From positions 1 through 64,000 of the forward strand of contig JAIQGI010000026.1 in the NCBI GenBank assembly GCA_020072565.1: a stretch of 64,000 nt of DNA, written 5' to 3'. The translations under genes and the position numbers were made by a program. Each line of letters opens with the position of its first letter. Position 1 is the first letter of the stretch. This stretch comes from Terriglobia bacterium. GTDB lineage: Bacteria; Acidobacteriota; UBA6911. Under the pieces are notes generated by a model that worked only from the letters and a program-made list of their open reading frames with translations, did no database searches and had not been told where the DNA came from. Of this stretch, positions 1 to 64,000 are shown in pieces.

Positions 1-130
1 CGGTCCGCCCTTCAACAACGGAACAAGGAACCATCTCGAAAAATTGCACTCCCGGCTCTGGACAATGCTGGGGAATGCTCTGCACCCAAAATCGGGTGCA
101 GACCAACTATAAGGGCCGCCAGTTCGTAGG

Positions 131-148
131 CCCGGCCGTAAGGCCGGG
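131..148. repeat. GC-rich hairpin downstream of argH
   Basis: A perfect 7-bp stem (CCCGGCC / GGCCGGG) closes a GTAA loop about 120 nt past the argH stop codon. There is no T-tract, so it is not a classical intrinsic terminator. It may be an mRNA 3' end-stabilising structure or a short dispersed repeat. Apart from it, the first 271 bases show no gene I can support. Confidence 0.4.
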
Positions 149-271
149 ATACGGGTATGGCTGGAGGATCGAGGCGCGGCACTCAATCAAAAACATATCT
201 CGGATCATATTCGATTCCGTGGCGATCAAGCAGATCCTTGAGCTTCAATCCCGAATTTTCTGGGCCCTCAA

Positions 272-1543
272 TCACTCTCGGCGCGCTCTGCGTTGATCTT
301 TTGCCTTCATTCGTGTTTTCAAAACAGGTGAATCACGATGTGATCTATTTTGACTCACCATAACGTGGAATTTCTCTGCCACCTTTCGATAGGCGTCGCG
401 GAACGGCATCCCGGATTGAACCAGCCGGTAGGCTTCCTCGGTGGCGAATATCTCAGGTGTGCAGGCCTGGCGGCATTTCTCCTCGTCGATTTCTAGCTGC
501 TCGATTACCAGCCTCACAATCGACAGGCTATTCTCCACGATCTCGAATGACTCCATGAGCGGTTTCTTGGTCATCTGCAGGTCCCGGTTATACCCGGACA
601 TGAGATTGCCGATGATTCCCTTGATGCGGAACTCGTTGGCGACGACCGTGTGATACTGCGCACGCGCGATCTCGAGCACATCGGGATTGTGCTTCTGTGG
701 CATGATCGAGCTTCCGGTGCACAGGTTTCGCGGGAGCCTGACGAAGCCGAACTCATCCATGGAAAACAGGATCAGGTCCGAGCACATCTTGTTGATGTCG
801 AACATTACGTTGGCGAGCGCCGACACAACGATCGCTTCGAACTTGCCCCTGCTGTTCTGCACGTAGAGCGGGCTTCGCTGCAGCCTGGAGAAACCGAGCT
901 CACGGGCAGTCTGCCGCCGGTCGATTTTGAAGACGGGTATCCCGTATCCTGCCCCTGTCCCCAGTGGGTTCTGGTCCAGCAGCTCGAGGGCCGCCCTGAC
1001 CATGATTCTGTTGTCGCTCATGCTCTCGGCAGATGCTTCCAGCCATGCGGCGAAGGAGGAGGGCATTGCCTTGCGGGCATGAGTGTATCCGGGCATCCTT
1101 GCTCCGCGCAGCCTTCGGGCTTTGCGCCGGAGCGCGCGCGCGCATGAGTCGATCAGGCGCCGCACGCCGAGGAGCCGCTCCCTGCAATACAACCTGACCG
1201 CGGTGGCCGCCTGGTCGTTTCGCGATCTGGCCGTATGGATCTTTTTCCCCAGGCTGCCGAGAGTGCGGACGAGATGCTTTTCGATAGCAGTCAATCCGTC
1301 CTCATCTTCAGGAGCGATGCGGAACTTCCCCTGCCCGTCCAGTTCGAGGATGCGACGCAGCGCACGCACCAGCTTCTGCCTTTCTGCCTCCGTAAGAACG
1401 CCCGCTTTGCGCAGGGCGCCGGCATGGGCGATGGACGCGATGCAGTCATATTTGACGAGCGCCTGGTCGAGCAGGTAGTCGTCCCCCACCGTGTAGCGCT
1501 CCACTTCCTGATCGAGCCGGTAACCCTTGTCCCAGAGTTTCAT
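272..1543 (-). CDS. argH: Argininosuccinate lyase
   Basis: This enzyme catalyses the last step of arginine synthesis, splitting argininosuccinate into arginine and fumarate as a cytosolic tetramer. The 423-residue product carries SRND (107-110), the GYTHAR stretch with His155, and the fumarase/aspartase-superfamily signature [12 protein letters not shown] (277-288), whose flexible loop holds the catalytic serine. It is slightly shorter than the usual 450-460 residues. Its start codon overlaps the argG stop by 4 nt, so the two are translationally coupled. The last dozen residues (KAKDQRR...) are encoded by a dispersed intergenic repeat (copy near 286-306), so the natural C-terminus has probably been replaced by repeat-derived sequence. 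Confidence 0.95.
286..306 (-). repeat. Dispersed intergenic repeat family 1, copy 1 (inside argH 3' end)
   Basis: On the minus strand this stretch reads GCAAAAGATCAACGCAGAG, identical over 19 nt to the copy at 4774-4792. It lies inside the last codons of argH, so the repeat has entered the coding end of the gene or the gene now terminates within it. Confidence 0.6.
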
Positions 1544-2787
1544 TTCACTCCCCAGGCATGTTTCTTCTTGTTCATGATGGCATTGTGCGCCATCAGACGT
1601 ATGGCGTTGATCTTGATGAAGCCCGCGGAATCCTGCTGGTTGAACCCGCCCTCGATGTGCATGCTGGACAGGTCCTGATCGTACAGAGAACTTGTCGATT
1701 CCCTGCCGGTCACAAACGCATTCCCTTTGTACAGTTTCAGATGCACCTTGCCGTCGATCACCTCCTGGCTCTTATCAATAGCAGCCATGAGGAAATCCAT
1801 TTCCGGGCTGAACCAGAAGCCGTAATAAATGAGTTCCGAGAGCTTGGCTGTGAGCATGTCACGCAGGCGCATGACCTCACGGTCCATCGCCACCCCCTCG
1901 ATGTCCTTGTGGGCCACATGGAGGATTGTGCCGCCGGGGGTTTCATAGATGCCTCGCGATTTGATGCCGACATAGCGATTTTCCACCATGTCGACGCGGC
2001 CGATACCGTGGCTGCTCCCAAGCTTGTTCAGGTACATGAACAGGGCGAGCGGATCTGTCTCCATGGTCCCGTCGTCCGGATTCTCGACCGTGACCGGGAT
2101 TCCATCCTTGAACTCGATCGTGATCCTGGCCGGCTGATCAGGCGCGTCTTCAGGATCGACGGTTTTTGAATACACATCTTTTGCGGGTTCGAGTGCGGGA
2201 TCTTCAAGTATGCCGGCTTCGTGGCTGATGTGAAACAGGTTCTCATCCTCGCTGTATGGCTTTCCTTCAGTTGCCTGGACTTGAATGCCGTGGAGTTCGG
2301 CATACTTCAGCAGGTCGGACCGCCCCTTGAATTCTCCCAGGAATTCGGCGTCTTTCCAGGGCGCGAGGACTTTGACGCCCGGTTTCAGTGCGTAATACGA
2401 GAGTTCGAAACGCACCTGATCATTGCCTTTGCCGGTCGCGCCATGAGAGACGCACGAGGCGTTTTCGAGGTTGGCAATTTCAATCTGCCGCCTGGCGATC
2501 AAGGGCCTGGCAATGGCGGTTCCCAGCAGATATCGCCCCTCGTAGAGCGCATTGGCTTTGATCACGGGGAAGATGTAGCCGGTGACGAACTCCTTCCTCA
2601 GATCTTCCACGTACACCCTGGAAGCGCCGGTTTTCAACGCCTTTTCCCTGATCTTGGCGAAATCCTCCTGTTGCCCCACATCGGCGACGTAGGCGACGAC
2701 ATCGTATCCTTTATTGACCAGCCACTTCAGGATCACGGAAGTGTCCAGTCCCCCGCTGTACGCAAGGATGATTTTTTCTTTGCTCAT
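1540..2787 (-). CDS. argG: Argininosuccinate synthase
   Basis: This enzyme condenses citrulline and aspartate with ATP to argininosuccinate and feeds ArgH directly. The 415-residue product has the N-terminal ATP-binding P-loop AYSGGLDTS (9-17) and the [14 protein letters not shown] block typical of the family, and its length is normal. The ATG start is preceded by a good Shine-Dalgarno (GGAGGAAACAG before ATG on the minus strand). It is the first gene of a two-gene argGH operon; the stop overlaps the argH start as ATGA. Confidence 0.97.
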
Positions 2788-2830
2788 CTGTTTCCTCCGG
2801 CCCCCAGGGTCGTGAATTCATATAGAATAG

Positions 2831-3109
2831 CAAGGCTCGACACCGTTTTCACGCAATCCAGCAATGCTCATTCACATGGTCAAAAAGGTCAAGTTCAACG
2901 AGCGGGCCAACTTCGAATTTCGTGCTGAGTTCCTGAACGCCTTCAACAATATCAACTTCATGATCGGGAACCCGAGCAGTGACTGGACCGAACTCGGCAG
3001 TTTCGGCAGCACCGGCTTCGGCCGCATCAACAATGCTTACCGTGATCTCTCGACCACGAACGATCCGGGCGGGCGCATGATCCGGTTTGTCGCCCGCATC
3101 AACTTCTAA
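2831..3109 (+). pseudogene. 3' remnant of a TonB-dependent receptor (carboxypeptidase-regulatory type)
   Basis: The frame encodes about 90 residues including KKVKFNERANFEFRAEFLNAFN and the ending MIRFVARINF. This matches the last beta-strands of the large outer-membrane receptors abundant in Acidobacteria, whose C-termini read like RxxFRAEFFNxFNHxNF...ARxxF. Family-like residues continue upstream of the first ATG (2864) to a stop at 2828-2830. There is no receptor body, signal peptide or start, so this is a decayed fragment of a gene of roughly 1000 codons. The assignment to the family is by pattern recognition. Confidence 0.7.
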
Positions 3110-3292
3110 TTCCACGTTTCGGTCTGCCTGTCCGGGGGCGCGGCTGCGGGCCGAGCCCGTTTTCTTCCGCCGCTGGTCCTTGCCTCCTTTTCCGGCATCT
3201 CTCCGGGTTTTTGCGCATCTTTGCACATTGGGGGTTTCTGGAAGACCCGCCGCGATCGTGCGGAGGTTGCACCTGATGAGGTTCGAAAGGGG

Positions 3293-3320
3293 TTGACTTG
3301 CGTCGGAAATCGCGTATTAT
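3293..3320 (+). promoter_or_regulatory. Sigma70-type promoter of the zinc-ribbon gene
   Basis: TTGACT (3293-3298) and TATTAT (3315-3320) are separated by 16 nt and lie 47 nt upstream of the start codon at 3368, with a strong ribosome binding site (AAAGGAGG) in between. The match is close to the housekeeping consensus. Confidence 0.6.
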
Positions 3321-3367
3321 TCCCAATTTTTGCAGTAGCGGGAATCCTAGGAAAGGAGGCTGAGGAA

Positions 3368-3547
3368 ATGGCAGAGAAACTGTCGAAAACAGCACGCGCA
3401 AGCATGGGCGATAAGGGGTCCAGCTATGAAAGACCCTGCCCCAGCTGTGGCACCGGCATGGTGGCCACCCGGGTGATCAAGTATCGCCAGGTGCCGGGCG
3501 GGATGTATTGGGTCTGCCCCAAAGACGGCGAACGCGTCAAGATCTAG
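3368..3547 (+). CDS. Small zinc-ribbon protein (59 aa)
   Basis: A 59-residue protein with CPSC at 24-27 and a further cysteine at position 50 in YWVCPKDGE, a partial zinc-ribbon arrangement with three cysteines. The ATG at 3368 is chosen because AGGAAAGGAGG lies just upstream; the open frame extends further 5' but without a ribosome binding site. It has its own promoter and a strong terminator, so it is a monocistronic, probably expressed gene. I do not recognise a named family. Related short proteins with a C-terminal Cys motif next to metabolic genes are usually annotated as hypothetical. Metal binding is inference. Confidence 0.75.
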   Translation: MAEKLSKTARASMGDKGSSYERPCPSCGTGMVATRVIKYRQVPGGMYWVCPKDGERVKI

Positions 3548-3579
3548 CCGTCAGCGGACAGACTCGATTTGCGGAGAAC

Positions 3580-3609
3580 AGGGCAGCGTGTGCTGCCCTT
3601 TTTCTTTTG
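3580..3609 (+). terminator. Rho-independent terminator
   Basis: An 8-bp stem AGGGCAGC / GCTGCCCT with a GTGT loop is followed by TTTTTCTTTT. It lies 33 nt after the zinc-ribbon stop codon and isolates that gene from the radical SAM gene. Confidence 0.85.
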
Positions 3610-3672
3610 TACTTCCCAATCATGATTACATCCTTTCTCTGCGCCCTCTCCATTGATTGTCTTGCTTTGCGG

Positions 3673-3678
3673 TATAAT
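3673..3678 (+). promoter_or_regulatory. Consensus -10 box next to the radical SAM start codon
   Basis: A perfect TATAAT ends only 8 nt before the ATG at 3687. If used, transcription would begin at or within 1-3 nt of the start codon, giving a leaderless mRNA. No Shine-Dalgarno is visible. The -35 is unclear: TTGATT at 3653-3658 is only 14 nt upstream. Confidence 0.45.
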
Positions 3679-3686
3679 TTCCCATC

Positions 3687-4661
3687 ATGCAATCCAGCTC
3701 GGAGCAATCAGCGCCCGGCCCATTTTCCGGGGGAAGCAGATATAACTCCTATGGTGTATTCCTCAGAGAGAAATTCGGCTGCCGGGTCAGCAAGATTGTT
3801 GTCGATGCGGGTTTCTCATGCCCGAATCGCGACGGGACTGCCGGCATCGGCGGCTGCACCTACTGCAACAACGAAGCCTTCCGACCTGCCACCGCGCTCC
3901 GCCGGGAGCCGGTTCCACGCCAGGTCGAGAAGGGGATTGCCTACCTCAGACAGCGCTATCGCGCACAGAAGTTCATTGTCTATTTCCAACCTTTCAGCAA
4001 TACCTTCGCTCCTCTGGAGCAATTGATCCCCCTGTACGAAGGTGCTCTTGATTGCCCTGATGTGGTCGGCATTGCCGTGGGCACGCGCCCCGATTGCGTG
4101 GATGAAGCCAAGATTGCCTGGTTTGAACAACTCGCACGCACTCGTTTCGTCACCCTGGAATATGGCCTCGAATCGATCCACGACAGAACACTTGCCTCGG
4201 TCAATCGCGGCCACGATTACGCCTGCTGGCTGCGCGCGCTGGAGCAGACTCGCGGGCGCGGCATCCATCTTTCCGCACATCTGATCCTCGGCTTTCCCTG
4301 GGAGAGCCGCGCGGAGATGCTGGCCATGGCTCGGGCGGTTTCCGACGTCGGCCTGGACTTCCTCAAGGTGCATCACCTTCACGTTGTGCGTGACACGGCG
4401 CTGGCCCGGCAATTCCTGAGCGATCCTTTCCCCCTTCTGGGGTACGAGCAATACATTGATCTGCTGGTGGAATTTCTGGAGCTTCTCAATCCTGGGATCC
4501 GGCTCGAGCGTCTTTTCGGCCTGGCTCCTGAGAAGCATCTGCTTGGCCCTCACTGGGGCAAGGCCAAGGCCGAGATCCAGTACGATATAGAGAATGCCCT
4601 GGCAGAGCGCGGAACCTGGCAGGGGCGTCGTTATCATACTCCGGCGGCGGATCGTGACTAG
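3687..4661 (+). CDS. TIGR01212-family radical SAM protein (YhcC type)
   Basis: A 324-residue radical SAM enzyme. The [4Fe-4S]/SAM cysteines are Cys45, Cys57 and Cys60 in FSCPNRDGTAGIGGCTYC, the widely spaced arrangement of the YhcC/TIGR01212 family rather than the classical CxxxCxxC. Downstream blocks such as LEYGLES and HLILGFPWE fit the Elp3/MiaB-like barrel. The biochemical role of the family is not settled; RNA modification is often suggested. The ATG is chosen because it is the first in frame and sits directly behind a consensus -10 box. It is monocistronic in this context. Confidence 0.85.
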   Translation: MQSSSEQSAPGPFSGGSRYNSYGVFLREKFGCRVSKIVVDAGFSCPNRDGTAGIGGCTYCNNEAFRPATALRREPVPRQVEKGIAYLRQRYRAQKFIVYFQPFSNTFAPLEQLIPLYEGALDCPDVVGIAVGTRPDCVDEAKIAWFEQLARTRFVTLEYGLESIHDRTLASVNRGHDYACWLRALEQTRGRGIHLSAHLILGFPWESRAEMLAMARAVSDVGLDFLKVHHLHVVRDTALARQFLSDPFPLLGYEQYIDLLVEFLELLNPGIRLERLFGLAPEKHLLGPHWGKAKAEIQYDIENALAERGTWQGRRYHTPAADRD

Positions 4662-5029
4662 CTCACGCGTGGGATCGTTGACGGTTAGGCAATCGATTCT
4701 TCACAACCGGTTGGCTGCGGCAATGCAGCGCTGTACTTCCTACCTACAGATCTTTGCCATTCAGGCAAGAAAAGCAAAAGATCAACGCAGAGGTCACAGA
4801 GGTCGCGGAGAAAAGTCATGCATAAGCGAAAATCCTCTGCGGCCTCTGCGCCCTCAGCGTTGAGGCTTCAGGTTGAGGATATTCCACGCCCTGTTCTTCG
4901 TGGCCGGCTTTTTCCCGCACTGTCTGAATCTCAATTTCTGTTGACATCGCAGGCAAAAAAACGCCCGGGGAGTTGTCCCCGGGCGTTTTTCCGGTCGTGG
5001 TCCCGGCGGAAGGAGTTCCGCGGGGCGGC
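4662..5029. repeat. Intergenic stretch with repeat family 1, copy 2
   Basis: The 368-nt gap between the convergent radical SAM and malic enzyme genes has no credible gene. Positions 4774-4870 contain GCAAAAGATCAACGCAGAG followed by CAGAGGTC-type and CTCTGCG-type reiterations. Positions near 4904-4934 contain the ...TTTTTCCCGCACTGTCTGAATC tail shared with the copies near 25.15 and 56.78 kb. The malic enzyme terminator follows at 4957-4990. Confidence 0.6.
4957..4990 (-). terminator. Rho-independent terminator of malic enzyme gene
   Basis: A 15-bp arm pair (4957-4971 with 4976-4990) has a 4-nt loop. It contains a GC core ACGCCCGGGGA / TCCCCGGGCGT flanked by A-runs on one side and T-runs on the other. 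It therefore functions for the minus-strand malic enzyme gene and, in principle, in both directions. Confidence 0.9.
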
Positions 5030-6742
5030 TTACGGCTCGTAACGAATCGGCATGTACTTGGGGTACCACATGGCGCGATCCAGGTTTTCCTGCAGCCCTT
5101 CGAGGATGCTTTCATCGGCATGGCCTTCCTTGACTGCCCGGTGAACCGTAGCACAAGCCACGCCTAAAGAGCATTCTCGAATCCTGGGAAGCTCGGGATA
5201 AACTGCGGATTCGTCGAGATCTTTCGAAGTCACCTTGGAGGCAAGTGCCCGGGCTGCCTCCAGGAACATGCCGTCTGTCGTCCGCCGGGCGCGGGATGCC
5301 GTAAGGCCGAGGCCGATGCCCGGGAAGATGAAGGCGTTGTTGCACTGGCCGATGCGAAAGCGCTTCCCGCCAATGACAACCGGGTCGAAGGGACTCCCCG
5401 TGGCCACGATCGCCCGTCCATCCGACCAACGCATGGCGTCGCCTGCCGTGCATTCCGCCTTGGAAGTCGGGTTGGACAGCGGGAAAACAATGGGCCGCTC
5501 ATTGATCTTTGCCATGTGATCAACGACTTCCTGAGTGAAGGTCCCCGGCGTCCCGGAGGTGCCGATCAGGATCGTGGGTTTGACGTTCGCGATTGCCTCA
5601 ACTAGCGTGATCTTCGCACGATCTTTGCATTTGTACCCGGCAATCTCTTCCGTGCTTCTGGCGTAGGTAGCTTTGAAGTCCTCCAGATTGGTACGGGCTT
5701 TCGTCACCAGTCCGACGCTGTCCGTCGTCCAGATCCGATGGATGGCCTCTTCCCGGCTCAGTCCGTCCTCCATCATGGCCGATACGAGCAGGTCCGAGAT
5801 ACCCTGGGCCGAGGCCCCCGCTCCGGCAAAAACGACGCGCTGGTCGCGCATACGCTGCTTGGTGATGCGCAGTGCGCTGAACAGGCCGGCGAGGACGACG
5901 CCGGCCGTGCCCTGGATGTCATCGTTGAAAGTGCAGAGCCGGTCCCGGAAACGCTTCAGCTGCTTGATGGCATTTCCCTTGAGGAAGTCCTCCCACTGGA
6001 GAAGTGTGGTGGGGAAGACCTTTTGAACGGCGGCCACAAACCTGTCGATGAATTCCTGGTAGGCGTCGCCGCGCACTCTCTTTTGTCTCAGTCCGAGATA
6101 GAGGGGATCATTCAAGCGCTCTTCGTTATCCGTTCCCACATCCAGAGTGATCGGTAAGGTATTGTACGGAGAGATCCCGGCACACAGGGTGTAGAGGCAC
6201 AGTTTTCCGATGGGTATTCCCATGCCGCCGGCCCCCTGGTCGCCCAGTCCCAGGATTCGCTCTCCATCGGTGACGACGATGATGGAGGGATTCGAGATGC
6301 CGCAGTTGGCGAGAATTCTTTCGATGTTATCTTTCTGGTTGTAGTTGACGTAGAGCCCGCGGGCCCTTCGGTAGATGTGCGAGTATTTCTGGCAGGCTTC
6401 GCCTACCACCGGAGTATAAACGATCGGCATCATCTCATCGATGTGCTCGAGCACGAGCCGGTAGAACAGCGTTTCGTTCCGGTCCTGCAAGCCTGAAAGG
6501 TAAATGAACTTCTCGAGGTTGACGGCTTTTGCCGCGAAGTTCTCGTAACACCTGTCCAGCTGTTGCTGCATTGTGGAAACGATGGGTGGAAGCAGACCCT
6601 GAAGGTCAAGCTCGTCCCGCTCCTGATCGGTGAACGCGCTTCCTTTGTTTGTCCTGCAATCCATCAGGAGGGCCTTCCCCTTCCGCGATACCGCCATGTA
6701 CTTTTGCCCTGTTGCCGGATCTATTTTGAGGCTAATTTTCAT
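5030..6742 (-). CDS. maeA: NAD-dependent malic enzyme (oxaloacetate-decarboxylating)
   Basis: This enzyme converts malate to pyruvate and CO2 with NAD(P)+ reduction, linking the TCA cycle and pyruvate. The 570-residue length is that of the large SfcA/MaeA class. It has the N-terminal YTPVVGEACQ block, the signature FNDDIQGTA, the Rossmann motif FAGAGASAQGI, and PLSNPTSKAEC in the C-terminal part. The start ATG is followed by MKISLKIDP. It is monocistronic with its own terminator. Which cofactor is used cannot be decided with certainty from the sequence, but the length class favours NAD. Confidence 0.95.
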   Translation of the reverse strand: MKISLKIDPATGQKYMAVSRKGKALLMDCRTNKGSAFTDQERDELDLQGLLPPIVSTMQQQLDRCYENFAAKAVNLEKFIYLSGLQDRNETLFYRLVLEHIDEMMPIVYTPVVGEACQKYSHIYRRARGLYVNYNQKDNIERILANCGISNPSIIVVTDGERILGLGDQGAGGMGIPIGKLCLYTLCAGISPYNTLPITLDVGTDNEERLNDPLYLGLRQKRVRGDAYQEFIDRFVAAVQKVFPTTLLQWEDFLKGNAIKQLKRFRDRLCTFNDDIQGTAGVVLAGLFSALRITKQRMRDQRVVFAGAGASAQGISDLLVSAMMEDGLSREEAIHRIWTTDSVGLVTKARTNLEDFKATYARSTEEIAGYKCKDRAKITLVEAIANVKPTILIGTSGTPGTFTQEVVDHMAKINERPIVFPLSNPTSKAECTAGDAMRWSDGRAIVATGSPFDPVVIGGKRFRIGQCNNAFIFPGIGLGLTASRARRTTDGMFLEAARALASKVTSKDLDESAVYPELPRIRECSLGVACATVHRAVKEGHADESILEGLQENLDRAMWYPKYMPIRYEP

Positions 6743-6995
6743 TGCAATTCTCCTTGAGCCGAGTGAAGCTTATGATGGGTGCATCCAAAAAACTCGTATC
6801 CTCGCAATAATAGCTGCTTTCCCACGGCGAATACCCCCTGCCGGGCCGAGGACGGGCTATTGTAACGCTTTCGGGCTCAATTATCCTCACCTTCCTTGAA
6901 AAAGGGGCCAATCCACTCTCCGGTCCAAGGTCGTCCCGTCCAGAGATCGTGGGTTTGGAAGGAGCCTAACCACGCTGGTATGTGAGGTTGGCGGC

Positions 6996-7517
6996 TTACT
7001 GGGCGGTCGGTTCGTCTACGAAGGCCTCAGGATCGATTCCCGAATCGGGAGGAAGCTTCTCGAGTTCCCTGCGTACCATAACCTGGTGCTGCAATTCCTC
7101 CTGGCGCAGTTCCTCGAACAACGTGCGCACCTCGGGATCCTTAATATGAGGGAGTGCCGACTCAAAGAAGTCATGTGCCTTGATTTCGCTCTGGAGAGCG
7201 ACGCCCATGGCTTGGCGAGCGGACATAAAAGCCCGTGTCTGATCGTAATCGGGAGCTTCAACATCCCACAGCATCGAACGCTTCACAAGACGCGGCGCAT
7301 TCTCGAAGAGAGAGCGCCGCCGGACCGACAGTTCTGCTTCGTGCCTGGCTTCGTTGCCGATCATGGTGCGAAAGAACTCGGCTGCATCCGGCGTGTGGTG
7401 CAGCACCATCTGGTCGACGAATTCGGCGTACCGGTCTTTTGCTTCTTCCTCGATGAGAATGGCCAGATCAAGGGCGTCTTTGAGACTCAAATTGGCAAAA
7501 TCGATTTTTGTGGTCAT
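6996..7517 (-). CDS. Ferritin-like / rubrerythrin-type diiron protein
   Basis: A 173-residue all-helical protein with carboxylate-rich helices: LIEEEAKDRY (21-30), NEARHEAEL (55-63), SEIKAHDFFE (110-119) and ELRQEELQHQ (136-145). This is the E...ExxH pattern of the rubrerythrin four-helix diiron fold. The C-terminal rubredoxin domain of classical rubrerythrin is missing. The start at 7517 is chosen over the longer frame because AGAGGATCT precedes it and the conserved domain begins right there. Peroxide reduction or iron handling is likely by family. It is a single gene between maeA and korA. Confidence 0.85.
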   Translation of the reverse strand: MTTKIDFANLSLKDALDLAILIEEEAKDRYAEFVDQMVLHHTPDAAEFFRTMIGNEARHEAELSVRRRSLFENAPRLVKRSMLWDVEAPDYDQTRAFMSARQAMGVALQSEIKAHDFFESALPHIKDPEVRTLFEELRQEELQHQVMVRRELEKLPPDSGIDPEAFVDEPTAQ

Positions 7518-7972
7518 ACGAGATCCTCTTGGAAATGGCCCGTCCGAGCATCCGGAGGCCGACAACATCGCGAAACATCTATTTTTATTGCGGCAGGGAT
7601 AGATGTCAAGGTGTGGGAAAGGGGGCCCTGCCAATCAGGCAGGGAAGCAAATCCAGGCACGAAATAAACGGTGAGGCAAAGCCGGAACCACAAGGTCTCA
7701 ACGGAGAGTACGCTGAGATTTTTAGGATGCGGCCATGCCGCGCCCGTTCATCGCAGCCCTGCTCTTTTCCAGATTTACCCCTGGTGTTGATTAACAGATT
7801 CTAACGAATAATTTATTCATACAAGACAAATGGAAGTGCCGGGACGAATTCTGGTAAGATAACCGGTTTTCAATTGCATGCCGGACCGGAGCACAGGCCG
7901 ATCAGACTGCGCATTCCCGGTTCTATCATTCGCGCGCAGGGCGTCGGCAACTAACCTGCAAAGAAGGGGACT
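7518..7972. other. 455-nt intergenic region with repeat family 1, copy 3
   Basis: This is the divergent gap between the ferritin-like gene and korA. No gene is supported. A degenerate repeat copy occupies about 7677-7775, with CTCAACGGAGAG and a GGATGCGGC...TGCCGCGCC hairpin at about 7727-7745. An AT-rich stretch follows (about 7787-7835, starting TTGATTAACAG) and is the likeliest place for the korAB promoter, but I see no convincing -35/-10 pair. Confidence 0.5.
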
Positions 7973-9766
7973 ATGAGAAGTGATCTAATCATTGGCATGG
8001 CAGGCTCGGGAGGAGACGGCATCGTATCCGCCGGGGAGTTCCTTATCACTGCAGCCGCGCTGGAAGGCTATCACGCGATCATGACGAAGAGCTTCGGCCC
8101 TCAGATTCGGGGTGGCGAATCCTCCTGTCGCCTGCGCGTTTCCACCGGCCAGGTGCTGAATCCGGGAGGTACTCTTGATGTGGCCGTGGCTCTCAACTGG
8201 GAGGATTTCCTGAGATTCGGTGCCGAGCTGCCTGTCGGCGGCGACACCATCGTGGTCTACGAGAGCAAGACCGGCGTTGCGCCCGATAAGATCCCCCTTG
8301 AAGGGGTGAAACCTGCGGTGGTGTTCGCAGTTCCCATCGGAGAGATGGCCCGCAAGTCGGCGGGGACCGACAAGGCCAAGAACACCGTCGTGCTTGGCCT
8401 GCTGGCGGGCTGGTTCGGCTTGGCGCCGCAGTCCATTCTGGCAGGCCTGCGCAAGAAGCTGGCAAAGAAAGGATCTGAAGTGTTCGAAGCCAACGAACGC
8501 GCCTTTGCCGCCGGCATGGAATACACGCAGGCTCACCCCATCGGAGAAGAGCTCCGGATGAGTCCTGCTGTCGACAGGAAGGGCGCCAAGCTGCTTACGG
8601 ACGGCAACGATATGTGCGCAGCCGCCGCCCTTTTCGCTGGATGCGAATTCTTCAGCGGTTATCCCATTACCCCCTCGTCTGAGATCATGCATTTCCTGGC
8701 CCGCGAAATCTGGAAGTTCGGCGGGACGCTGGTGCAGGCTGAAGACGAGATCGCAGGAGTCGGCGCTGTCGTCGGGGCTTCGTTTGCCGGCAAAAAGGCT
8801 TTGACGGCGACTTCGGGTCCCGGCATGTCGCTGAAGACGGAAATGCTGGGTCTGGCGACGATTGCGGAAATCCCTCTGGTGTGCGTCAACGTACAGCGGG
8901 GCGGCCCGTCGACCGGAATCCCCACCAAGAGCGAGCAGGCCGACTTGTTCCAGGCGGTATTTTCCGGCCACGGGGATTGTGCACGCCCCGTGCTTGCGCC
9001 GGTGAGCGTCGCGGATATCTTCGGGATTACCGTGGAGGCTTTCAACATCGCCGAGTACTATCAGACGCCGGTGATCATCCTCTCAGATCAGGAAATCGGG
9101 CATCGCAAGGAAACCGTGGATCCCATTGACACTTCAAGGTTCAAACTCATCGAGCGCCGGCGACCGACGGAAAAAGAGCTTGAGCACTATCAGCGTTTCC
9201 GCTTGACCGAGAGCGGCATCAGTCCCATCAGCCGTCCCGGCATGCCCGGCGGCAACTACCTGGCGTCAGGCATCGAGCACAACGAGGCCGGCGCGCCGAC
9301 GGCGAAGGGCGAGATCCATGCAAAAATGAATGAGAAGCGCATCCGCAAGCTCAATCCGCTGAAAACCCGGCGCGATCTCTTCGTTTCGGAGGGGGACGCC
9401 GACGCGCCGCTCGCCCTGGTCTCCTGGGGAAGTGTGGCCGGCGTTGCAATCGAGGCCCTGCGCCTGGCTCGGGCACAGGGAATGAGAGTGAAACTACTGA
9501 TACCAAAGCTCCTGTTCCCTGTTTCAGAAGAGATTTTCCAGGAGTTTTTCGCCTCCGTGAAGATGGGCCTGGTGGTGGAACAGTCCCACCAGGCACAGCT
9601 GTATCGGCTGATCCGCATGTATGTGGATGTCCCGCAAGGGATGGAATTCCTGGCCAAGAGCGGTTCGAATCCGATCCTGGCAACAGAGGTGCTGGAACGC
9701 TTGAGAGCCATGCTGCGGTCGTTGCAGCGGCAGCGGAGCAACGAGCCGGAGCCGGAATTGGGATGA
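7973..9766 (+). CDS. korA: 2-oxoacid:ferredoxin oxidoreductase, fused gamma-alpha subunit
   Basis: A 597-residue fusion. Residues 1-190 form the gamma domain (GMAGSGGDGIVSAGEFL, then GPQIRGGESS). From about 205 onward is the alpha (pyrimidine-binding) domain with GYPITPSSE near 230, EDEIAGVGAVVGAS and TSGPGMSLKTE, then the transketolase C-terminal-like domain. This is the architecture of two-subunit KorAB enzymes of mycobacteria and Aquificales, which convert 2-oxoglutarate to succinyl-CoA using ferredoxin or run in reverse as a carboxylase. A good ribosome binding site (GAAGGGG) precedes the ATG. korB follows after 68 nt. Substrate is inferred from family, not proven by residues. Confidence 0.92.
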   Translation: MRSDLIIGMAGSGGDGIVSAGEFLITAAALEGYHAIMTKSFGPQIRGGESSCRLRVSTGQVLNPGGTLDVAVALNWEDFLRFGAELPVGGDTIVVYESKTGVAPDKIPLEGVKPAVVFAVPIGEMARKSAGTDKAKNTVVLGLLAGWFGLAPQSILAGLRKKLAKKGSEVFEANERAFAAGMEYTQAHPIGEELRMSPAVDRKGAKLLTDGNDMCAAAALFAGCEFFSGYPITPSSEIMHFLAREIWKFGGTLVQAEDEIAGVGAVVGASFAGKKALTATSGPGMSLKTEMLGLATIAEIPLVCVNVQRGGPSTGIPTKSEQADLFQAVFSGHGDCARPVLAPVSVADIFGITVEAFNIAEYYQTPVIILSDQEIGHRKETVDPIDTSRFKLIERRRPTEKELEHYQRFRLTESGISPISRPGMPGGNYLASGIEHNEAGAPTAKGEIHAKMNEKRIRKLNPLKTRRDLFVSEGDADAPLALVSWGSVAGVAIEALRLARAQGMRVKLLIPKLLFPVSEEIFQEFFASVKMGLVVEQSHQAQLYRLIRMYVDVPQGMEFLAKSGSNPILATEVLERLRAMLRSLQRQRSNEPEPELG

Positions 9767-9834
9767 ACAGATTGCCATTGTGATAATGAGGGACACGGCG
9801 GGCCGCGTCCAAACACAGGAAAGGTAGTGCCATC

Positions 9835-10719
9835 ATGAGTGTAAGCGACTCAGTGCGGGAATACGTTGCCAAGGATTACAAGAGCGACCTCAAGCCGATC
9901 TGGTGCCCTGGATGCGGGGACTACGGTGTGGTCAGCGCCATCTATCGTGCGTTAGCCAATATCGGCAGGCCTCCTCATGAGATCGCCTTCATCTCCGGCA
10001 TCGGCTGTTCCAGCCGGATTCCCGGCTATACGACCGCGTATGGATTCAACACCGTCCACGGTCGTGCCCTGCCGATCGCCCAGGGCATCAAGCTGGCACA
10101 TCCGGAACTGCTGGTGCTGGTGGCGGGCGGTGACGGTGACGGCTTTTCCATTGGAGGCGGCCATGTGGCCCATGCCGTCCGACGGAACATTGATCTGACC
10201 TACATCGTGATGGACAACCAGATCTACGGTCTTACCAAAGGGCAGCTCTCGCCGACCTCGCCACGCGGGCTCAAGACGGCATCTTCCGCCTTCGGCAGTT
10301 TGGAAGACCCGGTCAATCCCCTGCAATACGTCCTCGGCTACGGCGCCGGATTCATCGCCCAGGGCACACCTGCCGATATGGACGCGCTGGCATCGATCAT
10401 CGAGGAAGGCATCCGTTTCCCCGGCTTCGCTTTCATCAACGTGCAATCGCCCTGCGTCACCTATGGGCAGGTGGAGGCACAGATCAAAGCGCAGAAGGAA
10501 AAAATGCAAAGCCTCGAGAAGTTGGGGCATGATCCGGCGAACCGGCTCCGTGCCATGGATCTCGCCCAGGATTACGGTACCAAACTGTATACAGGCGTCT
10601 TCTATCGCAACCCGAATCCTTCGCCAACCTACGAAGCTGCGGTAAGGGCAAGGCACGAGGCACTTCAGGGAACCGGCCTGCCAAAGGAGAGAATTCTGGA
10701 AATGTTCATGCCGCACTGA
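9835..10719 (+). CDS. korB: 2-oxoacid:ferredoxin oxidoreductase, beta subunit
   Basis: The TPP- and [4Fe-4S]-binding catalytic subunit of 294 residues. It shows IWCPGCGD (Cys24, Cys27) near the N-terminus, the TPP/Mg motif GDGDGFSIGG, and the MDNQIYGLTKGQ stretch. A further Cys in NVQSPCVTYG fits the fourth cluster ligand. It is preceded by AGGAAAGG and forms a two-gene operon with the fused korA. It converges with the gamma subunit gene of the second, four-subunit enzyme, leaving a 45-nt gap. Confidence 0.93.
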   Translation: MSVSDSVREYVAKDYKSDLKPIWCPGCGDYGVVSAIYRALANIGRPPHEIAFISGIGCSSRIPGYTTAYGFNTVHGRALPIAQGIKLAHPELLVLVAGGDGDGFSIGGGHVAHAVRRNIDLTYIVMDNQIYGLTKGQLSPTSPRGLKTASSAFGSLEDPVNPLQYVLGYGAGFIAQGTPADMDALASIIEEGIRFPGFAFINVQSPCVTYGQVEAQIKAQKEKMQSLEKLGHDPANRLRAMDLAQDYGTKLYTGVFYRNPNPSPTYEAAVRARHEALQGTGLPKERILEMFMPH

Positions 10720-10764
10720 CGGGAGAACATTCACCGCCGATGAGAACAAATCGTGGTTTGTCCG

Positions 10765-11313
10765 CTATGAGGTCAGTTGCGTGGCCGCCTCCATTCCGCT
10801 GCGGAAAGCTTTCAAGTTCAATTCCTCGGTTCCCTTCGGCACTCTGGCGAGAACTGCCGACTCGAGGGCCTCGACCGACACGATGTTGGACAGCTGGGCA
10901 ATGATGCCGAGGGCCACGATGTTGGCCACGACTGCCTTTCCCAACTGGCTGCGGGCGATCTCCGTGATGGGAACCCTGTAGATCCTGTACCTTCCCTCCG
11001 GCACGCGGGTCACTGCGCCGGAATCGACCAACAGAATACCGCTGTCTTTCAGGTCCTTGGCGTACTTGTTGCAGGACTCCTGCGTGAGAGCCAGCAGCAG
11101 ATCAAGGCTCGTGGCCTTGGGATAGTCGATGTCTTCATCAGAGATGATAATTTCGGAGCGGCTGGCTCCTCCCCTGGCTTCGGGGCCGTAGGACTGGCTC
11201 TGTGTCGCGTTTTTTTCGTCGTAAATCGCGGCCGCTTCAGCCAGAATCCGGCCTGCCAGCACCAGTCCTTGCCCGCCTTCACCGCTGAGGCGAATGTCGT
11301 AGCGAAAACTCAT
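10765..11313 (-). CDS. 2-oxoacid:ferredoxin oxidoreductase, gamma subunit
   Basis: A 182-residue stand-alone gamma subunit with the N-terminal GEGGQGLVLAGRILAEA glycine motif and QSYGPEARGGASRSEI, as in KorC/PorG-type proteins. It is the last gene of a delta-alpha-beta-gamma operon and starts 18 nt after the beta subunit stop. It is a paralogue of the N-terminal domain of the fused subunit at 7973. Confidence 0.92.
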   Translation of the reverse strand: MSFRYDIRLSGEGGQGLVLAGRILAEAAAIYDEKNATQSQSYGPEARGGASRSEIIISDEDIDYPKATSLDLLLALTQESCNKYAKDLKDSGILLVDSGAVTRVPEGRYRIYRVPITEIARSQLGKAVVANIVALGIIAQLSNIVSVEALESAVLARVPKGTEELNLKAFRSGMEAATQLTS

Positions 11314-11331
11314 TGGACCCTCCTTGCCGGA

Positions 11332-12159
11332 TTAACTTCCTGAGGCGCTTTTGCTCAAGCGTTGCTGCAGCCTGGCATACTCCTGCGTATATTCCGGTTT
11401 GTCGACGTCGACGAACACTCCGGTAACGATCTTGCCCTCGAGCTCCTCCGGTGACATGGTAGCGGCCTTTTCGACAGGGACGCTGCTCTCGCCCAATTCC
11501 CGGAGCATGTCTGCACCCGCGCCCAGCCTGTTGCGCCGGCCGTACGCCGTGGGGCAGGGCGTATAAACCTCGACCAGCGAAAAGCCCTTTTTCCGGATAG
11601 CGCGCTCGATCAGCTTTTCGAGGCGCAGCGCCGACTGGACCGTGCTTCGGGCGACGAAACTTGCGCCGGCGGCTTGAGCCAGACCGCTGATGTTGAAGGG
11701 AGGCTCGATATTGCCGAAGGGGGCTGTGCTGGCACGTTTGCCGACGGGCGTCGTCGGCGAGACCTGGCCCCCGGTCATGCCATAGATGTGATTGTTGAAG
11801 AGGATAACGGTCAGGTCGATATTGCGCCGGGCCGCATGGATGTAATGGTTGCCGCCGATGGCGGTGGCATCGCCGTCCCCGGTGATGACGATGACGTTCA
11901 TCTCCGGCCTGGCGAGTTTCACCCCGGTCGCGAAAGCAATGGCGCGGCCGTGGGTGGTATGAAGGGTGTTGAAATCCACGTAGCCCGGGAGGCGGCTGGA
12001 ACAGCCGATGCCGGACACCATGGTGATTTCGTCCTTTTTCAAGCCGATGTGATCGATGGCGCGCAGCAGGGATTTCAACACAATCCCGTCTCCGCAGCCC
12101 GGGCACCAGATCAGAGGAAATTTGTCGAGCCTGAGATATTTGGCATAATCGAACATCAT
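11332..12159 (-). CDS. 2-oxoacid:ferredoxin oxidoreductase, beta subunit
   Basis: A 275-residue TPP-binding beta subunit with LIWCPGCGDG (Cys19, Cys22), GDGDATAIGG and LFNNHIYGMTGGQ. Two adjacent ATGs (12159 and 12156) follow an AGGAG; either could be used. It closely resembles KorB of the neighbouring convergent operon but belongs to the four-subunit class. The C-terminal Cys sits in VYTPCPTAYGR. Confidence 0.92.
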   Translation of the reverse strand: MMFDYAKYLRLDKFPLIWCPGCGDGIVLKSLLRAIDHIGLKKDEITMVSGIGCSSRLPGYVDFNTLHTTHGRAIAFATGVKLARPEMNVIVITGDGDATAIGGNHYIHAARRNIDLTVILFNNHIYGMTGGQVSPTTPVGKRASTAPFGNIEPPFNISGLAQAAGASFVARSTVQSALRLEKLIERAIRKKGFSLVEVYTPCPTAYGRRNRLGAGADMLRELGESSVPVEKAATMSPEELEGKIVTGVFVDVDKPEYTQEYARLQQRLSKSASGS

Positions 12160-12185
12160 ATGCTCCTTCGCTTCGTCGAAGCGGA

Positions 12186-13349
12186 CTAGCTGGAGGCTTC
12201 CACTATCCTGTCCAGTATTTGCTGAGGGCTGATGGGCTCGCCGTCAACGCGGTTGATTTTCACGATCGGAATCTTGCGGCAACTGGCCCATTCCACCTCG
12301 TGAGCGAGCTGGCCCAGGTTCAGTTCCGGGACAATAATCCGGCGCACCCGTTCCGCCATGGCGCGAACCTGCTCCTCCGGGAAAGGCCAGATCACCAGGG
12401 GCCGCAGCAGTCCCGCTTTTATGCCCCTTTGCCGCGCCATCATTACCGCCTGGCGCGCCGAGCGCGAAGTGGAGCCATAGGCGAAAACGCCAATCTCGGC
12501 ATCCTCGAGGCAGTCCTCCTTTACCTCGATGATTTCATGACTATGGTTTTCAATCTTGCGGTTCAAGCGTCGGACCAGCCGGTCGATCTCGACGGGATTG
12601 TTGGTCGGAAATCCGGTCTGATCATGCGACAGGCCCGTGACGTGATAACGATAGCCTTCCCCGAAACTCACCATCGGCGGGACATCCGATTCGGTGTGCT
12701 CATAGGGCAGAAACTTCTCCGGGGGCACCTCGGGCTTTGACCGGCGATAGACTTCGTATTCACCAGGCTCCGGGAGCACCACCCTTTCGTTCACGTGCCC
12801 GATGATCTCGTCCAGCAGCAGGATGACGGGAACCCGGTAGCGCTCCGAGAGATTGAAGGCCCGGATGGTGAGTTCGAACGTCTCTCTCACACTGTTAGGC
12901 GTCAGCACAATGACGGGATGGTCGCCATGCGTTCCCCAGCGTGCCTGCATGACGTCACCCTGGGCAGGCAAGGTAGGGAGACCGGTGCTCGGCCCACCGC
13001 GCTGAACATTGACGATCACACAGGGCACTTCCGCCATGGCTGCGTAGCCGATGTTCTCCTGCTTCAAGGAAAACCCTGGCCCGCTGGTGGCGGTCATAGA
13101 CTTAGAGCCCGCCAGGGATGCGCCGATGATCGCCCCCATGGCGGCGATCTCGTCCTCCATCTGGATGAAAGTTCCGCCTTCTTCGGGGAGGCGCTCCGAG
13201 AGGATCTCGGCTATTTCAGAGGAGGGGGTGATGGGATAGCCCGCGAAAAAGCGCAGCCCAGCCGCCAAAGCCCCTTCAGCACAAGCCTCGTTGCCGCTGA
13301 TGACCTGGATATTGCGCCGATCTGCGGCCGCTTCCTTGTTGGATTGCAT
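12186..13349 (-). CDS. 2-oxoacid:ferredoxin oxidoreductase, alpha subunit
   Basis: A 387-residue alpha subunit with YPITPSSE at 38-45, EDEIAAMGAIIGAS, TSGPGFSLKQE and NVQRGGPSTGLPT. The C-terminal PFPEEQVRAMAERV block belongs to the transketolase-like domain. The ATG at 13349 is chosen over the longer frame to 13466, because the extension would overlap the delta subunit gene and GGAAAAG lies upstream of 13349. It sits between the delta and beta subunits in the operon. The family includes 2-oxoglutarate and branched-chain oxoacid enzymes; 2-oxoglutarate is my preferred substrate. Confidence 0.92.
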   Translation of the reverse strand: MQSNKEAAADRRNIQVISGNEACAEGALAAGLRFFAGYPITPSSEIAEILSERLPEEGGTFIQMEDEIAAMGAIIGASLAGSKSMTATSGPGFSLKQENIGYAAMAEVPCVIVNVQRGGPSTGLPTLPAQGDVMQARWGTHGDHPVIVLTPNSVRETFELTIRAFNLSERYRVPVILLLDEIIGHVNERVVLPEPGEYEVYRRSKPEVPPEKFLPYEHTESDVPPMVSFGEGYRYHVTGLSHDQTGFPTNNPVEIDRLVRRLNRKIENHSHEIIEVKEDCLEDAEIGVFAYGSTSRSARQAVMMARQRGIKAGLLRPLVIWPFPEEQVRAMAERVRRIIVPELNLGQLAHEVEWASCRKIPIVKINRVDGEPISPQQILDRIVEASS

Positions 13350-13381
13350 TTGAGCTTTTCCTTTCACGCCGGGTGCCCGGA

Positions 13382-13600
13382 CTACTGTGCAACCAGTACC
13401 TTGGCCTCGTTCACCGCGATCGCGAAGTCGGGGCACAAGACTTCGCACATTCCGCATAGAGTGCATTCTTCGATGAGGACCACTTCAGGATAAACCCCTT
13501 TCATCACCAGAACCTTCTTCTGGCAGGCGTCCACGCAGATGGCGCAGCCTTTGCACCATTCCTTTTTCACCTCAATAATTGCCGTTTTTTTCTTTGCCAT
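13382..13600 (-). CDS. 2-oxoacid:ferredoxin oxidoreductase, delta subunit (2x[4Fe-4S])
   Basis: A 72-residue bacterial-type ferredoxin with two complete cluster motifs: Cys16, 19, 22, 26 and Cys46, 49, 52, 56 (CxxCxxCxxxC twice). It is the first gene of the delta-alpha-beta-gamma operon and passes electrons from the TPP site to soluble ferredoxin. The start at 13600 is preferred to the ATG at 13606 because GGGGAG then has 9-nt rather than 3-nt spacing. Confidence 0.92.
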   Translation of the reverse strand: MAKKKTAIIEVKKEWCKGCAICVDACQKKVLVMKGVYPEVVLIEECTLCGMCEVLCPDFAIAVNEAKVLVAQ

Positions 13601-13927
13601 GATCATGATCTCCCCGCGTACCGGCTAAATCGCGAACCCGCTGGAAACACCCGCAGAATCCTGCAAATAAGATGGTGATGGCGGATTTATCCCGTTTCCC
13701 GGCCCTTCCGGACGGGGCCACCCTATGTTGGCGCTCCGCGCCACTGCTTAATAGCTGCGATGTCACTGCTTGCGGATGATGTCTGCTGCGGTCCGGCTCA
13801 GAGGCAATGCCAGGGTGATCCCGACACGCAGTGCATCACGATCCGGTGCTACTCTACGCGCCTGCGCCGCCAGGTCGCAAAGGTTTTTCGAATGCCCGCA
13901 GCGTTTATTGCGAGCCCGCCCCAGCGA
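13601..13927. other. 327-nt intergenic region, nothing recognised
   Basis: This gap separates the CBS-domain gene from the delta subunit gene, both on the minus strand. Short plus-strand frames here have no ribosome binding site and no recognisable sequence. I see no repeat copy, terminator or RNA gene. Confidence 0.4.
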
Positions 13928-14362
13928 TCAGCCGCCGGGTCCGTCGGCTGAAAGGTAGGCCTCGAGCGCATCCAGCTCACGTCCGAGGTCCTCGACGTGG
14001 TTTTGAAAAAGGTGGCACAGGGCCAGCCAGCCCTTGAGGATTCCCTGCTGATCGACGACCGGATAGAAACAGCGGCGATGGCTGAACATCAGTTTCAATG
14101 CCTCGGCCGCTTCCATGTCGACCGAGATCGTCTCTGCAGGAGATCTCATCACCTCGCCGACCTTGGTGGTGTCCGGATCCAGGCCTTCCGCCACCACTCG
14201 CTTGATCAGGTCATCCTTGGAGAGCGTACCGGCCAGGCGATCTCCATCCATCACCGCCAGCGCGCAGCCCTGCTCGCTTCCCATGATCGGAACCGCTTCT
14301 TTCACGGTTGCCGTCATGGAGACCGCGGGCGGCGGCACCTGCGCGATTTTGATCACCTTCAT
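13928..14362 (-). CDS. CBS-domain pair protein
   Basis: A 144-residue protein with two tandem CBS modules. The first covers about 1-60 (SMTATVKEAVPIM ... LAGTLSKDDLIKRV), and the second about 67-125 (VMRSPAETISVDMEAAEALKLM ... YPVVDQQGILKGWL). Stand-alone CBS pairs usually bind adenosine nucleotides and regulate a partner. The start ATG opens MKVIKIAQ. It lies 95 nt downstream of the ClpX-like ATPase on the same strand and may be cotranscribed with it. The partner is unknown. Confidence 0.85.
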   Translation of the reverse strand: MKVIKIAQVPPPAVSMTATVKEAVPIMGSEQGCALAVMDGDRLAGTLSKDDLIKRVVAEGLDPDTTKVGEVMRSPAETISVDMEAAEALKLMFSHRRCFYPVVDQQGILKGWLALCHLFQNHVEDLGRELDALEAYLSADGPGG

Positions 14363-14457
14363 GATGACTCCCTCTCCGTCTACAAAACGGGACGCGGACG
14401 GACGCGGTTCTGAATCAGGGTTGATCTCATTCTATTATCTTCGAAGAACAGTCCAGG

Positions 14458-16026
14458 CTAGTTTGGCTGCCTTATATAGTAAGCTCGAATCCAGCTGTCC
14501 AACGTGGCCGAGGGATCCTGAATCACCTCTGCGGTGATCTCAAAGTGACTGATGCCCCTCGTCTTCCGGATCAGGTTCAATCCGTGTTCGTAGTTCTTGA
14601 AGGTTTCCTCGAAAATCTCCTCCATCTTCCTTCCGCAGTCGACAGCCTTTTGGGCCAACAGTTGTACTGCCTCCGGTTGCAGGTGAATTTCGATTCCGTT
14701 CCGCTCGGACCACTGTTCGGCGATCTTCTCAATCCTGCGCTTCAGGTAATCCTGTTCCTCCTGCGCGGAGACCTGCCGGATCTGCTCCAGCACCTGCAAA
14801 GGCGAGTCCACGAGTTCCGCAGTCACTTCGAGTCTGCGCACCGTGGAATGGGGAAGGTGGTACTTGAACTCCCGGAAAGTCCGCTCGCAGACGCTGACCA
14901 GACTGCGTGCCCCAGTCTGTTCCAGATAAGCTTTTTCGGCCAGCCGATGCAGTCCCTCGTCTGTAAAGACGATCTCGATCCCGTAGGCCTCGAATGCCTG
15001 GACATACTGACGGATGATCGATCCCTCCGAGTGTTTCAGAATCTGAAACAGGTCCTCGACTCCCAGCTCCTGGCATCCCACAACCACAGGCAGGCGACCG
15101 ATGAATTCGGATTCAAATCCGTATTCGATAAAATCGGTGCTCTTGACATATGACAGACAGTCCTCATCCTTGAGCGATGAAGCGAATCCGCTCCGGAATC
15201 CAATCCGCTGCGCCCCCACGCGCTTGCGGATGATCGGAATCAGACCGCTGAAGGCTCCACTCACGATAAAGAGGATATGCCGGGTATTGATGACCGGGCG
15301 GGCGACCTTCCCTTTTGACTGAAACTCCATCGCTGCCTGCAATTGCGAGGTCAGGTCGAACGGAGTGCGCAAGCTGACTTCGGTTTCTTCCATCAGCTTC
15401 AGCAAACCGCGCTGCACCCCGCCGCCACTTACGTCGCGCCCCAGAATGTTGCTTGGCGTTGCGATCTTGTCGATCTCGTCCAGGTAGATGATTCCGTACT
15501 CTGCGAGCCGTATGTTGCCGTCCGCTTTCTGAACCAGCTCGCGCACGAGATCCTCAACGTCCCCACCCACATACCCGGTTTCCGAGAATTTGGTGGCGTC
15601 GGCCTTGACGAAAGGGACTCCGATCAGATCCGCGATGGTGCGTACCAAGTAGGTCTTGCCGACGCCGGTCGGCCCCAGCATGATGATGTTCTGCTTGGAA
15701 TATTCTTTGCAGTGACCGCTGCTCGAACATTGCTTTATGTGGTTGTAATGGTCACAGATCGCCGTGGCCAAGACTTTTTTTGCGCCGTCCTGCTTAATGA
15801 CAAAACGATCGAGATAGCTCTTGATGTCGCGCGGCAGATATTCGAAATGCAGGTCCAGAGGAGCCTCGACAGTTTCCGTTCCTTCGTCCGCCGTTCTGGC
15901 TTGATCAGGGTGGGCGGTCATCATGCCCAGCTGTACGCGGTCTCCATATTTGCGGGAAAAGAACTCCTCCATGTCTCGTCGCAGTTCCTCCGGATTCGGC
16001 CAGACAGGGGTAGGATCCTTAGGCAA
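14458..16026 (-). CDS. ClpX-like AAA+ ATPase with duplicated C-terminal small domain
   Basis: A ClpX/HslU-class unfoldase; residues are numbered from the upstream GTG at 16065. It has Walker A GPTGVGKT (131-138), Walker B IIYLDEID (192-199), EFIGRLP (320-326) and a sensor-2-like GARSL (385-389). The ClpX zinc-binding N-domain is absent. An RIGF tripeptide context at 287-290 aligns with the IGF loop by which ClpX docks ClpP. The C-terminal small domain appears twice: GIEIVFTDEGLHRLAEKA (362-379) recurs as GIEIHLQPEAVQLLAQKA (457-474), and LEVTAELVDSP recurs as FEITAEVIQDP. The TTG at 16026 is chosen because a perfect AGGAGG lies 9 nt upstream; the GTG at 16065 has no ribosome binding site. The substrate is unknown. 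Confidence 0.85.
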   Translation of the reverse strand: MPKDPTPVWPNPEELRRDMEEFFSRKYGDRVQLGMMTAHPDQARTADEGTETVEAPLDLHFEYLPRDIKSYLDRFVIKQDGAKKVLATAICDHYNHIKQCSSSGHCKEYSKQNIIMLGPTGVGKTYLVRTIADLIGVPFVKADATKFSETGYVGGDVEDLVRELVQKADGNIRLAEYGIIYLDEIDKIATPSNILGRDVSGGGVQRGLLKLMEETEVSLRTPFDLTSQLQAAMEFQSKGKVARPVINTRHILFIVSGAFSGLIPIIRKRVGAQRIGFRSGFASSLKDEDCLSYVKSTDFIEYGFESEFIGRLPVVVGCQELGVEDLFQILKHSEGSIIRQYVQAFEAYGIEIVFTDEGLHRLAEKAYLEQTGARSLVSVCERTFREFKYHLPHSTVRRLEVTAELVDSPLQVLEQIRQVSAQEEQDYLKRRIEKIAEQWSERNGIEIHLQPEAVQLLAQKAVDCGRKMEEIFEETFKNYEHGLNLIRKTRGISHFEITAEVIQDPSATLDSWIRAYYIRQPN

Positions 16027-16035
16027 TGAAGTAAG

Positions 16036-16041
16036 CCTCCT
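16036..16041 (-). promoter_or_regulatory. AGGAGG Shine-Dalgarno deciding a TTG start
   Basis: On the minus strand AGGAGG is followed by nine nucleotides and TTG (16026-16024). It lies inside the longer open frame, which argues that the upstream GTG at 16065 is not the start of the ClpX-like protein. Confidence 0.6.
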
Positions 16042-16145
16042 AAATTCAATAACTTCCGAAAGCACCCAAGATAGGGCTTCTTTCTAAGTATGAGATTTTT
16101 CAGGCGAAAAAGCAATCACTGGAGGAATCGGAGATGCGCTTGCCG

Positions 16146-16853
16146 TCAGCGCTGGGCACGTCTTCGTGACAGTTTGATCTTTGCGACTATGGGTTTGGCG
16201 CGTTTCGCCATCTTGTCGAGCGAACGCGTCGGTTTTTTCTTAGCCGAAATCTGCACGCGCTTACGAGCGGCTGCCTTACCGATGTGCCTGGCGGAAGCTG
16301 CCTTTTTGGAGCGTGATCTTGCCGGAGCTGCTTCGATTACTGCCTGCTCCTGGACTTCCTTTTCGAAGTTTTGCAGGAGAACCGCGCACCGCAGGCCCAG
16401 AGCCGGATCTCCAGAGTAAAGCTGGATCGACTCCGCAAGCCGCGCAATATGCGCCTTTACCACCACATAGAAATCCAGTGCCAGATTCGTCCAATCGATG
16501 CGCAGGCGGCGGATAAGCGGAGCATAGACCTTGAGGATGATCGGTTCCTCAGTGTCGAGCGCCTGTGCCAGGCATGATGGGAGATGACCCGCCGGCCTTT
16601 CCGCACTCTGGGGCAAAACCGATCCTGCAGCATGTGTCAGCTCTTTCTCCTGTTTCTTCAACGATTGCCAGAATGAAGGAGGGAGCTTCTTCAGGCTTGC
16701 GACCTGCGCCTGAAGGTCGTGATCCATCGATGCCCAAATCCTGCTGACGAGAGTGTTTCCTTCAAAGCGCTGCTGCAGCTGTGAATAGAGCTTCGCAACA
16801 GCCCTCTGAAGCTGTGAGAGTGAAACACGTAACGTCAGTGGTGAACCAGTCAT
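16146..16853 (-). CDS. Helical protein with Lys/Arg-rich C-terminal tail, unknown function
   Basis: A 235-residue protein of no family I can name. Residues 1-170 look entirely helical, with two similar-looking segments (LQRAVAKLYSQLQQRF... and LIRRLRIDWTNLALDFYVVVKAHIARL...) faintly reminiscent of ferritin-like bundles without complete metal ligands. Residues 175-235 are a basic, Ala/Lys/Arg-rich tail (RSRSKKAASARH..., KAAARKRVQ..., KLSRRRAQR) resembling histone-H1-like or phasin/AlgP-type tails, and suggest nucleic acid or polyanion binding. It lies 119 nt upstream of the ClpX-like ATPase on the same strand, so a functional link is possible but unproven. Confidence 0.7.
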   Translation of the reverse strand: MTGSPLTLRVSLSQLQRAVAKLYSQLQQRFEGNTLVSRIWASMDHDLQAQVASLKKLPPSFWQSLKKQEKELTHAAGSVLPQSAERPAGHLPSCLAQALDTEEPIILKVYAPLIRRLRIDWTNLALDFYVVVKAHIARLAESIQLYSGDPALGLRCAVLLQNFEKEVQEQAVIEAAPARSRSKKAASARHIGKAAARKRVQISAKKKPTRSLDKMAKRAKPIVAKIKLSRRRAQR

Positions 16854-17076
16854 AATCCAAATTCAAAAGCTAATCAGTAGTCGAGCTGCGATAAAGGCGT
16901 CGCGCAGGGCACGGGGAATCCTAAAACGCCAGGAGTCTAACAATTATTCGCAGAGGTGTAAAGCTCAATTCTGTTAGCTACGACAAAGTTAGTTATTGAT
17001 CATCCAATCCATACAACCCCAAGGCCAAATTATATACCCAAATCTCATGCAGATTAAGTAGCGCGAGTTTCAGCGT

Positions 17077-18015
17077 TCAACGGCCAGCAACGACAGCGTG
17101 CTCCAGAAACTCCACTCGGCCCCCACCCGCGTCGATGCGGACTCGAGTCCCCAACGGGAGCGCCCAATTGTCGCTGCCGTGTCCAGATGGAAAATGAGCT
17201 AAGACAGGAACTTCCAGCCTGCCGAGGACGTCCCGCAGGGCCTCGTCCGCAGTGCCTCCCTGGTCGGGGGGATCAGCATCCAGGAAATTGCCAAGCAAAA
17301 TACCGGCGATGTGGTCCAGTTTTCGTGCCAACCGGAGCTGGGTGAGCATGCGGTCGATGCGGTAGGGAGGCTCGCCAAGATCTTCAAGGAAAAGGATTTT
17401 CCCTTCCGTTGCGATTTCGTAAGGGGTTCGGAGGCTGGCAACGATTAAGGAAAGGCAGCCGCCGACCAGTTCTCCTTCGGCCGATCCTGAAACCCAAGTC
17501 TGGAGTTCCGCGAAGGCTAATGAAGGAAGGTAGGAGGGATCCGTCCATAGCTTCAGCAAATGCTGTTCCTGCTCGGGCTTGGCGTTTCCGAGTGCCGGCG
17601 AGGTTGCCATGGGGCCATGGAATGTCAGCCATCCAAACCGCCGGCGGAAATATAGATGCAGCGTTGTCAAGTCGCTGAAGCCCATGAATATCTTGCAGTG
17701 ATTCCGCATCCGCCCCGGTTTGATTAGCGGAATCAGGCGGGAGCAGCCGAATCCGCCTCGGAGCGAAACGATCGCCTGGATATCAGAATCCTCGAAGGCA
17801 CGCATTACTTCTTCGGCGCGTTCTTCGTCCGGTCCCGCGAGATAGCGCGTGGAGTGGAAAATGCGATCATCGAAGCGGACGCGGAAGCCCATGCGCTCCA
17901 ACGTAGCCACACCTCGAAAAAAATCATCTCGCTGATCGATCGGTCCCGCAGGGGCAATAATCGCGACCGTGTCACGCGGCTTCAGGGCCTTGGGATGAAT
18001 GACTGGAATATCCAT
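17077..18015 (-). CDS. Muramoyltetrapeptide LD-carboxypeptidase (peptidase S66, LdcA family)
   Basis: A 312-residue cytosolic peptidase that trims the terminal D-Ala from recycled murein tetrapeptides. It has the start-proximal KPRDTVAIIAPAGP, the nucleophile segment SLRGGFGCSRL with Ser92, the Glu-containing LFLEDLGEPPYRIDRM, and the His-containing PSGHGSDNWALPLG. This is the Ser-Glu-His arrangement of family S66. The start MDIPVIHP at 18015 is chosen although no clear ribosome binding site exists. The longer frame to 18138 runs through a repeat (family 2) and gives non-conserved residues. It is divergent from spmA. Confidence 0.88.
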   Translation of the reverse strand: MDIPVIHPKALKPRDTVAIIAPAGPIDQRDDFFRGVATLERMGFRVRFDDRIFHSTRYLAGPDEERAEEVMRAFEDSDIQAIVSLRGGFGCSRLIPLIKPGRMRNHCKIFMGFSDLTTLHLYFRRRFGWLTFHGPMATSPALGNAKPEQEQHLLKLWTDPSYLPSLAFAELQTWVSGSAEGELVGGCLSLIVASLRTPYEIATEGKILFLEDLGEPPYRIDRMLTQLRLARKLDHIAGILLGNFLDADPPDQGGTADEALRDVLGRLEVPVLAHFPSGHGSDNWALPLGTRVRIDAGGGRVEFLEHAVVAGR

Positions 18016-18044
18016 AAAGAAAAGGAGACCAGGAATATAATAGG

Positions 18045-18155
18045 TTCTCGATTTTGGCTTGCGGATATCGGACTTTGGATCAATGCCATTGAGATCGGAG
18101 GCCGAATCCCGTTTCCCAATCCAAAATTCGAAATCCAAGTTCCGAAATCCATAAG
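18045..18155. repeat. Repeat family 2 (GATTTTGG type), copy 1
   Basis: Two imperfect inverted arms occur, one rich in GATTTTGG/GACTTTGGAT (about 18049-18080) and the other in AATCCAAAATTC/GAAATCC (about 18118-18150). They are separated by some 40 nt and lie between the divergent ldcA and spmA starts. The same motif recurs near 43.1, 52.2 and 54.05 kb. Confidence 0.6.
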
Positions 18156-18170
18156 AGTTGAGGCTGAATC

Positions 18171-18788
18171 ATGCTCAATTATATTTGGCTTGGCTTGATT
18201 ATTGTTGCCGTACTCCTGGGGGGAATCAACGGCAAAATCGAAAACGTGACCAAGGCGGCAATTGACGCCGCGGGCAATTCAGTAACTATTGCGCTCGGAC
18301 TCGTCGGGGTAATGGCCCTGTGGCTCGGCATCATGAAGATCGCTGAGGAATCTGGGTTGATGTCACTCCTGGCTCGCGGAATCGCGCCGGTAATGCGCCG
18401 CATTTTTCCCGAGGTGCCTCCCGACCACCCGGCCATGGGGAGCATGCTGATGAACATTGCTGCCAACATGCTGGGTCTCAGCAATGCCGCCACTCCGCTC
18501 GGCCTGAAGGCGATGGAAGATCTGGAGAAACTCAACCGCTTCCCGGGAGTGGCGACGAATTCCATGTGTCTGTTTCTCACAATCAACACCGCCGGCGTGC
18601 AACTGATCCCGGCGTCGATGATCAGCCTGATGGCTTCTGCAGGATCGAAAGATCCGACCGCCATCATCGGAACTTCTCTCGCTGCCACGTTGCTCGCGGC
18701 GGTAGCCGGCGTGACGGTTGCGAAGCTCCTGGAACGAATCAAGTTCTTTTCGGTGGCTCGGGCCACCCAAGGAGAGGAGCGATCATGA
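18171..18788 (+). CDS. spmA: Spore maturation protein A homologue (nucleoside-recognition/Gate domain membrane protein)
   Basis: A 205-residue integral membrane protein with the Gate-domain signature: GNSVTIALGLVGVMALWLGIM and the conserved NMLGLSNAATPLGLKAM block, followed by SMCLFLTINTAGVQLIP. In Bacillus SpmA acts in spore-core dehydration. Homologues are common in non-sporulating Gram-negatives, where the role is unknown. GAGG precedes the ATG. The stop overlaps the spmB start (ATGA), so the pair is translationally coupled. Confidence 0.92.
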   Translation: MLNYIWLGLIIVAVLLGGINGKIENVTKAAIDAAGNSVTIALGLVGVMALWLGIMKIAEESGLMSLLARGIAPVMRRIFPEVPPDHPAMGSMLMNIAANMLGLSNAATPLGLKAMEDLEKLNRFPGVATNSMCLFLTINTAGVQLIPASMISLMASAGSKDPTAIIGTSLAATLLAAVAGVTVAKLLERIKFFSVARATQGEERS

Positions 18789-19324
18789 CCGCGCGTGTGA
18801 TCTCACTCATTTCGATTTGGGCTATCCCCGCCTTTCTCCTGTTCATACCTGTCTACGGTGCATTCCGGAAGGTCAAGGTTTATGAGTGCTTCGTGGAGGG
18901 CGCCAAGGAGGGCTTTCAGGTGGGCATACGTATAATCCCGTATTTGGTCGCGATCCTGGTTGCCGTGGGAATGCTGCGGGGTGCAGGTGCAATTGATATC
19001 CTTGCCCGGTGGCTGGACCCGCTGCTGCGCGGGGTTGGTCTTCCCGCGGAAATTCTGCCGCTGGCAATCATGAGGCCCCTGTCCGGGAGCGGGTCCTATG
19101 GAATTGTGACGGAGTTGCTCAAGACGCATGGGCCGGACTCTTTCATCGCCCGGCTTGCTGCGACTGCTTATGCCAGCACGGAAACGACCTTTTATGTGCT
19201 GGCCGTCTATTTCGGCGCCGTGGGCATCAAGAAGGCCCGCCATGCAGTGGTTGCTGGCCTGTTTGCCGACATCGTCAGCCTGTTTGCAGCCGTCTTCATT
19301 TGCAGATTGGTTTTTTCCAGCTAG
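18785..19324 (+). CDS. spmB: Spore maturation protein B homologue
   Basis: A 179-residue membrane protein, the second half of the SpmAB Gate-domain pair. It has GFQVGIRIIPYLVAILVAVGMLRGAGAID and IMRPLSGSGSYGIVTELLKTHGPDS, which are highly conserved in SpmB. The start ATG at 18785 is chosen because GGAGAGGAG lies just upstream; the longer open frame is antisense-like shadow sequence. It presumably forms a heteromeric transporter or channel with SpmA. Confidence 0.92.
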   Translation: MTARVISLISIWAIPAFLLFIPVYGAFRKVKVYECFVEGAKEGFQVGIRIIPYLVAILVAVGMLRGAGAIDILARWLDPLLRGVGLPAEILPLAIMRPLSGSGSYGIVTELLKTHGPDSFIARLAATAYASTETTFYVLAVYFGAVGIKKARHAVVAGLFADIVSLFAAVFICRLVFSS

Positions 19325-19593
19325 AGATTGGCATCAAGCGCTCAAAAAATGCGGCATTTCCTCCGGCATTCGGCGACGAGTCGGGTATAATGATTGCGCT
19401 TTAAATGCAGGAAGGACGATGATTCGAGGAAATCCACGGCATGAGAAGCCGAGTAGGGCTTTCTGACCCTCCCGAGAACGAGTCCCCAACTACAACTGGC
19501 ATGATCTTGATGAGCAGGTTGCAGCTGCCGGTGTCTTTCGTTCATCTGAGCGGTAGTGGAGGGTTGCTGATTGATCACGGGAGGGGAAAGCAG

Positions 19594-22149
19594 ATGTCGA
19601 ATTTGCCACGCTTCGTGCCGGGCCTGACAGGCATGCACCGGCTGCGCCGCATGTGTGTTTTCATTGCGGCGGTTTTTCTCTGCGCGGCGATAAGCCGCCC
19701 GGTCACCTTCGCGCAGGGATTTTCGCCGGATCAAGCGGTGGCCGCCACGCATGGGACCGGGGAGGCGAGTCTGATGCTCCCGGATCTGAGCCGGGTCGAC
19801 TTTTGGGGTATCAATGCCAGGACTATGTTGAAAGCAGGGCTCCTGATGTGCCTCCTGGGGCTTCTCTTCGGGCTGGTGATCTTTCGACAGCTCAAGAGCC
19901 TTCCGGTCCACCAGTCCATGCGGGACATTTCGGAGCTGATTTACGAAACCTGCAAGACATATCTTATTACGCAGGGTAAGTTTATCCTCGTTCTGGAAGC
20001 TCTCATCGGTCTCATCATGATCCTGTATTTTGGCTTCCTCCAGCACTTCAGTGCTGTCAAGGTTCTCGTCATCGTGATCTTCAGTCTTATCGGGATCGGT
20101 GGGAGCTATGGAGTGGCCTGGTTCGGCATCCGCATCAACACGTTTGCCAACTCGCGCACCGCCTTTGCCAGTCTCCGGGGAAAAGCCTTCCCGCTGTTTA
20201 CGATCCCACTCAAGGCGGGCATGAGCATCGGCATGTTGCTGATCAGTGTCGAGCTTTTTATGATGCTCTGCATCCTGCTTTTCATCCCCGGCGACTATGC
20301 CGGGCCATGTTTCATCGGCTTTGCCATCGGCGAATCGTTGGGGGCTGCCGCGCTGCGCATCGCCGGGGGGATCTTCACCAAGATCGCAGACATAGGCTCG
20401 GATCTGATGAAGATCGTCTTCAATATCAAAGAAGATGATGCGCGGAATCCCGGCGTGATTGCCGACTGCACCGGAGATAATGCGGGCGATTCGGTGGGGC
20501 CTACTGCGGATGGTTTCGAGACCTACGGTGTTACCGGTGTTGCCCTGATCGCATTCATTCTCCTCGCGGTGCCCCAGGAAATAATCCAAGTCAAGCTGCT
20601 GGTATGGATTTTCGTCATGCGCATCATGATGATAGTCGCCAGTGGACTTTCCTACCTTCTGAATCAAGCGGTCGCACGAAGCCGTTACCTCGACGCCGAC
20701 AGGATGAATTTCGAGTCGCCGCTTTCCTCACTCGTGTGGCTCACCTCGGGTGTCTCGGTGGCGCTGACTTATCTGGTCTCCTTTGTACTTGTCGCGGACC
20801 TCGGCAATGGCACGCTCTGGTGGAAACTCTCGTCCGTCATCACCTGCGGCACACTGGCAGGAGCGATCATTCCCGAACTGGTCAAGGTGTTCACGTCGAC
20901 ACATTCCAGACATGTCCGTGAAGTCGTCACCTCGGCAGAAGAAGGAGGAGCATCGTTGAACATTCTCTCCGGGCTGGTGGCGGGCAACTTCAGCGCCTAC
21001 TGGCTGGGGCTTGCCATCGTGACGCTCATGGGTTTTGCCTACTTCATAAGCACGCTGGGTCTGAGCTCTCTGATGATCGCCGCTCCGGTATTTGCGTTCG
21101 GTCTGGTAGCTTTCGGGTTTCTCGGCATGGGGCCGGTGACGATCGCGGTAGACTCCTACGGACCGGTTACCGACAACGCCCAATCGGTCTACGAGCTCTC
21201 GGTGATCGAGCAGCTTCCCGGCATCGAGGAGGAGATCAGGAGGGATTTCGGTTTTGAGGTCAACTTTGAGGTGTCCAAACACCTGCTGGAGGAAAACGAC
21301 GGCGCCGGGAACACGTTCAAGGCTACCGCCAAGCCGGTTCTGATCGGAACTGCGGTGGTCGGTGCGACGACCATGATCTTTTCGACCGTCCTGATGCTGA
21401 CGGATCACCTGACGCATAATCTTGAAAAACTCTCACTGCTGCATCCTCTGTTTCTGCTCGGACTCATCATGGGCGGCGCCATGATCTACTGGTTCACGGG
21501 ATCCTCCACTCAGGCCGTCACGACGGGCGCATATCGTGCCGTCGAATTCATCAAAGCCAATATCCGTCTGGAGGGGGTGGACAAAGCCTCCGTGCACGAC
21601 AGCAAGAAAGTGGTCGAGATCTGCACCCAGTACGCACAGCGCGGGATGATCAACATCTTCCTCGCGGTTTTCTTCTCCACACTTGCCTTCGCCTTTTTCG
21701 AGCCTTTTTTCTTCATCGGTTATTTGATCTCGATTGCGCTGTTCGGGCTTTTCCAGGCGATTTTTATGGCGAATGCCGGTGGCGCCTGGGATAATGCCAA
21801 AAAAATCGTTGAGGTCATCCTCGGTGAGAGAGGGACGGCACTGCACGCCGCGACGGTGGTGGGCGACACAGTGGGCGATCCCTTTAAGGACACATCATCG
21901 GTTGCGATGAACCCGGTTATTAAGTTCACCACCCTCTTCGGTTTGCTGGCCGTCGAACTGGCGGTCGAAATGACTTTCGGGATCGGGCCGGCAATCACCA
22001 GGATTCTAGCCGGGATTTTCTTTCTGATCGCGCTGGTGTTTATATATCGCTCATTCTACAGCATGCGCATCAAGTCCCACGTACCGAGCGCCCGACGTGC
22101 GGACAGGATGAACGCCAGGATACAGGAGACTTCCCGGCAGATGCGATGA
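19594..22149 (+). CDS. hppA: Membrane-bound proton-translocating pyrophosphatase
   Basis: This integral membrane enzyme hydrolyses PPi and pumps ions. The pyrophosphate-binding motif [17 protein letters not shown] is followed by [15 protein letters not shown], and [13 protein letters not shown] closes the C-terminal site. Lys576 in GNTFKATAK occupies the position that is Lys in potassium-independent, proton-pumping members and Ala in potassium-dependent ones, so H+ pumping is favoured. At 851 residues it is longer than the usual 660-720, with about 85 extra N-terminal residues including a hydrophobic segment. The ATG at 19594 is chosen for its GGAGGGGAAAG ribosome binding site. Confidence 0.93.
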
Positions 22150-22252
22150 CAGCGCGAAACAAGGCGGGGCACGGACTCAAATTCATCACCTGACGATGGG
22201 CAAGACGTCCATGCCCCAAGGCTTCCAATCCCCCAACCGGAGGCACACGAAA

Positions 22253-22690
22253 ATGTTCAAGGAATTCAAAGAATTTGCGATGAAGGGGAACGTCCTCGAC
22301 ATGGCCGTCGGCATCATCATGGGCGTGGCATTCGGCAAGATCATCACTTCGTTCGTCAATGATGTGATCATGCCCCCCATTGGTCTTCTCCTGGGCCGTG
22401 TGGACTTTTCCAGCCTGTTTCTCAATCTTTCCGGGAAACCCTACGACACGATGGCGGCTGCCAAGGCAGCCGGCGCGGCCACAATTAACTACGGTTTATT
22501 TTTAAACACAGTTCTGGACTTTCTGATCGTAGCCTTTGTGATGTTTCTGATGGTTCGGCAGATCAACCGTCTGAAAAAGGAGCCTGCACCTGCGCCGGTT
22601 GCTACCAAGGAGTGCAGCTATTGCCTCTCGACGATTCCGATCAAGGCAATCCGCTGCCCGAACTGCACTTCAGATCTGAAGGCCGCCTGA
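22253..22690 (+). CDS. mscL: Large-conductance mechanosensitive channel with C-terminal zinc-ribbon-like motif
   Basis: A 145-residue MscL, an osmotic safety valve in the inner membrane. The N-terminal [20 protein letters not shown] and TM1 with [10 protein letters not shown] are canonical. TM2 is at about 80-101 ([19 protein letters not shown]). Instead of the usual cytoplasmic helix end there is a Cys4 motif: Cys121 and Cys124 in CSYC, Cys135 and Cys138 in CPNC, which looks like a zinc ribbon. The start is preceded by CGGAGG. The longer frame to 22196 lacks support. A metal-dependent or assembly role for the tail is inference. Confidence 0.93.
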
Positions 22691-23322
22691 TCCGCATATT
22701 GGACCGTCAGACGCAGCGCGCCATCGAGGCGGATGACTTCGCTAATGTCTGATTCGCAGCCGCCCGATATTGATTCTGGACGGCTGGAACCAGAGGATGC
22801 TATTCTTCTGTTTCGTGAGCGTAAGGGTTTGGTTCGGGTTTTTGGGGGTACTTCTGTCGATGACGGCTGAAACTACCCTTTTGGAAGGGTGGGCAAGCCG
22901 AGCTCGATCCTTCCCGCCGCTCTTCGATCTCAGCCTCGGATCCAGCATATCTTGTCTTTTGAACTTCTTACAGCAAATGTGGATCCGGATGTACCGCGAG
23001 ATCGGGCAATCCGCAGGGGAAAGCATTAGATTGCAAACAATCGCAACACCTCCTGCTGGTTACTCGTATATATTAGCGACTGCGAGTCTTGGACCGGTCA
23101 CAGGCCGTCCCTGGAGCATCGAGATGACCGGCGGCCCCACCTGGCGGAGAGGCGAAATACTTTTATTAGGTTGAAACATGATACTTTTTGATTGTTTTGG
23201 CGTCATACTAGTTAGGGTATGTGTTCGTCAGACCCTGGCGGGTTGAGTTGTCCGGCGGGTTACGGAAAAATGCCGGACGCGAAGGCATTCCGGCAGACTG
23301 AAGGGCAAAAGGAGCAGTGGAT
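22691..23322. other. 632-nt region without a supported gene
   Basis: Between mscL and the tonB-like gene there is an open frame at 22770-23174 (134 codons) whose product has no recognisable motif, no ribosome binding site and low-complexity hydrophobic composition; I do not accept it. AT-rich sequence around 23160-23220 is a plausible promoter region for the tonB-exbD pair, but no clear -35/-10 pair is evident. Confidence 0.4.
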
Positions 23323-24507
23323 ATGCCGGTAGGAAGTCCAAACAATCAATCGATCGTGCGCAGGTTTCGGGAATGGGTCGAAGGCGGCCCGCCGACGCAG
23401 GCCTCGCTGTTCCACTACGTAAAGGACGAGCCTGAGTCCAGCGTAATTCCCGACCTGTGGAACCTGCTGCGCCATCCAATCCGCGCGTTCCGGGAAGCGC
23501 GCGAAGCTCCCCGCACCCGACCCTCACTGTTCGATTACTTAGCGAAACCCGAAAAGTCTGCGCCGATCAATTGGAGAGAGTTCTTCAGGGACCTGTTTAC
23601 AGACTATCGCACTGCCCTTTTCATCCCATCGCTTTGGTCGGATCAGGAAGAATTGGTCGAGGTACGGGCAGAGCTGCGCACGCGGAGAATGGAATCAGGG
23701 ATAGCCTCCCTGATGATCCATGTGACGCTCGTGGGCTTCTTTGTTTTTCTGGCGATCCACAGGTTTGACCCCCCGCCTCAGGAGAAAGATCCCGTGGTGT
23801 TCATCAACACACCGATGAATCTGCCATTCGAATCGACCGGTCCCAACGGGGGTGGTGGCGGCGGCGGCGGCAAAAATGAAAAAACTCCGCCTTCCTTCGG
23901 GCGCATGCCGGAGGTTGCACGGGTTCAATTCATGCCTCCCGACCCCGGACAACCGAAGCCGCTGGTGCCGGCAGACAGCCCGTTGGATATGAAGCCGACC
24001 GTTCAGATGCCGATAGATTTTCCAACGGATTCGCCGCTGCCGATCGGTGACATGACCGGTCCGCCGGGCGCACCATCTTCAGGCCCGGGTAGTGGCGGCG
24101 GAATCGGCACTGGCTCCGGCTCGGGCATTGGGCCGGGTAAAGGGCCCGGTTATGGTCCGGGCGAGGGCGGCGGCATGGGAGGAGGGCGTGGCGGAGGCAT
24201 CGGCAACGGTGTCGGGCCCTACGTAGTGGGCAACGGCGTGTCTGAGCCCATACCCATCTACGAACCGCGTCCCGCCTATACCGAAGAGGCACGCAAAGCC
24301 CGAACCGAGGGAGTTCTGGTCCTGCAGGCCATTATTCGGAGAGACGGGACCGTTGACAGCTTCGTGGTTATTAAGGGTTTGGGTTATGGTCTGGACGAGT
24401 CCGCCATCAACACGATAGCCACCAAGTGGAAATTTAAGCCCGGAACACTGAGGGGCGTTCCGGTCGACGTTCAGGCAAACATCGAGGTCACCTTCCGCCT
24501 GTATTAA
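23323..24507 (+). CDS. TonB-family energy transducer
   Basis: A 394-residue envelope protein. Residues 1-120 are cytoplasmic, unlike the short N-terminus of E. coli TonB. A single membrane anchor follows (GIASLMIHVTLVGFFVFLAI, about 125-145), then a Pro/Gly-rich periplasmic linker (a long GSGSG/GPG/GGG tract, about 165-305). The C-terminal TonB domain (EPRPAYTEEARKARTEGVLVLQ ... YGLDESAINTIATKWKFKP) covers about 310-394. It presumably transduces proton motive force to outer-membrane receptors. AGGAG lies 8 nt before the ATG at 23323; the GTG at 23317 is too close to it. Confidence 0.88.
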   Translation: MPVGSPNNQSIVRRFREWVEGGPPTQASLFHYVKDEPESSVIPDLWNLLRHPIRAFREAREAPRTRPSLFDYLAKPEKSAPINWREFFRDLFTDYRTALFIPSLWSDQEELVEVRAELRTRRMESGIASLMIHVTLVGFFVFLAIHRFDPPPQEKDPVVFINTPMNLPFESTGPNGGGGGGGGKNEKTPPSFGRMPEVARVQFMPPDPGQPKPLVPADSPLDMKPTVQMPIDFPTDSPLPIGDMTGPPGAPSSGPGSGGGIGTGSGSGIGPGKGPGYGPGEGGGMGGGRGGGIGNGVGPYVVGNGVSEPIPIYEPRPAYTEEARKARTEGVLVLQAIIRRDGTVDSFVVIKGLGYGLDESAINTIATKWKFKPGTLRGVPVDVQANIEVTFRLY

Positions 24508-24561
24508 TGCATTGCCCTCTCGGACCGCCGGAGTCCGCGCTTTGTTGGGGAGACGGTATTT

Positions 24562-25029
24562 ATGTCAATGTCGCTGGAGAACAAGGGGTACAAGTCGGAT
24601 ATCAACATTACGCCCTACATCGATATCCTGCTCGTACTTCTGATCATTTTCATGGTGGCCACTCCCATGAAGCAATACGACCAGCAGGTAAGGGTGCCGA
24701 AACCGGTGGTCCAGCAGCCGAAGGATGTGAAGCCCGACTCGGTGATTCTGGAAATAGACCTGAATCACGACATTCATATCAATCAGATGCCCGTAACTCT
24801 CGAGAGCCTGCAAACGACACTCTATGGTATCTTCAACAGCCGCACTAACAAAAACATGTTCATCCGGGGGGACAAGGACCTCGAATACGGCTATGTCTTC
24901 CAAGTCCTTGATATTGCCAAACGTTCCGGCGTCGGCGATATAGCTCTCCTGGACAAGACTTCGGCTGGTGCATCTCCTGCGACGAAGCCATCCAATGGCA
25001 CCACGGCCCAACTGACGAAGCCGCGCTAG
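24562..25029 (+). CDS. exbD: ExbD/TolR-type biopolymer transport protein
   Basis: A 155-residue inner-membrane protein with a short N-terminus and one transmembrane helix, NITPYIDILLVLLIIFMVATP, containing the conserved membrane Asp of the proton channel (in YIDILLVLLIIFM). A periplasmic domain follows (PKPVVQQPKDVKPDSVILEID...). It follows the tonB-like gene by 54 nt. The usual partner exbB is not in this neighbourhood. The start has only a weak GGGGAGA upstream. The C-terminal tail is Ser/Thr/Pro-rich. Confidence 0.9.
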   Translation: MSMSLENKGYKSDINITPYIDILLVLLIIFMVATPMKQYDQQVRVPKPVVQQPKDVKPDSVILEIDLNHDIHINQMPVTLESLQTTLYGIFNSRTNKNMFIRGDKDLEYGYVFQVLDIAKRSGVGDIALLDKTSAGASPATKPSNGTTAQLTKPR

Positions 25030-25082
25030 ACTCCAAACGGAAAGCACAAAGCAGCCCGCGATATACAAAGCACAGGGAATGC

Positions 25083-25200
25083 CGATTTCGTGTCCTCTGT
25101 GCCGTAAGCGCATTCTGCGTTGAGATTTCTTGGGTCCGGCTATGCCGGCCGCGGCGTCCGCGACTGGCTTGTTTCCCGCTGTCTGAATTGCAGTGACGGC
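25083..25200. repeat. Repeat family 1, copy 4
   Basis: CCTCTGTGCCGTAAGCGC and TTCTGCGTTGAGATTTC are followed by a GGTCCGGCTATGCCGGCC hairpin and TTTCCCGCTGTCTGAATTG. The order of elements is the same as in the copies at about 4.8 and 56.75 kb. It occupies the gap between exbD and mprF. Confidence 0.6.
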
Positions 25201-25276
25201 TTATGATGACAGTGCCGTAACTCCTGGTGTATCATGACCTAGGGCGAGTGGGTTTTTTATTCGGAGAAGGCCGCAT

Positions 25277-27904
25277 TTGGAAAACCGGCAAGATTCCCCA
25301 AGTGTGCCCAAGCCACTAGCGGAGGCCGACCAGGAACCGGCGAAACCGGCCAGGCACCCTCTTGTGCTCTGGCTGCTTGCGAATGCGCGCTGGATCTGGC
25401 CGCTGGTTGTGATCGCCGTGATTTTCATGGTGACGTGGTCGGATCTGCGCACCATTCATTACCGCCAGGTTCAGCATGCCCTCCATCGCATCGAGCTTTC
25501 CTGGCTGACTTGGGTCTGGGGACTCACCATTGCCAATCTCGCAGTGATGGGCCTCTATGATGTCATCTGCCTGCGCGGCGCCCAGGTGCGCGCGCGCGAG
25601 CGTTGGTGGATCGGCACGCTGGCTTTTGCCTGGAGTAATTTCCTGACCCTTGGCCCGCTCGCCGGCCCTGCCATCCGCTTCTGGCTTTATCGCCCTTTCG
25701 GTGTCAGCTTTCACACCTTGCGTCAGGCTATCGTTTCTATTGCCGTTGGCTTCGGTGGCGGCCTGCTGTTCTGGATCCCATTCGTTCTGATGCCTTTGCC
25801 GCAAACGGGATGGGTATCCCTTGCGATCAGGGCCGTGCTGGTTTTTCTGACTGCATTTCTCGCGGGTCTCCTGGCCGGGAGACTCCAACTGTGGAAGCGG
25901 TTTCCGGTCTGGATACGCGATTTGGACGTGCGCTGGCCCGGGCTGTTTATGCTGGGCGCACTCGACTGGACGCTGGCCTTCCTCGTTTTTGAAGCGAGCC
26001 TCCATGCCGCCGGGATTGACCTGGCGGCCGAAAATCTCGGACGGCTCTATTTCCTCGGTCAGGGCCTGGGGGTGCTGAGTCTGATCCCCGGGGGATTGGG
26101 GAGTGCGGACGTCTTCTGGCTGGCCGGATTGGGGCCGGTTGTCGAGAAGGCAGCGGCCGGGCTTCTCGTCTACCGCCTGATCTACTACGTGATCCCGTGG
26201 TCTGCAGCGACACTCCTGCTTCTGCGCCGCGCCGTGCACGGCAAGGTGCGCTGGGCAGGCCCAGCACGCTGGTTTGTCTCCCTGATCGTGCTTTTTTCCG
26301 GCGGCGTGATGCTGATCAGTTCGGCTACACCGGACCTCGGTCATCGTATTCGGACCCTCGAACAGATCGTTCCGATCGCGATCCTGGAGACCTCTCACGT
26401 TGCCAGCGCGATCTTCGGCCTGTTCCTTTTCGTGCTGGCGCGCGGGCTGATGAAAGGGTATCGCTTTTCCTATCGGACGGCTCTGGCTCTTCTGCTCGGA
26501 GGTGCTGTGGGCAGCCTGCTTAAGGCCCTCGACTATGAAGAGGCCATCATCTTTGTGCTCACCGCCGCTCTCCTCTGGACGCATGCCGAGCTTTTCACCC
26601 TGCCCAGTCGCAAAGGCGGGACAGCGATCGCGATACTTACTCCGATCACCCTGGCGATCTTTGTGTTCGCGGCTGCCGGGTTCGCGGCTTACAACGGAAG
26701 CCAGCTCGCGGGCGCAAGCGCGTTCAGCTTCCCCTCCTATTTTTCCCACACCTTCGAGGCCGCCCGCTTCCTGCGCACGCTGAGCATCCTGTTCCTCTTC
26801 GGGTTGCTCATCGCGTTCTACCTCATCATGAGGATCCCGCACCGCTACGTTCCACCGACGAGCGAAGTGATCGATCGTGCCCTCACCCTCCATCAGAGGC
26901 TGGGAAAGGGAACGACCGCCTTGATGGCAGCGAATGCCGACAAGTCGATTCTGTTCCTGCATGACACGGGCTTTTGCCTGTATCGCACAGTAGGACGGTA
27001 CATGGTGGTTCTCGCGGACCCCACCCTCGAGCCGGGAGCGGAAAGGAAATGCCTGGGTGTGATGCTCCAAAAGGCAGCGGAGCTGGACAGGACGCTTGTC
27101 TTTTATCAGATCTCCGCGCATTGGCTGCCGGTGTTGCACGATTTCGGCTACTCCTTTTTCAAGCTGGGCGAAGAGGCGTTTGTGGACCTGGACCAGTTCA
27201 ATATCCAGGGAAACAAGGGCAAAGCCATGCGCAACGTGCTAAACCGCTTTCGCAACGATGGATACACGTTCGAGGTCCTGCCCGCCGCCAAAGTCCCGGA
27301 CTACATCCCGGAGCTGAAAAATATTTCCGATGCCTGGCTGCGCAGCAAGAAAGCACGGGAAAGGCAGTTCTCGATCGGCTCTTTCGACCCCAGCTATCTC
27401 TCGCGCTTTCCGTGTGCGATCGTCAGGGATGTGGCGGGAAAAGCGGTGGCATTCGCCAACGTGTTGATGGGCCCGAACCAGGAGGAATTCTCCATCGATC
27501 TGATGCGCTATATGCCCGTTTGCCCGAACGGCGTGATAGATCTTCTCTTTCTCCAGCTGTTTGAATGGGGCAAGGGGCAGGGGTTCCGAACCTTCAACCT
27601 CGGCATGGCGCCTTTGGCCACAGTGGGCGAGGTCCGGCAGGCGCGTCTGGGTGAGCGGCTGGCGAACATTCTGTTTCAGCATGGCGAGCACTGGTACAAT
27701 TTCAGAGGCATCCGGCTTTTCAAGCAAAAATTCGATCCCCGGTGGGTGCCTCGCTATCTGGCCTATCCGGCATTCTGGATGTGGCCGCAGGTAATCGTAA
27801 ACGTGGCGGCATTAATTGCCGGAGGCTGGAAGAACCTGATCTTTCCGACCGAAAGGCATGCCGACGCAGAAAATGCATGCCCCCATCCAGCACGCAGCTA
27901 TTGA
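25277..27904 (+). CDS. mprF: Bifunctional lysylphosphatidylglycerol synthetase/flippase MprF
   Basis: An 875-residue membrane protein. The N-terminal two-thirds (about 30-530) is a multi-spanning flippase domain (UPF0104-like, with FLGQGLGVLSLIPGGLGSADVFWL). The C-terminal third (about 540-860) is the cytosolic aminoacyl-PG synthase domain (DUF2156/GNAT-like; GKAMRNVLNRFRNDGYTFEV, FRTFNLGMAPLA). It transfers lysine (or another amino acid) from aminoacyl-tRNA to phosphatidylglycerol and lowers surface charge. The start is TTG, supported by GGAGAAGG 6 nt upstream. The next gene, 13 nt away, is a VirJ/AcvB-type hydrolase, a known partner of LpiA/MprF in alphaproteobacteria. Confidence 0.9.
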   Translation: MENRQDSPSVPKPLAEADQEPAKPARHPLVLWLLANARWIWPLVVIAVIFMVTWSDLRTIHYRQVQHALHRIELSWLTWVWGLTIANLAVMGLYDVICLRGAQVRARERWWIGTLAFAWSNFLTLGPLAGPAIRFWLYRPFGVSFHTLRQAIVSIAVGFGGGLLFWIPFVLMPLPQTGWVSLAIRAVLVFLTAFLAGLLAGRLQLWKRFPVWIRDLDVRWPGLFMLGALDWTLAFLVFEASLHAAGIDLAAENLGRLYFLGQGLGVLSLIPGGLGSADVFWLAGLGPVVEKAAAGLLVYRLIYYVIPWSAATLLLLRRAVHGKVRWAGPARWFVSLIVLFSGGVMLISSATPDLGHRIRTLEQIVPIAILETSHVASAIFGLFLFVLARGLMKGYRFSYRTALALLLGGAVGSLLKALDYEEAIIFVLTAALLWTHAELFTLPSRKGGTAIAILTPITLAIFVFAAAGFAAYNGSQLAGASAFSFPSYFSHTFEAARFLRTLSILFLFGLLIAFYLIMRIPHRYVPPTSEVIDRALTLHQRLGKGTTALMAANADKSILFLHDTGFCLYRTVGRYMVVLADPTLEPGAERKCLGVMLQKAAELDRTLVFYQISAHWLPVLHDFGYSFFKLGEEAFVDLDQFNIQGNKGKAMRNVLNRFRNDGYTFEVLPAAKVPDYIPELKNISDAWLRSKKARERQFSIGSFDPSYLSRFPCAIVRDVAGKAVAFANVLMGPNQEEFSIDLMRYMPVCPNGVIDLLFLQLFEWGKGQGFRTFNLGMAPLATVGEVRQARLGERLANILFQHGEHWYNFRGIRLFKQKFDPRWVPRYLAYPAFWMWPQVIVNVAALIAGGWKNLIFPTERHADAENACPHPARSY

Positions 27905-27917
27905 AGAGAGAAAAGAG

Positions 27918-28751
27918 ATGAAGCTCCTGCACCCCAGATTTCTTTTGTGCCGTAATGTTCTTTCAGCCGGAATGGCTTTGCTCCTTCTGGCCTCCACTCT
28001 GCATGCGGCCCGGCCCGCGGCTCGCACCCTGACTGTCAACCTGCGCGGGAAGCCGCAATCCGTTCAGATTTATGAGCCGGCGCCCGGGGCACCCAAACGC
28101 ACGGTGCAGGTGCTGGTCACGAGCGGTGACCTCGGCTGGCTGGGGATATCGGGTGATGTGCCCGGGCACCTTCAGGAACAGGGCTATCGCGTTATAGGTT
28201 TTAATGCCCGGACATATGTATCCTCCTTCACCGGAGGTGGCGGCGCGCACCTGGAAGAGAATTGGATCCCAGCCGACTACGAGGCGGTCGTGGATGCAGC
28301 GTCGAAGGGCAGCATGTTTCCCAAAGAGTTTGTTTCCATCGGAGTTTCCGAAGGCGCCGGGCTGGCAGTGCTGGCGATGGGCCAACCTGGAGCCAGCGCA
28401 CTATGTCGCGGCATCATCGCCCTGGGACTTCCCCTTAAGACCGCCCTCGGATGGCGTTGGACCGACTTCACCGCCTGGATTTCCAAAAGAGAGCCGAATG
28501 AGCGTCTCGCGGAGACAAAGGAATATCTCGTCCGGCTCAAGGTGCCCATCGTGATGGTTCACTCTACTCGCGATGAGTACGACCTGATCGACAACGTGCG
28601 GGCCATCTTCGCCGATGCGCCCGAACCCAAGCGTTTCATTGCGGTAGATGCTTCCAACCACCGGTTCAGCAACAAGATCCCTGAAGTTATGTCCATTCTC
28701 GACACTTCTATCAGTTGGATGGAATCACTCGATCGGCCAACCAGCCGCTAG
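27918..28751 (+). CDS. Secreted VirJ/AcvB-type alpha/beta hydrolase
   Basis: A 277-residue exported protein with a signal peptide (MKLLHPRF... then a hydrophobic core ending ...LLLASTLHAA). An alpha/beta-hydrolase-like domain shows TSGDLGWLGISGDV and the nucleophile elbow GVSEGAG. A candidate acid sits in STRDEYD, and a candidate His in DASNHRFS. This matches the VirJ family; in Agrobacterium and Rhizobium the related AcvB, encoded beside lpiA, hydrolyses lysyl-phosphatidylglycerol in the periplasm. The position 13 nt after mprF supports the same role here by inference. The start is the ATG behind GAGAGAAAAGAG. Confidence 0.8.
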   Translation: MKLLHPRFLLCRNVLSAGMALLLLASTLHAARPAARTLTVNLRGKPQSVQIYEPAPGAPKRTVQVLVTSGDLGWLGISGDVPGHLQEQGYRVIGFNARTYVSSFTGGGGAHLEENWIPADYEAVVDAASKGSMFPKEFVSIGVSEGAGLAVLAMGQPGASALCRGIIALGLPLKTALGWRWTDFTAWISKREPNERLAETKEYLVRLKVPIVMVHSTRDEYDLIDNVRAIFADAPEPKRFIAVDASNHRFSNKIPEVMSILDTSISWMESLDRPTSR

Positions 28752-28871
28752 GACTTCCGTGGCACCGGGAGCATCCTGCCCTATCCTCTGTTGGAGCTCC
28801 TGGAGTTCATAGTGATCTTCATCAAATCACTTCCGGGGAAAAGCCCGGAGCCCTTCTGTCTGCGCGCGTGT

Positions 28872-28877
28872 TAGAAT
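28872..28877 (+). promoter_or_regulatory. -10-like box adjacent to histidine kinase start
   Basis: TAGAAT ends 9 nt before the ATG at 28887 with no Shine-Dalgarno in between, the same spacing as the boxes before 3687 and 39134. No convincing -35 is seen, so this is a weak call. Confidence 0.3.
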
Positions 28878-28886
28878 AGATGCCCG

Positions 28887-30467
28887 ATGAACAGGCCGTT
28901 CCGCTACAACGCCACCACTGTGGCTATTGCGATGGGTCTCATCGCGGTCTCGACTGCCGTGTTGAGCTACTTCAGCTATGTCCAATGGGGTGTGGGGAAG
29001 GAGAATCTGGTCGATACCAACCTGGTGCAGAGCAACATGAGGCTCGCGAGCCAGTGCGTGGATCGAATCGAGCAGAAGATCATCACCAACGACGGGATCC
29101 TCTCCGAGATGGTGGATGTGGATGATCCATCCACCTGGGAAACAACCGCCGAGAGCATCAAGAGAGGCGATTTCAACGTCGACCACGTTTTCATTTTCCG
29201 GCTCGACAAGGATATTCCTGTGTTTCCGCACTATACCAATGAGATCAAGAACTCGTGGGGAGCCGTATGTGCCAGCTATAAGGAGCTCAACCGGAGGCAA
29301 CTGGTCGCCAACCAAACCAACCACCTGCACAAGGAACGCAGCGATAACTATTTCTTCGCTTCCTACGTGCTCAAAGAAGATCGTCGGGGCGAACAGTACC
29401 TCGTTTTTTTCCAGATGAACATCGACAAGACCCTAGCATTGGCGGACAGGTACGTGCGCGATCTCCAAGCCGTCTTCTATGTGAGCATCGTGGACTTCGA
29501 CAACAACGGCGTATATTCACAGCCGATTCCGCGGAGCAAATACTTTTTCGAAATGCGCTTCCCGACCACACTTTATAAATGGCTCCTTCAGGTCGTGCCG
29601 CGCAATTATACAGAAATGGAACGGAATGCACGGAACCAGCGCCGTGCCAACCTGTTCCTTATCATCCTGAGCATGTCTCTCATTTTCTGCAGCCTGGCCA
29701 TCATATATGTGGCCGGCAGAAAGGAGCGCCAGCTGACCCAGCTCAAGGAGGACTTCATCAGCAACGTCAGCCACGAGCTGAAGACGCCCCTGTCGCTCAT
29801 TCGCATGTTCAGCGAGATCCTGGTCACCGGCCGTGTGAAAAGCGACGCGGTCAAGCAGGAATACTATGGCATCATTCACAGCGAAAGCGACCGCATGGGT
29901 CGTCTGATCGCCAATCTGCTGGATTTTGCCCGCCTGGAACGGGAACGGCACAGCCTGCATTTCGAGAGGACTAACATCGCGCAGTTGGTGATCAAGGAGC
30001 TGGAAGCCTTCCGATACCAAATTCAGAAGGAGGGCTTCGAACTGGTTACCCGTGTGAACAACAACGTCCCGGATACCTTGGCCGATCCCAATGCCATCAG
30101 CATGGCTTTTTTCAACCTTCTCGACAACGCGGTGAAGTATTCCGGCGAACGCAAACAGGTCACAGTGAGCGTCAGCCAGAGCAACGGATCTGTCGACCTT
30201 GCGGTCAAAGATGAGGGCCTGGGAATTCCGGAGGCGGAGCGACAGAGGATCTTCGAGAAATTTTTCCGCGGCAGCAGCGCAAGTGTCAAGAGGATCCGCG
30301 GCAGCGGCATCGGGCTTTCCCTTACCAAGCAGGTTGCGGAGATGCACGGCGGTGAGATCCGAGTAGAAAGCGAGGTTGGCCGCGGGAGCACCTTCACAAT
30401 GAGAATCCCGATCCGCGAGGAGCCTTTGCCGGCATTGAAAGGGAAGAGTTCGAAGACGGAACTGTAG
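28887..30467 (+). CDS. Membrane sensor histidine kinase
   Basis: A 526-residue two-component sensor. TM1 lies at about 12-31 and TM2 at about 254-277. Between them is a 220-residue periplasmic sensor domain with no recognisable family. The H-box SHELKTP has the phosphorylated His296. The kinase core carries the N-box NLLDNAVKY (410-418), G1 DEGLGIP (442-448) and G2 GSGIGLSL (472-479). It is followed at 84 nt by its OmpR-type response regulator and then a TPR protein, so this is an operon. The ligand is unknown. No ribosome binding site precedes the ATG. Confidence 0.93.
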
Positions 30468-30550
30468 GTGATCACGGGTCCCGCCAGATAGGGATGTACG
30501 TGGATCGGCGCGCATTTGAGGTTCCAAAGCCACCTGCGCAGGTGAGTTGA

Positions 30551-31231
30551 ATGCAGAGAATTCTCGTTGTTGAAGATGAACCGGAGATGGCCCGCGGGCT
30601 AAAGGACATTCTCGAATTTGAAGGCTACCAGGCGACCATTGCGGCCAGCGGCAAGGAAGGCCTCCAAATGGTGGTGCGGGAGGCTCCTGACTGCATTATC
30701 CTTGACCTCATGTTGCCCGATCTCAGCGGCTATCAGGTGTGCGGGCAGATCCGTCGGCAGAAAATCAACACGCCCATCATCATGCTTACCGCGAAGGCGC
30801 AGGACTACGATAAGATAAGGGGGCTGGAGGCGGGTGCCGACGACTACCTGACCAAGCCCTTCAGCGTCGGCGAACTGCTGGCGCGCGTGATGGCCCTGCT
30901 GCGCCGGAGCAGCGGGTACACCAAGGATGTCGATGTCATCCAGGTCGGCTCCAGTCTCGTCGATGTGAAGCATTTTACCGTTCAGCGAGGCAAAAAAGAG
31001 CATTCGCTGTCACATTACGAAGTCGAGCTCTTCAAGCTCCTGCATGCAAACGCCAACCAGCCGGTCACGCGGGATGAAATCCTCAACAAGGTCTGGGGAA
31101 CCCTGAACTATCCCACCAACCGGACGGTGGATAACTTCATTGTGAAGCTCAGAAAGAAGATCGAAGAAGATTACCGGAATCCCAAGCACATCCTGACCAT
31201 TTACGGTGTCGGCTACAAGCTCAGCCCATGA
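30551..31231 (+). CDS. OmpR/PhoB-family response regulator
   Basis: A 226-residue DNA-binding regulator. The receiver domain has the acidic cluster EDE (8-10), phosphoacceptor Asp52 in [12 protein letters not shown], Thr80 and Lys102 (TKPF). The C-terminal winged helix (about 130-226) carries the [19 protein letters not shown] recognition region and ends GVGYKLSP. It is cognate to the upstream kinase and overlaps the next gene by 4 nt (ATGA), so it is translationally coupled to the TPR protein. Confidence 0.95.
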
Positions 31232-32424
31232 TGTTCCTACTCGACATTCTGAAAACGCTCGCTTTTCGCTCCCGCTCGCTGAGAGCGCTCGGCGCGCGGC
31301 GCGCATCCATCACCGCTCTGATCTCCCTTGCGGTGGGATTTCTGGCATTTATCCTGGTACGGAACAACGCGACCTTGAATGTAGTTCCCTATATCCATCC
31401 ACAACCGGGCTTCCTCGAGTCATTCCTGGAAAGCCACCTGTTGCAGATGCTCCTGTTCCTTTCGCTGGTCTATGTTCCTGTGATCATCGTGTTGAGCAAT
31501 GCGTTCGCCGGCGACGGCCTGGGATTTTCCATGTCGCGCGCCGAGTATAGGACGCATCTTTCTGCTTTGTTCCCACTCTGGGGGGTATTGTTTCTGATCG
31601 GTGCACCGCTCGTGCCTTATTTTCTGGATCTGGGATTTCTGGTAATCAGTGCGGGCGAGTTCTGGCTCTTTCTGACCTTGGTTGTCTATACGGTCTGGGC
31701 CGTCAAGGAGCTGGATTACATCCCGACGGCGTTGGCCCTCGGCGTCTTCATCCTGTCCCTGGTCACCCTTCCCGTCCTCTTTGTGCTGACCAACTTTCTG
31801 TTTGCCCTCCCCTTCTTTGTGGTGCTCCCCGTCCTGTATGTGTTCCTCCAGCGCCTGCGCGAACTGGTCGCGACGAAAACATTATTGCGCGGTTTTCGGC
31901 AGCACCTGCGAACGCTGACGCTCAACCCTCGTGATGCCGACGCGCATTATCAACTCGGTTTGCTTCACTTCCAGGGTGGACACCTGGAAACTGCACGGGG
32001 CTACTTCGAGCAGGCGCTTGCGATCGACCTCCAGGATCCCGACTATCACTACTACATGGGACGTATCTTCGAAAGCCGGGAGGATTGGCCCAAAGCGGCG
32101 GCCGAGTACGAGGAGACTTATCGGCTGAATCCTGAGTACGGGTTGGGCGACATTTTCCGCGAAGTGGGCAAGGGATACCTGCACACCGACAGAGCGGAAA
32201 AGGCGATCGAGTTTCTCAGGTTTTTTCTTGAGCGCCGCGGCTCCGATCCCCAGGGAAGGTATTGGCTGGCCGTAGCGCTGCAGAGAACCGGCAATGCGGG
32301 GGAGATGCGCGCACAACTGAACACCATCCTGGATCAGGCACGCTCCAATCCCCGTTTTTTCCGCAGAGAGCACAGAGAATGGATCTACCGGGCCCGCATC
32401 CTCCTGCGGGGCACCGCGAACTGA
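31228..32424 (+). CDS. Membrane protein with C-terminal TPR repeats
   Basis: A 398-residue protein. About five hydrophobic segments fill residues 25-215, followed by a soluble TPR region from about 230 to 360. Recognisable repeats include NPRDADAHYQLGLLHFQGG, DPDYHYYMGRIFESREDWPKAAAEYEE and RAEKAIEFLRFFLERRG. The membrane part resembles Yip1-like proteins only loosely. It is coupled to the response regulator and followed by a glycosyltransferase, so a scaffold role in envelope polysaccharide synthesis is possible but speculative. Confidence 0.8.
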   Translation: MMFLLDILKTLAFRSRSLRALGARRASITALISLAVGFLAFILVRNNATLNVVPYIHPQPGFLESFLESHLLQMLLFLSLVYVPVIIVLSNAFAGDGLGFSMSRAEYRTHLSALFPLWGVLFLIGAPLVPYFLDLGFLVISAGEFWLFLTLVVYTVWAVKELDYIPTALALGVFILSLVTLPVLFVLTNFLFALPFFVVLPVLYVFLQRLRELVATKTLLRGFRQHLRTLTLNPRDADAHYQLGLLHFQGGHLETARGYFEQALAIDLQDPDYHYYMGRIFESREDWPKAAAEYEETYRLNPEYGLGDIFREVGKGYLHTDRAEKAIEFLRFFLERRGSDPQGRYWLAVALQRTGNAGEMRAQLNTILDQARSNPRFFRREHREWIYRARILLRGTAN

Positions 32425-32436
32425 GGGCTGACTTAA

Positions 32437-32489
32437 GACCTCCGACTTGAATCCTGGAAATTGTGCGCGCAGCACCGGCGTCGGAGGTC
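32437..32489. repeat. Inverted repeat between TPR and glycosyltransferase genes
   Basis: A perfect 10-bp inverted repeat, GACCTCCGAC (32437-32446) and GTCGGAGGTC (32480-32489), has a 33-nt spacer. It lies just after the TPR gene. It may be an mRNA stem or a small mobile repeat; no T-tract follows. Confidence 0.5.
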
Positions 32490-32591
32490 GGCAGTCGGAA
32501 GCAGGATTACAATTGAATACAATTCTGGACATTCTGATGACAACCATCGCGCGGAGCTTTCCTATACTCCCGACTTTGGGTGAGGAAAGTC

Positions 32592-34208
32592 ATGCAGTAC
32601 CTCTGGTCCCACATCTCATCATGGCAAAAGTTCCAGGAGACGGGAAACATTTCGTATCTGTACCAGATGGATTCCTTCGACAAGGCCATCATCTGGGCGT
32701 ATTTTACGATCCTGGCCATTCTCAGCTTCTACGGCCTGCACCGATACATGCTGGTCTGGCTCTTTCGAAGGCATCGCAACCATGTGCCAGGCTGCCTCGA
32801 GCGCTTCCAGGAGCTGCCGCAAGTTACCGTCCAACTCCCTTTTTACAACGAAATGTATGTGGTGAAGCGGGTGATCGACGCGGTGTGCGCTTTCGACTAC
32901 CCCCGCGACCGGCTCGAAATCCAGCTGCTGGACGATTCTACGGATGAGACCCGGAAGATCGCGCGCGAGGCCGCCGATGAGTGGCACAGGCAAGGCATCG
33001 ACATCCACTATATTCACCGGGACAACCGCTCGGGATTCAAAGCCGGCGCGCTCGAGAACGGGCTCAAAACCGCCAAGGGTGAGTTCGTAGCAATCTTCGA
33101 TGCCGACTTCGTGCCCCTGCCTGATTTTCTGCAGAAAACCATTCACTATTTCACCGATCCGAAAGTCGGCCTCGTGCAGGGGCGGTGGGAGCATATCAAC
33201 AGGGAATATTCATTTCTCACCCGGGCGCAGGCGATCCTTCTGGACGGCCACTTCATGATGGAAAGCAACACCCGTTATCTGTGCGGCCGCTTCTTCAACT
33301 TCAACGGCACAGCGGGAATCCTGCGCAGGCAGGCCATCCGGGATGCCGGCGGATGGGAGCACGACACTCTGACCGAGGACCTTGATTTGAGTTACCGGGC
33401 CCAGATGAAAGGCTGGAAATTCGTTTTCCTGCCGGATCTCCTGGCCCCGGCGGAACTCCCGGTCGAAATAAACTCCTTCAAGGCCCAGCAGTGCCGGTGG
33501 GCGAAGGGAGCCATGCAAACCGGCAAGAAAGTGCTGCCAAGGCTGTTGCGGAGCAATCTCAGCCCCGCGGAGAAGCTGGAGGCCTGGTATCATCTCACCG
33601 GGAATGTTTGTTATCCGGTGATGCTGTTACTTGCGCTCCTGCTTTTCCCTGCTTTGATCGTGCGCTTCAACCAAGGCTATTTCGATTTGTTGACAGTCGA
33701 CTTGCCGCTGTTTGCACTCTCCTTTGCCAGCGTCAACTGTTTTTATATCTCGAGCCAGAAAGCTCTGCACAAAGACTGGTGGAAGAGAATCCTCTATCTG
33801 CCGGGTGTCATGGCGCTTGGAATCGGGATGACCGTTGCAGTGGCCAAGGCCGTACTTGAAGGAGCCGTCGGCGTAAAAAGCCCCTTCGTGCGCACGCCCA
33901 AGTTTTCCGTCGAAGGAAACACGCGGGATTGGAAGAAGAAGAAGTACCGCGGACGCATGGGCATCCTGCCTTTGGTGGAGGTCGGTTTCGGTCTCTATTT
34001 CAGTTTCGTCAACTACTACGCATGGAGCCTGGGCATCTACGGCATAATTCCATTTCTGTTCCTCTTCCAGTTCGGCTACCTCTACACCGGCCTGGGATCC
34101 ATGACTCAGCATTTCAAGCACGTGAATCTGCCGTCGCTCAGGTTGCCCTCGAGATTCCGCTGGGTCCCCGGCAAAGAGGAACTGGAACCGAAGCCTGAAA
34201 AAGCCTGA
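32592..34208 (+). CDS. Processive-type family 2 glycosyltransferase (cellulose-synthase-like)
   Basis: A 538-residue membrane glycosyltransferase. An N-terminal transmembrane helix (about 33-55) precedes a GT-A domain with LLDDSTDET (DDST, 114-117), the metal-binding DAD in AIFDADFVP (170-172), TEDLDLSYR, and QQCRWAKGAM (the QxxRW motif of processive enzymes). Four or five membrane helices follow. The product polymer or glycolipid cannot be told from sequence. The ATG at 32592 follows GAGGAAAG; an in-frame GTG lies at 32580. Confidence 0.9.
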   Translation: MQYLWSHISSWQKFQETGNISYLYQMDSFDKAIIWAYFTILAILSFYGLHRYMLVWLFRRHRNHVPGCLERFQELPQVTVQLPFYNEMYVVKRVIDAVCAFDYPRDRLEIQLLDDSTDETRKIAREAADEWHRQGIDIHYIHRDNRSGFKAGALENGLKTAKGEFVAIFDADFVPLPDFLQKTIHYFTDPKVGLVQGRWEHINREYSFLTRAQAILLDGHFMMESNTRYLCGRFFNFNGTAGILRRQAIRDAGGWEHDTLTEDLDLSYRAQMKGWKFVFLPDLLAPAELPVEINSFKAQQCRWAKGAMQTGKKVLPRLLRSNLSPAEKLEAWYHLTGNVCYPVMLLLALLLFPALIVRFNQGYFDLLTVDLPLFALSFASVNCFYISSQKALHKDWWKRILYLPGVMALGIGMTVAVAKAVLEGAVGVKSPFVRTPKFSVEGNTRDWKKKKYRGRMGILPLVEVGFGLYFSFVNYYAWSLGIYGIIPFLFLFQFGYLYTGLGSMTQHFKHVNLPSLRLPSRFRWVPGKEELEPKPEKA

Positions 34209-34221
34209 GGGAGTAAAGCGC

Positions 34222-34283
34222 CATTCCGATTTTCCAGTCCTCTCCTGCAGGGGTCGTCAAGGGAGAACTGGAAAATCGGAATG
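34222..34283. repeat. Long palindrome between convergent genes, possible bidirectional terminator
   Basis: The arms CATTCCGATTTTCCAGT (34222-34238) and ACTGGAAAATCGGAATG (34267-34283) match perfectly over 17 bp. The right arm is followed by TCCCCTTTTT. It supplies the last codons of the minus-strand MobA-like gene. The CGGAATGTCCCCTT end recurs at about 58657-58671. Confidence 0.7.
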
Positions 34284-34898
34284 TCCCCTTTTTGCCAGCG
34301 CTGATGCCGGCGTTTCCCCCGTCAATCTGAAGTAGTCCTCCGGAGTGTCGACGTCTTCGACTGAACCCTTTTCAGAAGTCTCAAGCCATGCTGCCTGACT
34401 CTTGTGGCGGGCGACAATGAGTTTAGGGCTCCCGTCGGGAGGCGCAGACAGCAACTCCTCGATCAGCATCGGCCCGAAGATCGCCGGATGACCCGCTTTC
34501 CCCTCGCAGCGTGGCATGGCAAGCGGAGCTGAGGAGCCCTGGAAGAGTTGGATCAGGTTGCGGACCAACTCAATCGAAACGAGCGGCTGGTCGACAGGCC
34601 AGATCAAGCAACCTCCACAATCCGGATCCAGGTCCTCCAACGCCAGCCTCAGGGATGAAACCTGGCCGCGTTCAGGATTGGGATTGGTCAACACTCGCAC
34701 TTTGCGGGAAATCAGCAAGGGCTGGATGCGGAACTCGTGAATTCCCAGGACCACGCGCGCGGCGGGCAGCTCTAACGCATCCAAGGTCTTCAGGATGCGT
34801 GTCAGGAAAGTGTCATCCCCCAATGGGAGGAGTGCCTTGGGATAACCCATCCTCGATGAATCACCGGCGGCAAGGACCACGGGCGTGATAATTTTCAT
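34257..34898 (-). CDS. MobA-like NTP transferase (molybdenum cofactor cytidylyltransferase type)
   Basis: A 213-residue nucleotidyltransferase with the N-terminal signature VLAAGDSSRMGYPKALLPLG (8-27, Lys21), a GGCLIWPVDQPLVS block with the metal-binding Asp, and GHPAIFGPMLIEEL. This is the layout of MocA-like CTP:Mo-cofactor cytidylyltransferases and related MobA-fold enzymes. No molybdoenzyme gene is nearby, so the substrate is uncertain. The start is the ATG immediately before the signature; the longer frame to 35021 is unsupported. The C-terminal residues (GHSDFPVLP) are encoded by the 34.25-kb palindrome. Confidence 0.85.
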   Translation of the reverse strand: MKIITPVVLAAGDSSRMGYPKALLPLGDDTFLTRILKTLDALELPAARVVLGIHEFRIQPLLISRKVRVLTNPNPERGQVSSLRLALEDLDPDCGGCLIWPVDQPLVSIELVRNLIQLFQGSSAPLAMPRCEGKAGHPAIFGPMLIEELLSAPPDGSPKLIVARHKSQAAWLETSEKGSVEDVDTPEDYFRLTGETPASALAKRGHSDFPVLP

Positions 34899-35054
34899 CT
34901 TGTATCCGATAAAACTCCCAAGCGTCTTCGGCGCGCTGGATAAGCAGATGAATACTATGGTATCAAATAGGCGTGAATCTTTTTTGTCTTTTGAGTTTGT
35001 CTTCGGGCGCTCAACCCACATGTAGGGGGGTCAGGCGGAGATCAGGAGGGATCC

Positions 35055-35627
35055 ATGCAGTTCCTGGCACTTGTGTGGCTGGCTCTGCTGAGCCAGGCGA
35101 CGCAGTCAACCCTGCCCGGGCAAGCGCAAGGCGGAGTGACGCGTGATCCCGAGAAAAGCGCCTATTTTGCCTTCGTGGATCACGACTACATCTTCACGGT
35201 GGAAATCGTCGGCCCCGGCATCCCGCTGCTCAATTTCGTTTCGATGGCCGAAGATGCCAAATCCCTTTCGGCCAAGCAAGTCCGTGTGAAGCTCGAGAAT
35301 CGCACGGTCGTTATCCAAAGCTTCCTAATTGATACCGGTGATCCGAAGGAACCGCTTACGACCGCCTCCCTGAACTTGCGGCCCAGATCCTCCTTCGGGG
35401 TGCGGATTCAGGGCGATTTGGGCGATGCCAGAGAGCTATGGGGAGTGACTATCCGGTTAGGTGCAGAGGATCTCAAGCTCGCTCCGCTCACGAGCCTCGT
35501 GTTCGAAAACCTGGTTCTCAAGGTGAACCGGATCAACCTGGGCTCACCGAATTTCCGGGACGACTGGCAGGCGGTGAAGCTGGAAGTGATGGGCACGCGA
35601 TCGCCGGTGTCCCGCCGTCGTGATTGA
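35055..35627 (+). CDS. Secreted protein of unknown function
   Basis: A 190-residue protein with a signal peptide (MQFLALVWLALLSQATQS). The mature part is rich in beta-strand-like segments (YIFTVEIVGPGIPLLNFVSM, VRVKLENRTVVIQSFLIDT, SFGVRIQGDLGDARELWGVTI). I do not recognise a family. GGAGG lies shortly before the ATG. It converges with the GGDEF gene. Confidence 0.7.
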   Translation: MQFLALVWLALLSQATQSTLPGQAQGGVTRDPEKSAYFAFVDHDYIFTVEIVGPGIPLLNFVSMAEDAKSLSAKQVRVKLENRTVVIQSFLIDTGDPKEPLTTASLNLRPRSSFGVRIQGDLGDARELWGVTIRLGAEDLKLAPLTSLVFENLVLKVNRINLGSPNFRDDWQAVKLEVMGTRSPVSRRRD

Positions 35628-35670
35628 CGCCCGACGGTTGGTGGATGAGCGATCGATCCCGCCTGAAGCA

Positions 35671-37557
35671 TCATTCATCATTGATAATTGTGCAATTGCC
35701 GCCGAGCGATTTCGCGCCGTACATCGCGCGATCCGCCCTTTCGACCAGATCCTCTGCTTCCGCAGCATCCGCGGACGATGTGATGCCGATGCTCACCGTA
35801 ATCTCGTGCTGGAAATGGCGCCCCACGCTCTCACGAATGCGTTCGGCGACGACCCGGGCATTGTCAAGGGTGGTTTCAGGCATTATGATCGTGAACTCGT
35901 CCCCGCCGTAGCGGTAGCAGGTATCCACCTTGGAACGCACCAGGCTCAGGATCAGCTCGGCCGTCTCCTTCAGCGCCTGATCTCCCCTGAGGTGGCCGTG
36001 AGTGTCGTTGAACTGCTTGAAGCGGTCCAGGTCGAAAAAGCACAGGGAGATGCTGCGCTGAAAACGATGGCAACGCTCCATCTCGGCCGTAATGGCGGCG
36101 AAGAACTGCCGGCGGTTGTAAAGACCGGTCAGTTCGTCGGTAATCGAGAGAGATTCGAGCATACGTTCCAGCAGCACATTTTCGGTTACATCCTGGACGA
36201 TGCAGAGGAATCCTACCGGTCTTTTGGCAGGGTCGTAGACGCGCTGTAACGAAACGTCGAGGTAAGAAACGACTTCGGCGCCCTGCTGCGCGAGCTTGAT
36301 ACGCTCAAGGGTCGAAATCGTGGGATTGGCGATGTATGCGGACAACTCGCGGCGGAAGCGGGAATCGGTGAACAGGGTGAGGATGTCCTCGCCGACAATC
36401 TGTTTCTGGGACAGCCGGAAAATAGTCTCGGATCCGATGCTGCTGGTCATGACGAAGCCGAGGGTGTCGGTGGAAAGAACCGCCAGATGCTTGGCGGATT
36501 CGAGAATGGCCTGCATGTATTCGTTGGACTCCTGTGCGTGCTCCAGAGCACGCAGGTTGTCGTAGGCCGAAGCCATGAGGGAGGCGATGGCCTCCATCGT
36601 GTCGAGGTCCTCGGAGGGGAAAGCGTCCAGCCGGTTGCTCTCCAGAAAGAGGATTCCGAGCAGCTTCCCGCGCAGGCGGATCGGGACGGCGAGTTCGGAA
36701 CCGGCCTCTGGGCCCGCTGAGACGGGGAGGTTGTTATTGCACAAGATGCTGTTTTGGCGCGCGCACTCTTCAACCATCGCCGGCAAATTAGACTCCGCTG
36801 CAGCCCCCAGCCTGCAGGCCTGTGCGGCAATCGTCAGCCCATCCGGCGCCGGACCGGCGGTCCATATCTGCACCCGCACATAATCGAAGCTGAGCCGGAT
36901 CAGTGTGGAAGCAGAGGCGAGGAAGTCCGCTAAATCCTCAACCATCACGGCCTGTTTGGCAATCTCGCTCACCATCGAAAGCTGCCGGCCGCGACGGCAT
37001 TCCAGGTAATGCATGTCGGAGTTTTCAACCGCCAGCGCCAGATGGGCGGTCGTATAAGAGAGCAGGCTCATGTGCACCGCTGTCAGACGGCTTCCTCGCT
37101 GCAGTGCCAGGATCAACACCCCTTTGAATTTGTCTTTCAGCACCAGGGGCGAATAGATGACGGTGCCGGTGTCCTGCTGCAGCAGGTGCCGCTGCTCGAT
37201 GGCATCCTGCGCGACGCCGGTGCCGAACTCAATGACGCGCGGCTCGTGGTCGACGATGCATTGCCGCAGGCGCGAGTTCTCGAGGACGATCACTCGTGGT
37301 CCGACCAGGGGTGCGCCTTCGCCCTGATCGAGGGCGTACAGCGTGGCGGTCGAGTCGTTGGTTCGATGGTGGACGAGGCTCAGGCGCTCCAACGGGAGAT
37401 GCCCCTGCAGCGCATGGAGGCAGGCGCGGAGGATTTCGCCGAGATTGAGAGACCCATGGATGGATGTCGCAAGTGCAGCCGCGGCGGCGAGAGTGAGCGG
37501 AGCTTCGGTCGATGAGACCTTGCGCCGGCTTTGATCGTTCAGCGTCCGGGCGTTCAT
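35671..37557 (-). CDS. GAF-PAS-GGDEF diguanylate cyclase
   Basis: A 628-residue soluble signalling protein. One or two GAF domains cover about 25-340, with sensory-type sequence including ELAVPIRLRGKLLGILFLESNR. A PAS domain with a PAC-like end (VGFLCIVQDVTE) covers about 345-465. The GGDEF domain covers about 470-628, with intact RYGGDEFTII at 549-558, so c-di-GMP synthesis is expected. No EAL or HD-GYP domain is attached. The start is ATG. It lies immediately downstream of alaX on the same strand. Confidence 0.92.
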   Translation of the reverse strand: MNARTLNDQSRRKVSSTEAPLTLAAAAALATSIHGSLNLGEILRACLHALQGHLPLERLSLVHHRTNDSTATLYALDQGEGAPLVGPRVIVLENSRLRQCIVDHEPRVIEFGTGVAQDAIEQRHLLQQDTGTVIYSPLVLKDKFKGVLILALQRGSRLTAVHMSLLSYTTAHLALAVENSDMHYLECRRGRQLSMVSEIAKQAVMVEDLADFLASASTLIRLSFDYVRVQIWTAGPAPDGLTIAAQACRLGAAAESNLPAMVEECARQNSILCNNNLPVSAGPEAGSELAVPIRLRGKLLGILFLESNRLDAFPSEDLDTMEAIASLMASAYDNLRALEHAQESNEYMQAILESAKHLAVLSTDTLGFVMTSSIGSETIFRLSQKQIVGEDILTLFTDSRFRRELSAYIANPTISTLERIKLAQQGAEVVSYLDVSLQRVYDPAKRPVGFLCIVQDVTENVLLERMLESLSITDELTGLYNRRQFFAAITAEMERCHRFQRSISLCFFDLDRFKQFNDTHGHLRGDQALKETAELILSLVRSKVDTCYRYGGDEFTIIMPETTLDNARVVAERIRESVGRHFQHEITVSIGITSSADAAEAEDLVERADRAMYGAKSLGGNCTIINDE

Positions 37558-37624
37558 GACGCCTCCCGATGGAAGCCGTTGGTTCTGGTGAGCTTTGTCT
37601 GTTCCTCGCGACGGGCTGTGTCGT

Positions 37625-38824
37625 TCATGGCCGGCATGTCCGAAAGTAGTCGATCAGGCTCTGTGACCATTCCTCGAGGGCAGACACCGCGATCCCACCT
37701 GCCTGGGCCAGTTCGGGCTTCCCGCCGCCCTTGCCGCCGAGCTTGCCGGCCACCTGTTTGATGGCTGCTCCGCAGTCCCCGGGGACGTCCGCGCTGCGGG
37801 CTACCACCAGCTGCGCGGTTTCCTGGGTCGCGGACAGAATGGCCACCGTTGCCGGCGAGGCCGTAGCTTTTTGAGCTAAACCCTTCAGGCTCTCGATTTT
37901 GCGATCGCCGTAGCTCCGACGTATCAATATGATTCCACCTGTCTTATCGGCACGATTCAGCAAGTCCTGAGCTTCCATTTCCAGAATTTGATCCTCCAGG
38001 TGCTTCTTCTCCCGGACGAGCGCCGACCGTTCCAGCAGGAATTTTTCTGTAAGCCGCGCCAACTCATGGGGATGTGCAGAAAACAGTTTTCCCAACTCCT
38101 TCAGGACTTCATGATCCTTCCGGAATGCGGTCAGAGCCCGGCCGCCACAAACAAATTCGACTCTGGTGCCTCCCTTATAGCGCTCACTGCCCAGGATGAA
38201 GATCATCCCGATCTCCCCGCAGCGGCGCACGTGCGTTCCCCCGCACGGAGAACGATCGAAACCTTCGATATCAATGACCCGGATCTCGCCTTCGCGGTGA
38301 GACTCCTTGCGGACTCCCAGGGCGCTCAACTCCCCGCGGTTGACATTCAGAATTCGTACCGGACGATCCTCAAAGATGATCCGCGCAGCCAGTTCTTCAG
38401 CTGAACCCACGACGATGGGATCCGCCTGGTCGAGGTCGATATCAATGGTCGAAGTCTCCTGGCCGAGATGGAAGGACAGCGTGGACGCCTGTGCCACGCG
38501 CAGGAATGCCTGAGACAGGATGTGCTGGCCCGTATGCTGCTGCATGTGATCGAAGCGCCGCCCCCAGTCGATGGTGCCGCTCACCTCTCCCGGCGCCAGC
38601 GGCGATGCGAGCACGTGGACGATTCTTCCCGAGGCATCCTCTTCCACGACTTCCACCCGCACGCCCCCCAGCAGCCCCGTATCGCACGGCTGACCTCCCG
38701 ATGCGGGATAAAAAGCCGTCCGATCCAGAACAACGGCCGGCTTCTGCCCCACGTTGATCTGCTCGAGCACGACGGCGGCAAATTCGGTCATGTAGGAATC
38801 GTCATAGTACAGGTGTTTTGTCAT
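37625..38824 (-). CDS. Alanyl-tRNA editing protein AlaX with DHHA1 domain
   Basis: A 399-residue free-standing editing enzyme that deacylates Ser-tRNA(Ala) or Gly-tRNA(Ala). The zinc site is made by HTGQH (His97, His101) and CGGTH (Cys194, His198). The N-terminal AFYPASGGQPCDTG corresponds to the post-catalytic AlaRS region. The C-terminal part (about 250-399) is a DHHA1-like domain with a coiled coil and the glycine-rich LGGKGGGKPELAQAGG. This is the long AlaX-L type. The start ATG has no strong ribosome binding site. Confidence 0.92.
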   Translation of the reverse strand: MTKHLYYDDSYMTEFAAVVLEQINVGQKPAVVLDRTAFYPASGGQPCDTGLLGGVRVEVVEEDASGRIVHVLASPLAPGEVSGTIDWGRRFDHMQQHTGQHILSQAFLRVAQASTLSFHLGQETSTIDIDLDQADPIVVGSAEELAARIIFEDRPVRILNVNRGELSALGVRKESHREGEIRVIDIEGFDRSPCGGTHVRRCGEIGMIFILGSERYKGGTRVEFVCGGRALTAFRKDHEVLKELGKLFSAHPHELARLTEKFLLERSALVREKKHLEDQILEMEAQDLLNRADKTGGIILIRRSYGDRKIESLKGLAQKATASPATVAILSATQETAQLVVARSADVPGDCGAAIKQVAGKLGGKGGGKPELAQAGGIAVSALEEWSQSLIDYFRTCRP

Positions 38825-39133
38825 GCGGCCGCTCCTGAGAATGAGGAAATTGATTTAATCATAGAATCGATGCCCCGAAAAGCACTTGGATGAAAAGCGT
38901 CAGAACGCGAATCCGCGCGGACGAAGCGGATCAAAGGACATGCGTGGAAATTCGCGCCATTCCTGGCTGCTTCCCGTTGTTGAAGAGTCCTCTTTCGAGC
39001 AGGGCTCAGACAACAGCGGGGGGAAACGTGCCTCTGCGCTCTCTGCGCCCTCTGCGATGGGATTTCGACCATCGGCTCTTACGCGCACGAGGTTTCTTGA
39101 CACCGCTTTGGAGCGGTGTCTATACTCCCCGGC
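38825..39133. repeat. 309-nt intergenic region: repeat family 1, copy 5, and hslV promoter
   Basis: Between the divergent alaX and hslV genes no gene is supported. Positions 39005-39056 hold an inverted copy of the family: CAGACAACAGCGGGG, then CCTCTGCGCTCTCTGCGCC. A related TTCCCGTTGTTGAA lies at 38971-38984. The hslVU promoter occupies 39097-39126. Confidence 0.55.
39097..39126 (+). promoter_or_regulatory. hslVU promoter with internal perfect inverted repeat
   Basis: TTGACA (39097-39102) and TATACT (39121-39126) are near-perfect sigma70 boxes 18 nt apart. The spacer is filled by a perfect 9-bp inverted repeat, GACACCGCT (39099-39107) and AGCGGTGTC (39112-39120), with loop TTGG. The -10 ends 7 nt before the hslV ATG and no Shine-Dalgarno exists, so the transcript may be leaderless. 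The repeat could be an operator for a dimeric repressor. Confidence 0.65.
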
Positions 39134-39709
39134 ATGACTCAGTCCAATGCGACATTTCATGGCACCACCATCCTGCTGGTCAGGCGCGGGGAAGAGACCG
39201 CCATTGCCGGTGACGGCCAGGTCACCCTGGGGGACACGGTCATCAAGTCAAGCGCCAGAAAAATACGGCGACTTTACAACGACCGCATTCTCGTGGGCTT
39301 TGCGGGCGCCACGGCGGATTCATTCGCGCTCTTTTCCAGGCTGGAAGCGAAGCTCGAGCAGTTTCACGGCAATCTCAACCGCGCCGCGGTCGAACTGGCC
39401 CAGGAATGGCGCATGGACAGGGCTCTGCGCCATCTTGAGGCCTTCCTCCTCGCCACGGACGGCAAGTCCAACTACCTGCTCTCCGGGACCGGCGATGTCA
39501 TCGAGCCGGACGACGGCACTCTCGCAGTAGGTTCAGGCGGGAGCTACGCGCTTTCCGCTGCCCGGGCGCTCTTGCGCCACACCAGGCTGTCCGCAAGGGA
39601 AATCGCTCTCGCGGCGGTCAAGATCGCAAGCGAGATATGCATTTTTACCAATGGAGAGGTCATCGTCGAGGAGTTGAAACCTGCCAGGCGCACCAAGCGG
39701 CGCAAATGA
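39134..39709 (+). CDS. hslV: ATP-dependent protease proteolytic subunit HslV
   Basis: A 191-residue subunit of the HslUV (ClpQY) bacterial proteasome-like protease. It has a short propeptide: the catalytic Thr is expected at residue 11 after [10 protein letters not shown], starting TTILLVRR. Other conserved stretches are [26 protein letters not shown] and [16 protein letters not shown]. The ATG at 39134 is chosen because it fits this propeptide length and sits just behind the promoter; the longer frame (39116) would start within the -10 region. hslU follows after 122 nt. Confidence 0.95.
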
Positions 39710-39831
39710 AGCCCCACCTCGACTAGAACCGGCTCGGATAAACCTGCCGGCCATCGGCCGCCCGGGTGCGGGAAAGGAATCTGCTGGAAGTGCGTAGACG
39801 TCATGCAACCCCTGCCCGAGGGCTCGACGAA

Positions 39832-41181
39832 ATGTCGCCCCGCGAGATTGTTGCTGAGCTCGATCGCTACGTGGTCGGGCAACAGGAAGCCAAGAAGGCG
39901 GTTGCGATCGCACTGCGCAATCGCGTCCGGCGCCAAAAGCTGGATGAGGAGATGGCGGAGGAGGTCGCACCCAAGAACATCATCATGATCGGCCCGACCG
40001 GCGTGGGGAAGACCGAAATCGCACGCCGGCTCGCGCGCCTAGCCAACTCTCCGTTTCTGAAAGTCGAGGCTACGAAATACACCGAGGTCGGCTACGTCGG
40101 CAGGGACGTCGAATCGATGATCCGTGACCTGGTAGAGACAGCCGTCGACATGGTTCGAATTGAACGCATTACGGAAGTCGCGGAGACGGCAGAACGCAAT
40201 GCGGAAGAGCGCGTCCTTGATCTCCTTTTGTCCGGTCTTCAGCCCATGCCCGGGGAGAGCGGGTCCGGCAACGCGAGCAAGGATCGCGATCTCGTCGAGC
40301 GCCTGCGCGAGAAATTGCGTAAGCAGCTGCGGGCGGGCAGGTTAGACCAACGCGTCATCGAGATGGAAGTCCGGGAGCATCCCATGAGCCCCTTTGCTTT
40401 TCAAGTTTTCGAAGGTGCGAGCATGGAGGAGATCCAGTTCAACATGAAGGATCTGATCACCGGCATGATGGAGGGCAAGCCCAAAAAACGCCATATGCGG
40501 GTAGACGAGGCTCTGGACTACCTTGAGCAGGAGGAAGAGCAAAAGCTGGTTGACATGGAGCAGGTTGCCAGGATCGCGCTCGACCGCGTCGAGGATAACG
40601 GCATTATCTTTTTGGATGAGATCGACAAGATCTCCGGGCGCGAGAGCGGCCATGGTCCGGACGTGAGCCGCGAAGGGGTGCAGCGCGACATCCTCCCGAT
40701 CGTGGAGGGCACCAGTGTCAACACCCGGTACGGCATGGTCCGCACCGATCACATCCTTTTTATAGCTGCGGGCGCGTTTCACGTGTCCAAGCCGTCCGAC
40801 CTCATTCCCGAAATTCAGGGGCGCTTTCCGATTCGCGTGGAGATGAAGACTCTGGCCCAGGACGATTTCGTCCGCATCCTCACCGAACCCAGGAACGCCC
40901 TGATCAAGCAATACGTGGCGCTACTGAAGACCGAGGGAGTGAAGCTCCGGTTTGAAGAAGATGCCATCCGCGAAATCGCGCGCATGGCGTGCCTCGTGAA
41001 CGACAGTTCTGAGAACATCGGCGCCCGCCGCCTGCACACTATGATGGAGGCGCTGCTGGAGAACATCCTTTTCAAGGGGAGTGAGTTGACAACGAAAACC
41101 GTCCGGATCGACGCAGAATATGTGCGCCATAAACTAGGCGACATTGTGGCCGACAAGGACACCAGCCGGTACATCCTGTAA
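39832..41181 (+). CDS. hslU: ATP-dependent protease ATPase subunit HslU
   Basis: A 449-residue AAA+ unfoldase that feeds HslV. It starts MSPREIVAELDRYVVGQ as in the family. Walker A GPTGVGKT is at 54-61, and EATKYTEVGYVGRDVESMIRDL follows. A long intermediate (I) domain covers about 90-230. Walker B IIFLDEIDKI, then QGRFPIRVEM and GARRLHTMME (sensor 2) follow, and the C-terminus DTSRYIL docks into HslV. The ATG at 39832 has GAGGG upstream; in-frame codons to 39766 are not conserved. Its stop overlaps the next ATG (TAATG). Confidence 0.96.
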   Translation: MSPREIVAELDRYVVGQQEAKKAVAIALRNRVRRQKLDEEMAEEVAPKNIIMIGPTGVGKTEIARRLARLANSPFLKVEATKYTEVGYVGRDVESMIRDLVETAVDMVRIERITEVAETAERNAEERVLDLLLSGLQPMPGESGSGNASKDRDLVERLREKLRKQLRAGRLDQRVIEMEVREHPMSPFAFQVFEGASMEEIQFNMKDLITGMMEGKPKKRHMRVDEALDYLEQEEEQKLVDMEQVARIALDRVEDNGIIFLDEIDKISGRESGHGPDVSREGVQRDILPIVEGTSVNTRYGMVRTDHILFIAAGAFHVSKPSDLIPEIQGRFPIRVEMKTLAQDDFVRILTEPRNALIKQYVALLKTEGVKLRFEEDAIREIARMACLVNDSSENIGARRLHTMMEALLENILFKGSELTTKTVRIDAEYVRHKLGDIVADKDTSRYIL

Positions 41182-42341
41182 TGGTTGCGAGCCGTTTCAC
41201 CCCCTCCTTCTCTTTGTGGCGCGTGCATCCAGCCGGTGGCGGCAAAGTGCCGCGGACAGGATGCCCGCGCCCTAAAGCCGCCTGCTGCCTGCTCCTGCTC
41301 TGCTTCGCCGGCCTGAGTTCCTGCGCGAAGGAAAGCGAGCCCCAGCCGCCCCTGGTGCTCGTGCCCAGGGCTGCGACCGATCTAAGGGCGCGCCAGTACG
41401 ACGAGAGGATTCTGCTGACTGTGTCCATGCCTGCCCAGAACACCAACGGTTCGCAGGTGACCACCCTCGGCCAGGTCGAAATATTTCGTCTGGCAAGCGA
41501 TCGCGGAAATGCCGGACCGCTCCCGGAGGCCGAATTCCTGGCGCAGGCCGAACGTATACTTGCCGTTCCCGTTAAGGAACTGGGACGATATCTGATCGAC
41601 GGCGCCCTGACTTTTGGGGATCCCACTCCCGCCGATCCAGCCACGTTCTACGCCCAGGGGATCCGCTATGCCGTCCGTTTTATCAACCGGAAAAACCAGA
41701 CTGCGGGATTGAGCAACCAGGTGTTTGTGGCTCCTGTCTCTATCCCGGCCGCTCCCGAAGGGCTCTCGTCTGCGGTCTTGCGCGACAGCATCCGGCTGAC
41801 CTGGAAGCCGCCCGTTAGGAACGCGGATGGGTCGGTGCCGGCGCGGGTCGCAGGGTACAATCTCTATCGCTCCGAGGATCCCAAGGCCTTCCCGGCCGCT
41901 CCGCTCAACGTCGCGCCGCTGCCCAACCCGGAGTTTGAGGATCGCGACTTTGAGTTCGACACGCCCTACTATTATAAGGTGGCTGTGGTGGGAAGCCGGG
42001 AAAACCCGTACGCTGAAAGCCTCCCCTCGGCTGTGCTCCAGGTTATTCCACGCGACGTATTCCCGCCCGGACTCCCGACAAACCTATCTTACGTAGTGGA
42101 GAACGGCGTGGTGACGCTGTTGTGGGAGCCGCCGGACGACGCCGATCTTGCCGGTTATGAGATCTATCGCCAGGAAGAAGGCACGTCCGAGCGCATTCTC
42201 CTTCAGGTACAGCTGGTGACGACCTTGAGCTTTCGCGATGATCAGGTGCGCCCGGGGAAAAAGTACGCATACAGCGTCGTTGCCGTGGACACTCACAAAA
42301 ATGAGAGCCGGGCTGCGACCACAACCGTGGAGGTTCGATGA
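41181..42341 (+). CDS. Lipoprotein with fibronectin type III-like domains
   Basis: A 386-residue product with a lipoprotein signal: hydrophobic CCLLLLCFAG followed by lipobox LSSC (Cys48). The mature part holds about three FnIII-like beta-sandwich repeats; clear ones are APEGLSSAVLRDSIRLTWKPP...GYNLYR and FPPGLPTNLSYVVENGVVTLLWEPP...GYEIYR. The ATG overlaps the hslU stop. However, the first 30 codons run through a small GCGGCA/TGCCGC repeat (41239-41253), so a GTG start at 41247, giving a more normal signal peptide, is also possible. The function is unknown, presumably adhesion or scaffolding at the envelope. Confidence 0.8.
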   Translation: MVASRFTPSFSLWRVHPAGGGKVPRTGCPRPKAACCLLLLCFAGLSSCAKESEPQPPLVLVPRAATDLRARQYDERILLTVSMPAQNTNGSQVTTLGQVEIFRLASDRGNAGPLPEAEFLAQAERILAVPVKELGRYLIDGALTFGDPTPADPATFYAQGIRYAVRFINRKNQTAGLSNQVFVAPVSIPAAPEGLSSAVLRDSIRLTWKPPVRNADGSVPARVAGYNLYRSEDPKAFPAAPLNVAPLPNPEFEDRDFEFDTPYYYKVAVVGSRENPYAESLPSAVLQVIPRDVFPPGLPTNLSYVVENGVVTLLWEPPDDADLAGYEIYRQEEGTSERILLQVQLVTTLSFRDDQVRPGKKYAYSVVAVDTHKNESRAATTTVEVR

Positions 42342-43096
42342 GAATCTGTCGCTTCAGCTATCAGGAAGAGATCGGCTGCGGCCGGATCGAAGGCAGTGTC
42401 GTCAGAGTATGCCGAGGCAATCTGCCGGGGACAATGGTCCCGACCGGCGTGAGCCTGCCGCTTGCGGACGTGCGCCTGCTGGCGCCTTGTTTGCCGGGCA
42501 AGATCATCGGCATCGGCCGCAACTATGCGGCCCACGCCCGGGAAATGGGCAACGCCCCGCCGGAAGAGGACCCCATGATCTTTCTGAAGCCACCGAGTGC
42601 GGTGATCTCCCCGGGTGACGCGATTGTCCTTCCTGCCGTCTCCAGGCGTGTGGATCATGAGGCCGAATTGGGCGTGGTCATCGGCAAAGCGGCACGCAAC
42701 ATACCGGAGGATGAGGACCCTCTCCGCTATGTACTCGGCTATGCGTGCGTGAATGATGTGAGTGCACGGGACCTGCAAAAAAAGGATGTCCAATTTACCC
42801 GCGGCAAGGGCTTCGACACCTTTTGTCCGTTCGGTCCCTGGATCGAAACGGAACTCGATCCGGCCGACGTAATGGTCACTGGCCGCGTCAATGGCGAGAT
42901 TCGCCAGCAGGCCCGCACCGGCGAGATGATTTTCCCGGTCAGGCGGCTGATTCGCTTTATAGCAGGCATCATGACGCTGTTGCCGGGCGACTTGATTGCC
43001 ACGGGCACGCCGGCCGGCGTCGGGCCACTCGCGCCCGGGGACGTGGTGGAAGTGGAAGTCGAAGGCATCGGCACCCTGCGCAATCCCGTCATTTGA
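42338..43096 (+). CDS. Fumarylacetoacetate hydrolase family protein
   Basis: A 252-residue FAH-fold enzyme with [14 protein letters not shown], the metal-ligand block [14 protein letters not shown]-like (here [19 protein letters not shown]), [13 protein letters not shown], and the closing [15 protein letters not shown]...[18 protein letters not shown]. Members hydrolyse or decarboxylate beta-diketo acids, or tautomerise oxaloacetate. The exact substrate cannot be called. Its start overlaps the lipoprotein stop (ATGA), making hslV-hslU-lipoprotein-FAH a likely operon. Confidence 0.92.
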
Positions 43097-43098
43097 GT

Positions 43099-43198
43099 TT
43101 GGATTTTAGATTTTGGATTTTGAAATTGGCTGGCCGGCTTGGATGGGGTGCGTTGGGGAAGCGCCATCAAGTAACATTCTATAATCCGAAATCCGGCG
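43099..43198. repeat. Repeat family 2, copy 2
   Basis: TTGGATTTTAGATTTTGG plus ATTTTGAAATTGG (43099-43129) and a short opposite arm AATCCGAAATCCGG (43183-43196) flank 53 nt. It lies between the FAH gene and the truncated transaldolase. Confidence 0.55.
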
Positions 43199-43226
43199 GG
43201 CCGGAGGCCGGATGTTGGAGGTCTGT

Positions 43227-43232
43227 TATAAT
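43227..43232 (+). promoter_or_regulatory. TATAAT box before truncated transaldolase
   Basis: A perfect TATAAT lies 25 nt upstream of the ATG at 43258, with GGGAGGG as ribosome binding site between them. No good -35 is visible. The remnant gene thus keeps an apparently intact start region that could still drive transcription into the carboxylase operon. Confidence 0.4.
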
Positions 43233-43257
43233 AGGCGAACCTGTGAGGGAGGGCTCC

Positions 43258-43392
43258 ATGAGGTTTTTTCTCGATACCGCCAACATTGACGAAATCCGCA
43301 AGGTTGCGGAGTATGGTCTGATCGACGGTGTGACCACCGATCCCTCATTGGTTGCCAAAGAAAAACGGGATTTGAAAGATATTCTCCTCTAA
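43258..43392 (+). pseudogene. 5' remnant of transaldolase/fructose-6-phosphate aldolase (TalC type)
   Basis: The 44-codon frame begins [20 protein letters not shown] and continues [18 protein letters not shown], an unmistakable N-terminus of the short transaldolase family (about 215 residues). It then stops at TAA. The catalytic Lys and the remaining 170 residues are absent, and the carboxylase gene begins 40 nt later. The start, ribosome binding site and -10 box look intact, so the event is a 3' truncation, probably a deletion between this gene and the following operon. Confidence 0.85.
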
Positions 43393-43432
43393 CGCGCAGT
43401 TGATGACCTGACACTTGCAGGCTGGCGTAACT

Positions 43433-44983
43433 ATGGACATTTCCGAGAAACTCCAGGAACTGGAACAACTGAACCGACGGGCCGAAGCGGCGGGAGGACC
43501 CGAGCGGCTCAAGCGGCAGCATGACGCCGGGAAGATGACTGCCAGGGAAAGGATCAACTTCCTGCTGGATGAAGGCAGTTTCGAAGAACTGGACAGGTTC
43601 GTCGAGCACCGCTGCATGGATTTCGGCATGGAGAAGCAGAAAATCCTGGGCGATGGGGTCGTCACCGGCTTCGGCCGCATCGACGGTCGTGTCGTCTACG
43701 TTTTTGCCCAGGACTTCACGATCTTCGGCGGCAGCCTCAGTGAGGCTTATGCCGAGAAAATCTGCAAGGTCATGGACCTGGCCATGAAGATGGGCGCACC
43801 CATCATCGGCCTGAACGACTCCGGCGGGGCCCGCATCCAGGAGGGGGTGGTGAGCCTGGCGGGCTATGCCGATATCTTTCTGCGCAACACGGTTGCCAGC
43901 GGCGTGATTCCGCAGATCTCGGCCATCATGGGCCCTTGTGCCGGGGGTGCTGTCTACTCGCCGGCCATCACCGATTTCATCCTCATGGTCAAGGATACCA
44001 GCTATATGTTTGTCACCGGGCCCGACGTGATCAAGACCGTGACTCACGAAGAGGTGACGATGGATGAGCTGGGTGGTGCGATTACCCACAACGTCACCAG
44101 CGGTGTCGCCCACTTTGCCGTAGCAGACGATCGCGAGTGTCTGGCTACTATCCGCGAACTGCTGACCTTTCTGCCTTCGAACAACATGGAGGATCCGCCC
44201 GCCAGGACCACGGCCGACCCTTGGGACCGGGAGGACGAGAAGTTGAACACCGTGGTGCCGAGCGATCCCAATCAGCCTTACGACATCAGGGATGTCATCC
44301 GGGCGGTCGTGGACGACCGCTACTTTTTCGAGGTGCACAAACACTTCGCCAAGAACATCGTGGTGGGATACGCGCGCCTGGATGGCCGCGCCGTCGGCAT
44401 CGTCGCCAATCAGCCAGCATATCTTGCCGGCACGCTCGACATATCAGCATCGGTGAAAGGTGCTCGCTTTGTGCGTTTCTGCGATTCGTTCAACATCCCG
44501 CTGGTCACCTTCGAAGATGTGCCGGGCTTTCTGCCGGGCACGTCCCAGGAATTCGGAGGCATCATCAAACACGGTGCAAAGCTGCTATACGCGTTTGCAG
44601 AGGCAACCGTGCCGAAGATTACCGTAATCACGCGCAAGGCTTACGGCGGCGCCTATTGCGTCATGTCTTCCAAGCACATCCGGACGGACCTAAACTATGC
44701 TTATCCCACCGCCGAGATTGCGGTGATGGGGCCGGAAGGAGCAGTCAACATCCTCTACCGCAACGAGCTGAAAACGACGCCCGACACGGCAGAGTTTCGC
44801 GCGCGCAAGGTGGAGGACTTTCGCGCCAAGTTCGCCTCGCCTTACATCGCCGCCCGGCGCGGCTACATTGACGAGATCATCGAGCCGCGCGTTACGCGCC
44901 GCAAGTTGATCACGGGCTTGCGTATGCTCGAAAACAAGAGGGATTCCAACCCAGCCCGCAAGCATGGGAACATCCCGCTTTAA
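43433..44983 (+). CDS. Acyl-CoA carboxylase carboxyltransferase subunit (propionyl-CoA carboxylase beta type)
   Basis: A 516-residue carboxyltransferase that transfers CO2 from carboxybiotin to acyl-CoA. It has both crotonase-like halves: [17 protein letters not shown] in the N-half and [14 protein letters not shown] with [16 protein letters not shown] in the C-half. Sequence type is PccB/MmdA. With the following biotin carboxylase and biotin carrier genes it makes a complete three-gene enzyme. Propionyl-CoA is the likely substrate, but acetyl-CoA or methylmalonyl-CoA decarboxylation cannot be excluded. The ATG has only a weak ribosome binding site. Confidence 0.93.
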
Positions 44984-45125
44984 ACTGGAGATCGATGGCA
45001 GACGGCCAAGACGTTCAAACTCCCGGACGCCAGAAGGATCCATGTGCTGTATTCCTGGCATTTTGATGTCTTGCCGGTCGGTTTCTGAATGCTTTGACAG
45101 AGAGAATCTGACTTCGGGACCGGTT

Positions 45126-46643
45126 ATGTTTAAAAAGGTGCTCATCGCCAACCGGGGTGAGATCGCGGTCCGCATCATCCGCGCCTGCCGCGACATGGGG
45201 ATTTCCCCCGTGGCGGTCTACTCAGAGGCGGATCGCGCATCCTATCATGTGCGCCTCGCTGACGAAGCTTATCTGCTCGGGCCGGCGCCTTCGGCCGAGA
45301 GCTACCTGGCAATCCGCAGGATCATCGAGGTTGCCAGGCATTGCCGGGCGGATGCCATACATCCGGGCTACGGTTTTCTGTCGGAAAACCCGCGTTTTGC
45401 GCGCGCCTGCGCCGACGCCGGCATTCCTCTGGTCGGTCCCTCCGCCGAATCCATGCGCCTGATGGGAAGCAAGACGGGGGCGCGCACGGTGCTGTTGGAA
45501 TCCGGCGTGCCGGTTGTGCCCGGTACCTACCGGGCCCTGGCGTCACTCGACGAGGCGCTGACAGAGGCGAACCGGATCGGCTATCCGGTTATGCTCAAGG
45601 CCGCGGAGGGGGGTGGCGGAAAAGGCATGCGCCTGGTGCAGGATGAGCGGCACATGCCTGAAGATTTTGTGGCTGCCGGTTCTGAAGCGCAGAACGCTTT
45701 TGGCGATCCCTCGCTGTACCTGGAAAAATTCGTCGCGCGCCCGCGCCATGTGGAGATTCAGGTGCTGGCCGATCGATACGGAAATGCGGTTTACCTCGGC
45801 GAGCGGGAGTGTTCCCTGCAGCGCAGACACCAGAAGGTCATCGAAGAGTCTCCCAGCCCGGCACTGAACGAGGATCTGCGACGGCTGATGGGCGAGGCGG
45901 CGCTGCGGGTCATCCGGGCGGCGCGTTATGAAAATGCAGGGACGGTGGAGTTCCTTCTCGATGAGGATATGAAATTCTATTTTCTCGAGATGAATACCCG
46001 GCTTCAGGTGGAGCATCCGGTGACGGAAATGGTTACCGGCCTCGACCTGGTGGAGCAGCAACTGCGGATAGCGGCCGGCGAGCCGCTGGGCATTCGCCAG
46101 GAGGACATACGCCTGCGCGGCTGGGCTCTCGAGTGCCGCATCTATGCCGAGGATCCGGAGCGCAACTTTTTCCCCTCTCCAGGCACCATTCGTGAATTGA
46201 TCGAGCCCAGCGGTGCAGGAATCCGGGTCGACTCCGGCGTTTACCGCGGGTGGGAGGTGCCGATCTACTACGACCCGCTCCTTGCGAAGCTGGTGGCTTT
46301 CGGAGCAGATCGGACCCAGGCCATCGCCCGAATGCGGCGGGCGATCGGGGAGTATCGCATCCTGGGCATCCACACAAACCTGGCTTTTTTCGGCGCCGTG
46401 CTCTCTGATCCCGATTTCATCGGCGGGAGGCTGTCGACGAATTTCATCGAAGAGTTCATGCAGCGCAGACCTAAGGCGGCGCCCGCACGTGCCAGCTCGG
46501 ATGCCGCCTCGGTGGCGGCAGCGCTCGCCTATGCGGAAGCCGCCATGAATGGGAAGCCGTCAACAGCGCGACGGCTTGAGAGCGCCTGGAAGATGGCAAG
46601 CCGGGCCGGCAACACGCGGTTGCGGCAAGGTTGGCGCTACTAA
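45126..46643 (+). CDS. Biotin carboxylase subunit of acyl-CoA carboxylase
   Basis: A 505-residue ATP-grasp enzyme that carboxylates biotin. It starts FKKVLIANRGEIAVRIIRACRDMG, the family N-terminus. It carries the ATP-binding glycine loop EGGGGKGM, RHVEIQVLAD, ERECSLQRRHQKVIEE, and the catalytic FLEMNTRLQVEHPVTE. It lacks a fused biotin carrier domain, which is encoded separately 168 nt downstream. The ATG at 45126 is chosen because conservation begins there; the open frame extends to 44964 without similarity. Confidence 0.95.
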   Translation: MFKKVLIANRGEIAVRIIRACRDMGISPVAVYSEADRASYHVRLADEAYLLGPAPSAESYLAIRRIIEVARHCRADAIHPGYGFLSENPRFARACADAGIPLVGPSAESMRLMGSKTGARTVLLESGVPVVPGTYRALASLDEALTEANRIGYPVMLKAAEGGGGKGMRLVQDERHMPEDFVAAGSEAQNAFGDPSLYLEKFVARPRHVEIQVLADRYGNAVYLGERECSLQRRHQKVIEESPSPALNEDLRRLMGEAALRVIRAARYENAGTVEFLLDEDMKFYFLEMNTRLQVEHPVTEMVTGLDLVEQQLRIAAGEPLGIRQEDIRLRGWALECRIYAEDPERNFFPSPGTIRELIEPSGAGIRVDSGVYRGWEVPIYYDPLLAKLVAFGADRTQAIARMRRAIGEYRILGIHTNLAFFGAVLSDPDFIGGRLSTNFIEEFMQRRPKAAPARASSDAASVAAALAYAEAAMNGKPSTARRLESAWKMASRAGNTRLRQGWRY

Positions 46644-46652
46644 CCCACCCCG

Positions 46653-46676
46653 GGAGTGCGGCAGCCTGCCGCCTCC
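46653..46676. repeat. GC hairpin in carboxylase operon
   Basis: GGAG-T-GCGGCA / TGCCGC-CTCC forms a 10-bp stem with one bulged T and a 3-nt loop, 10 nt after the biotin carboxylase stop codon. The GCGGCA...TGCCGC core also occurs at 41239-41253. It may tune expression of the downstream carrier gene or be a small dispersed repeat. Confidence 0.55.
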
Positions 46677-46811
46677 GGTCGGGGCAAAACAAGGTGGAGG
46701 CAAGCTTGCGCGCGCCGAACACTTCGCGGCATATGCCGATGCCTCATTTGAGAAGTTGTGACTGAATGTGCGTAATCCCGGGCATCCGATTGCCCGCTCC
46801 CAGAGGGATTC

Positions 46812-47309
46812 GTGATACTGGAAATCAAGGGTGACGATCATCGGGTGACGGTGGAGGTGACTTCCGCCGCGGGCACGCGGAGAGTGACCGTGGACGGGAG
46901 AGAAGTCCCGCATGATTGGGCGCTCCTTCCCAACGGCCACTACTCGTTGATCCTGGACGGTCGTGTCTATGATTTCATCATCGAGTTCTCCGACGGCAAG
47001 TGCTCTATGGTCGGACGCGAAGGTGCCCGCACTCTGCGGGTTTCCGATGCGCGCCGCCTGAACTCGCAGCAGGAAGTCGAAGAAGGCCAGGCGGGATTGC
47101 AGCGCCTCAACGCCGATATGCCCGGCAAAGTGGTTCGAGTCCTGGTCAAAGAAGGGGATCCGGTCGCCTATGATCAAAGCCTGCTGGTGCTGGAAGCCAT
47201 GAAGATGCAGAACGACATTCGGGCACCCAAGAGCGGCACTGTCCGCGAAATCGGTGTATCCTCCGGCATGACAGTCAACACCGGCAGTTTCCTCATCAGC
47301 CTCGAATAA
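46812..47309 (+). CDS. Biotin carboxyl carrier protein of acyl-CoA carboxylase
   Basis: A 165-residue protein. The N-terminal 80 residues are a beta-rich region (possibly the BT-like contact domain). The C-terminal biotinyl domain (about 92-165) has VLEAMKMQND with the biotinylated Lys131 and the matching turn GDPVAYDQSLL. The start is GTG preceded by AGAGGG. It completes the carboxylase operon, and it converges with folC at 46 nt. Confidence 0.92.
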   Translation: MILEIKGDDHRVTVEVTSAAGTRRVTVDGREVPHDWALLPNGHYSLILDGRVYDFIIEFSDGKCSMVGREGARTLRVSDARRLNSQQEVEEGQAGLQRLNADMPGKVVRVLVKEGDPVAYDQSLLVLEAMKMQNDIRAPKSGTVREIGVSSGMTVNTGSFLISLE

Positions 47310-47355
47310 CATCCACCACGAAACATACGAATACCCTGTGCGCCGGTTTCGGAGT

Positions 47356-48657
47356 CTATTTTGCTCTCGAGCGTACCAGGGGCAACAGTTCCCCTACCAG
47401 GTAGAGAGAGCCCGTCACGACGACGAGGCCGTTGCGCGGGCAAACGTCCCAGGCTGCGCGCAGCGCCGCAGGAGCATTGCCATACGCGCGCATGCGCGAG
47501 CGAAACCGCGAGTGTGCCGCGGCGATGTCCGCCGGCTGGGCCGAGCGCGAGTTGGCCACGGGGGTCAGATGAATGCTCTCTGCCAGGGGGAAGAGCAGTC
47601 TGCCGATGGTTGGGATGTCCTTGTCGCCCAGCACTCCGAAGACGAGGTGGATTTCGCTGTCTTCGCATCTGAGCAGGTGATTGCGCAGCGCCCGCGCTCC
47701 TTCCGCATTGTGGGCGCCTTCGAGCAGCGTGCGGCGACCGGCAAAGTACTCATCCAGCCTGCCGGGCCAGTGTGTGCTTGCCAGGCCGTGCTTGACATCG
47801 GCGATGCGCACGGGAAATGCGTCGAGTGCTTCGGCTCCTGCAACGGCCAGGGCCGCATTCCGCGCCTGATGCAGCCCTGCCAGCGCCAGGGGCAGGCGCC
47901 GATAGTGGTGCCTGGGCGTCCTCAGGTCGACAGTCACCGATGAGCCCCGCTCGCCCACCACGTGGACGCGACAATCTCTGTCGATTTCCATCAGCGAGGC
48001 CGTCGCCCGGCGTGCCTTTGCCCGAATCACACGTTTGGCTTCCGGCACCCGGCATCCGGAAATGACCGGTACTCCGGCCTTGATGATTCCGGCCTTTTCG
48101 GCCGCGATTTCCGCCAGGGTCGAGCCGAGCAAATTCTGATGGTCGAAAGAGATCCCGGTGATGATACAGGCCTGCGGATTGACGATGTTAGTGGCGTCGA
48201 GCCGTCCGCCGAGCCCGACCTCAATGACGGCCACGTCGACTTTTTCCATGGCGAAGTGAAGGAAGGCGCAGGCGGTCAGGAACTCAAAATAGGTCAGACG
48301 CATGTCGAGCTCGTTGCGCGACCACAATTCCTCTTCCGTCTTGAAAACCTGAATGGCGAGCCGGGTAAACGTCCGCGCCGGGATGTTTCGGCCTGAGACC
48401 CGAATGCGTTCCTCGAGCTTCTCCAGATGGGGAGAGGTATACAGACCGGTCTTCCAGCCGGCGGCTCGCAGAATGGCCTCCGACATGGCAGCTACGCTAC
48501 CCTTGCCGTTGGTGCCGGCAATATGGAGCACCGCATATCCTTCGTGCGGGTTGCCGAGAGCATGCATGATGGCCGCAATGCGGTGCAGGCCGAGGTGAAT
48601 GCCGCGCACCTCATTGCCGCGCTGTGACAGAAGATTGAGAACTTGACTGTAATTCAA
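47356..48657 (-). CDS. folC: Folylpolyglutamate synthase / dihydrofolate synthase
   Basis: A 433-residue Mur-ligase-fold enzyme adding glutamate to dihydropteroate or folates. The P-loop HIAGTNGKGSVAAM and the adjacent LYTSPHLEKLEERI are diagnostic, and EVGLGGRLDATNIVNPQ and GISFDHQNLLG follow. The start appears to be TTG at 48657, only 4 nt after the accD stop, so translational coupling is likely. No separate ribosome binding site is seen. The accD-folC pairing is common in bacteria. Confidence 0.93.
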   Translation of the reverse strand: MNYSQVLNLLSQRGNEVRGIHLGLHRIAAIMHALGNPHEGYAVLHIAGTNGKGSVAAMSEAILRAAGWKTGLYTSPHLEKLEERIRVSGRNIPARTFTRLAIQVFKTEEELWSRNELDMRLTYFEFLTACAFLHFAMEKVDVAVIEVGLGGRLDATNIVNPQACIITGISFDHQNLLGSTLAEIAAEKAGIIKAGVPVISGCRVPEAKRVIRAKARRATASLMEIDRDCRVHVVGERGSSVTVDLRTPRHHYRRLPLALAGLHQARNAALAVAGAEALDAFPVRIADVKHGLASTHWPGRLDEYFAGRRTLLEGAHNAEGARALRNHLLRCEDSEIHLVFGVLGDKDIPTIGRLLFPLAESIHLTPVANSRSAQPADIAAAHSRFRSRMRAYGNAPAALRAAWDVCPRNGLVVVTGSLYLVGELLPLVRSRAK

Positions 48658-48660
48658 GGT

Positions 48661-49512
48661 TCAGGCGAGAAAGAAGTTTAAGGCATTGATCAGGTACTCG
48701 CGCAGGTCGCGTCGGTCTACAATGGCGTCGATCATGCCGTGCGCCAGCAGGAACTCGGAACGCTGGAAACCTTTGGGCAGCTTCTGGCGGATGGTCTGTT
48801 CAATGACGCGCGGACCGGCAAAACCGATCAAAGCGCCGGGCTCGGCGATGATCAGATCTCCCAGCATGGCAAAGCTCGCCGTAACTCCGCCCGTCGTAGG
48901 ATCCGTCAGCAGCGATATGAAAGGTATCCGCGCATCGTCCAGACGGGCCAGGGAGGCGCTGATCTTGGCCATCTGCATCAGCGAGAAGGTGCTTTCCTGC
49001 ATGCGGGCGCCGCCCGATGCCGATGCGATGATGATCGGCAACCTCTCGCGTGCAGCCCTCTCCACGGCGAGCGTGAGCATCTCACCGACGACCGAACCCA
49101 TTGAACCGCCGAGAAAGCCGAACTCCATAGCAGAGATCAGCGTGGGCCGGCCGCCGAGCTTGCCGGAGGCGTTGATTACGGCGTCGTTGAGCCTGGTGGC
49201 GGAACGTGCCGCCGCGAGCCTCTGTGCATACGGCTGCAGATCGACGAATTTCAGCGGGTCCGGGGATACGAGATTCGTATCCTGGATCTCGAAGGCGCCT
49301 TCGTCGAACAGCGAACGCAGACGGTCCTGCGCTCCAATCCTGGCATGGAAACTACACTTGGGGCAGACCCTTTCGTTGGCATCCAGATCCTTCTTCCAGA
49401 TGATGGCGCGACAGCCTTCGCACTTGGTGAACAGCCCTTCGGTGCGGATGGTCTTGTCCTCATCTTTCAGGGATGCGGGAAGCGGAGGTTTCTCTTTCTT
49501 GAACCAGGCCAT
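48661..49512 (-). CDS. accD: Acetyl-CoA carboxylase carboxyltransferase subunit beta
   Basis: A 283-residue subunit of the fatty-acid-synthesis acetyl-CoA carboxylase. The N-terminal zinc ribbon is Cys31, Cys34, Cys50, Cys53 (CEGC / CPKC). The crotonase core has MEFGFLGGSMGSVVGE, SASGGARMQE and DPTTGGVTASFAMLGD. The ATG at 49512 follows GGGAG at good spacing; the longer frame adds unrelated residues. It is distinct from the propionyl-type carboxylase just upstream; accA is not in the window. Confidence 0.96.
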   Translation of the reverse strand: MAWFKKEKPPLPASLKDEDKTIRTEGLFTKCEGCRAIIWKKDLDANERVCPKCSFHARIGAQDRLRSLFDEGAFEIQDTNLVSPDPLKFVDLQPYAQRLAAARSATRLNDAVINASGKLGGRPTLISAMEFGFLGGSMGSVVGEMLTLAVERAARERLPIIIASASGGARMQESTFSLMQMAKISASLARLDDARIPFISLLTDPTTGGVTASFAMLGDLIIAEPGALIGFAGPRVIEQTIRQKLPKGFQRSEFLLAHGMIDAIVDRRDLREYLINALNFFLA

Positions 49513-49647
49513 AGTTTTCGCTCCCGGGAGCGTTCCGCGGCCGCCAGCACCTGGAATCAGGTCGGACACCCTCGCCACAGAGTACTAAATCCTATCACCT
49601 GGCGCGCTCATGAGTCCAGTGCGCTGGAAAGCAAGGGCATGCTGAGA

Positions 49648-51699
49648 TCAGGGAATCGACTGCGGCATCAGGGCTTTCAATTGTGAGGCGAGCTCCGCTG
49701 CGCTTGTGACCGGCGCCTGGTAAACGTGGCTGCTGCAGATACGGGCAGTTGGGAGGCCCGAAACCTGCACGTGCTCCCTGAGCAGGAAAAGCTCGCTACC
49801 ATCCCCGCAAACCACGATCTTATTGGGCAGGTAACGGTGGAAAACCTCGCGCAAGAGCGTGCGTGTCGCTTCCTCGCGCGGGTCGCCTGCGATGGCGATC
49901 TCGAGCGCACCCGACAGAGCGAAATCAAGAGCGCAGGCCAGATGGCCGAATGTGGCCGGATGACGGGCCATGACCTCGGCCAGAGCCTTCAATAGCGACA
50001 GGGCAGGGTGGGACCAGCTTTCGTCCCGGGTGAATTTTGCCAGCCGCAGCAGCGCGTGGGCGGCCGCGGAATTGCCTGAGGGTTGGGCATGGTCGTAGAA
50101 TTCCTTTGGCCGCTGAATGAGATCCCCGTGTTCCCCCGAACTCATGAAGAATCCCGCGCCGGCGCGGTCCTGGAACTTATCGACCGTGATGGCGGCGAGT
50201 CTCGTGGCCTCCTGCAGCCAGCGCGGCTCAAAAGTCGATTCATAGAGCGACAACAGCCCGTCCACGAGGCACGCATAGTCGTCCAGAAATGCGGGGATCC
50301 TCGCCTGGCCATCCTTATAGCTGTGCAGGAGGCGGCCGCCTTGTTCCAGACGCGAAAGGAGGAATTCGGCGCACCGCACCGCCGCGGCGCGGAAATCCTC
50401 GCGGTCCAGCCCCTGCGCAGCTTCCGCGAAGCTCTTCAGCATGAGTCCGTTCCAGGCGACCAAGATCTTTTCATCACGCGCCGGCCTGATTCGATCCGCG
50501 CGCATGGCAAGTAGCGCACGCTTCCCGTGCTCAACCCGATTCCACAACTCCGGTTCAGAAATCCCGTTCAGCCGGGCCACAAGGCTGGCCGGGCGCGGAA
50601 TATGGAGGACGTTCCTGCCTCCCAGACTCCCCTCGGCGGTGATTCCGTAATAACGGCAGAATAGCTCGGCATCCTCACTTCCCAGCCGGTCTTCGACCTC
50701 GCGCCGCTCCCAGGTGTAGAATCTGCCTTCCTCCCCCTCGCTGTCCGCGTCCTGAGTCGCATGAAATCCCCCTTCCGGCGAGGTCATCTCGCGCAGCACG
50801 TACCCCAGCGTCTCTTCGACGACACGCCGGTAGAGGAGGTTGCCGGTGAGCAGAAAGGCATGCAGGTAAATCCGGCTCAGCAAGGCATTGTCGTAAAGCA
50901 TCTTCTCAAAGTGCGGAACCAGCCAGTGTGAGTCGACGGAATAGCGGTGGAAACCTCCGCCGAGCTGGTCGTAAATGCCGCCGGATGCCATCTTCTGAAG
51001 CGTTTGCTCCACGGCCTCCAGGAAACGCCGGGCTCCGGTGCGGGCAAAGGAGCGCAGCAGAAAATCCAGAGGCATGGCCGGAGGAAACTTGGGAGCCGTG
51101 CCGAAGCCGCCATCTTGCAGATCATAGTCTGACATCAGGCTTGATGCGGCCTTATCGAGGATATCGGGGGTCAGTTCTCCGGTCGCGGGGGGGAGCTGGA
51201 TGTCGCTCTGCAATTCATGCATGATTGCGGCTGCATCTTTCCCGATCTCGGCTCTTCGCTCACGATATGCCTGGGCGACGCTGAGGAGAACGCGGGGGAA
51301 TCCCGGTATCCCATGACGCTCTTCCGGCGGAAAGTAGGTGCCGCCATAAAACGGCACCTGATCCGGAGTCAGGAACACAGTCATGGGCCAGCCGCCTCTG
51401 CCCGTCATCATCTGGACCGCCTTCATGTACACGGCATCGAGATCGGGCCGCTCCTCCCGGTCCACCTTGATGTTGATGAAGAGTTCGTTCATGCGCGCGG
51501 CGATCTCCGTGTTCTCGAATGACTCGCGCTCCATCACGTGGCACCAGTGGCAGGCGGAGTAGCCGATACTGAGCAGGATCGGCTTGTCCTCTTCCTTGGC
51601 TTTCTGCAGAGCCTCCTCCGACCAGGGATACCACTGAACCGGATTATGGGCGTGCTGAAGCAGATAGGGGCTGGTTTCATGGATCAGCGCATTCGTCAT
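49648..51699 (-). CDS. DUF255 thioredoxin-domain protein (YyaL/spermatogenesis-associated protein 20-like)
   Basis: A 683-residue protein. The N-terminal thioredoxin-like DUF255 domain (1-165) begins [24 protein letters not shown] and carries the Cys50/Cys53 pair in [14 protein letters not shown]. The rest is an (alpha/alpha)6-barrel related to N-acylglucosamine epimerases (about 200-600; [33 protein letters not shown]). The cellular role of the family is not established. The start at 51699 is chosen because the conserved N-terminus begins there. Confidence 0.92.
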
Positions 51700-51752
51700 A
51701 CCAGCCAGAGTAGGACGCGCACAGACGGCCGTCAAGATCGAGTACTGAGCAC

Positions 51753-52151
51753 TCAGTGCTTTTTTTTGGAGGGGCGTTCATATCTTGCTTCGACGGTACT
51801 CTGGATGCCGCCGCGCGGTGTGAATTGGCCGCGCACGATCATTCGGACCGGCCGGCATGCCGATACCAGGTCGCGCAGAATGCGATTGACCGCATTTTCG
51901 TAAAAGATCCCCACATTCCGGTAGGCGGTCACATACTCTTTGAGCGATTTCAATTCCAGGCACCACCGTGCCGGAACGTAAACGATCTCAATGGTGCCGA
52001 AGTCGGGCAGCCCGGTCTTGGGGCACATTGAGGTATATTCGGGGATGCTGATCCGGATCTCGTATCTGGGATACTGGTTCTCCCAACATTCGACTGCGGG
52101 CAGAACCGCATCGATTCCCGCTTTCGCATGCTTCTCGGTGTATCGTCTCAT
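51753..52151 (-). CDS. queF: NADPH-dependent preQ0 reductase QueF
   Basis: A 132-residue type I (unimodular) QueF that reduces 7-cyano-7-deazaguanine to preQ1 in queuosine synthesis, a tunnelling-fold enzyme. The nucleophile Cys43 lies in [14 protein letters not shown] with the proton-donor Asp50. The family motif ELKSLKEY is at 66-73. The ATG at 52151 is chosen; the longer frame (to 52262) reads through repeat family 2. No other queuosine gene is present and I see no preQ1 riboswitch upstream. Confidence 0.94.
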
Positions 52152-52203
52152 GGCTGCCACAGGATACCCCCGCTTCGGCGAACCTGCAAAGACGATACTC
52201 CTA

Positions 52204-52303
52204 TTTTGGATTTTGGATTGGGGATTTTGGATTTGAGACTCATGCGCAGGGCCCGGGCCCAAAATCCAGGATTACAATCCAAAATCCAGAATCAAAGGCA
52301 ATT
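52204..52303. repeat. Repeat family 2, copy 3
   Basis: TTTTGGATTTTGGATTGG with GATTTTGGATTTG (52204-52236) faces CCAAAATCCAGG, AATCCAAAATCCAG and AATC (52258-52295) across a GC-rich centre (CAGGGCCCGGGCC). It can fold into a long hairpin. It occupies the gap between the divergent queF and xseA genes. Confidence 0.65.
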
Positions 52304-52337
52304 GTTAATCCTGCGCCTTTCATGATAAACATGAGAC

Positions 52338-53678
52338 GTGGATCAACTCGCGGAACGAAAAATCCATACCGTCTACGAGATCACCGCAGAGATCAAACAG
52401 ACCCTGGAGAAATTCGGCGTACTGTGGGTCAAAGGCGAGATATCGAATTTCAAGCACCACTCGTCCGGCCACATGTACTTCAGCCTCAAGGATGACCGGG
52501 CCCAGCTGAAGGCGGCGTTTTTCAGAAACAACAACTATTACTTGAAATTCCGTCCGGAGGACGGTCTGGAAGTGCTCGTCCGTGGAAGGATCAGCGTTTA
52601 TGAGCCGCGCGGCGACTATCAGATTCTGGTCGAGTACATGGAGCCCGTGGGAGTGGGCTCTCTTCAGTTGGCCTTCGAGCAGCTCAAGCAGAAGCTGCGC
52701 AACGAGGGGCTGTTCGATGAGGCGCACAAGGTCCGGCTTCCACTTTTGCCCAGGAAGATCGGTATCGTGACCTCTCCGACCGGCGCGGCGATAAGGGACA
52801 TGCTGCGCATCCTCAACCGCCGCAATGCCTCGCTCGACATTCTCATCTTTCCTGCCCGGGTTCAGGGCACGGGGGCGGCGGAAGAAATCGCGGCCGGCGT
52901 AAGATACTTCAATGCCCGGGACGATATCGACGTGATCATCGTCGCTCGCGGCGGCGGATCGATGGAAGATCTGTGGGCGTTCAACGAGGAGATTGTCGCC
53001 CGCGCCATTTATGCCTCGCAGATACCGGTGATTTCCGCCGTGGGACACGAGGTGGACTTCACCATCGCGGACTTTGTGGCTGACCTGCGCGCGCCCACGC
53101 CCTCGGCCGCTGCCGAAATGGTGTCTGGGGCGCGCGAGGATCTGCTGGCCACGGTGCGTTCGCTGAGCCTGCGCGCGCTGCAGGCCGTGCGGTTGCTGAT
53201 GGAGCGGCGGCGGTCTGCACTCGAGCGCCTGGCGCGCAACCGCGCCTTCAACGTTGCGCCCAACAAGGTCCGCGAACTGCAGCAGCGATTCGATGAATCG
53301 ACGCTGAAGATGACGCAAACCATGGCGCGGCACCTCACTGCGCTCCGGCACCGCGAGCGCGTGCTGCAAATGCGGCTCATAAAAGTGGACCTGCGCCAGA
53401 CCATCGCCCGCAATGCGGAGATTCTGGCCGGAAAACGAAACCGCCTCCAGTCTGCGGCCAGGACTTGGCTGCAAAGCCGGAGATCAAAGCTGGAACTGGA
53501 AGCGGGCCGGATGAATGCGCTCAGCCCGCTGGCGATCCTGCAGCGGGGCTATGCCATTTGCCGCAGCCAGCGCGGAGTCATCCTGCGCGACGTGGCCGGG
53601 ATCGTTCGCGGGGAACGCGTCGAGGTCAAACTGGCGCGGGGCGAACTCGGCTGCCGGGTCGAAGAGACAAAGAGCTGA
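52338..53678 (+). CDS. xseA: Exodeoxyribonuclease VII large subunit
   Basis: A 446-residue catalytic subunit of the single-strand-specific exonuclease VII. The N-terminal OB fold is recognisable (TLEKFGVLWVKGEISNFKHHSSGHMYFSLKD). The nuclease core follows (IGIVTSPTGAAIRDML, VIIVARGGGSMEDLWAFNEE, SAVGHEVDFTIADFVAD), with a long coiled coil from about 270 to 400. The start may be GTG/ATG-proximal MDQLAERK; it immediately follows repeat family 2. xseB follows after 98 nt. Confidence 0.94.
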   Translation: MDQLAERKIHTVYEITAEIKQTLEKFGVLWVKGEISNFKHHSSGHMYFSLKDDRAQLKAAFFRNNNYYLKFRPEDGLEVLVRGRISVYEPRGDYQILVEYMEPVGVGSLQLAFEQLKQKLRNEGLFDEAHKVRLPLLPRKIGIVTSPTGAAIRDMLRILNRRNASLDILIFPARVQGTGAAEEIAAGVRYFNARDDIDVIIVARGGGSMEDLWAFNEEIVARAIYASQIPVISAVGHEVDFTIADFVADLRAPTPSAAAEMVSGAREDLLATVRSLSLRALQAVRLLMERRRSALERLARNRAFNVAPNKVRELQQRFDESTLKMTQTMARHLTALRHRERVLQMRLIKVDLRQTIARNAEILAGKRNRLQSAARTWLQSRRSKLELEAGRMNALSPLAILQRGYAICRSQRGVILRDVAGIVRGERVEVKLARGELGCRVEETKS

Positions 53679-53776
53679 TTCCTCCCGGAGCCTTCGGGTC
53701 CGGGCGGCTTATCCCGTCCAATTCCGGGATCCGGGTTGGGACAGCTTATTCACCGCTTCGGAGGTGCGATTTGGAC

Positions 53777-54019
53777 ATGAAAATGAAGGATTTTGAGAGC
53801 AACCTGAAGCTGCTCGAAGAAATCGTGGGGAAGCTGGAGGGGGGCGATCTCACGCTCGATCATGCTCTGGAACTCTTTGAGGAGGGCGTAAAGATCAGCC
53901 GATTCTGCAACGCGAAGCTCGAGGAAGCAGAACGCAAAGTGGAAACTCTGATCAAGAGCGCCGACGGCAGCATGGTGGAAGCGCCGTTCACCACGGAAGG
54001 CGACGATGCCGCCAAATGA
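53777..54019 (+). CDS. xseB: Exodeoxyribonuclease VII small subunit
   Basis: An 80-residue helical-hairpin protein that wraps the XseA coiled coil. It shows FESNLKLLEEIVGKLEGGDLTLDHALELFEEGVK, the highly conserved family core. A GGAGGT at 53760-53765 is 5 nt from an in-frame TTG (53771) and 11 nt from the ATG (53777), so the protein may begin two residues earlier. It is followed by ispA through a repeat-containing gap. Confidence 0.93.
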   Translation: MKMKDFESNLKLLEEIVGKLEGGDLTLDHALELFEEGVKISRFCNAKLEEAERKVETLIKSADGSMVEAPFTTEGDDAAK

Positions 54020-54020
54020 T

Positions 54021-54118
54021 TTGGGTTTTAGATTTTGGATCGGAAACCGGCTGGTACTTTATTCTCGGGCTGGTGGGCTTTCGCAAATCCAGAATCCAAA
54101 ATCTTAAATTCAAAATAT
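54021..54118. repeat. Repeat family 2, copy 4
   Basis: GATTTGGGTTTTAGATTTTGGAT-type sequence (about 54018-54040) faces AATCCAGAATCCAAAATC plus TTAAATTCAAAAT (about 54089-54117). The central 45 nt are unique. It overlaps the xseB stop region and ends 15 nt before the ispA start. Confidence 0.6.
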
Positions 54119-54132
54119 ACCTAGGCATTTTG

Positions 54133-55017
54133 ATGGATATTCACAGTTACCTGTCGGAGATAAGACTCGCAGTCGATCAACAGCTGGAGCGCCTGTTACC
54201 GGCGGTGGAAGAAGAACCCCCTACGATCCATCAGGCGATGCGCTATTCCATCTTTGCCGGGGGCAAACGCGTGCGTCCGATTCTGGTGCTGGCTGCCGGA
54301 GAAAGCGCCGGTGGCGCGCGGGATACTCTGCTCCACCTCGGGGCAGGCGTTGAAATGATGCACACCTATTCTCTGATTCACGACGACCTCCCCGCCCTGG
54401 ATAATGACGATCTCAGACGGGGGCGCCCGACCTGCCATAAGGTGTTCGGCGACGCCATTGCGATCCTGGCCGGGGATGCCCTCATGACGCGGGCTTATCA
54501 GGTGCTGGCGGAACTGCCGAATGTTACCGATGCGACACGGCTTGCCATTATTCGGGAGATTGCGTACGCGACCGGCACGGTCGAAGGGATGATCGGGGGA
54601 CAGGTGGTAGACCTGGAGTCGGAAGGGAAGACTGTCATCGCACCGGTCTTGGAGTATATCCATCGCTCGAAGACCGGAGCATTGCTGACGAGCTGCACGC
54701 GCTGCGGGGCGCTGGCTGCCGGCACCGATGCCGCGCAGCTCCATGCGTTGACGGAGTTCGGCCGCAAAATCGGCCTTGCCTTCCAGATCGTGGACGATAT
54801 TCTGGACTTGACCGCCAGCAGCGAGAAACTCGGGAAAACGGCCGGTAAAGATCAGAAAGTGAAGAAAGCCACTTATCCAGCCTTGTTCGGAATTGAGGCA
54901 TCGCGCCAGAAGGCACAGGAGTTGATCTGCGGCGCCCTCGATGAGATCCGGGAATTCGGGAACCGCGCCGAACCGCTGCGCGAGTTGGCACAGTTCGTTT
55001 GCAGCCGGACGACTTGA
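54133..55017 (+). CDS. ispA: Polyprenyl (farnesyl/geranylgeranyl) diphosphate synthase
   Basis: A 294-residue trans-prenyltransferase. GGKRVRP at 43-49 binds diphosphate. The first aspartate-rich motif DDLPALDNDD begins at Asp84, and the second is DDILD near residue 221. The chain-length region before the first motif (MMHTYSLIHDD) has small or medium residues, compatible with C15 or C20 products. The ATG at 54133 is taken because the open frame upstream runs through repeat family 2. It belongs to the xseAB-ispA-tlyA-nadK cluster, in which dxs (often between ispA and tlyA) is missing. Confidence 0.93.
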   Translation: MDIHSYLSEIRLAVDQQLERLLPAVEEEPPTIHQAMRYSIFAGGKRVRPILVLAAGESAGGARDTLLHLGAGVEMMHTYSLIHDDLPALDNDDLRRGRPTCHKVFGDAIAILAGDALMTRAYQVLAELPNVTDATRLAIIREIAYATGTVEGMIGGQVVDLESEGKTVIAPVLEYIHRSKTGALLTSCTRCGALAAGTDAAQLHALTEFGRKIGLAFQIVDDILDLTASSEKLGKTAGKDQKVKKATYPALFGIEASRQKAQELICGALDEIREFGNRAEPLRELAQFVCSRTT

Positions 55018-55021
55018 ATTC

Positions 55022-55801
55022 ATGACGGCGACCAGGAAACGCATCGACCAATTGCTGGTCGAGCGGGGCTTCGCCGAGAGCCGGCACAAGGCTCAAGCCC
55101 TGCTCCTCGCGGGCCAGGTGCTGGCGAACGAGCAAAAGATCGAGAAGCCGGGGCTGCTGGTGACTGCCGATGCCGCGATCCGGATCCTCGGGGAGATGCC
55201 ATTCGTGAGCAGGGCCGGCGCGAAGCTCCAGGCCGCCCTGGACCACTTCCCCATCAGCGTTGCCGGCCGTGTTTGCGCCGACCTCGGCGCTTCCACGGGA
55301 GGATTTACCGACTGCCTTCTGCAGTACGGGGCCGCCGCCGTGCACGCATACGACGTCGGCGCCGGACAGCTTGACTGGAAGCTCCGCTCGGATGCGCGCG
55401 TCGTGCTTCATGAACACTGCAATGTCCGCTACCTCACGCCGGAGGATCTGCCCGAGCAGGTCTCCCTGGTGACGGCAGATCTCTCCTTCATCTCGCTCAC
55501 AAAGATACTGAATCCGCTCAGGGATGCTCTTCAGACCAGGATCGCCTCCCGGGCGCTTCGTCCTGTCGATTTTCGAGTGGACCTGGTGGTGCTCGTGAAA
55601 CCGCAGTTTGAAGTGGGCAAGGGAGAAGTGGGCAAAGGAGGGATCGTGCGCGATAAAAAAAAGCAACTCGCCGCCTTGGCCGCGGTGGCGCAATTCGCAG
55701 GAGCCTCCGGCTTTGATGTCCTGGGGAACATTCCCTCGCCCATTCTGGGTGCCGAAGGGAATCGAGAATTTTTGCTGCACCTGCAGCTCCTTCCTGTATG
55801 A
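55022..55801 (+). CDS. tlyA: TlyA-family rRNA 2'-O-methyltransferase (hemolysin-like)
   Basis: A 259-residue protein. An N-terminal S4 RNA-binding domain (RIDQLLVERGFAESRHKAQALLLAGQV, about 6-65) precedes an FtsJ/RrmJ-like SAM methyltransferase domain with VCADLGASTGGFTDCLLQYGA, VTADLSFISL and LVKPQFEVGKGEVGKGGIV. TlyA methylates cytidines in rRNA of some bacteria. It starts 4 nt after ispA and overlaps nadK (ATGA), indicating one operon. Confidence 0.93.
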   Translation: MTATRKRIDQLLVERGFAESRHKAQALLLAGQVLANEQKIEKPGLLVTADAAIRILGEMPFVSRAGAKLQAALDHFPISVAGRVCADLGASTGGFTDCLLQYGAAAVHAYDVGAGQLDWKLRSDARVVLHEHCNVRYLTPEDLPEQVSLVTADLSFISLTKILNPLRDALQTRIASRALRPVDFRVDLVVLVKPQFEVGKGEVGKGGIVRDKKKQLAALAAVAQFAGASGFDVLGNIPSPILGAEGNREFLLHLQLLPV

Positions 55802-56670
55802 TCAAAACCATGAATTCCCCCGTGCGCAAGATCGGTCTGGTGCTGAAACGCCACGATCCTCGCGTTCGCGACGTGGTCACCGAGATTATTCCCTGGCTGC
55901 AGGCGCGCGGTGTCGAAGTGTTCCTCGATCAGGAAACCGCAAGCCAATATCCCCTCTCCAGCAGCGTGAGGGCGGCCGATGAACTCGCATCAAACGTGGA
56001 TGTGGTGGCGGTCTTCGGCGGTGACGGAACCTTCCTCTATGCAGCCAGGCTTGCCGGCCGCAGCGGGGTTCCTTTGTTGGGAATCAACCTCGGCTCCCTC
56101 GGCTTCCTGGCGGAAGTGAAGCTCGAAGACATGCACCCGGCGTTCGAGCGTCTGCTCGCCGGGCAATACCAGCTGGAGGAGCGCGTGCTCGTCGATGTGA
56201 GCATCCTCAGGCAGGAGAATCAGCTGGCACACTACCTGGCCCTGAATGATGCTGTCATCAACAAGGGAGCTCTCGCTCGTATGATCGAGCTGGAAGTCTG
56301 GGTAAATTCCGAACTGGTCACCATCACCCGCGCCGACGGCCTGATCATCTCCACCCCTACGGGATCCACGGCCTATTCCATGTCGGCCGGCGGGCCGATC
56401 GTATACCCGACTCTCGGAGCCTTCATCATCACCCCCATTTGCCCTCATACTCTCTCCAACCGCCCGGTGGTTGTGCCGGATGGTGTAGCAGTAGGAGTCT
56501 GCCTGCGCCATGGGGGTGACGTGATGCTGACGGTAGACGGTCAGGTCGGGATGCCTCTGACACAAGGTGATTGCATCCGATTCCAAAAAGCCCGCTCCAC
56601 GATCCGCTTGATCCAGGCTACCAACAGCACCTTCTTCATGCTGTTGCGGGAAAAACTCAAGTGGAACTGA
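55798..56670 (+). CDS. nadK: NAD kinase
   Basis: A 290-residue ATP-NAD kinase forming NADP+. The nucleotide motif VFGGDGTFLYAARL, the following NLGSLGFLAEV and the second signature TPTGSTAYSMSAGGPIV are all intact. The start ATG overlaps the tlyA stop; a second in-frame ATG lies at 55810. Its length is typical. It is the last gene of the xseA-to-nadK operon; recN, which often follows, is absent. Confidence 0.95.
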   Translation: MIKTMNSPVRKIGLVLKRHDPRVRDVVTEIIPWLQARGVEVFLDQETASQYPLSSSVRAADELASNVDVVAVFGGDGTFLYAARLAGRSGVPLLGINLGSLGFLAEVKLEDMHPAFERLLAGQYQLEERVLVDVSILRQENQLAHYLALNDAVINKGALARMIELEVWVNSELVTITRADGLIISTPTGSTAYSMSAGGPIVYPTLGAFIITPICPHTLSNRPVVVPDGVAVGVCLRHGGDVMLTVDGQVGMPLTQGDCIRFQKARSTIRLIQATNSTFFMLLREKLKWN

Positions 56671-56696
56671 ATTTCTGCGGCAGGATATCAATCTTC

Positions 56697-56800
56697 TGAT
56701 TTCACTCTCTGCGAGCTCAGCGAACTCTGCGTCGAGGTTTTTGGGATGCGGCTTTGCCGCGCCTGGTTCGCTTTTCCCCAATTGTCTGAATCGCAAGCCC
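56697..56800. repeat. Repeat family 1, copy 6
   Basis: CTCTCTGCGAGCTCAGCG, AACTCTGCGTCGAGG, then GGATGCGGCTTTGCCGCGCC, then CCCCAATTGTCTGAATCGC. The element order is the same as at 4.8 and 25.1 kb, and the GGATGCGGC..TGCCGCGCC hairpin is nearly identical to the one at about 7.73 kb. It sits between the convergent nadK and maf genes. Confidence 0.65.
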
Positions 56801-56802
56801 GG

Positions 56803-57411
56803 TCACCGGATCTCATGGAGCCGCAGGTCGAGGCGGCGGCAGAGTCGGGCGAACGTGAAGATGGGGAATCCAACGATATTGAAGTAACAGCCCTCGATCC
56901 GATCGATGAAGAGCGAAGCGTACCCCTGAATGGCATAGGCCCCCGCCTTATCCCGATACTCTCCTGTAGCCAGGTACCAATCGATGTCCGATCGTGTCAG
57001 GGGACGCATATGGACGCGAGAGCGGCTGGAGGCTGAACCGGAGCGCCCTAAGGCGTTGTCAATGAGGCAGATCCCCGTGAACACCTCGTGCCAGCGGCCG
57101 CCGAGACTTCGCAGCATGTCCCCGGCCTCCGCCGCCGAAGACGGCTTGCCCAGGATGTGATCCCTCAGGAGGACGATCGTGTCTGCTCCGATGATCAGGT
57201 CACTGCGGTGCCTGGGGGCAACTTCGCACGCCTTTAGACGGGCAGCGCGCACGACATAGGATGCGGCCGACTCTCCGCGTCTTCGTTCCGGCTCAGGGCC
57301 GGTACTGGGATCGATGAGGAGCCTGAATCCGAGTGCGGCCAGAAGTTCCCGCCGTCGCGGCGATGCGGATGCCAGTACCAGGCGAGAGGCCGTTGGTGTC
57401 AGTGTTGTCAT
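56803..57411 (-). CDS. maf: Maf-family nucleotide pyrophosphatase
   Basis: A 202-residue Maf/HAM1-fold enzyme that hydrolyses (d)NTPs such as dTTP/UTP or modified nucleotides. It has LVLASASPRRRELLAALGF at the N-terminus, GADTIVLL, and the conserved DKAGAYAIQGYASLFIDRIEGCYFNIVGFP. The YAIQGYA segment resembles the YhdE (dTTP/UTP) subfamily. Start ATG. It diverges from the UshA-like gene. Confidence 0.93.
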   Translation of the reverse strand: MTTLTPTASRLVLASASPRRRELLAALGFRLLIDPSTGPEPERRRGESAASYVVRAARLKACEVAPRHRSDLIIGADTIVLLRDHILGKPSSAAEAGDMLRSLGGRWHEVFTGICLIDNALGRSGSASSRSRVHMRPLTRSDIDWYLATGEYRDKAGAYAIQGYASLFIDRIEGCYFNIVGFPIFTFARLCRRLDLRLHEIR

Positions 57412-57497
57412 CGCTGATGTTCTCTGGTACTTTACACTAGTTCATTCAAGTCGCTGATCAGGTTGAGGGCAACCGGAATCATGCTGCAATCTGGAGG

Positions 57498-57512
57498 GGG
57501 CACAACGTGCCC
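57498..57512 (+). repeat. Small hairpin upstream of the UshA-like gene
   Basis: GGGCAC / GTGCCC, a perfect 6-bp stem with an AAC loop, lies 46 nt before the start at 57559. It is too small for a terminator and may be part of the 5' leader. Confidence 0.35.
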
Positions 57513-57558
57513 GGGACTTATTGATGATCAGAATCATCGGTAGAGCATAAAGCCTGAC

Positions 57559-58575
57559 ATGAAAATAAATTGTATACCTCTTTTGTTTTTGTGCCTTCCT
57601 GTGGTTTTCCCTGCACCCGCGCCGCAATCTCCCGGCGCCACCCAGACGCCCGTGCCTACCGAATTTCCCGAGCAGCTGCTCAATGGCTCCGAGACCTTTA
57701 ATCTTGCCATCGACGTATACGGCGACCTGCGGGGGAATTTCGGCCCCTGTGGCTGACCCATCCACCCAGCAGGCGGTTTCGCCCGCAGGATGAGCTATTG
57801 GAATGCCTTTGCCAAGAAATACCCATCCCGGTCCCTGTTGCGCCTTGACGGCGGGTCCATCTTCAGCCGGGGGGTGGCCGCATCCTCCATCGTGAATCGG
57901 TATATGCTCGAAGGGACTTCGCGATCGAATCTGGATGCCATCAATGTGAGCTCGTGGGACATTCCCGTCTGGCAAGAGATGGGGGACATGGCGGCAGCAG
58001 GAATGATTTCCGGTGACTTTCTCAAGCTGCCGCTGGTTTCTGCCAATGTCACCACGAAGCTCCCGAATTTTCCTGCTATCCAGCCCTATATCATAAAGGA
58101 GCTGCAAGTCGATCCCAAGGCTGGAAAACCACTGCGGGTGGGGATTACCGGGCTGCTAATCGATCCGGAAGAGCGGATCTCGCGCACAGATTTTCAGGTC
58201 CAGAAACCGCAGGAGGCCGCGCGCAAGATTGTCGCCGAGTTGAGCGGCAAGGCAGACTACGTGATCATCCTCACCGAAATGGGGCTGGGTGAGGCGATCA
58301 GCCTCTCCCTGGTCGTGCCGGGAATCAATATGCTCGTCGTGGCCCACGATTACACTACGCCGATTGATGCCCAGCAGATCGGAGATACTCTTGTTCTCGG
58401 CCCGATCCACGAAGGACAGATGCTGTCCGAAGTCCGCTTGACCATAAAGTCCGGCGCGCAGAGAGTGGAGATCGAAAGCCATACCGTGCCGCTCAACGAG
58501 ACTGTTCCGGATGATCCTGCATTGGGCGAACTCATCCGCAAGGCCAAGGAAGAAGTGGACAAGGCGCAGAAGTGA
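57559..58575 (+). CDS. UshA-like 5'-nucleotidase-family protein, probable selenoprotein (in-frame TGA)
   Basis: One frame of 338 codons after the start is interrupted only by TGA at 57754-57756 (codon 66). Residues 1-20 are a signal peptide. The TGA falls in GPCG-TGA-PIHPAGGFARR, where relatives have PCGC...GGLARR, so it replaces the second conserved cysteine. The frame then continues 273 codons with family-like blocks (SANVTTK, YVIILTEMGLGEA, LVVAHDY, ADTLVLGP-like DTLVLGPIHEG). A hairpin suited to a bacterial SECIS follows at 57759-57792. No ribosome binding site precedes the internal ATG at 57790, which argues against a separate downstream gene. Several metallophosphatase metal-ligand histidines look substituted. 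The alternative is a nonsense-mutated pseudogene. Confidence 0.75.
57759..57792 (+). promoter_or_regulatory. Candidate bacterial SECIS hairpin
   Basis: The lower stem CATCC (57759-57763) / GGATG (57788-57792) starts 2 nt after the TGA. An internal loop separates it from the upper stem GGCG (57772-57775) / CGCC (57780-57783), with apical loop GTTT whose first base is G. There are 19 nt between the TGA and the loop, within the 16-37 nt range described for bacterial SECIS elements. An alternative register GCGG / CCGC (57773-57776 / 57783-57786) is possible. Confidence 0.55.
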
Positions 58576-58682
58576 CCATCCGGTATAGACGGATGCCGAG
58601 CGGACATCCCGCTTATCCAGATCCGATGTGACCGGTCGCAAGCAAAGACCCGGGAGTCGGAATGTCCCCTTCTCACAGAGTC

Positions 58683-58976
58683 ATGGCAATGGAATCAATC
58701 TCGACAACTCTGTTTTCTCTATATCGGGGCACGCCGTTTCAGGACGAGTGGCTGGTTGCCTGCCTGGACGGTGCCTGGCGGGGATTGCTGGGTGAGGGGG
58801 TCGCAAATTTCTGCCGGCCGCTGGCGGTGCGGGGTGAGGAGCTTGTGGTCGAAGTTCTCGACGCAGCCTGGCTGCCGACACTGGCAGGCATGAAGCAGGA
58901 ACTGCTGCAGCGGATACGTGCCGCTACCGGCAGCACGGTACAGCGGCTGTCATTCGTCGTGAAGGAAGCCTGTTAG
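58683..58976 (+). CDS. DUF721/DciA-like protein
   Basis: A 97-residue protein with the core LVACLDGAWRGLLGEGVANFCRPLAVRGEELVVEVLDAAWLPTLAGMKQELLQRI, matching the DUF721 pattern (W...vG..ia.h..p......L.V.v....w...L......l...). Family members include DciA, the helicase-loading factor of bacteria lacking DnaC, so replication initiation is a possible role. The start is uncertain between ATGs at 58662, 58683 and 58689; the first lies in a repeat-like sequence (CGGAATGTCCCCTT). Confidence 0.7.
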   Translation: MAMESISTTLFSLYRGTPFQDEWLVACLDGAWRGLLGEGVANFCRPLAVRGEELVVEVLDAAWLPTLAGMKQELLQRIRAATGSTVQRLSFVVKEAC

Positions 58977-59154
58977 TTTCAACTGCGTCGTCCGGATGGA
59001 GGGAGAGGTCGCTTTCGTCCGCCGGATCCCAGGTTTGCCCTCCAGGATCCGAAATGGGAATAGCACTAGTCCGATGGCGGAGGTGGTGTTAAAATATCGC
59101 GTCCGTCATGCGCATTTTACGTGCGCTAAATTATTTGTAGCAATGGAGTAAGCG

Positions 59155-61809
59155 ATGTTTGGGAATCATAGTTTCCGAAAGGTCGAATTCATCCTGGCAG
59201 TCACTCTGGCTCTGATCGGAACTTCCGCCAGTGCCTGGGCCCAATTCAGAGTGTTTGCCAAAGTCGTGGGGAATCCGACCGAAACGACGAGCCCGCTCAT
59301 TTTTGATGTCAACAACGACCAGACCGACAACATTTCTCCCAACATTATAATCAATCAGGACCAGCAACGCGGCTTTGTAGCTTATACGGGGTCGGGCGTG
59401 ATTGTGGAGTTTTCCCTGTCCACTGGGGAAATCCTGAACCGCATTCCGACCGGAGGCGCCCCGTGCTTCGCAACGCCCTTGCCAAACAATCGATTTGCCG
59501 TCGTATCGGTCTTCGAGAACGCGGCCAACTTCGTGCAGGGTAAGCGGATCTTTATCATCGACATGGGTGCGACCAGCGGCACAAGCTCCCTGGCGGCGAC
59601 CTATACGTTCGCCAACGCGCAGTTTGGTTTCGGCAGCATCCTTACACTTTCACCCGACCAGACTGTCGGCTACATATCCTCGGCCGGGACCGGCGAGGTA
59701 ATCAAGTTCAGCATGGCCGACGGGCGCGAATTAGGCAGGATCAGAGCAGGGATGAGAATCCCGGCTCAGATTACGATTTCACCCGATGGGAGTACGTTGC
59801 TGGTCGTAGATGTAGATCCGGGGACGCCGGAGCTGGATTTTTTCGACACTTCGACGTTTGCGAAGAAAGGCTCGCTCAAGAATCCGGATCCCGTACACGA
59901 TGTTGTCGCCTTCACCATATTCAACAAGGCAGTACTGGCGCCGGACGGCAAGACCGGGATCATAGCCAGCCGCGGCAGGAACAACGTCCAGTTTAGTGAA
60001 CTGGTTTTTCTCTTCGATGCTACCGACGGTGCCATTCTTAAAACCGGCAACACCGGTCCGGCACCGGGTTGGACAGGCCTCACTCCGGATGGGACCAAGT
60101 GGGTGATCATCAACATGTTCAGCGTCACGGTCATCCCGACGGACGATTTCGATCAGCTCCAGGAGTTTCAGGCAAACGCCGGCGAGCCCCTCGGCTCGGC
60201 CAACATGGTTTTCAGCTCAGACTCCAAGTTCGGCTTCTATGCCACTACCGGAGCCTCTGGCGTCATTCATGACCAGATTCTCCAAATCGACCTCGAAACC
60301 GGCTCTATCCTGGAGCAACTCCAGGTCGGCGATAGCCCCGATACTTTCGTTGATCAACCGTCCAGCATGGCCATTACCGCCGACGGCAAGATCCTCGTTG
60401 CCCTGGAATTCGTAAGCGACAATATCGACCTCATGAAACCGATCACGTTGGTGGCTGGCGGCAAATTTGTCAGCTCGCCCGATACCTTCACCGGCCTCAG
60501 CCTCCTCAACCTGTCGTCTCAGACGAACACGATCACCGTTTACGCGATGCAGGACTTCGGGGAACCGAATCAGGAGACCGGTGTCAACAACCCTGTTCTT
60601 ATCACCCTCGACCCCAATCAGCAGGTGTCCCTGACGGTGGCGGAGATCTTTAATTTCGACGACTCCAATGCTCCTAACGGTGAACGTACGGGTTGGCTGG
60701 CCATCTATAGTGAACAGCCCGGAGTCACCGGCTATGTCACGATCGGGAAAAAGGACCTGACTAGCCTGAACGGCCTCCCGCTGGACAGCAATCCCGACCG
60801 TCTCCACGATTGGATCCTTCCGGTGGTCAACCGCAACGGAGATGCTTCCATTTCGCTCAGTACCCTGAACGACACCTTTTACACCGCTTCCTACAGCGTG
60901 GCACGCATTGCACATGACGGGACGCTGATTGACAGCCAGCCCACCCAGGCAGCCTCTGCGAGCAACCGCGTGAACCAGGACCTGCCCGATCTCTTCCCCA
61001 GGGATCATCTGGATACCGAGGGGTATCTTCATATGACTGCGCCGGAGGGAGTGTTCTCCAACGAGCTTTACAACAACGGCACATCGGTTGAGATCCTCAA
61101 GGGAATCGATCGCTACAAGCACGTTGGCGTGACCCGGCTCGCCGCACCGCAATATGCAACCTGTCCCGGCTGGAAGACCATCCTGAATCTGATCAATGCG
61201 GCCGCAGCCGAGGCCGATGTGACTGTAACGTTCCACGGTGCGGACGCAACTGTGCTCTGGCAGTTTCAGAAGCATTTCAAGATCGGCGAACAGCTCAGGG
61301 ACGATGTCACCAACATATTCAACAACCCGCCCAGCGACATTAATAACCTGGTCGCCGACCCGGCGTTTCTGAACGCCGCCGGATGGGTGGAAGTCGAAAG
61401 CACTCAGGACCAGATCCTGGGTACGCTGACCTTCAACGCCAGCGACGACCATTTCGCCGCCAGTTACGAACTCTCCGCTACCCCTCTCAACCAGTTCATC
61501 TTCCCTATCGTCAGCCAGAATGACAGCTACCAGACCGGCGTCGCGTTGCTGAACAACAACGCGGATCCGGCAAATGTGACAGTGGAACTTTGGGGACCGG
61601 ATGGCAACATGATCGGGACCCCTGCCACCCTGACGCTGGCTCCCCATTCCCGAACGGCAGCCTACCTGGACAGCCTGTTCCCCAACATGGACCCACTTTT
61701 GATAGGTAATTTGCGGATTCGATCCGATAAGGCTGTATATGGCTTCGGAATCGTGAACGATTCGAATTTCATGTTTGTCATGGCTATGCCCCCCATTCCG
61801 TTTTTCTGA
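59155..61809 (+). CDS. Secreted beta-propeller protein with three C-terminal repeat modules
   Basis: An 884-residue exported protein. The signal peptide ends SASAWAQ (about 30). Residues 35-430 form a YncE-like seven-bladed propeller, with blades such as GVIVEFSLSTGEILNRIPTGG, FGSILTLSPDQTVGYISSAGTGEV and MAITADGKILVALEF. From about 435 onward three related beta-sandwich modules follow (starts near 435, 666 and 781), each with a GxxLLN...VTV...L.p......LF...GWL.I.S pattern. Such C-terminal modules are frequent in acidobacterial secreted proteins. The ligand is unknown. GGAG precedes the ATG. Confidence 0.82.
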   Translation: MFGNHSFRKVEFILAVTLALIGTSASAWAQFRVFAKVVGNPTETTSPLIFDVNNDQTDNISPNIIINQDQQRGFVAYTGSGVIVEFSLSTGEILNRIPTGGAPCFATPLPNNRFAVVSVFENAANFVQGKRIFIIDMGATSGTSSLAATYTFANAQFGFGSILTLSPDQTVGYISSAGTGEVIKFSMADGRELGRIRAGMRIPAQITISPDGSTLLVVDVDPGTPELDFFDTSTFAKKGSLKNPDPVHDVVAFTIFNKAVLAPDGKTGIIASRGRNNVQFSELVFLFDATDGAILKTGNTGPAPGWTGLTPDGTKWVIINMFSVTVIPTDDFDQLQEFQANAGEPLGSANMVFSSDSKFGFYATTGASGVIHDQILQIDLETGSILEQLQVGDSPDTFVDQPSSMAITADGKILVALEFVSDNIDLMKPITLVAGGKFVSSPDTFTGLSLLNLSSQTNTITVYAMQDFGEPNQETGVNNPVLITLDPNQQVSLTVAEIFNFDDSNAPNGERTGWLAIYSEQPGVTGYVTIGKKDLTSLNGLPLDSNPDRLHDWILPVVNRNGDASISLSTLNDTFYTASYSVARIAHDGTLIDSQPTQAASASNRVNQDLPDLFPRDHLDTEGYLHMTAPEGVFSNELYNNGTSVEILKGIDRYKHVGVTRLAAPQYATCPGWKTILNLINAAAAEADVTVTFHGADATVLWQFQKHFKIGEQLRDDVTNIFNNPPSDINNLVADPAFLNAAGWVEVESTQDQILGTLTFNASDDHFAASYELSATPLNQFIFPIVSQNDSYQTGVALLNNNADPANVTVELWGPDGNMIGTPATLTLAPHSRTAAYLDSLFPNMDPLLIGNLRIRSDKAVYGFGIVNDSNFMFVMAMPPIPFF

Positions 61810-61906
61810 GCGGAGGCCGGCTGCCGGGGAGATGGCCGGGGACGAGGCGAACCCGCCCAGTCCAGGGCGATATGACAAGGCTTGGAAAGGGAAGAGGGCT
61901 TTTCCC

Positions 61907-62962
61907 ATGTACGAGAGCTATTACGGGCTGAAAGAAAAACCCTTCAGCCTCACACCGGATCCTGAATTCCTCTACCTTAACGAGGGCTTCCGGGGTGCGC
62001 TTGACTGTGCTATTTACGGCATTCAACGGCAGGAAGGTTTCACCACTATCGTCGGTGATGTCGGAACCGGGAAAACCACCTTCTGTCGGGCGCTGCTTGG
62101 CAAGCTGAACCAAAGCATCCGCACCGCCCTGATTTTGAATCCACTGTTGAATGAGGAGGAAATACTCAAGGCGGTGCTCCAGGATTTCGGCGTCAAACCA
62201 AGCCACCATCAACCGGCACCGGACGTTGCCACCCGGGAACTCCCCTATGACCCGAGCTGGATGCAGGGATTGACAAAGAAGGAACTCATCGATGAGCTCA
62301 ACTGCTTCCTGCTCGAAGGCGCCGAGCGGGGAGAATTCAGCTTAATCATCATTGATGAGGCGCAAGACCTGTCCATGGGCGTCCTGGAACAACTGCGCAT
62401 CCTCTCCAATCTCGAGACCGCCAAGAAGAAGCTGCTCCAGTTCATCCTTGTCGGCCAGCTCGAGCTCGCGCAGAAACTTCGCCTGCCGGGATTGCGGCAA
62501 CTAAACCAGAGAATCACCATCCGCTACGCGCTCAAGCCCCTCTCGAAACAGGACATGGTCCAGTACATCGATCACCGTCTTTCCGTCGCGGGTTCAAAAA
62601 AGAGAGTGGGGTTCACCAACGGGGCCCTGCGGAGTATCTATTCGAACTCCAAAGGCTACCCGAGGCTGATTAACATCATTTGCGACCGCTCGCTCCTTGC
62701 CGGGTACAGCCAGCGAACCCGGCTCGTCACCGGGAGCATGGTGCGCAGTGCTGCCCGCGGCATCCGGTGGAAGCGGCAGCGGATCAAGATTCGCTTTGTC
62801 GGGTCGAAGAAGCTGATAGTTCCGATTGCCGCATTGCTGGCCTTGGCACTGCTGGCGGCCCTGTTCTTCTGGATCCGGCATGGCTCATTGCCGGATCTCA
62901 GTGCCAATTTCTCAAGAGCTTTATCCTGGTCCTCACTAGCTCTGGCAAATTTGCGACGCTGA
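61907..62962 (+). CDS. ExeA/GspA-like AAA+ ATPase with C-terminal membrane anchor
   Basis: A 351-residue ATPase. It starts [23 protein letters not shown], the hallmark of the ExeA/MSHA MshM group, with Walker A GDVGTGKT (50-57) and Walker [13 protein letters not shown] sensor/arginine region ([15 protein letters not shown]) and a winged-helix-like part follow, then one transmembrane helix ([20 protein letters not shown]). GspA-type ATPases help assemble type II secretion secretins; no other gsp gene is in the window. The ATG is preceded by GAGGG. Confidence 0.88.
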
Positions 62963-63047
62963 AACAGCATCGGAAAACCCCTGTTGTCCGGCACTAACCT
63001 TTTTAGATTGTAGGAATTGGCGGAAGATCCGCACGCTTTATTTTCGA

Positions 63048-63076
63048 TTGCAACCGCATCCTCACCATGTTATTAT
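63048..63076 (+). promoter_or_regulatory. rpsO promoter
   Basis: TTGCAA (63048-63053) and TATTAT (63071-63076) have an ideal 17-nt spacer. The -10 is 34 nt before the rpsO start codon. Confidence 0.6.
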
Positions 63077-63100
63077 CTGCGTTTGTCTAGTCGATTTGCT

Positions 63101-63105
63101 GGAGG
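63101..63105 (+). promoter_or_regulatory. Shine-Dalgarno that selects the rpsO TTG start
   Basis: GGAGG lies 5 nt upstream of the TTG at 63111. It supports an 89-residue S15 that begins M-SLTREKK, the exact length of the family, rather than the longer open frame from 63048. Confidence 0.7.
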
Positions 63106-63110
63106 TTGTC

Positions 63111-63380
63111 TTGTCGCTCACGAGGGAAAAGAAGACCGGGATTGTCGACGCCTATCGCACCCACAGTACTGATACCGGGTCGCCTGAAGTTCAGATTGCC
63201 ATTCTGAGCGAAAGGATCGCCTACCTGACGGAGCATTTCAAAGTGCACGCCAAGGATCATCATTCCCGCAGAGGATTGCTGAAAATGGTCGGCAAAAGGC
63301 GTCGCCTGCTGGATTATCTCAAATCAAAGGATATCAATCGTTACCGAACCGTGATCGAACGGCTCGGGATGCGCAAATAG
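63111..63380 (+). CDS. rpsO: 30S ribosomal protein S15
   Basis: An 89-residue primary 16S rRNA-binding protein of the small-subunit platform. Diagnostic stretches are [46 protein letters not shown] and [12 protein letters not shown]. The start is TTG with GGAGG ahead, unusual for a ribosomal protein and possibly used for translational control. It is followed by pnp, the classical rpsO-pnp arrangement. Confidence 0.97.
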
Positions 63381-63783
63381 GAATGCACAATTGCTGTGCC
63401 GGTCCCGCGTGGAAGCGGCCGAACCGGGTCTCGGACCCGCCCTGCCCTATCTCGTATAGACTCACGGAACGTCACGGAAAAGGACTTGAGGCATCGTTGC
63501 GAAGCCATCGAACGTTCCTATGCCTTAACCGGGCCAATCAGATCAAAGGCGCCGGTCAGTTCTTTATCTCCATCTCTGTAGCGAGCAGGCAGGAGTGTCG
63601 GTTCGACGCGCTTTTGGGGTCCGGCAATAACCGGAGCAAGGTGGGAAATGGGTTATGAGTTATGAGTTAACGACTATCTGTTGCCATCGATAGTCTTTAA
63701 CCCGTGACTCATAATCATAATTCCTGAATCTCCAAGCCCACCAAACTCGAGCAAGCAGGCATCTCATTCTAGGAGGAACAGTC
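63381..63783. other. rpsO-pnp intergenic region, 403 nt
   Basis: No gene is supported here; the short frames show no conserved sequence. A long imperfect hairpin fills 63653-63714. AGGAGG just before 63784 is the pnp ribosome binding site. No T-tract terminator follows rpsO, so readthrough into pnp is likely. Confidence 0.5.
63653..63714 (+). repeat. Imperfect long hairpin upstream of pnp
   Basis: Outer arms TTATGAGT (63653-63660, repeated at 63660-63667) and ACTCATAA (63707-63714) enclose a perfect inner stem GACTATC (63672-63678) / GATAGTC (63689-63695) with a 10-nt loop. In E. coli a hairpin at this place is cut by RNase III and allows PNPase to autoregulate. An equivalent role here is inference. 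Confidence 0.55.
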
Positions 63784-64000
63784 ATGAAGTATAGAGTTGC
63801 CACCGAGATCGGTGGACTGGAATTCAGTATCGAAATGGGCAAAGTTGCCACACAGGCAGACGGTGCAGCTTATGTCAGTTACGGTGACACGGTTGTGCTC
63901 GCCACCGCCTGCGCTTTGAAGGAACCCCGTGAAGGGGTCGATTTTTTCCCCCTCACGGTGGACTATCGCGAGAACACATATGCGGCGGGGAAGATCCCCG
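63784..64000 (+). CDS. pnp: Polyribonucleotide nucleotidyltransferase, 5' part
   Basis: The N-terminus of PNPase runs off the window edge after 72 codons. [61 protein letters not shown] and YAAGKIP are the standard beginning of the first RNase PH domain. The protein degrades RNA 3'-to-5' phosphorolytically. AGGAGG precedes the ATG. The gene is incomplete only because the sequence ends. Confidence 0.95.

Follow-up and report, generated by a model that had tools for sequence, protein, structure and literature searches.

A conserved ClpX subfamily with a tandem small domain is found over several phyla

The AAA+ protease ClpXP serves as a model system, and its specificity is usually put down to the zinc domain of ClpX, its RKH loop, and adaptors. 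According to two published accounts, the ClpX hexamer is held together by packing of the small domain of one subunit on the large domain of the next, IGF loops dock ClpP, the RKH and pore-1 loops touch the ssrA tag, and the zinc domains serve substrates and adaptors (PMC7112951, PMC9035409). The closest studied case that we found to the protein described here is M. xanthus ClpX3 (MXAN_2743), which we compared by its published description. ClpX3 is reported to have neither the N-terminal domain nor the RKH motif; it is encoded by an isolated gene in a genome that also holds a canonical clpX, and its deletion weakens growth at 36 degrees (PMC11423568). ClpX3 may be a relative of our protein. We found no description of a ClpX with two small domains in the open-licence literature searched.

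The gene analysed here lies on a contig of a Terriglobia bacterium (JAIQGI010000026.1), within a stretch of 64,000 nucleotides that we refer to as the window; its features are collected in Table 1. The minus-strand reading frame is open up to a GTG at 16065 (ORF 14458-16065), and a TTG codon is found further in at 16026-16024, with an AGGAGG hexamer at 16041-16036, nine bases upstream. In our alignment the relatives also start shortly ahead of the PxPEEL motif. On account of the hexamer and the fit with the starts of relatives, we take 16026 to be the better start, which upholds the original coordinates and gives a protein of about 522 residues. Residue numbers are counted from the GTG and are 13 higher than those counted from the TTG. 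Counts for the family refer to alignment A1, which comprises the window protein and 54 of 76 full-length candidates (55 members), and are compared with 12 rows of canonical ClpX.

Table 1. Coordinates of the ClpX-like gene and its features in the window
Feature	Residues	Position	Strand	Evidence
ClpX-like unfoldase gene	522 aa + stop	14458..16026	minus	TTG start; ORF, AGGAGG, family evidence
N-terminal segment replacing the zinc domain	23-56	15898..15999	minus	PxPEEL motif and one helix; conservation, AlphaFold
Large AAA+ domain	75-334	15064..15843	minus	Pfam, structural relatives
Walker A, GPTGVGKT	131-138	15652..15675	minus	K137 and T138 in 55/55
Pore-1 loop, GYVG	164-167	15565..15576	minus	55/55
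Walker B, IYLDEI	193-198	15472..15489	minus	D196 and E197 in 55/55
Longer loop at the site of the ClpX RKH loop	230-263	15277..15378	minus	Alignment; RKH 0/55
IGF motif, ClpP-docking loop of ClpX	288-290	15196..15204	minus	IGF 49/55, [ILMV]GF 54/55
First small AAA+ domain	335-421	14803..15063	minus	Sensor-2 GAR at 14905-14913
Second, tandem small domain with leading long helix	422-535	14461..14802	minus	Profile alignments, AlphaFold, structural matches

The AAA+ core of the protein is that of a ClpX in the broad sense, with Walker motifs, a GYVG pore loop, and a sensor-2 GAR that is kept in all 55 family members. Pfam matches AAA_2 and ClpB_D2-small, the best solved relatives by sequence profile are ClpX entries (E=2.2e-72), and structural alignment of the AlphaFold model (mean pLDDT 77.1) to ClpX reaches a Z of 34.4 over 333 residues among the matches listed. 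The protein nevertheless scores below the cut-offs of both ClpX equivalog models, NF003745 (332.7 vs 359) and TIGR00382 (294.6 vs 370.75). With canonical ClpX, as defined by these models, it shares a core that is about 40% identical, the GYVG and GAR motifs, and the IGF loop, but it differs in having no zinc domain, no RKH motif, a longer loop at that site and a tandem small domain, and in forming a clade of its own. It resembles HslU in lacking a zinc domain, in its related fold (Z up to 29.4 among the matches listed), and in the stretch ahead of the ILFI strand, which looks HslU-like; unlike HslU, it has no I-domain and possesses an IGF loop in the alignment, and its score against the HslU model is below the cut-off (209.2 vs 362.45). 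A separate HslU-like gene is encoded on the plus strand of the window at 39826-41130.

Two of the elements to which the specificity of canonical ClpX is usually put down are missing from this family. As originally predicted, the N-terminal Cys4 domain is absent: the protein has no Pfam match to the ClpX C4 zinc domain (PF06689), and the zinc pattern, which 11 of the 12 canonical rows carry within their first 80 residues, occurs in 0/55 members. AlphaFold predicts a helix in its place (residues 25-40) at low confidence. The RKH motif, present in 12/12 canonical rows, is likewise found in no family member, and the stretch at its site is 30-37 residues long (49 members measured, 6 not) vs 23 in canonical ClpX (10 measured, 2 not). 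Within this replacement loop Asp237 is invariant and Gln241 and Gln243 are nearly invariant across the 55-member alignment. The RIGF sequence aligns with the ClpP-docking loop of ClpX, as had been proposed, and the [ILMV]GF pattern is also found in 9 of the 12 canonical rows.

The genome encodes a single ClpP, which adjoins a zinc-domain ClpX in the order tig-clpP-clpX, tig being a name read from its putative product; this locus, for which a search had originally been suggested, lies elsewhere than the window gene. Zinc-domain ClpX was found in 43 of the 46 carrier genomes tested, and so in most carriers the protein is an added ClpX, not a replacement. ClpP was found in 34 of 35 carriers. The genomes in which we found no zinc-domain ClpX (G073, G094 and G146) or no ClpP (G083) are perhaps incomplete. 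G073 has a single, divergent ClpP, and no ClpX-like gene lies on the stretch fetched for it (L153). A second strong ClpP (E <=5.6e-63) is found apart from the first in G075, G077, G079 and G082, and that of G075 (L160), the one inspected, has no ClpX-like neighbour. Elsewhere in the Terriglobia genome (contig C41, locus L002, 1321-2019, minus strand), a 232-248 residue ORF contains two tandem ClpX-type C4 zinc domains and no AAA+ domain; the segment ahead of them looks like a helix-turn-helix.

We consider it likely that the gene product is a divergent unfoldase of the ClpX type that works with the single ClpP of the genome as a second partner beside canonical ClpX; the retention of the IGF loop while the RKH and zinc elements are gone argues for a partner of ClpP that takes other clients. 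The original prediction had offered two options, a specialised ClpP partner or a free unfoldase, with a ring geometry that may be altered. The near-universal IGF-type motif (54/55 members), the canonical clpP-clpX locus and the lone ClpP favour the former; the latter is weakened, as it is the docking motif that has been kept and the zinc domain and RKH loop that have not. A chaperone or remodeller that works without ClpP, as a free ring of the ClpX type bearing two tiers of small domains, would agree with a gene that is unlinked to clpP, with the missing zinc domain and RKH loop, and with the carrier in which no ClpP was found, but we judge it unlikely given that the IGF-type motif persists over several phyla, including in four members that have only a single small domain.

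The C-terminus holds the second feature that sets the family apart. Two pairs of similar sequences recur at a spacing of about 95 residues, as first noticed in the original prediction, and the duplication of the small domain proposed from them is borne out by three comparisons. First, profiles of residues 335-432 and 433-535, each built from the 55 members, align with a probability of 98.8% (E=1.4e-16, score 86.5) over 78 columns at 27% identity, compared with E-values of 0.11 to 0.37 for three control pairs of segments. Second, against the small domains of the 12 canonical rows the second segment scores 50.5 (E=2.1e-9). Of 40 column-shuffled versions of this segment, none scored above 19.4 with the first small domain or above 17.1 with the canonical ones; the likeness of the tandem copy is beyond chance. 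Third, when the isolated second segment was submitted to a structural aligner, all 50 matches listed were ClpX or HslU (Z 7.6-9.4).

In the AlphaFold model, residues 335-535 agree with these comparisons. Helices and strands follow one another in the second segment as they do in the first, in blocks with a pLDDT of about 80-88, and residues 430-535 are thus neither an unrelated nor a disordered fold in the model; one long helix, residues 422-456, joins the two small domains, and the second segment folded alone has a pLDDT of 80.4. Where the first small domain has GAR, the profile alignment places a gap in the second. The letters GAR occur past residue 432 in 4/55 members, within the linker helix in the rows inspected. 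Searching this genome with the second-domain profile returned three places only, which are its own position, the first small domain and, as a weak match (E=0.008), the C-terminus of canonical ClpX. The higher score against its own first small domain than against canonical ClpX (86.5 vs 50.5, from profiles of different depths) points to an origin of the second small domain by internal duplication.

The protein is a member of a conserved ClpX subfamily with a tandem small domain, spread over several phyla. We identified at least 80 loci, with 99 relatives found in one scan, and among the matches listed are records named Acidobacteria, Verrucomicrobia, Poribacteria, Planctomycetota and Omnitrophota, as well as Kiritimatiellae, Bdellovibrionia, Deltaproteobacteria and Pseudomonadota. 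Distribution is uneven. A copy scoring above 400 bits was found in 29 of 60 relatives (this genome included), all of them in the class of the window (29/38, vs 0/22 in other classes of the phylum), and one genome of the same genus (G001) is without such a copy. At E <=1e-80, carriers account for 25/115 genomes in the phylum of G062, 3/99 in that of G081, 1/78 in that of G070 and 7/9 in that of G084; at 1e-75, they account for 17/58 genomes in the G073 set.

For the phylogeny, 152 sequences were reduced to 129 distinct cores and, after thinning at 78% identity, to 73. In this quick tree, which carries SH-aLRT support only, is midpoint-rooted and has HslU on a very long branch, the whole family forms one clade (SH-aLRT 99) separate from 10 canonical ClpX proteins (98) and from HslU. 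The four members with a single small domain (L127, L129, L143 and L144) are placed within the tandem rows, and three changes are needed to account for them, one of which is forced by the starred branches. This nesting suggests that the family probably began with the tandem form, which some members later lost. A free-standing second small domain was not found in the short-form genomes: in G108, G109 and G104 the second-domain profile matched nothing beyond the first small domain of the gene itself, and in G115 it had no match, which argues that the domain was lost and not split off. In the phylum of G084, seven members (L130, L131 and L134-L138) have an extra half-copy between the first and second small domains, ahead of the latter (E=3e-10 over 55 residues in L131; profile score 53.6 over 49 columns, 7 sequences). 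The loss of the RKH loop, the multi-phylum family and the single-domain members all go beyond what was originally seen.

The second segment is less conserved than the protein as a whole (mean column identity 24% vs 45%) and is missing from four members, as might be expected of a passive, functionless tail. We regard such a tail as improbable, since the fold and nearly invariant positions are kept over several phyla and, to judge from the tree, the family seems to have started out with the tandem form. That the segment is an unrelated domain resembling a small domain by chance is very hard to maintain: Pfam ClpB_D2-small falls below its cut-off on the second copy alone (15.2 vs 21.9 bits; 12.1-16.6 bits in 4 of 10 isolated second copies and none listed in the other 6), Foldseek E-values are >=0.1 (although the 50 matches listed are all ClpX or HslU), and the best match of the second-domain profile among PDB sequences is a 44-position segment of DnaK (E=5.9e-4) with ClpX behind it (E=0.35), but the 78-column profile alignment, the independent match to canonical ClpX, and the exclusive presence of ClpX and HslU among the 50 structural matches listed all stand against it. 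The DnaK match spans positions 20-63 of that profile, corresponding to the first half of the domain, and is probably a local convergence, given that structural and profile comparisons both point to a small domain.

Returning to a second ClpX-type unfoldase that serves ClpP, we propose that the protein would form a hexamer that docks ClpP through its IGF loops and threads clients by its GYVG loops. These clients would be other than ssrA-tagged proteins and may be chosen through the family's own N-terminal segment and the longer loop at the pore entrance. The least certain step is the part played by the second small domain, which would most likely be a rigid outer module on the ring, either firming the contacts between subunits or binding clients, adaptors or ClpP. 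As the alignment shows no sensor-2 motif in it, we would not expect it to complete a nucleotide site and therefore read its role as structural or docking; as single-small-domain members exist, it is not needed for the core function.

We also considered the genomic setting of the gene. It does not adjoin clpP in the window, and we discarded a conserved operon, as the neighbours vary from phylum to phylum. In Verrucomicrobia the gene is often followed downstream by a membrane protein (38 loci), then by genes that we take, from their sequences, to encode a putative RecR (35) and LipA (27); none of the three was seen beside the gene in the window. Heat-shock control via CIRCE was ruled out, with no element in the window at up to 3 mismatches, and promoter and terminator scans gave results at chance level. 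A role in anti-phage defence was dropped, as no PADLOC family was matched. Carriage by plasmids or phages was also rejected: the 67 plasmid and 66 phage matches were all below 60% identity, none covered 80% of the query, and the annotated plasmid or phage records among the matches listed are canonical clpX.

Tentatively, and with rather less than even confidence, we suggest that these proteins are a widespread, unnamed ClpX-type branch in which the small domain was doubled once, early, so that the AAA+ ring gained an outer tier and ClpP a second range of clients; one group would then have added a half-copy and others lost the tier, which would make the small domain a repeatable building block. 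This natural branch, without zinc domain and RKH loop and with an IGF loop and a doubled small domain, shows these elements apart from one another. The part of each in ring assembly and client choice can be tested on it directly, and the natural single-small-domain members provide the comparison.

Follow-up and report, generated by a model that had tools for sequence, protein, structure and literature searches.

The locus analysed here raises two linked questions: whether a TGA codon that interrupts a long frame is decoded as selenocysteine (Sec), and what such a residue would do in a protein with a hydrolase fold. In the window, i.e. the whole stretch of 64,000 nucleotides that was analysed, an ATG at 57559 opens a frame whose sole in-frame stop before its end is the TGA of codon 66, in the context GNFGPCG-U-PIHPAGGFARR; 272 sense codons follow, up to a terminal TGA at 58573-58575 (Table 1). 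The first-pass annotation had described a single frame broken only by this TGA, with a signal peptide upstream of it. Re-reading the translation bears this out: the hydrophobic N-terminus, MKINCIPLLFLCLPVVFPAPAP, looks by eye like a signal peptide, and the product is probably exported, judging from this segment. Genetic code table 11 alone yields just a 261-aa ORF starting at a later ATG. Genes of this kind are misread, as the stump that a table-11 caller returns lacks both the export signal and the Cys/Sec pair.

Table 1. Features of the selenoprotein locus and its flanks (positions in the window)
Feature	Coordinates	Strand	Remarks
UshA-like selenoprotein CDS	57559..58575	+	338 residues with Sec66, terminal TGA; basis: translation, homologues, AlphaFold model (pLDDT 88)
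Probable signal peptide / export signal	57559..57624	+	Residues 1 to ~22; by-eye reading of the translation; model confidence low there
Cys64-Gly65-Sec66 motif	57748..57756	+	Sec codon TGA 57754-57756; both positions Cys/Sec in 98/98 aligned sequences
Candidate bacterial SECIS hairpin	57759..57792	+	Apical loop GUUU 57776-57779; placed alike in class-mates L037 and L038; proof by covariation exists only for the hairpin that most relatives have further downstream
GGFARR motif	57772..57789	+	Common to true 5'-nucleotidases; its codons form the SECIS stem in most Sec relatives
Truncated 261-aa ORF	57790..58575	+	Product expected from a table-11 gene caller
maf-like gene, divergent upstream neighbour	56803..57411	-	Identified from its own sequence, not by family scan
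dciA (PF05258), next downstream gene, conserved neighbour	58662..58976	+	
Beta-propeller-like protein, DUF5719-type C-terminal part, probable export signal	59155..61809	+	Conserved downstream neighbour in G001, G075, G087, G158, G166 and G240

Residue 66 and the in-frame TGA

A Pfam scan of the window protein gave no match, and a single-protein search with it against the genome contigs found no relatives. A search of 396 genomes from the phylum, with retrieval of the matching loci, provided 97 homologues that align over residue 66, from 75 other genomes. At this position 59 have Sec (TGA) and 38 have Cys, and no other residue occurs; with the window protein included, the pair is present in every aligned sequence. 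A 26-row alignment shows G59, C64, C/U66, G72, G73, G99, N163 and G198 to be invariant, and homology runs unbroken across the TGA (the alignment with homologue L036, for example, spans residues 23-331). The 97-row tree requires a minimum of 12 exchanges between Sec and Cys, of which no fewer than eight are forced by well-supported branches. The first-pass annotation had proposed that the TGA replaces the second Cys of a PCGC motif, and had named unrelated residues at this position as evidence against this; the exclusive presence of Sec and Cys upholds the proposal. The gene thus unites an in-frame UGA, homology beyond it and Cys or Sec in its homologues, by which bacterial selenoproteins are recognised, and we are nearly certain that the UGA at 57754 is decoded as Sec and that the window gene encodes a selenoprotein. 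A changed genetic code was considered and rejected: TGA ends six of eight neighbouring genes, as well as the selenoprotein gene itself, and is therefore an ordinary stop here.

SECIS hairpin, Sec machinery and nearest relatives

Most Sec relatives form a 9-bp SECIS stem from the codons of GG-L-A-R-R-x-G, with a loop of GGC, GTC or GGA in nearly all rows. Over the 42 Sec rows that share one register, the stem columns hold 91.8% standard pairs and their covariation score is 0.392, compared with 0.177 +/- 0.015 in shuffled alignments (none of 500 shuffles reaches it), while versions of the stem slid along the alignment are at most 49.5% paired, with covariation of at most 0.101. The same columns in 18 Cys rows are 66.7% paired, against 64.3% in shuffles. 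Moreover, the third, synonymous bases of the Ala codon and of the second Arg codon make Watson-Crick pairs, of four types, in 42 of 45 Sec rows and in 7 of 23 Cys rows (Fisher p = 1e-7). Covariation thus proves a family SECIS in most Sec relatives.

In the window gene the second Arg codon is AGG, so this distal stem cannot form. Another hairpin is present, closer to the TGA than the one in most relatives and placed as in two class-mates (Table 1). Its 5-bp lower stem (CAUCC/GGAUG), 2-bp GC/GC stem and 4-bp upper stem (GGCG/CGCC) carry a loop that begins with G 19 nt past the TGA; apart from the GC/GC stem, this is what the first-pass annotation had read. The folding check suggested there gave a divided answer: the hairpin is present, but its energy over 48 nt is ordinary (z = -0.89), and only the 28-nt core does better (z = -2.53). 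As the distal stem cannot form and the near hairpin lacks significance over 48 nt, the latter is a plausible SECIS only.

The host genome has a tRNA-Sec with anticodon TCA (contig C25, 73.5 bits), and selA, selB and selD are each present in two copies over the cut-off, so that none of the four sel genes whose absence had been put forward as an argument against Sec is missing. One sel set is a selD-selA-selB cluster on C19 (L224, G000:C19:226500-236500) and the second is scattered (L226 on C3, L227 on C23 and L228 on C13); GC content is alike (0.58-0.61), and contamination is therefore not obvious. At E <= 1e-9, 237 of the 396 phylum genomes have a tRNA-Sec, including 47 of the 57 with a Sec form (Fisher p = 1e-4). 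A laxer scan with a cut-off of 47 bits gives matches of 47-52 bits in 7 of the remaining ten, which are uncertain because tRNA-Ser can score in the same range (two host tRNA-Ser reach 47-49.5 bits). A literature search for tRNA-Sec in Acidobacteria found nothing.

The nearest homologue (L010 / L223, G001:C585; 56% identity) provides mixed evidence. Over the part after the TGA, dN is 0.33 against a saturated dS of ~3, from which the frame after the TGA is seen to be under purifying selection. However, the G001 assembly lacks ~80 bases holding the CxU and is frameshifted there, with the matching N-terminus in another frame and the rest of the frame conserved; this may be real decay or an assembly fault. 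The TGA found in frame in G001 was rejected as a conserved Sec codon, the CxU segment being missing, although the genome does have a tRNA-Sec. Further lesions in close relatives, which the first-pass annotation had listed as evidence against Sec, are therefore seen in the nearest homologue in this one segment and not in the remainder of the gene.

The only other genome of the same genus in the set (G004) lacks the gene, with both flanks in place: the block xseA-ispA-tlyA-nadK-maf ... dciA-beta-propeller is kept, at 58-81% protein identity to the window, and only ~120 bases separate maf from dciA at the empty site (L230, G004:C680, 6701-7678). Both flanking non-coding stretches are still window-like, and the gene body has left no trace. 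This genome gave no match to the window protein and no tRNA-Sec in the strict phylum scan. At least 8 to 12 Sec/Cys switches, together with a same-genus genome that has neither the gene nor a detectable tRNA-Sec, make the benefit of Sec directly testable.

A pseudogene or a sequencing error, with the TGA standing for a Cys codon and either the 261-aa ORF or nothing being made, would need a single point change from TGC or TGT. It would agree with the deletion and frameshift in G001 and with the ordinary 48-nt energy of the window hairpin. Yet TGA occupies the same codon in 59 homologues, the frame has no other lesion and is under purifying selection past the TGA, the Sec machinery is complete, and the SECIS covaries in relatives, which leaves this explanation very improbable.

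Family placement and loss of the metal site

We found that the window gene belongs to the known family of UshA-like CxU selenoproteins, as a haem-free variant. The first-pass annotation had mentioned such a family, and it exists (PMC2398784; PMC13188914; NCBIfam NF041198): COG0737 UshA-like proteins with a CxU motif, occurring in both Sec and Cys versions as here, are known from the 2008 ocean (GOS) survey (PMC2398784), whose passages at hand give no architecture, SECIS or neighbourhood and do not state which branch it covered. The family also figures in reviews of 2022 and 2026 (PMC9312934, PMC13188914), in passages that name no function. The second UshA-like selenoprotein model, NF049981 (UshA_like_Sel_2), whose listed motif is CxxU (PMC13188914), gives the window protein 20.5 bits, below its curated cut-off of 140 bits.

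The best model for the window protein is NF041198 (UshA_like_PCGU), with which it shares the UshA-type domain and the P-C-G-U motif (82.5 bits over residues 55-300). However, this model is that of a tetrahaem cytochrome fusion (519 positions, of which ~345-518 form the C-terminal multihaem part), whereas the window protein ends at residue 338 and has no CxxCH. It falls below the curated cut-off of 275 bits, as do the other haem-free forms tested (90-180 bits); among the members tested, only tetrahaem forms pass it (L036, 277.8; L063, 279.3; L011, 344.6). The current NCBI model thus leaves the haem-free forms out. Fusion to the tetrahaem cytochrome was counted in 37 Sec homologues (of 59) and 11 Cys homologues (of 38); the haem part is therefore present in 48 of 97 and absent from 49, a few of which may have been shortened by frame extraction, and it changed state at least 12 times on the tree. 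Added here to the first-pass annotation are the haem-free branch outside the NF041198 cut-off, the SECIS covariation, the conserved neighbourhood and the same-genus gene-loss site.

The AlphaFold model is of high confidence (pLDDT 88, pTM 0.86) and has the metallophosphatase fold of 5'-nucleotidases and UshA. Foldseek matches it to UshA (E 1e-19), SoxB (7e-19) and CD73, with E-values of 1e-19 to 1e-18 overall and TMq of 0.65-0.70, and a profile search of PDB sequences matches the same three. In genuine nucleotidases of the same bacterial family, the reference here, the di-metal ligand set covers eight positions (ND.H, GD, GNHE, H and GGH.H). The window protein keeps two of the eight, its GNHE pair being SW and its AGD aspartate S, and confirms the suspicion of the first-pass annotation that the hydrolase ligands are degraded. 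The family mode is one, and most members keep 0-2, whereas L023, a genuine nucleotidase paralogue in the host genome, retains all eight. In contrast to this loss, C64, residue 66 and GG72-73 are invariant, and Cys64 and Sec66 lie 8 and 10 residues past the vestigial first ligand, Asp56.

Compared with UshA and CD73, the window protein shares the N-terminal fold and the GG-x-ARR segment, but has lost most of its metal ligands, ends without a C-terminal domain, and has gained the CxU. To the N-terminal domain of SoxB (TIGR04486, PDB 2wdc/4uwq) it is similar in fold and in sequence, scoring 40.7 bits against the TIGR04486 cut-off of 550. SoxB keeps its di-metal hydrolase site and C-terminal domain; the window protein has neither. 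The family thus shows clearly how a hydrolase fold can lose its metal site and gain an invariant Cys/Sec pair.

Possible function and genomic neighbourhood

Granted that the gene encodes a selenoprotein, it is fairly probable that a dead phosphoesterase has been turned into a Cys/Sec redox protein that works outside the cytoplasm. SelB and tRNA-Sec would decode the UGA, aided by the hairpin just downstream, to give Cys64-Gly65-Sec66 within an N-terminal metallophosphatase fold of the 5'-nucleotidase/SoxB type, which the protein keeps although the C-terminal domain and the majority of the metal ligands are gone. Since the pair is invariant beside a vestigial ligand while most other ligands are lost, Cys64 and Sec66 probably form a reversible selenenyl-sulfide and serve as a centre of redox or thiol/selenol-exchange chemistry. 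In haem-bearing relatives the fused tetrahaem cytochrome would receive the electrons, and in the haem-free window form a separate partner would. That half of the members carry the tetrahaem fusion speaks for electron transfer, as far as domain architecture can indicate it.

Sec could also be inserted for another purpose, with Cys-Gly-Sec as a ligand of a soft metal or cofactor, or with the selenol capturing a sulfur or selenium carrier as in SoxB-SoxYZ. The pair does adjoin the vestigial metal site, and the closest folds include SoxB, also in its disulfide-linked SoxYZ complex 4uwq, while the TIGR04486 SoxB model gives a match of 40.7 bits. SoxY (PF13501), however, was not found in the host genome by a weak search that matched no control genome either, and the frequent Sec/Cys exchange and the tetrahaem fusion fit electron transfer better; we therefore consider a metal or carrier role unlikely, if still a serious contender. 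That the protein is a working phosphoesterase or nucleotidase in which Sec is incidental is hardly credible: the fold and the distant sequence similarity are those of nucleotidases, but six of the eight ligand positions are lost, including the GNHE pair and the AGD aspartate, no C-terminal substrate domain is present, and the host paralogue keeps all its ligands. A further proposal takes the haem-free branch as a separate family in which Cys-Gly-Sec would replace the metal site and work with the secreted beta-propeller neighbour on an extracellular substrate, which we regard as rather doubtful.

This last proposal touches on the conserved neighbourhood. On the same strand downstream lie dciA and then the gene for the 884-aa beta-propeller protein, which looks secreted and has a DUF5719-type end. 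A propeller relative is also found downstream of the UshA-like gene in the six genomes listed in Table 1 (at a contig end in G240), and other class members have their best propeller match on a different contig. Because propeller relatives are abundant in the class, the link with the selenoprotein is only suggestive. No dedicated electron acceptor adjoins the selenoprotein gene. The propeller belongs to an expanded family, with 24 matches in the host genome and relatives in all 38 class genomes sampled.

Among the homologues, one genome (G345) holds very close Cys and Sec paralogues (L048 and L071), of which the Cys copy keeps a SECIS-like hairpin and therefore looks like a recent Sec-to-Cys change. 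Another Sec form (L095, in G182) has the variant motif PCDU instead of PCGU.
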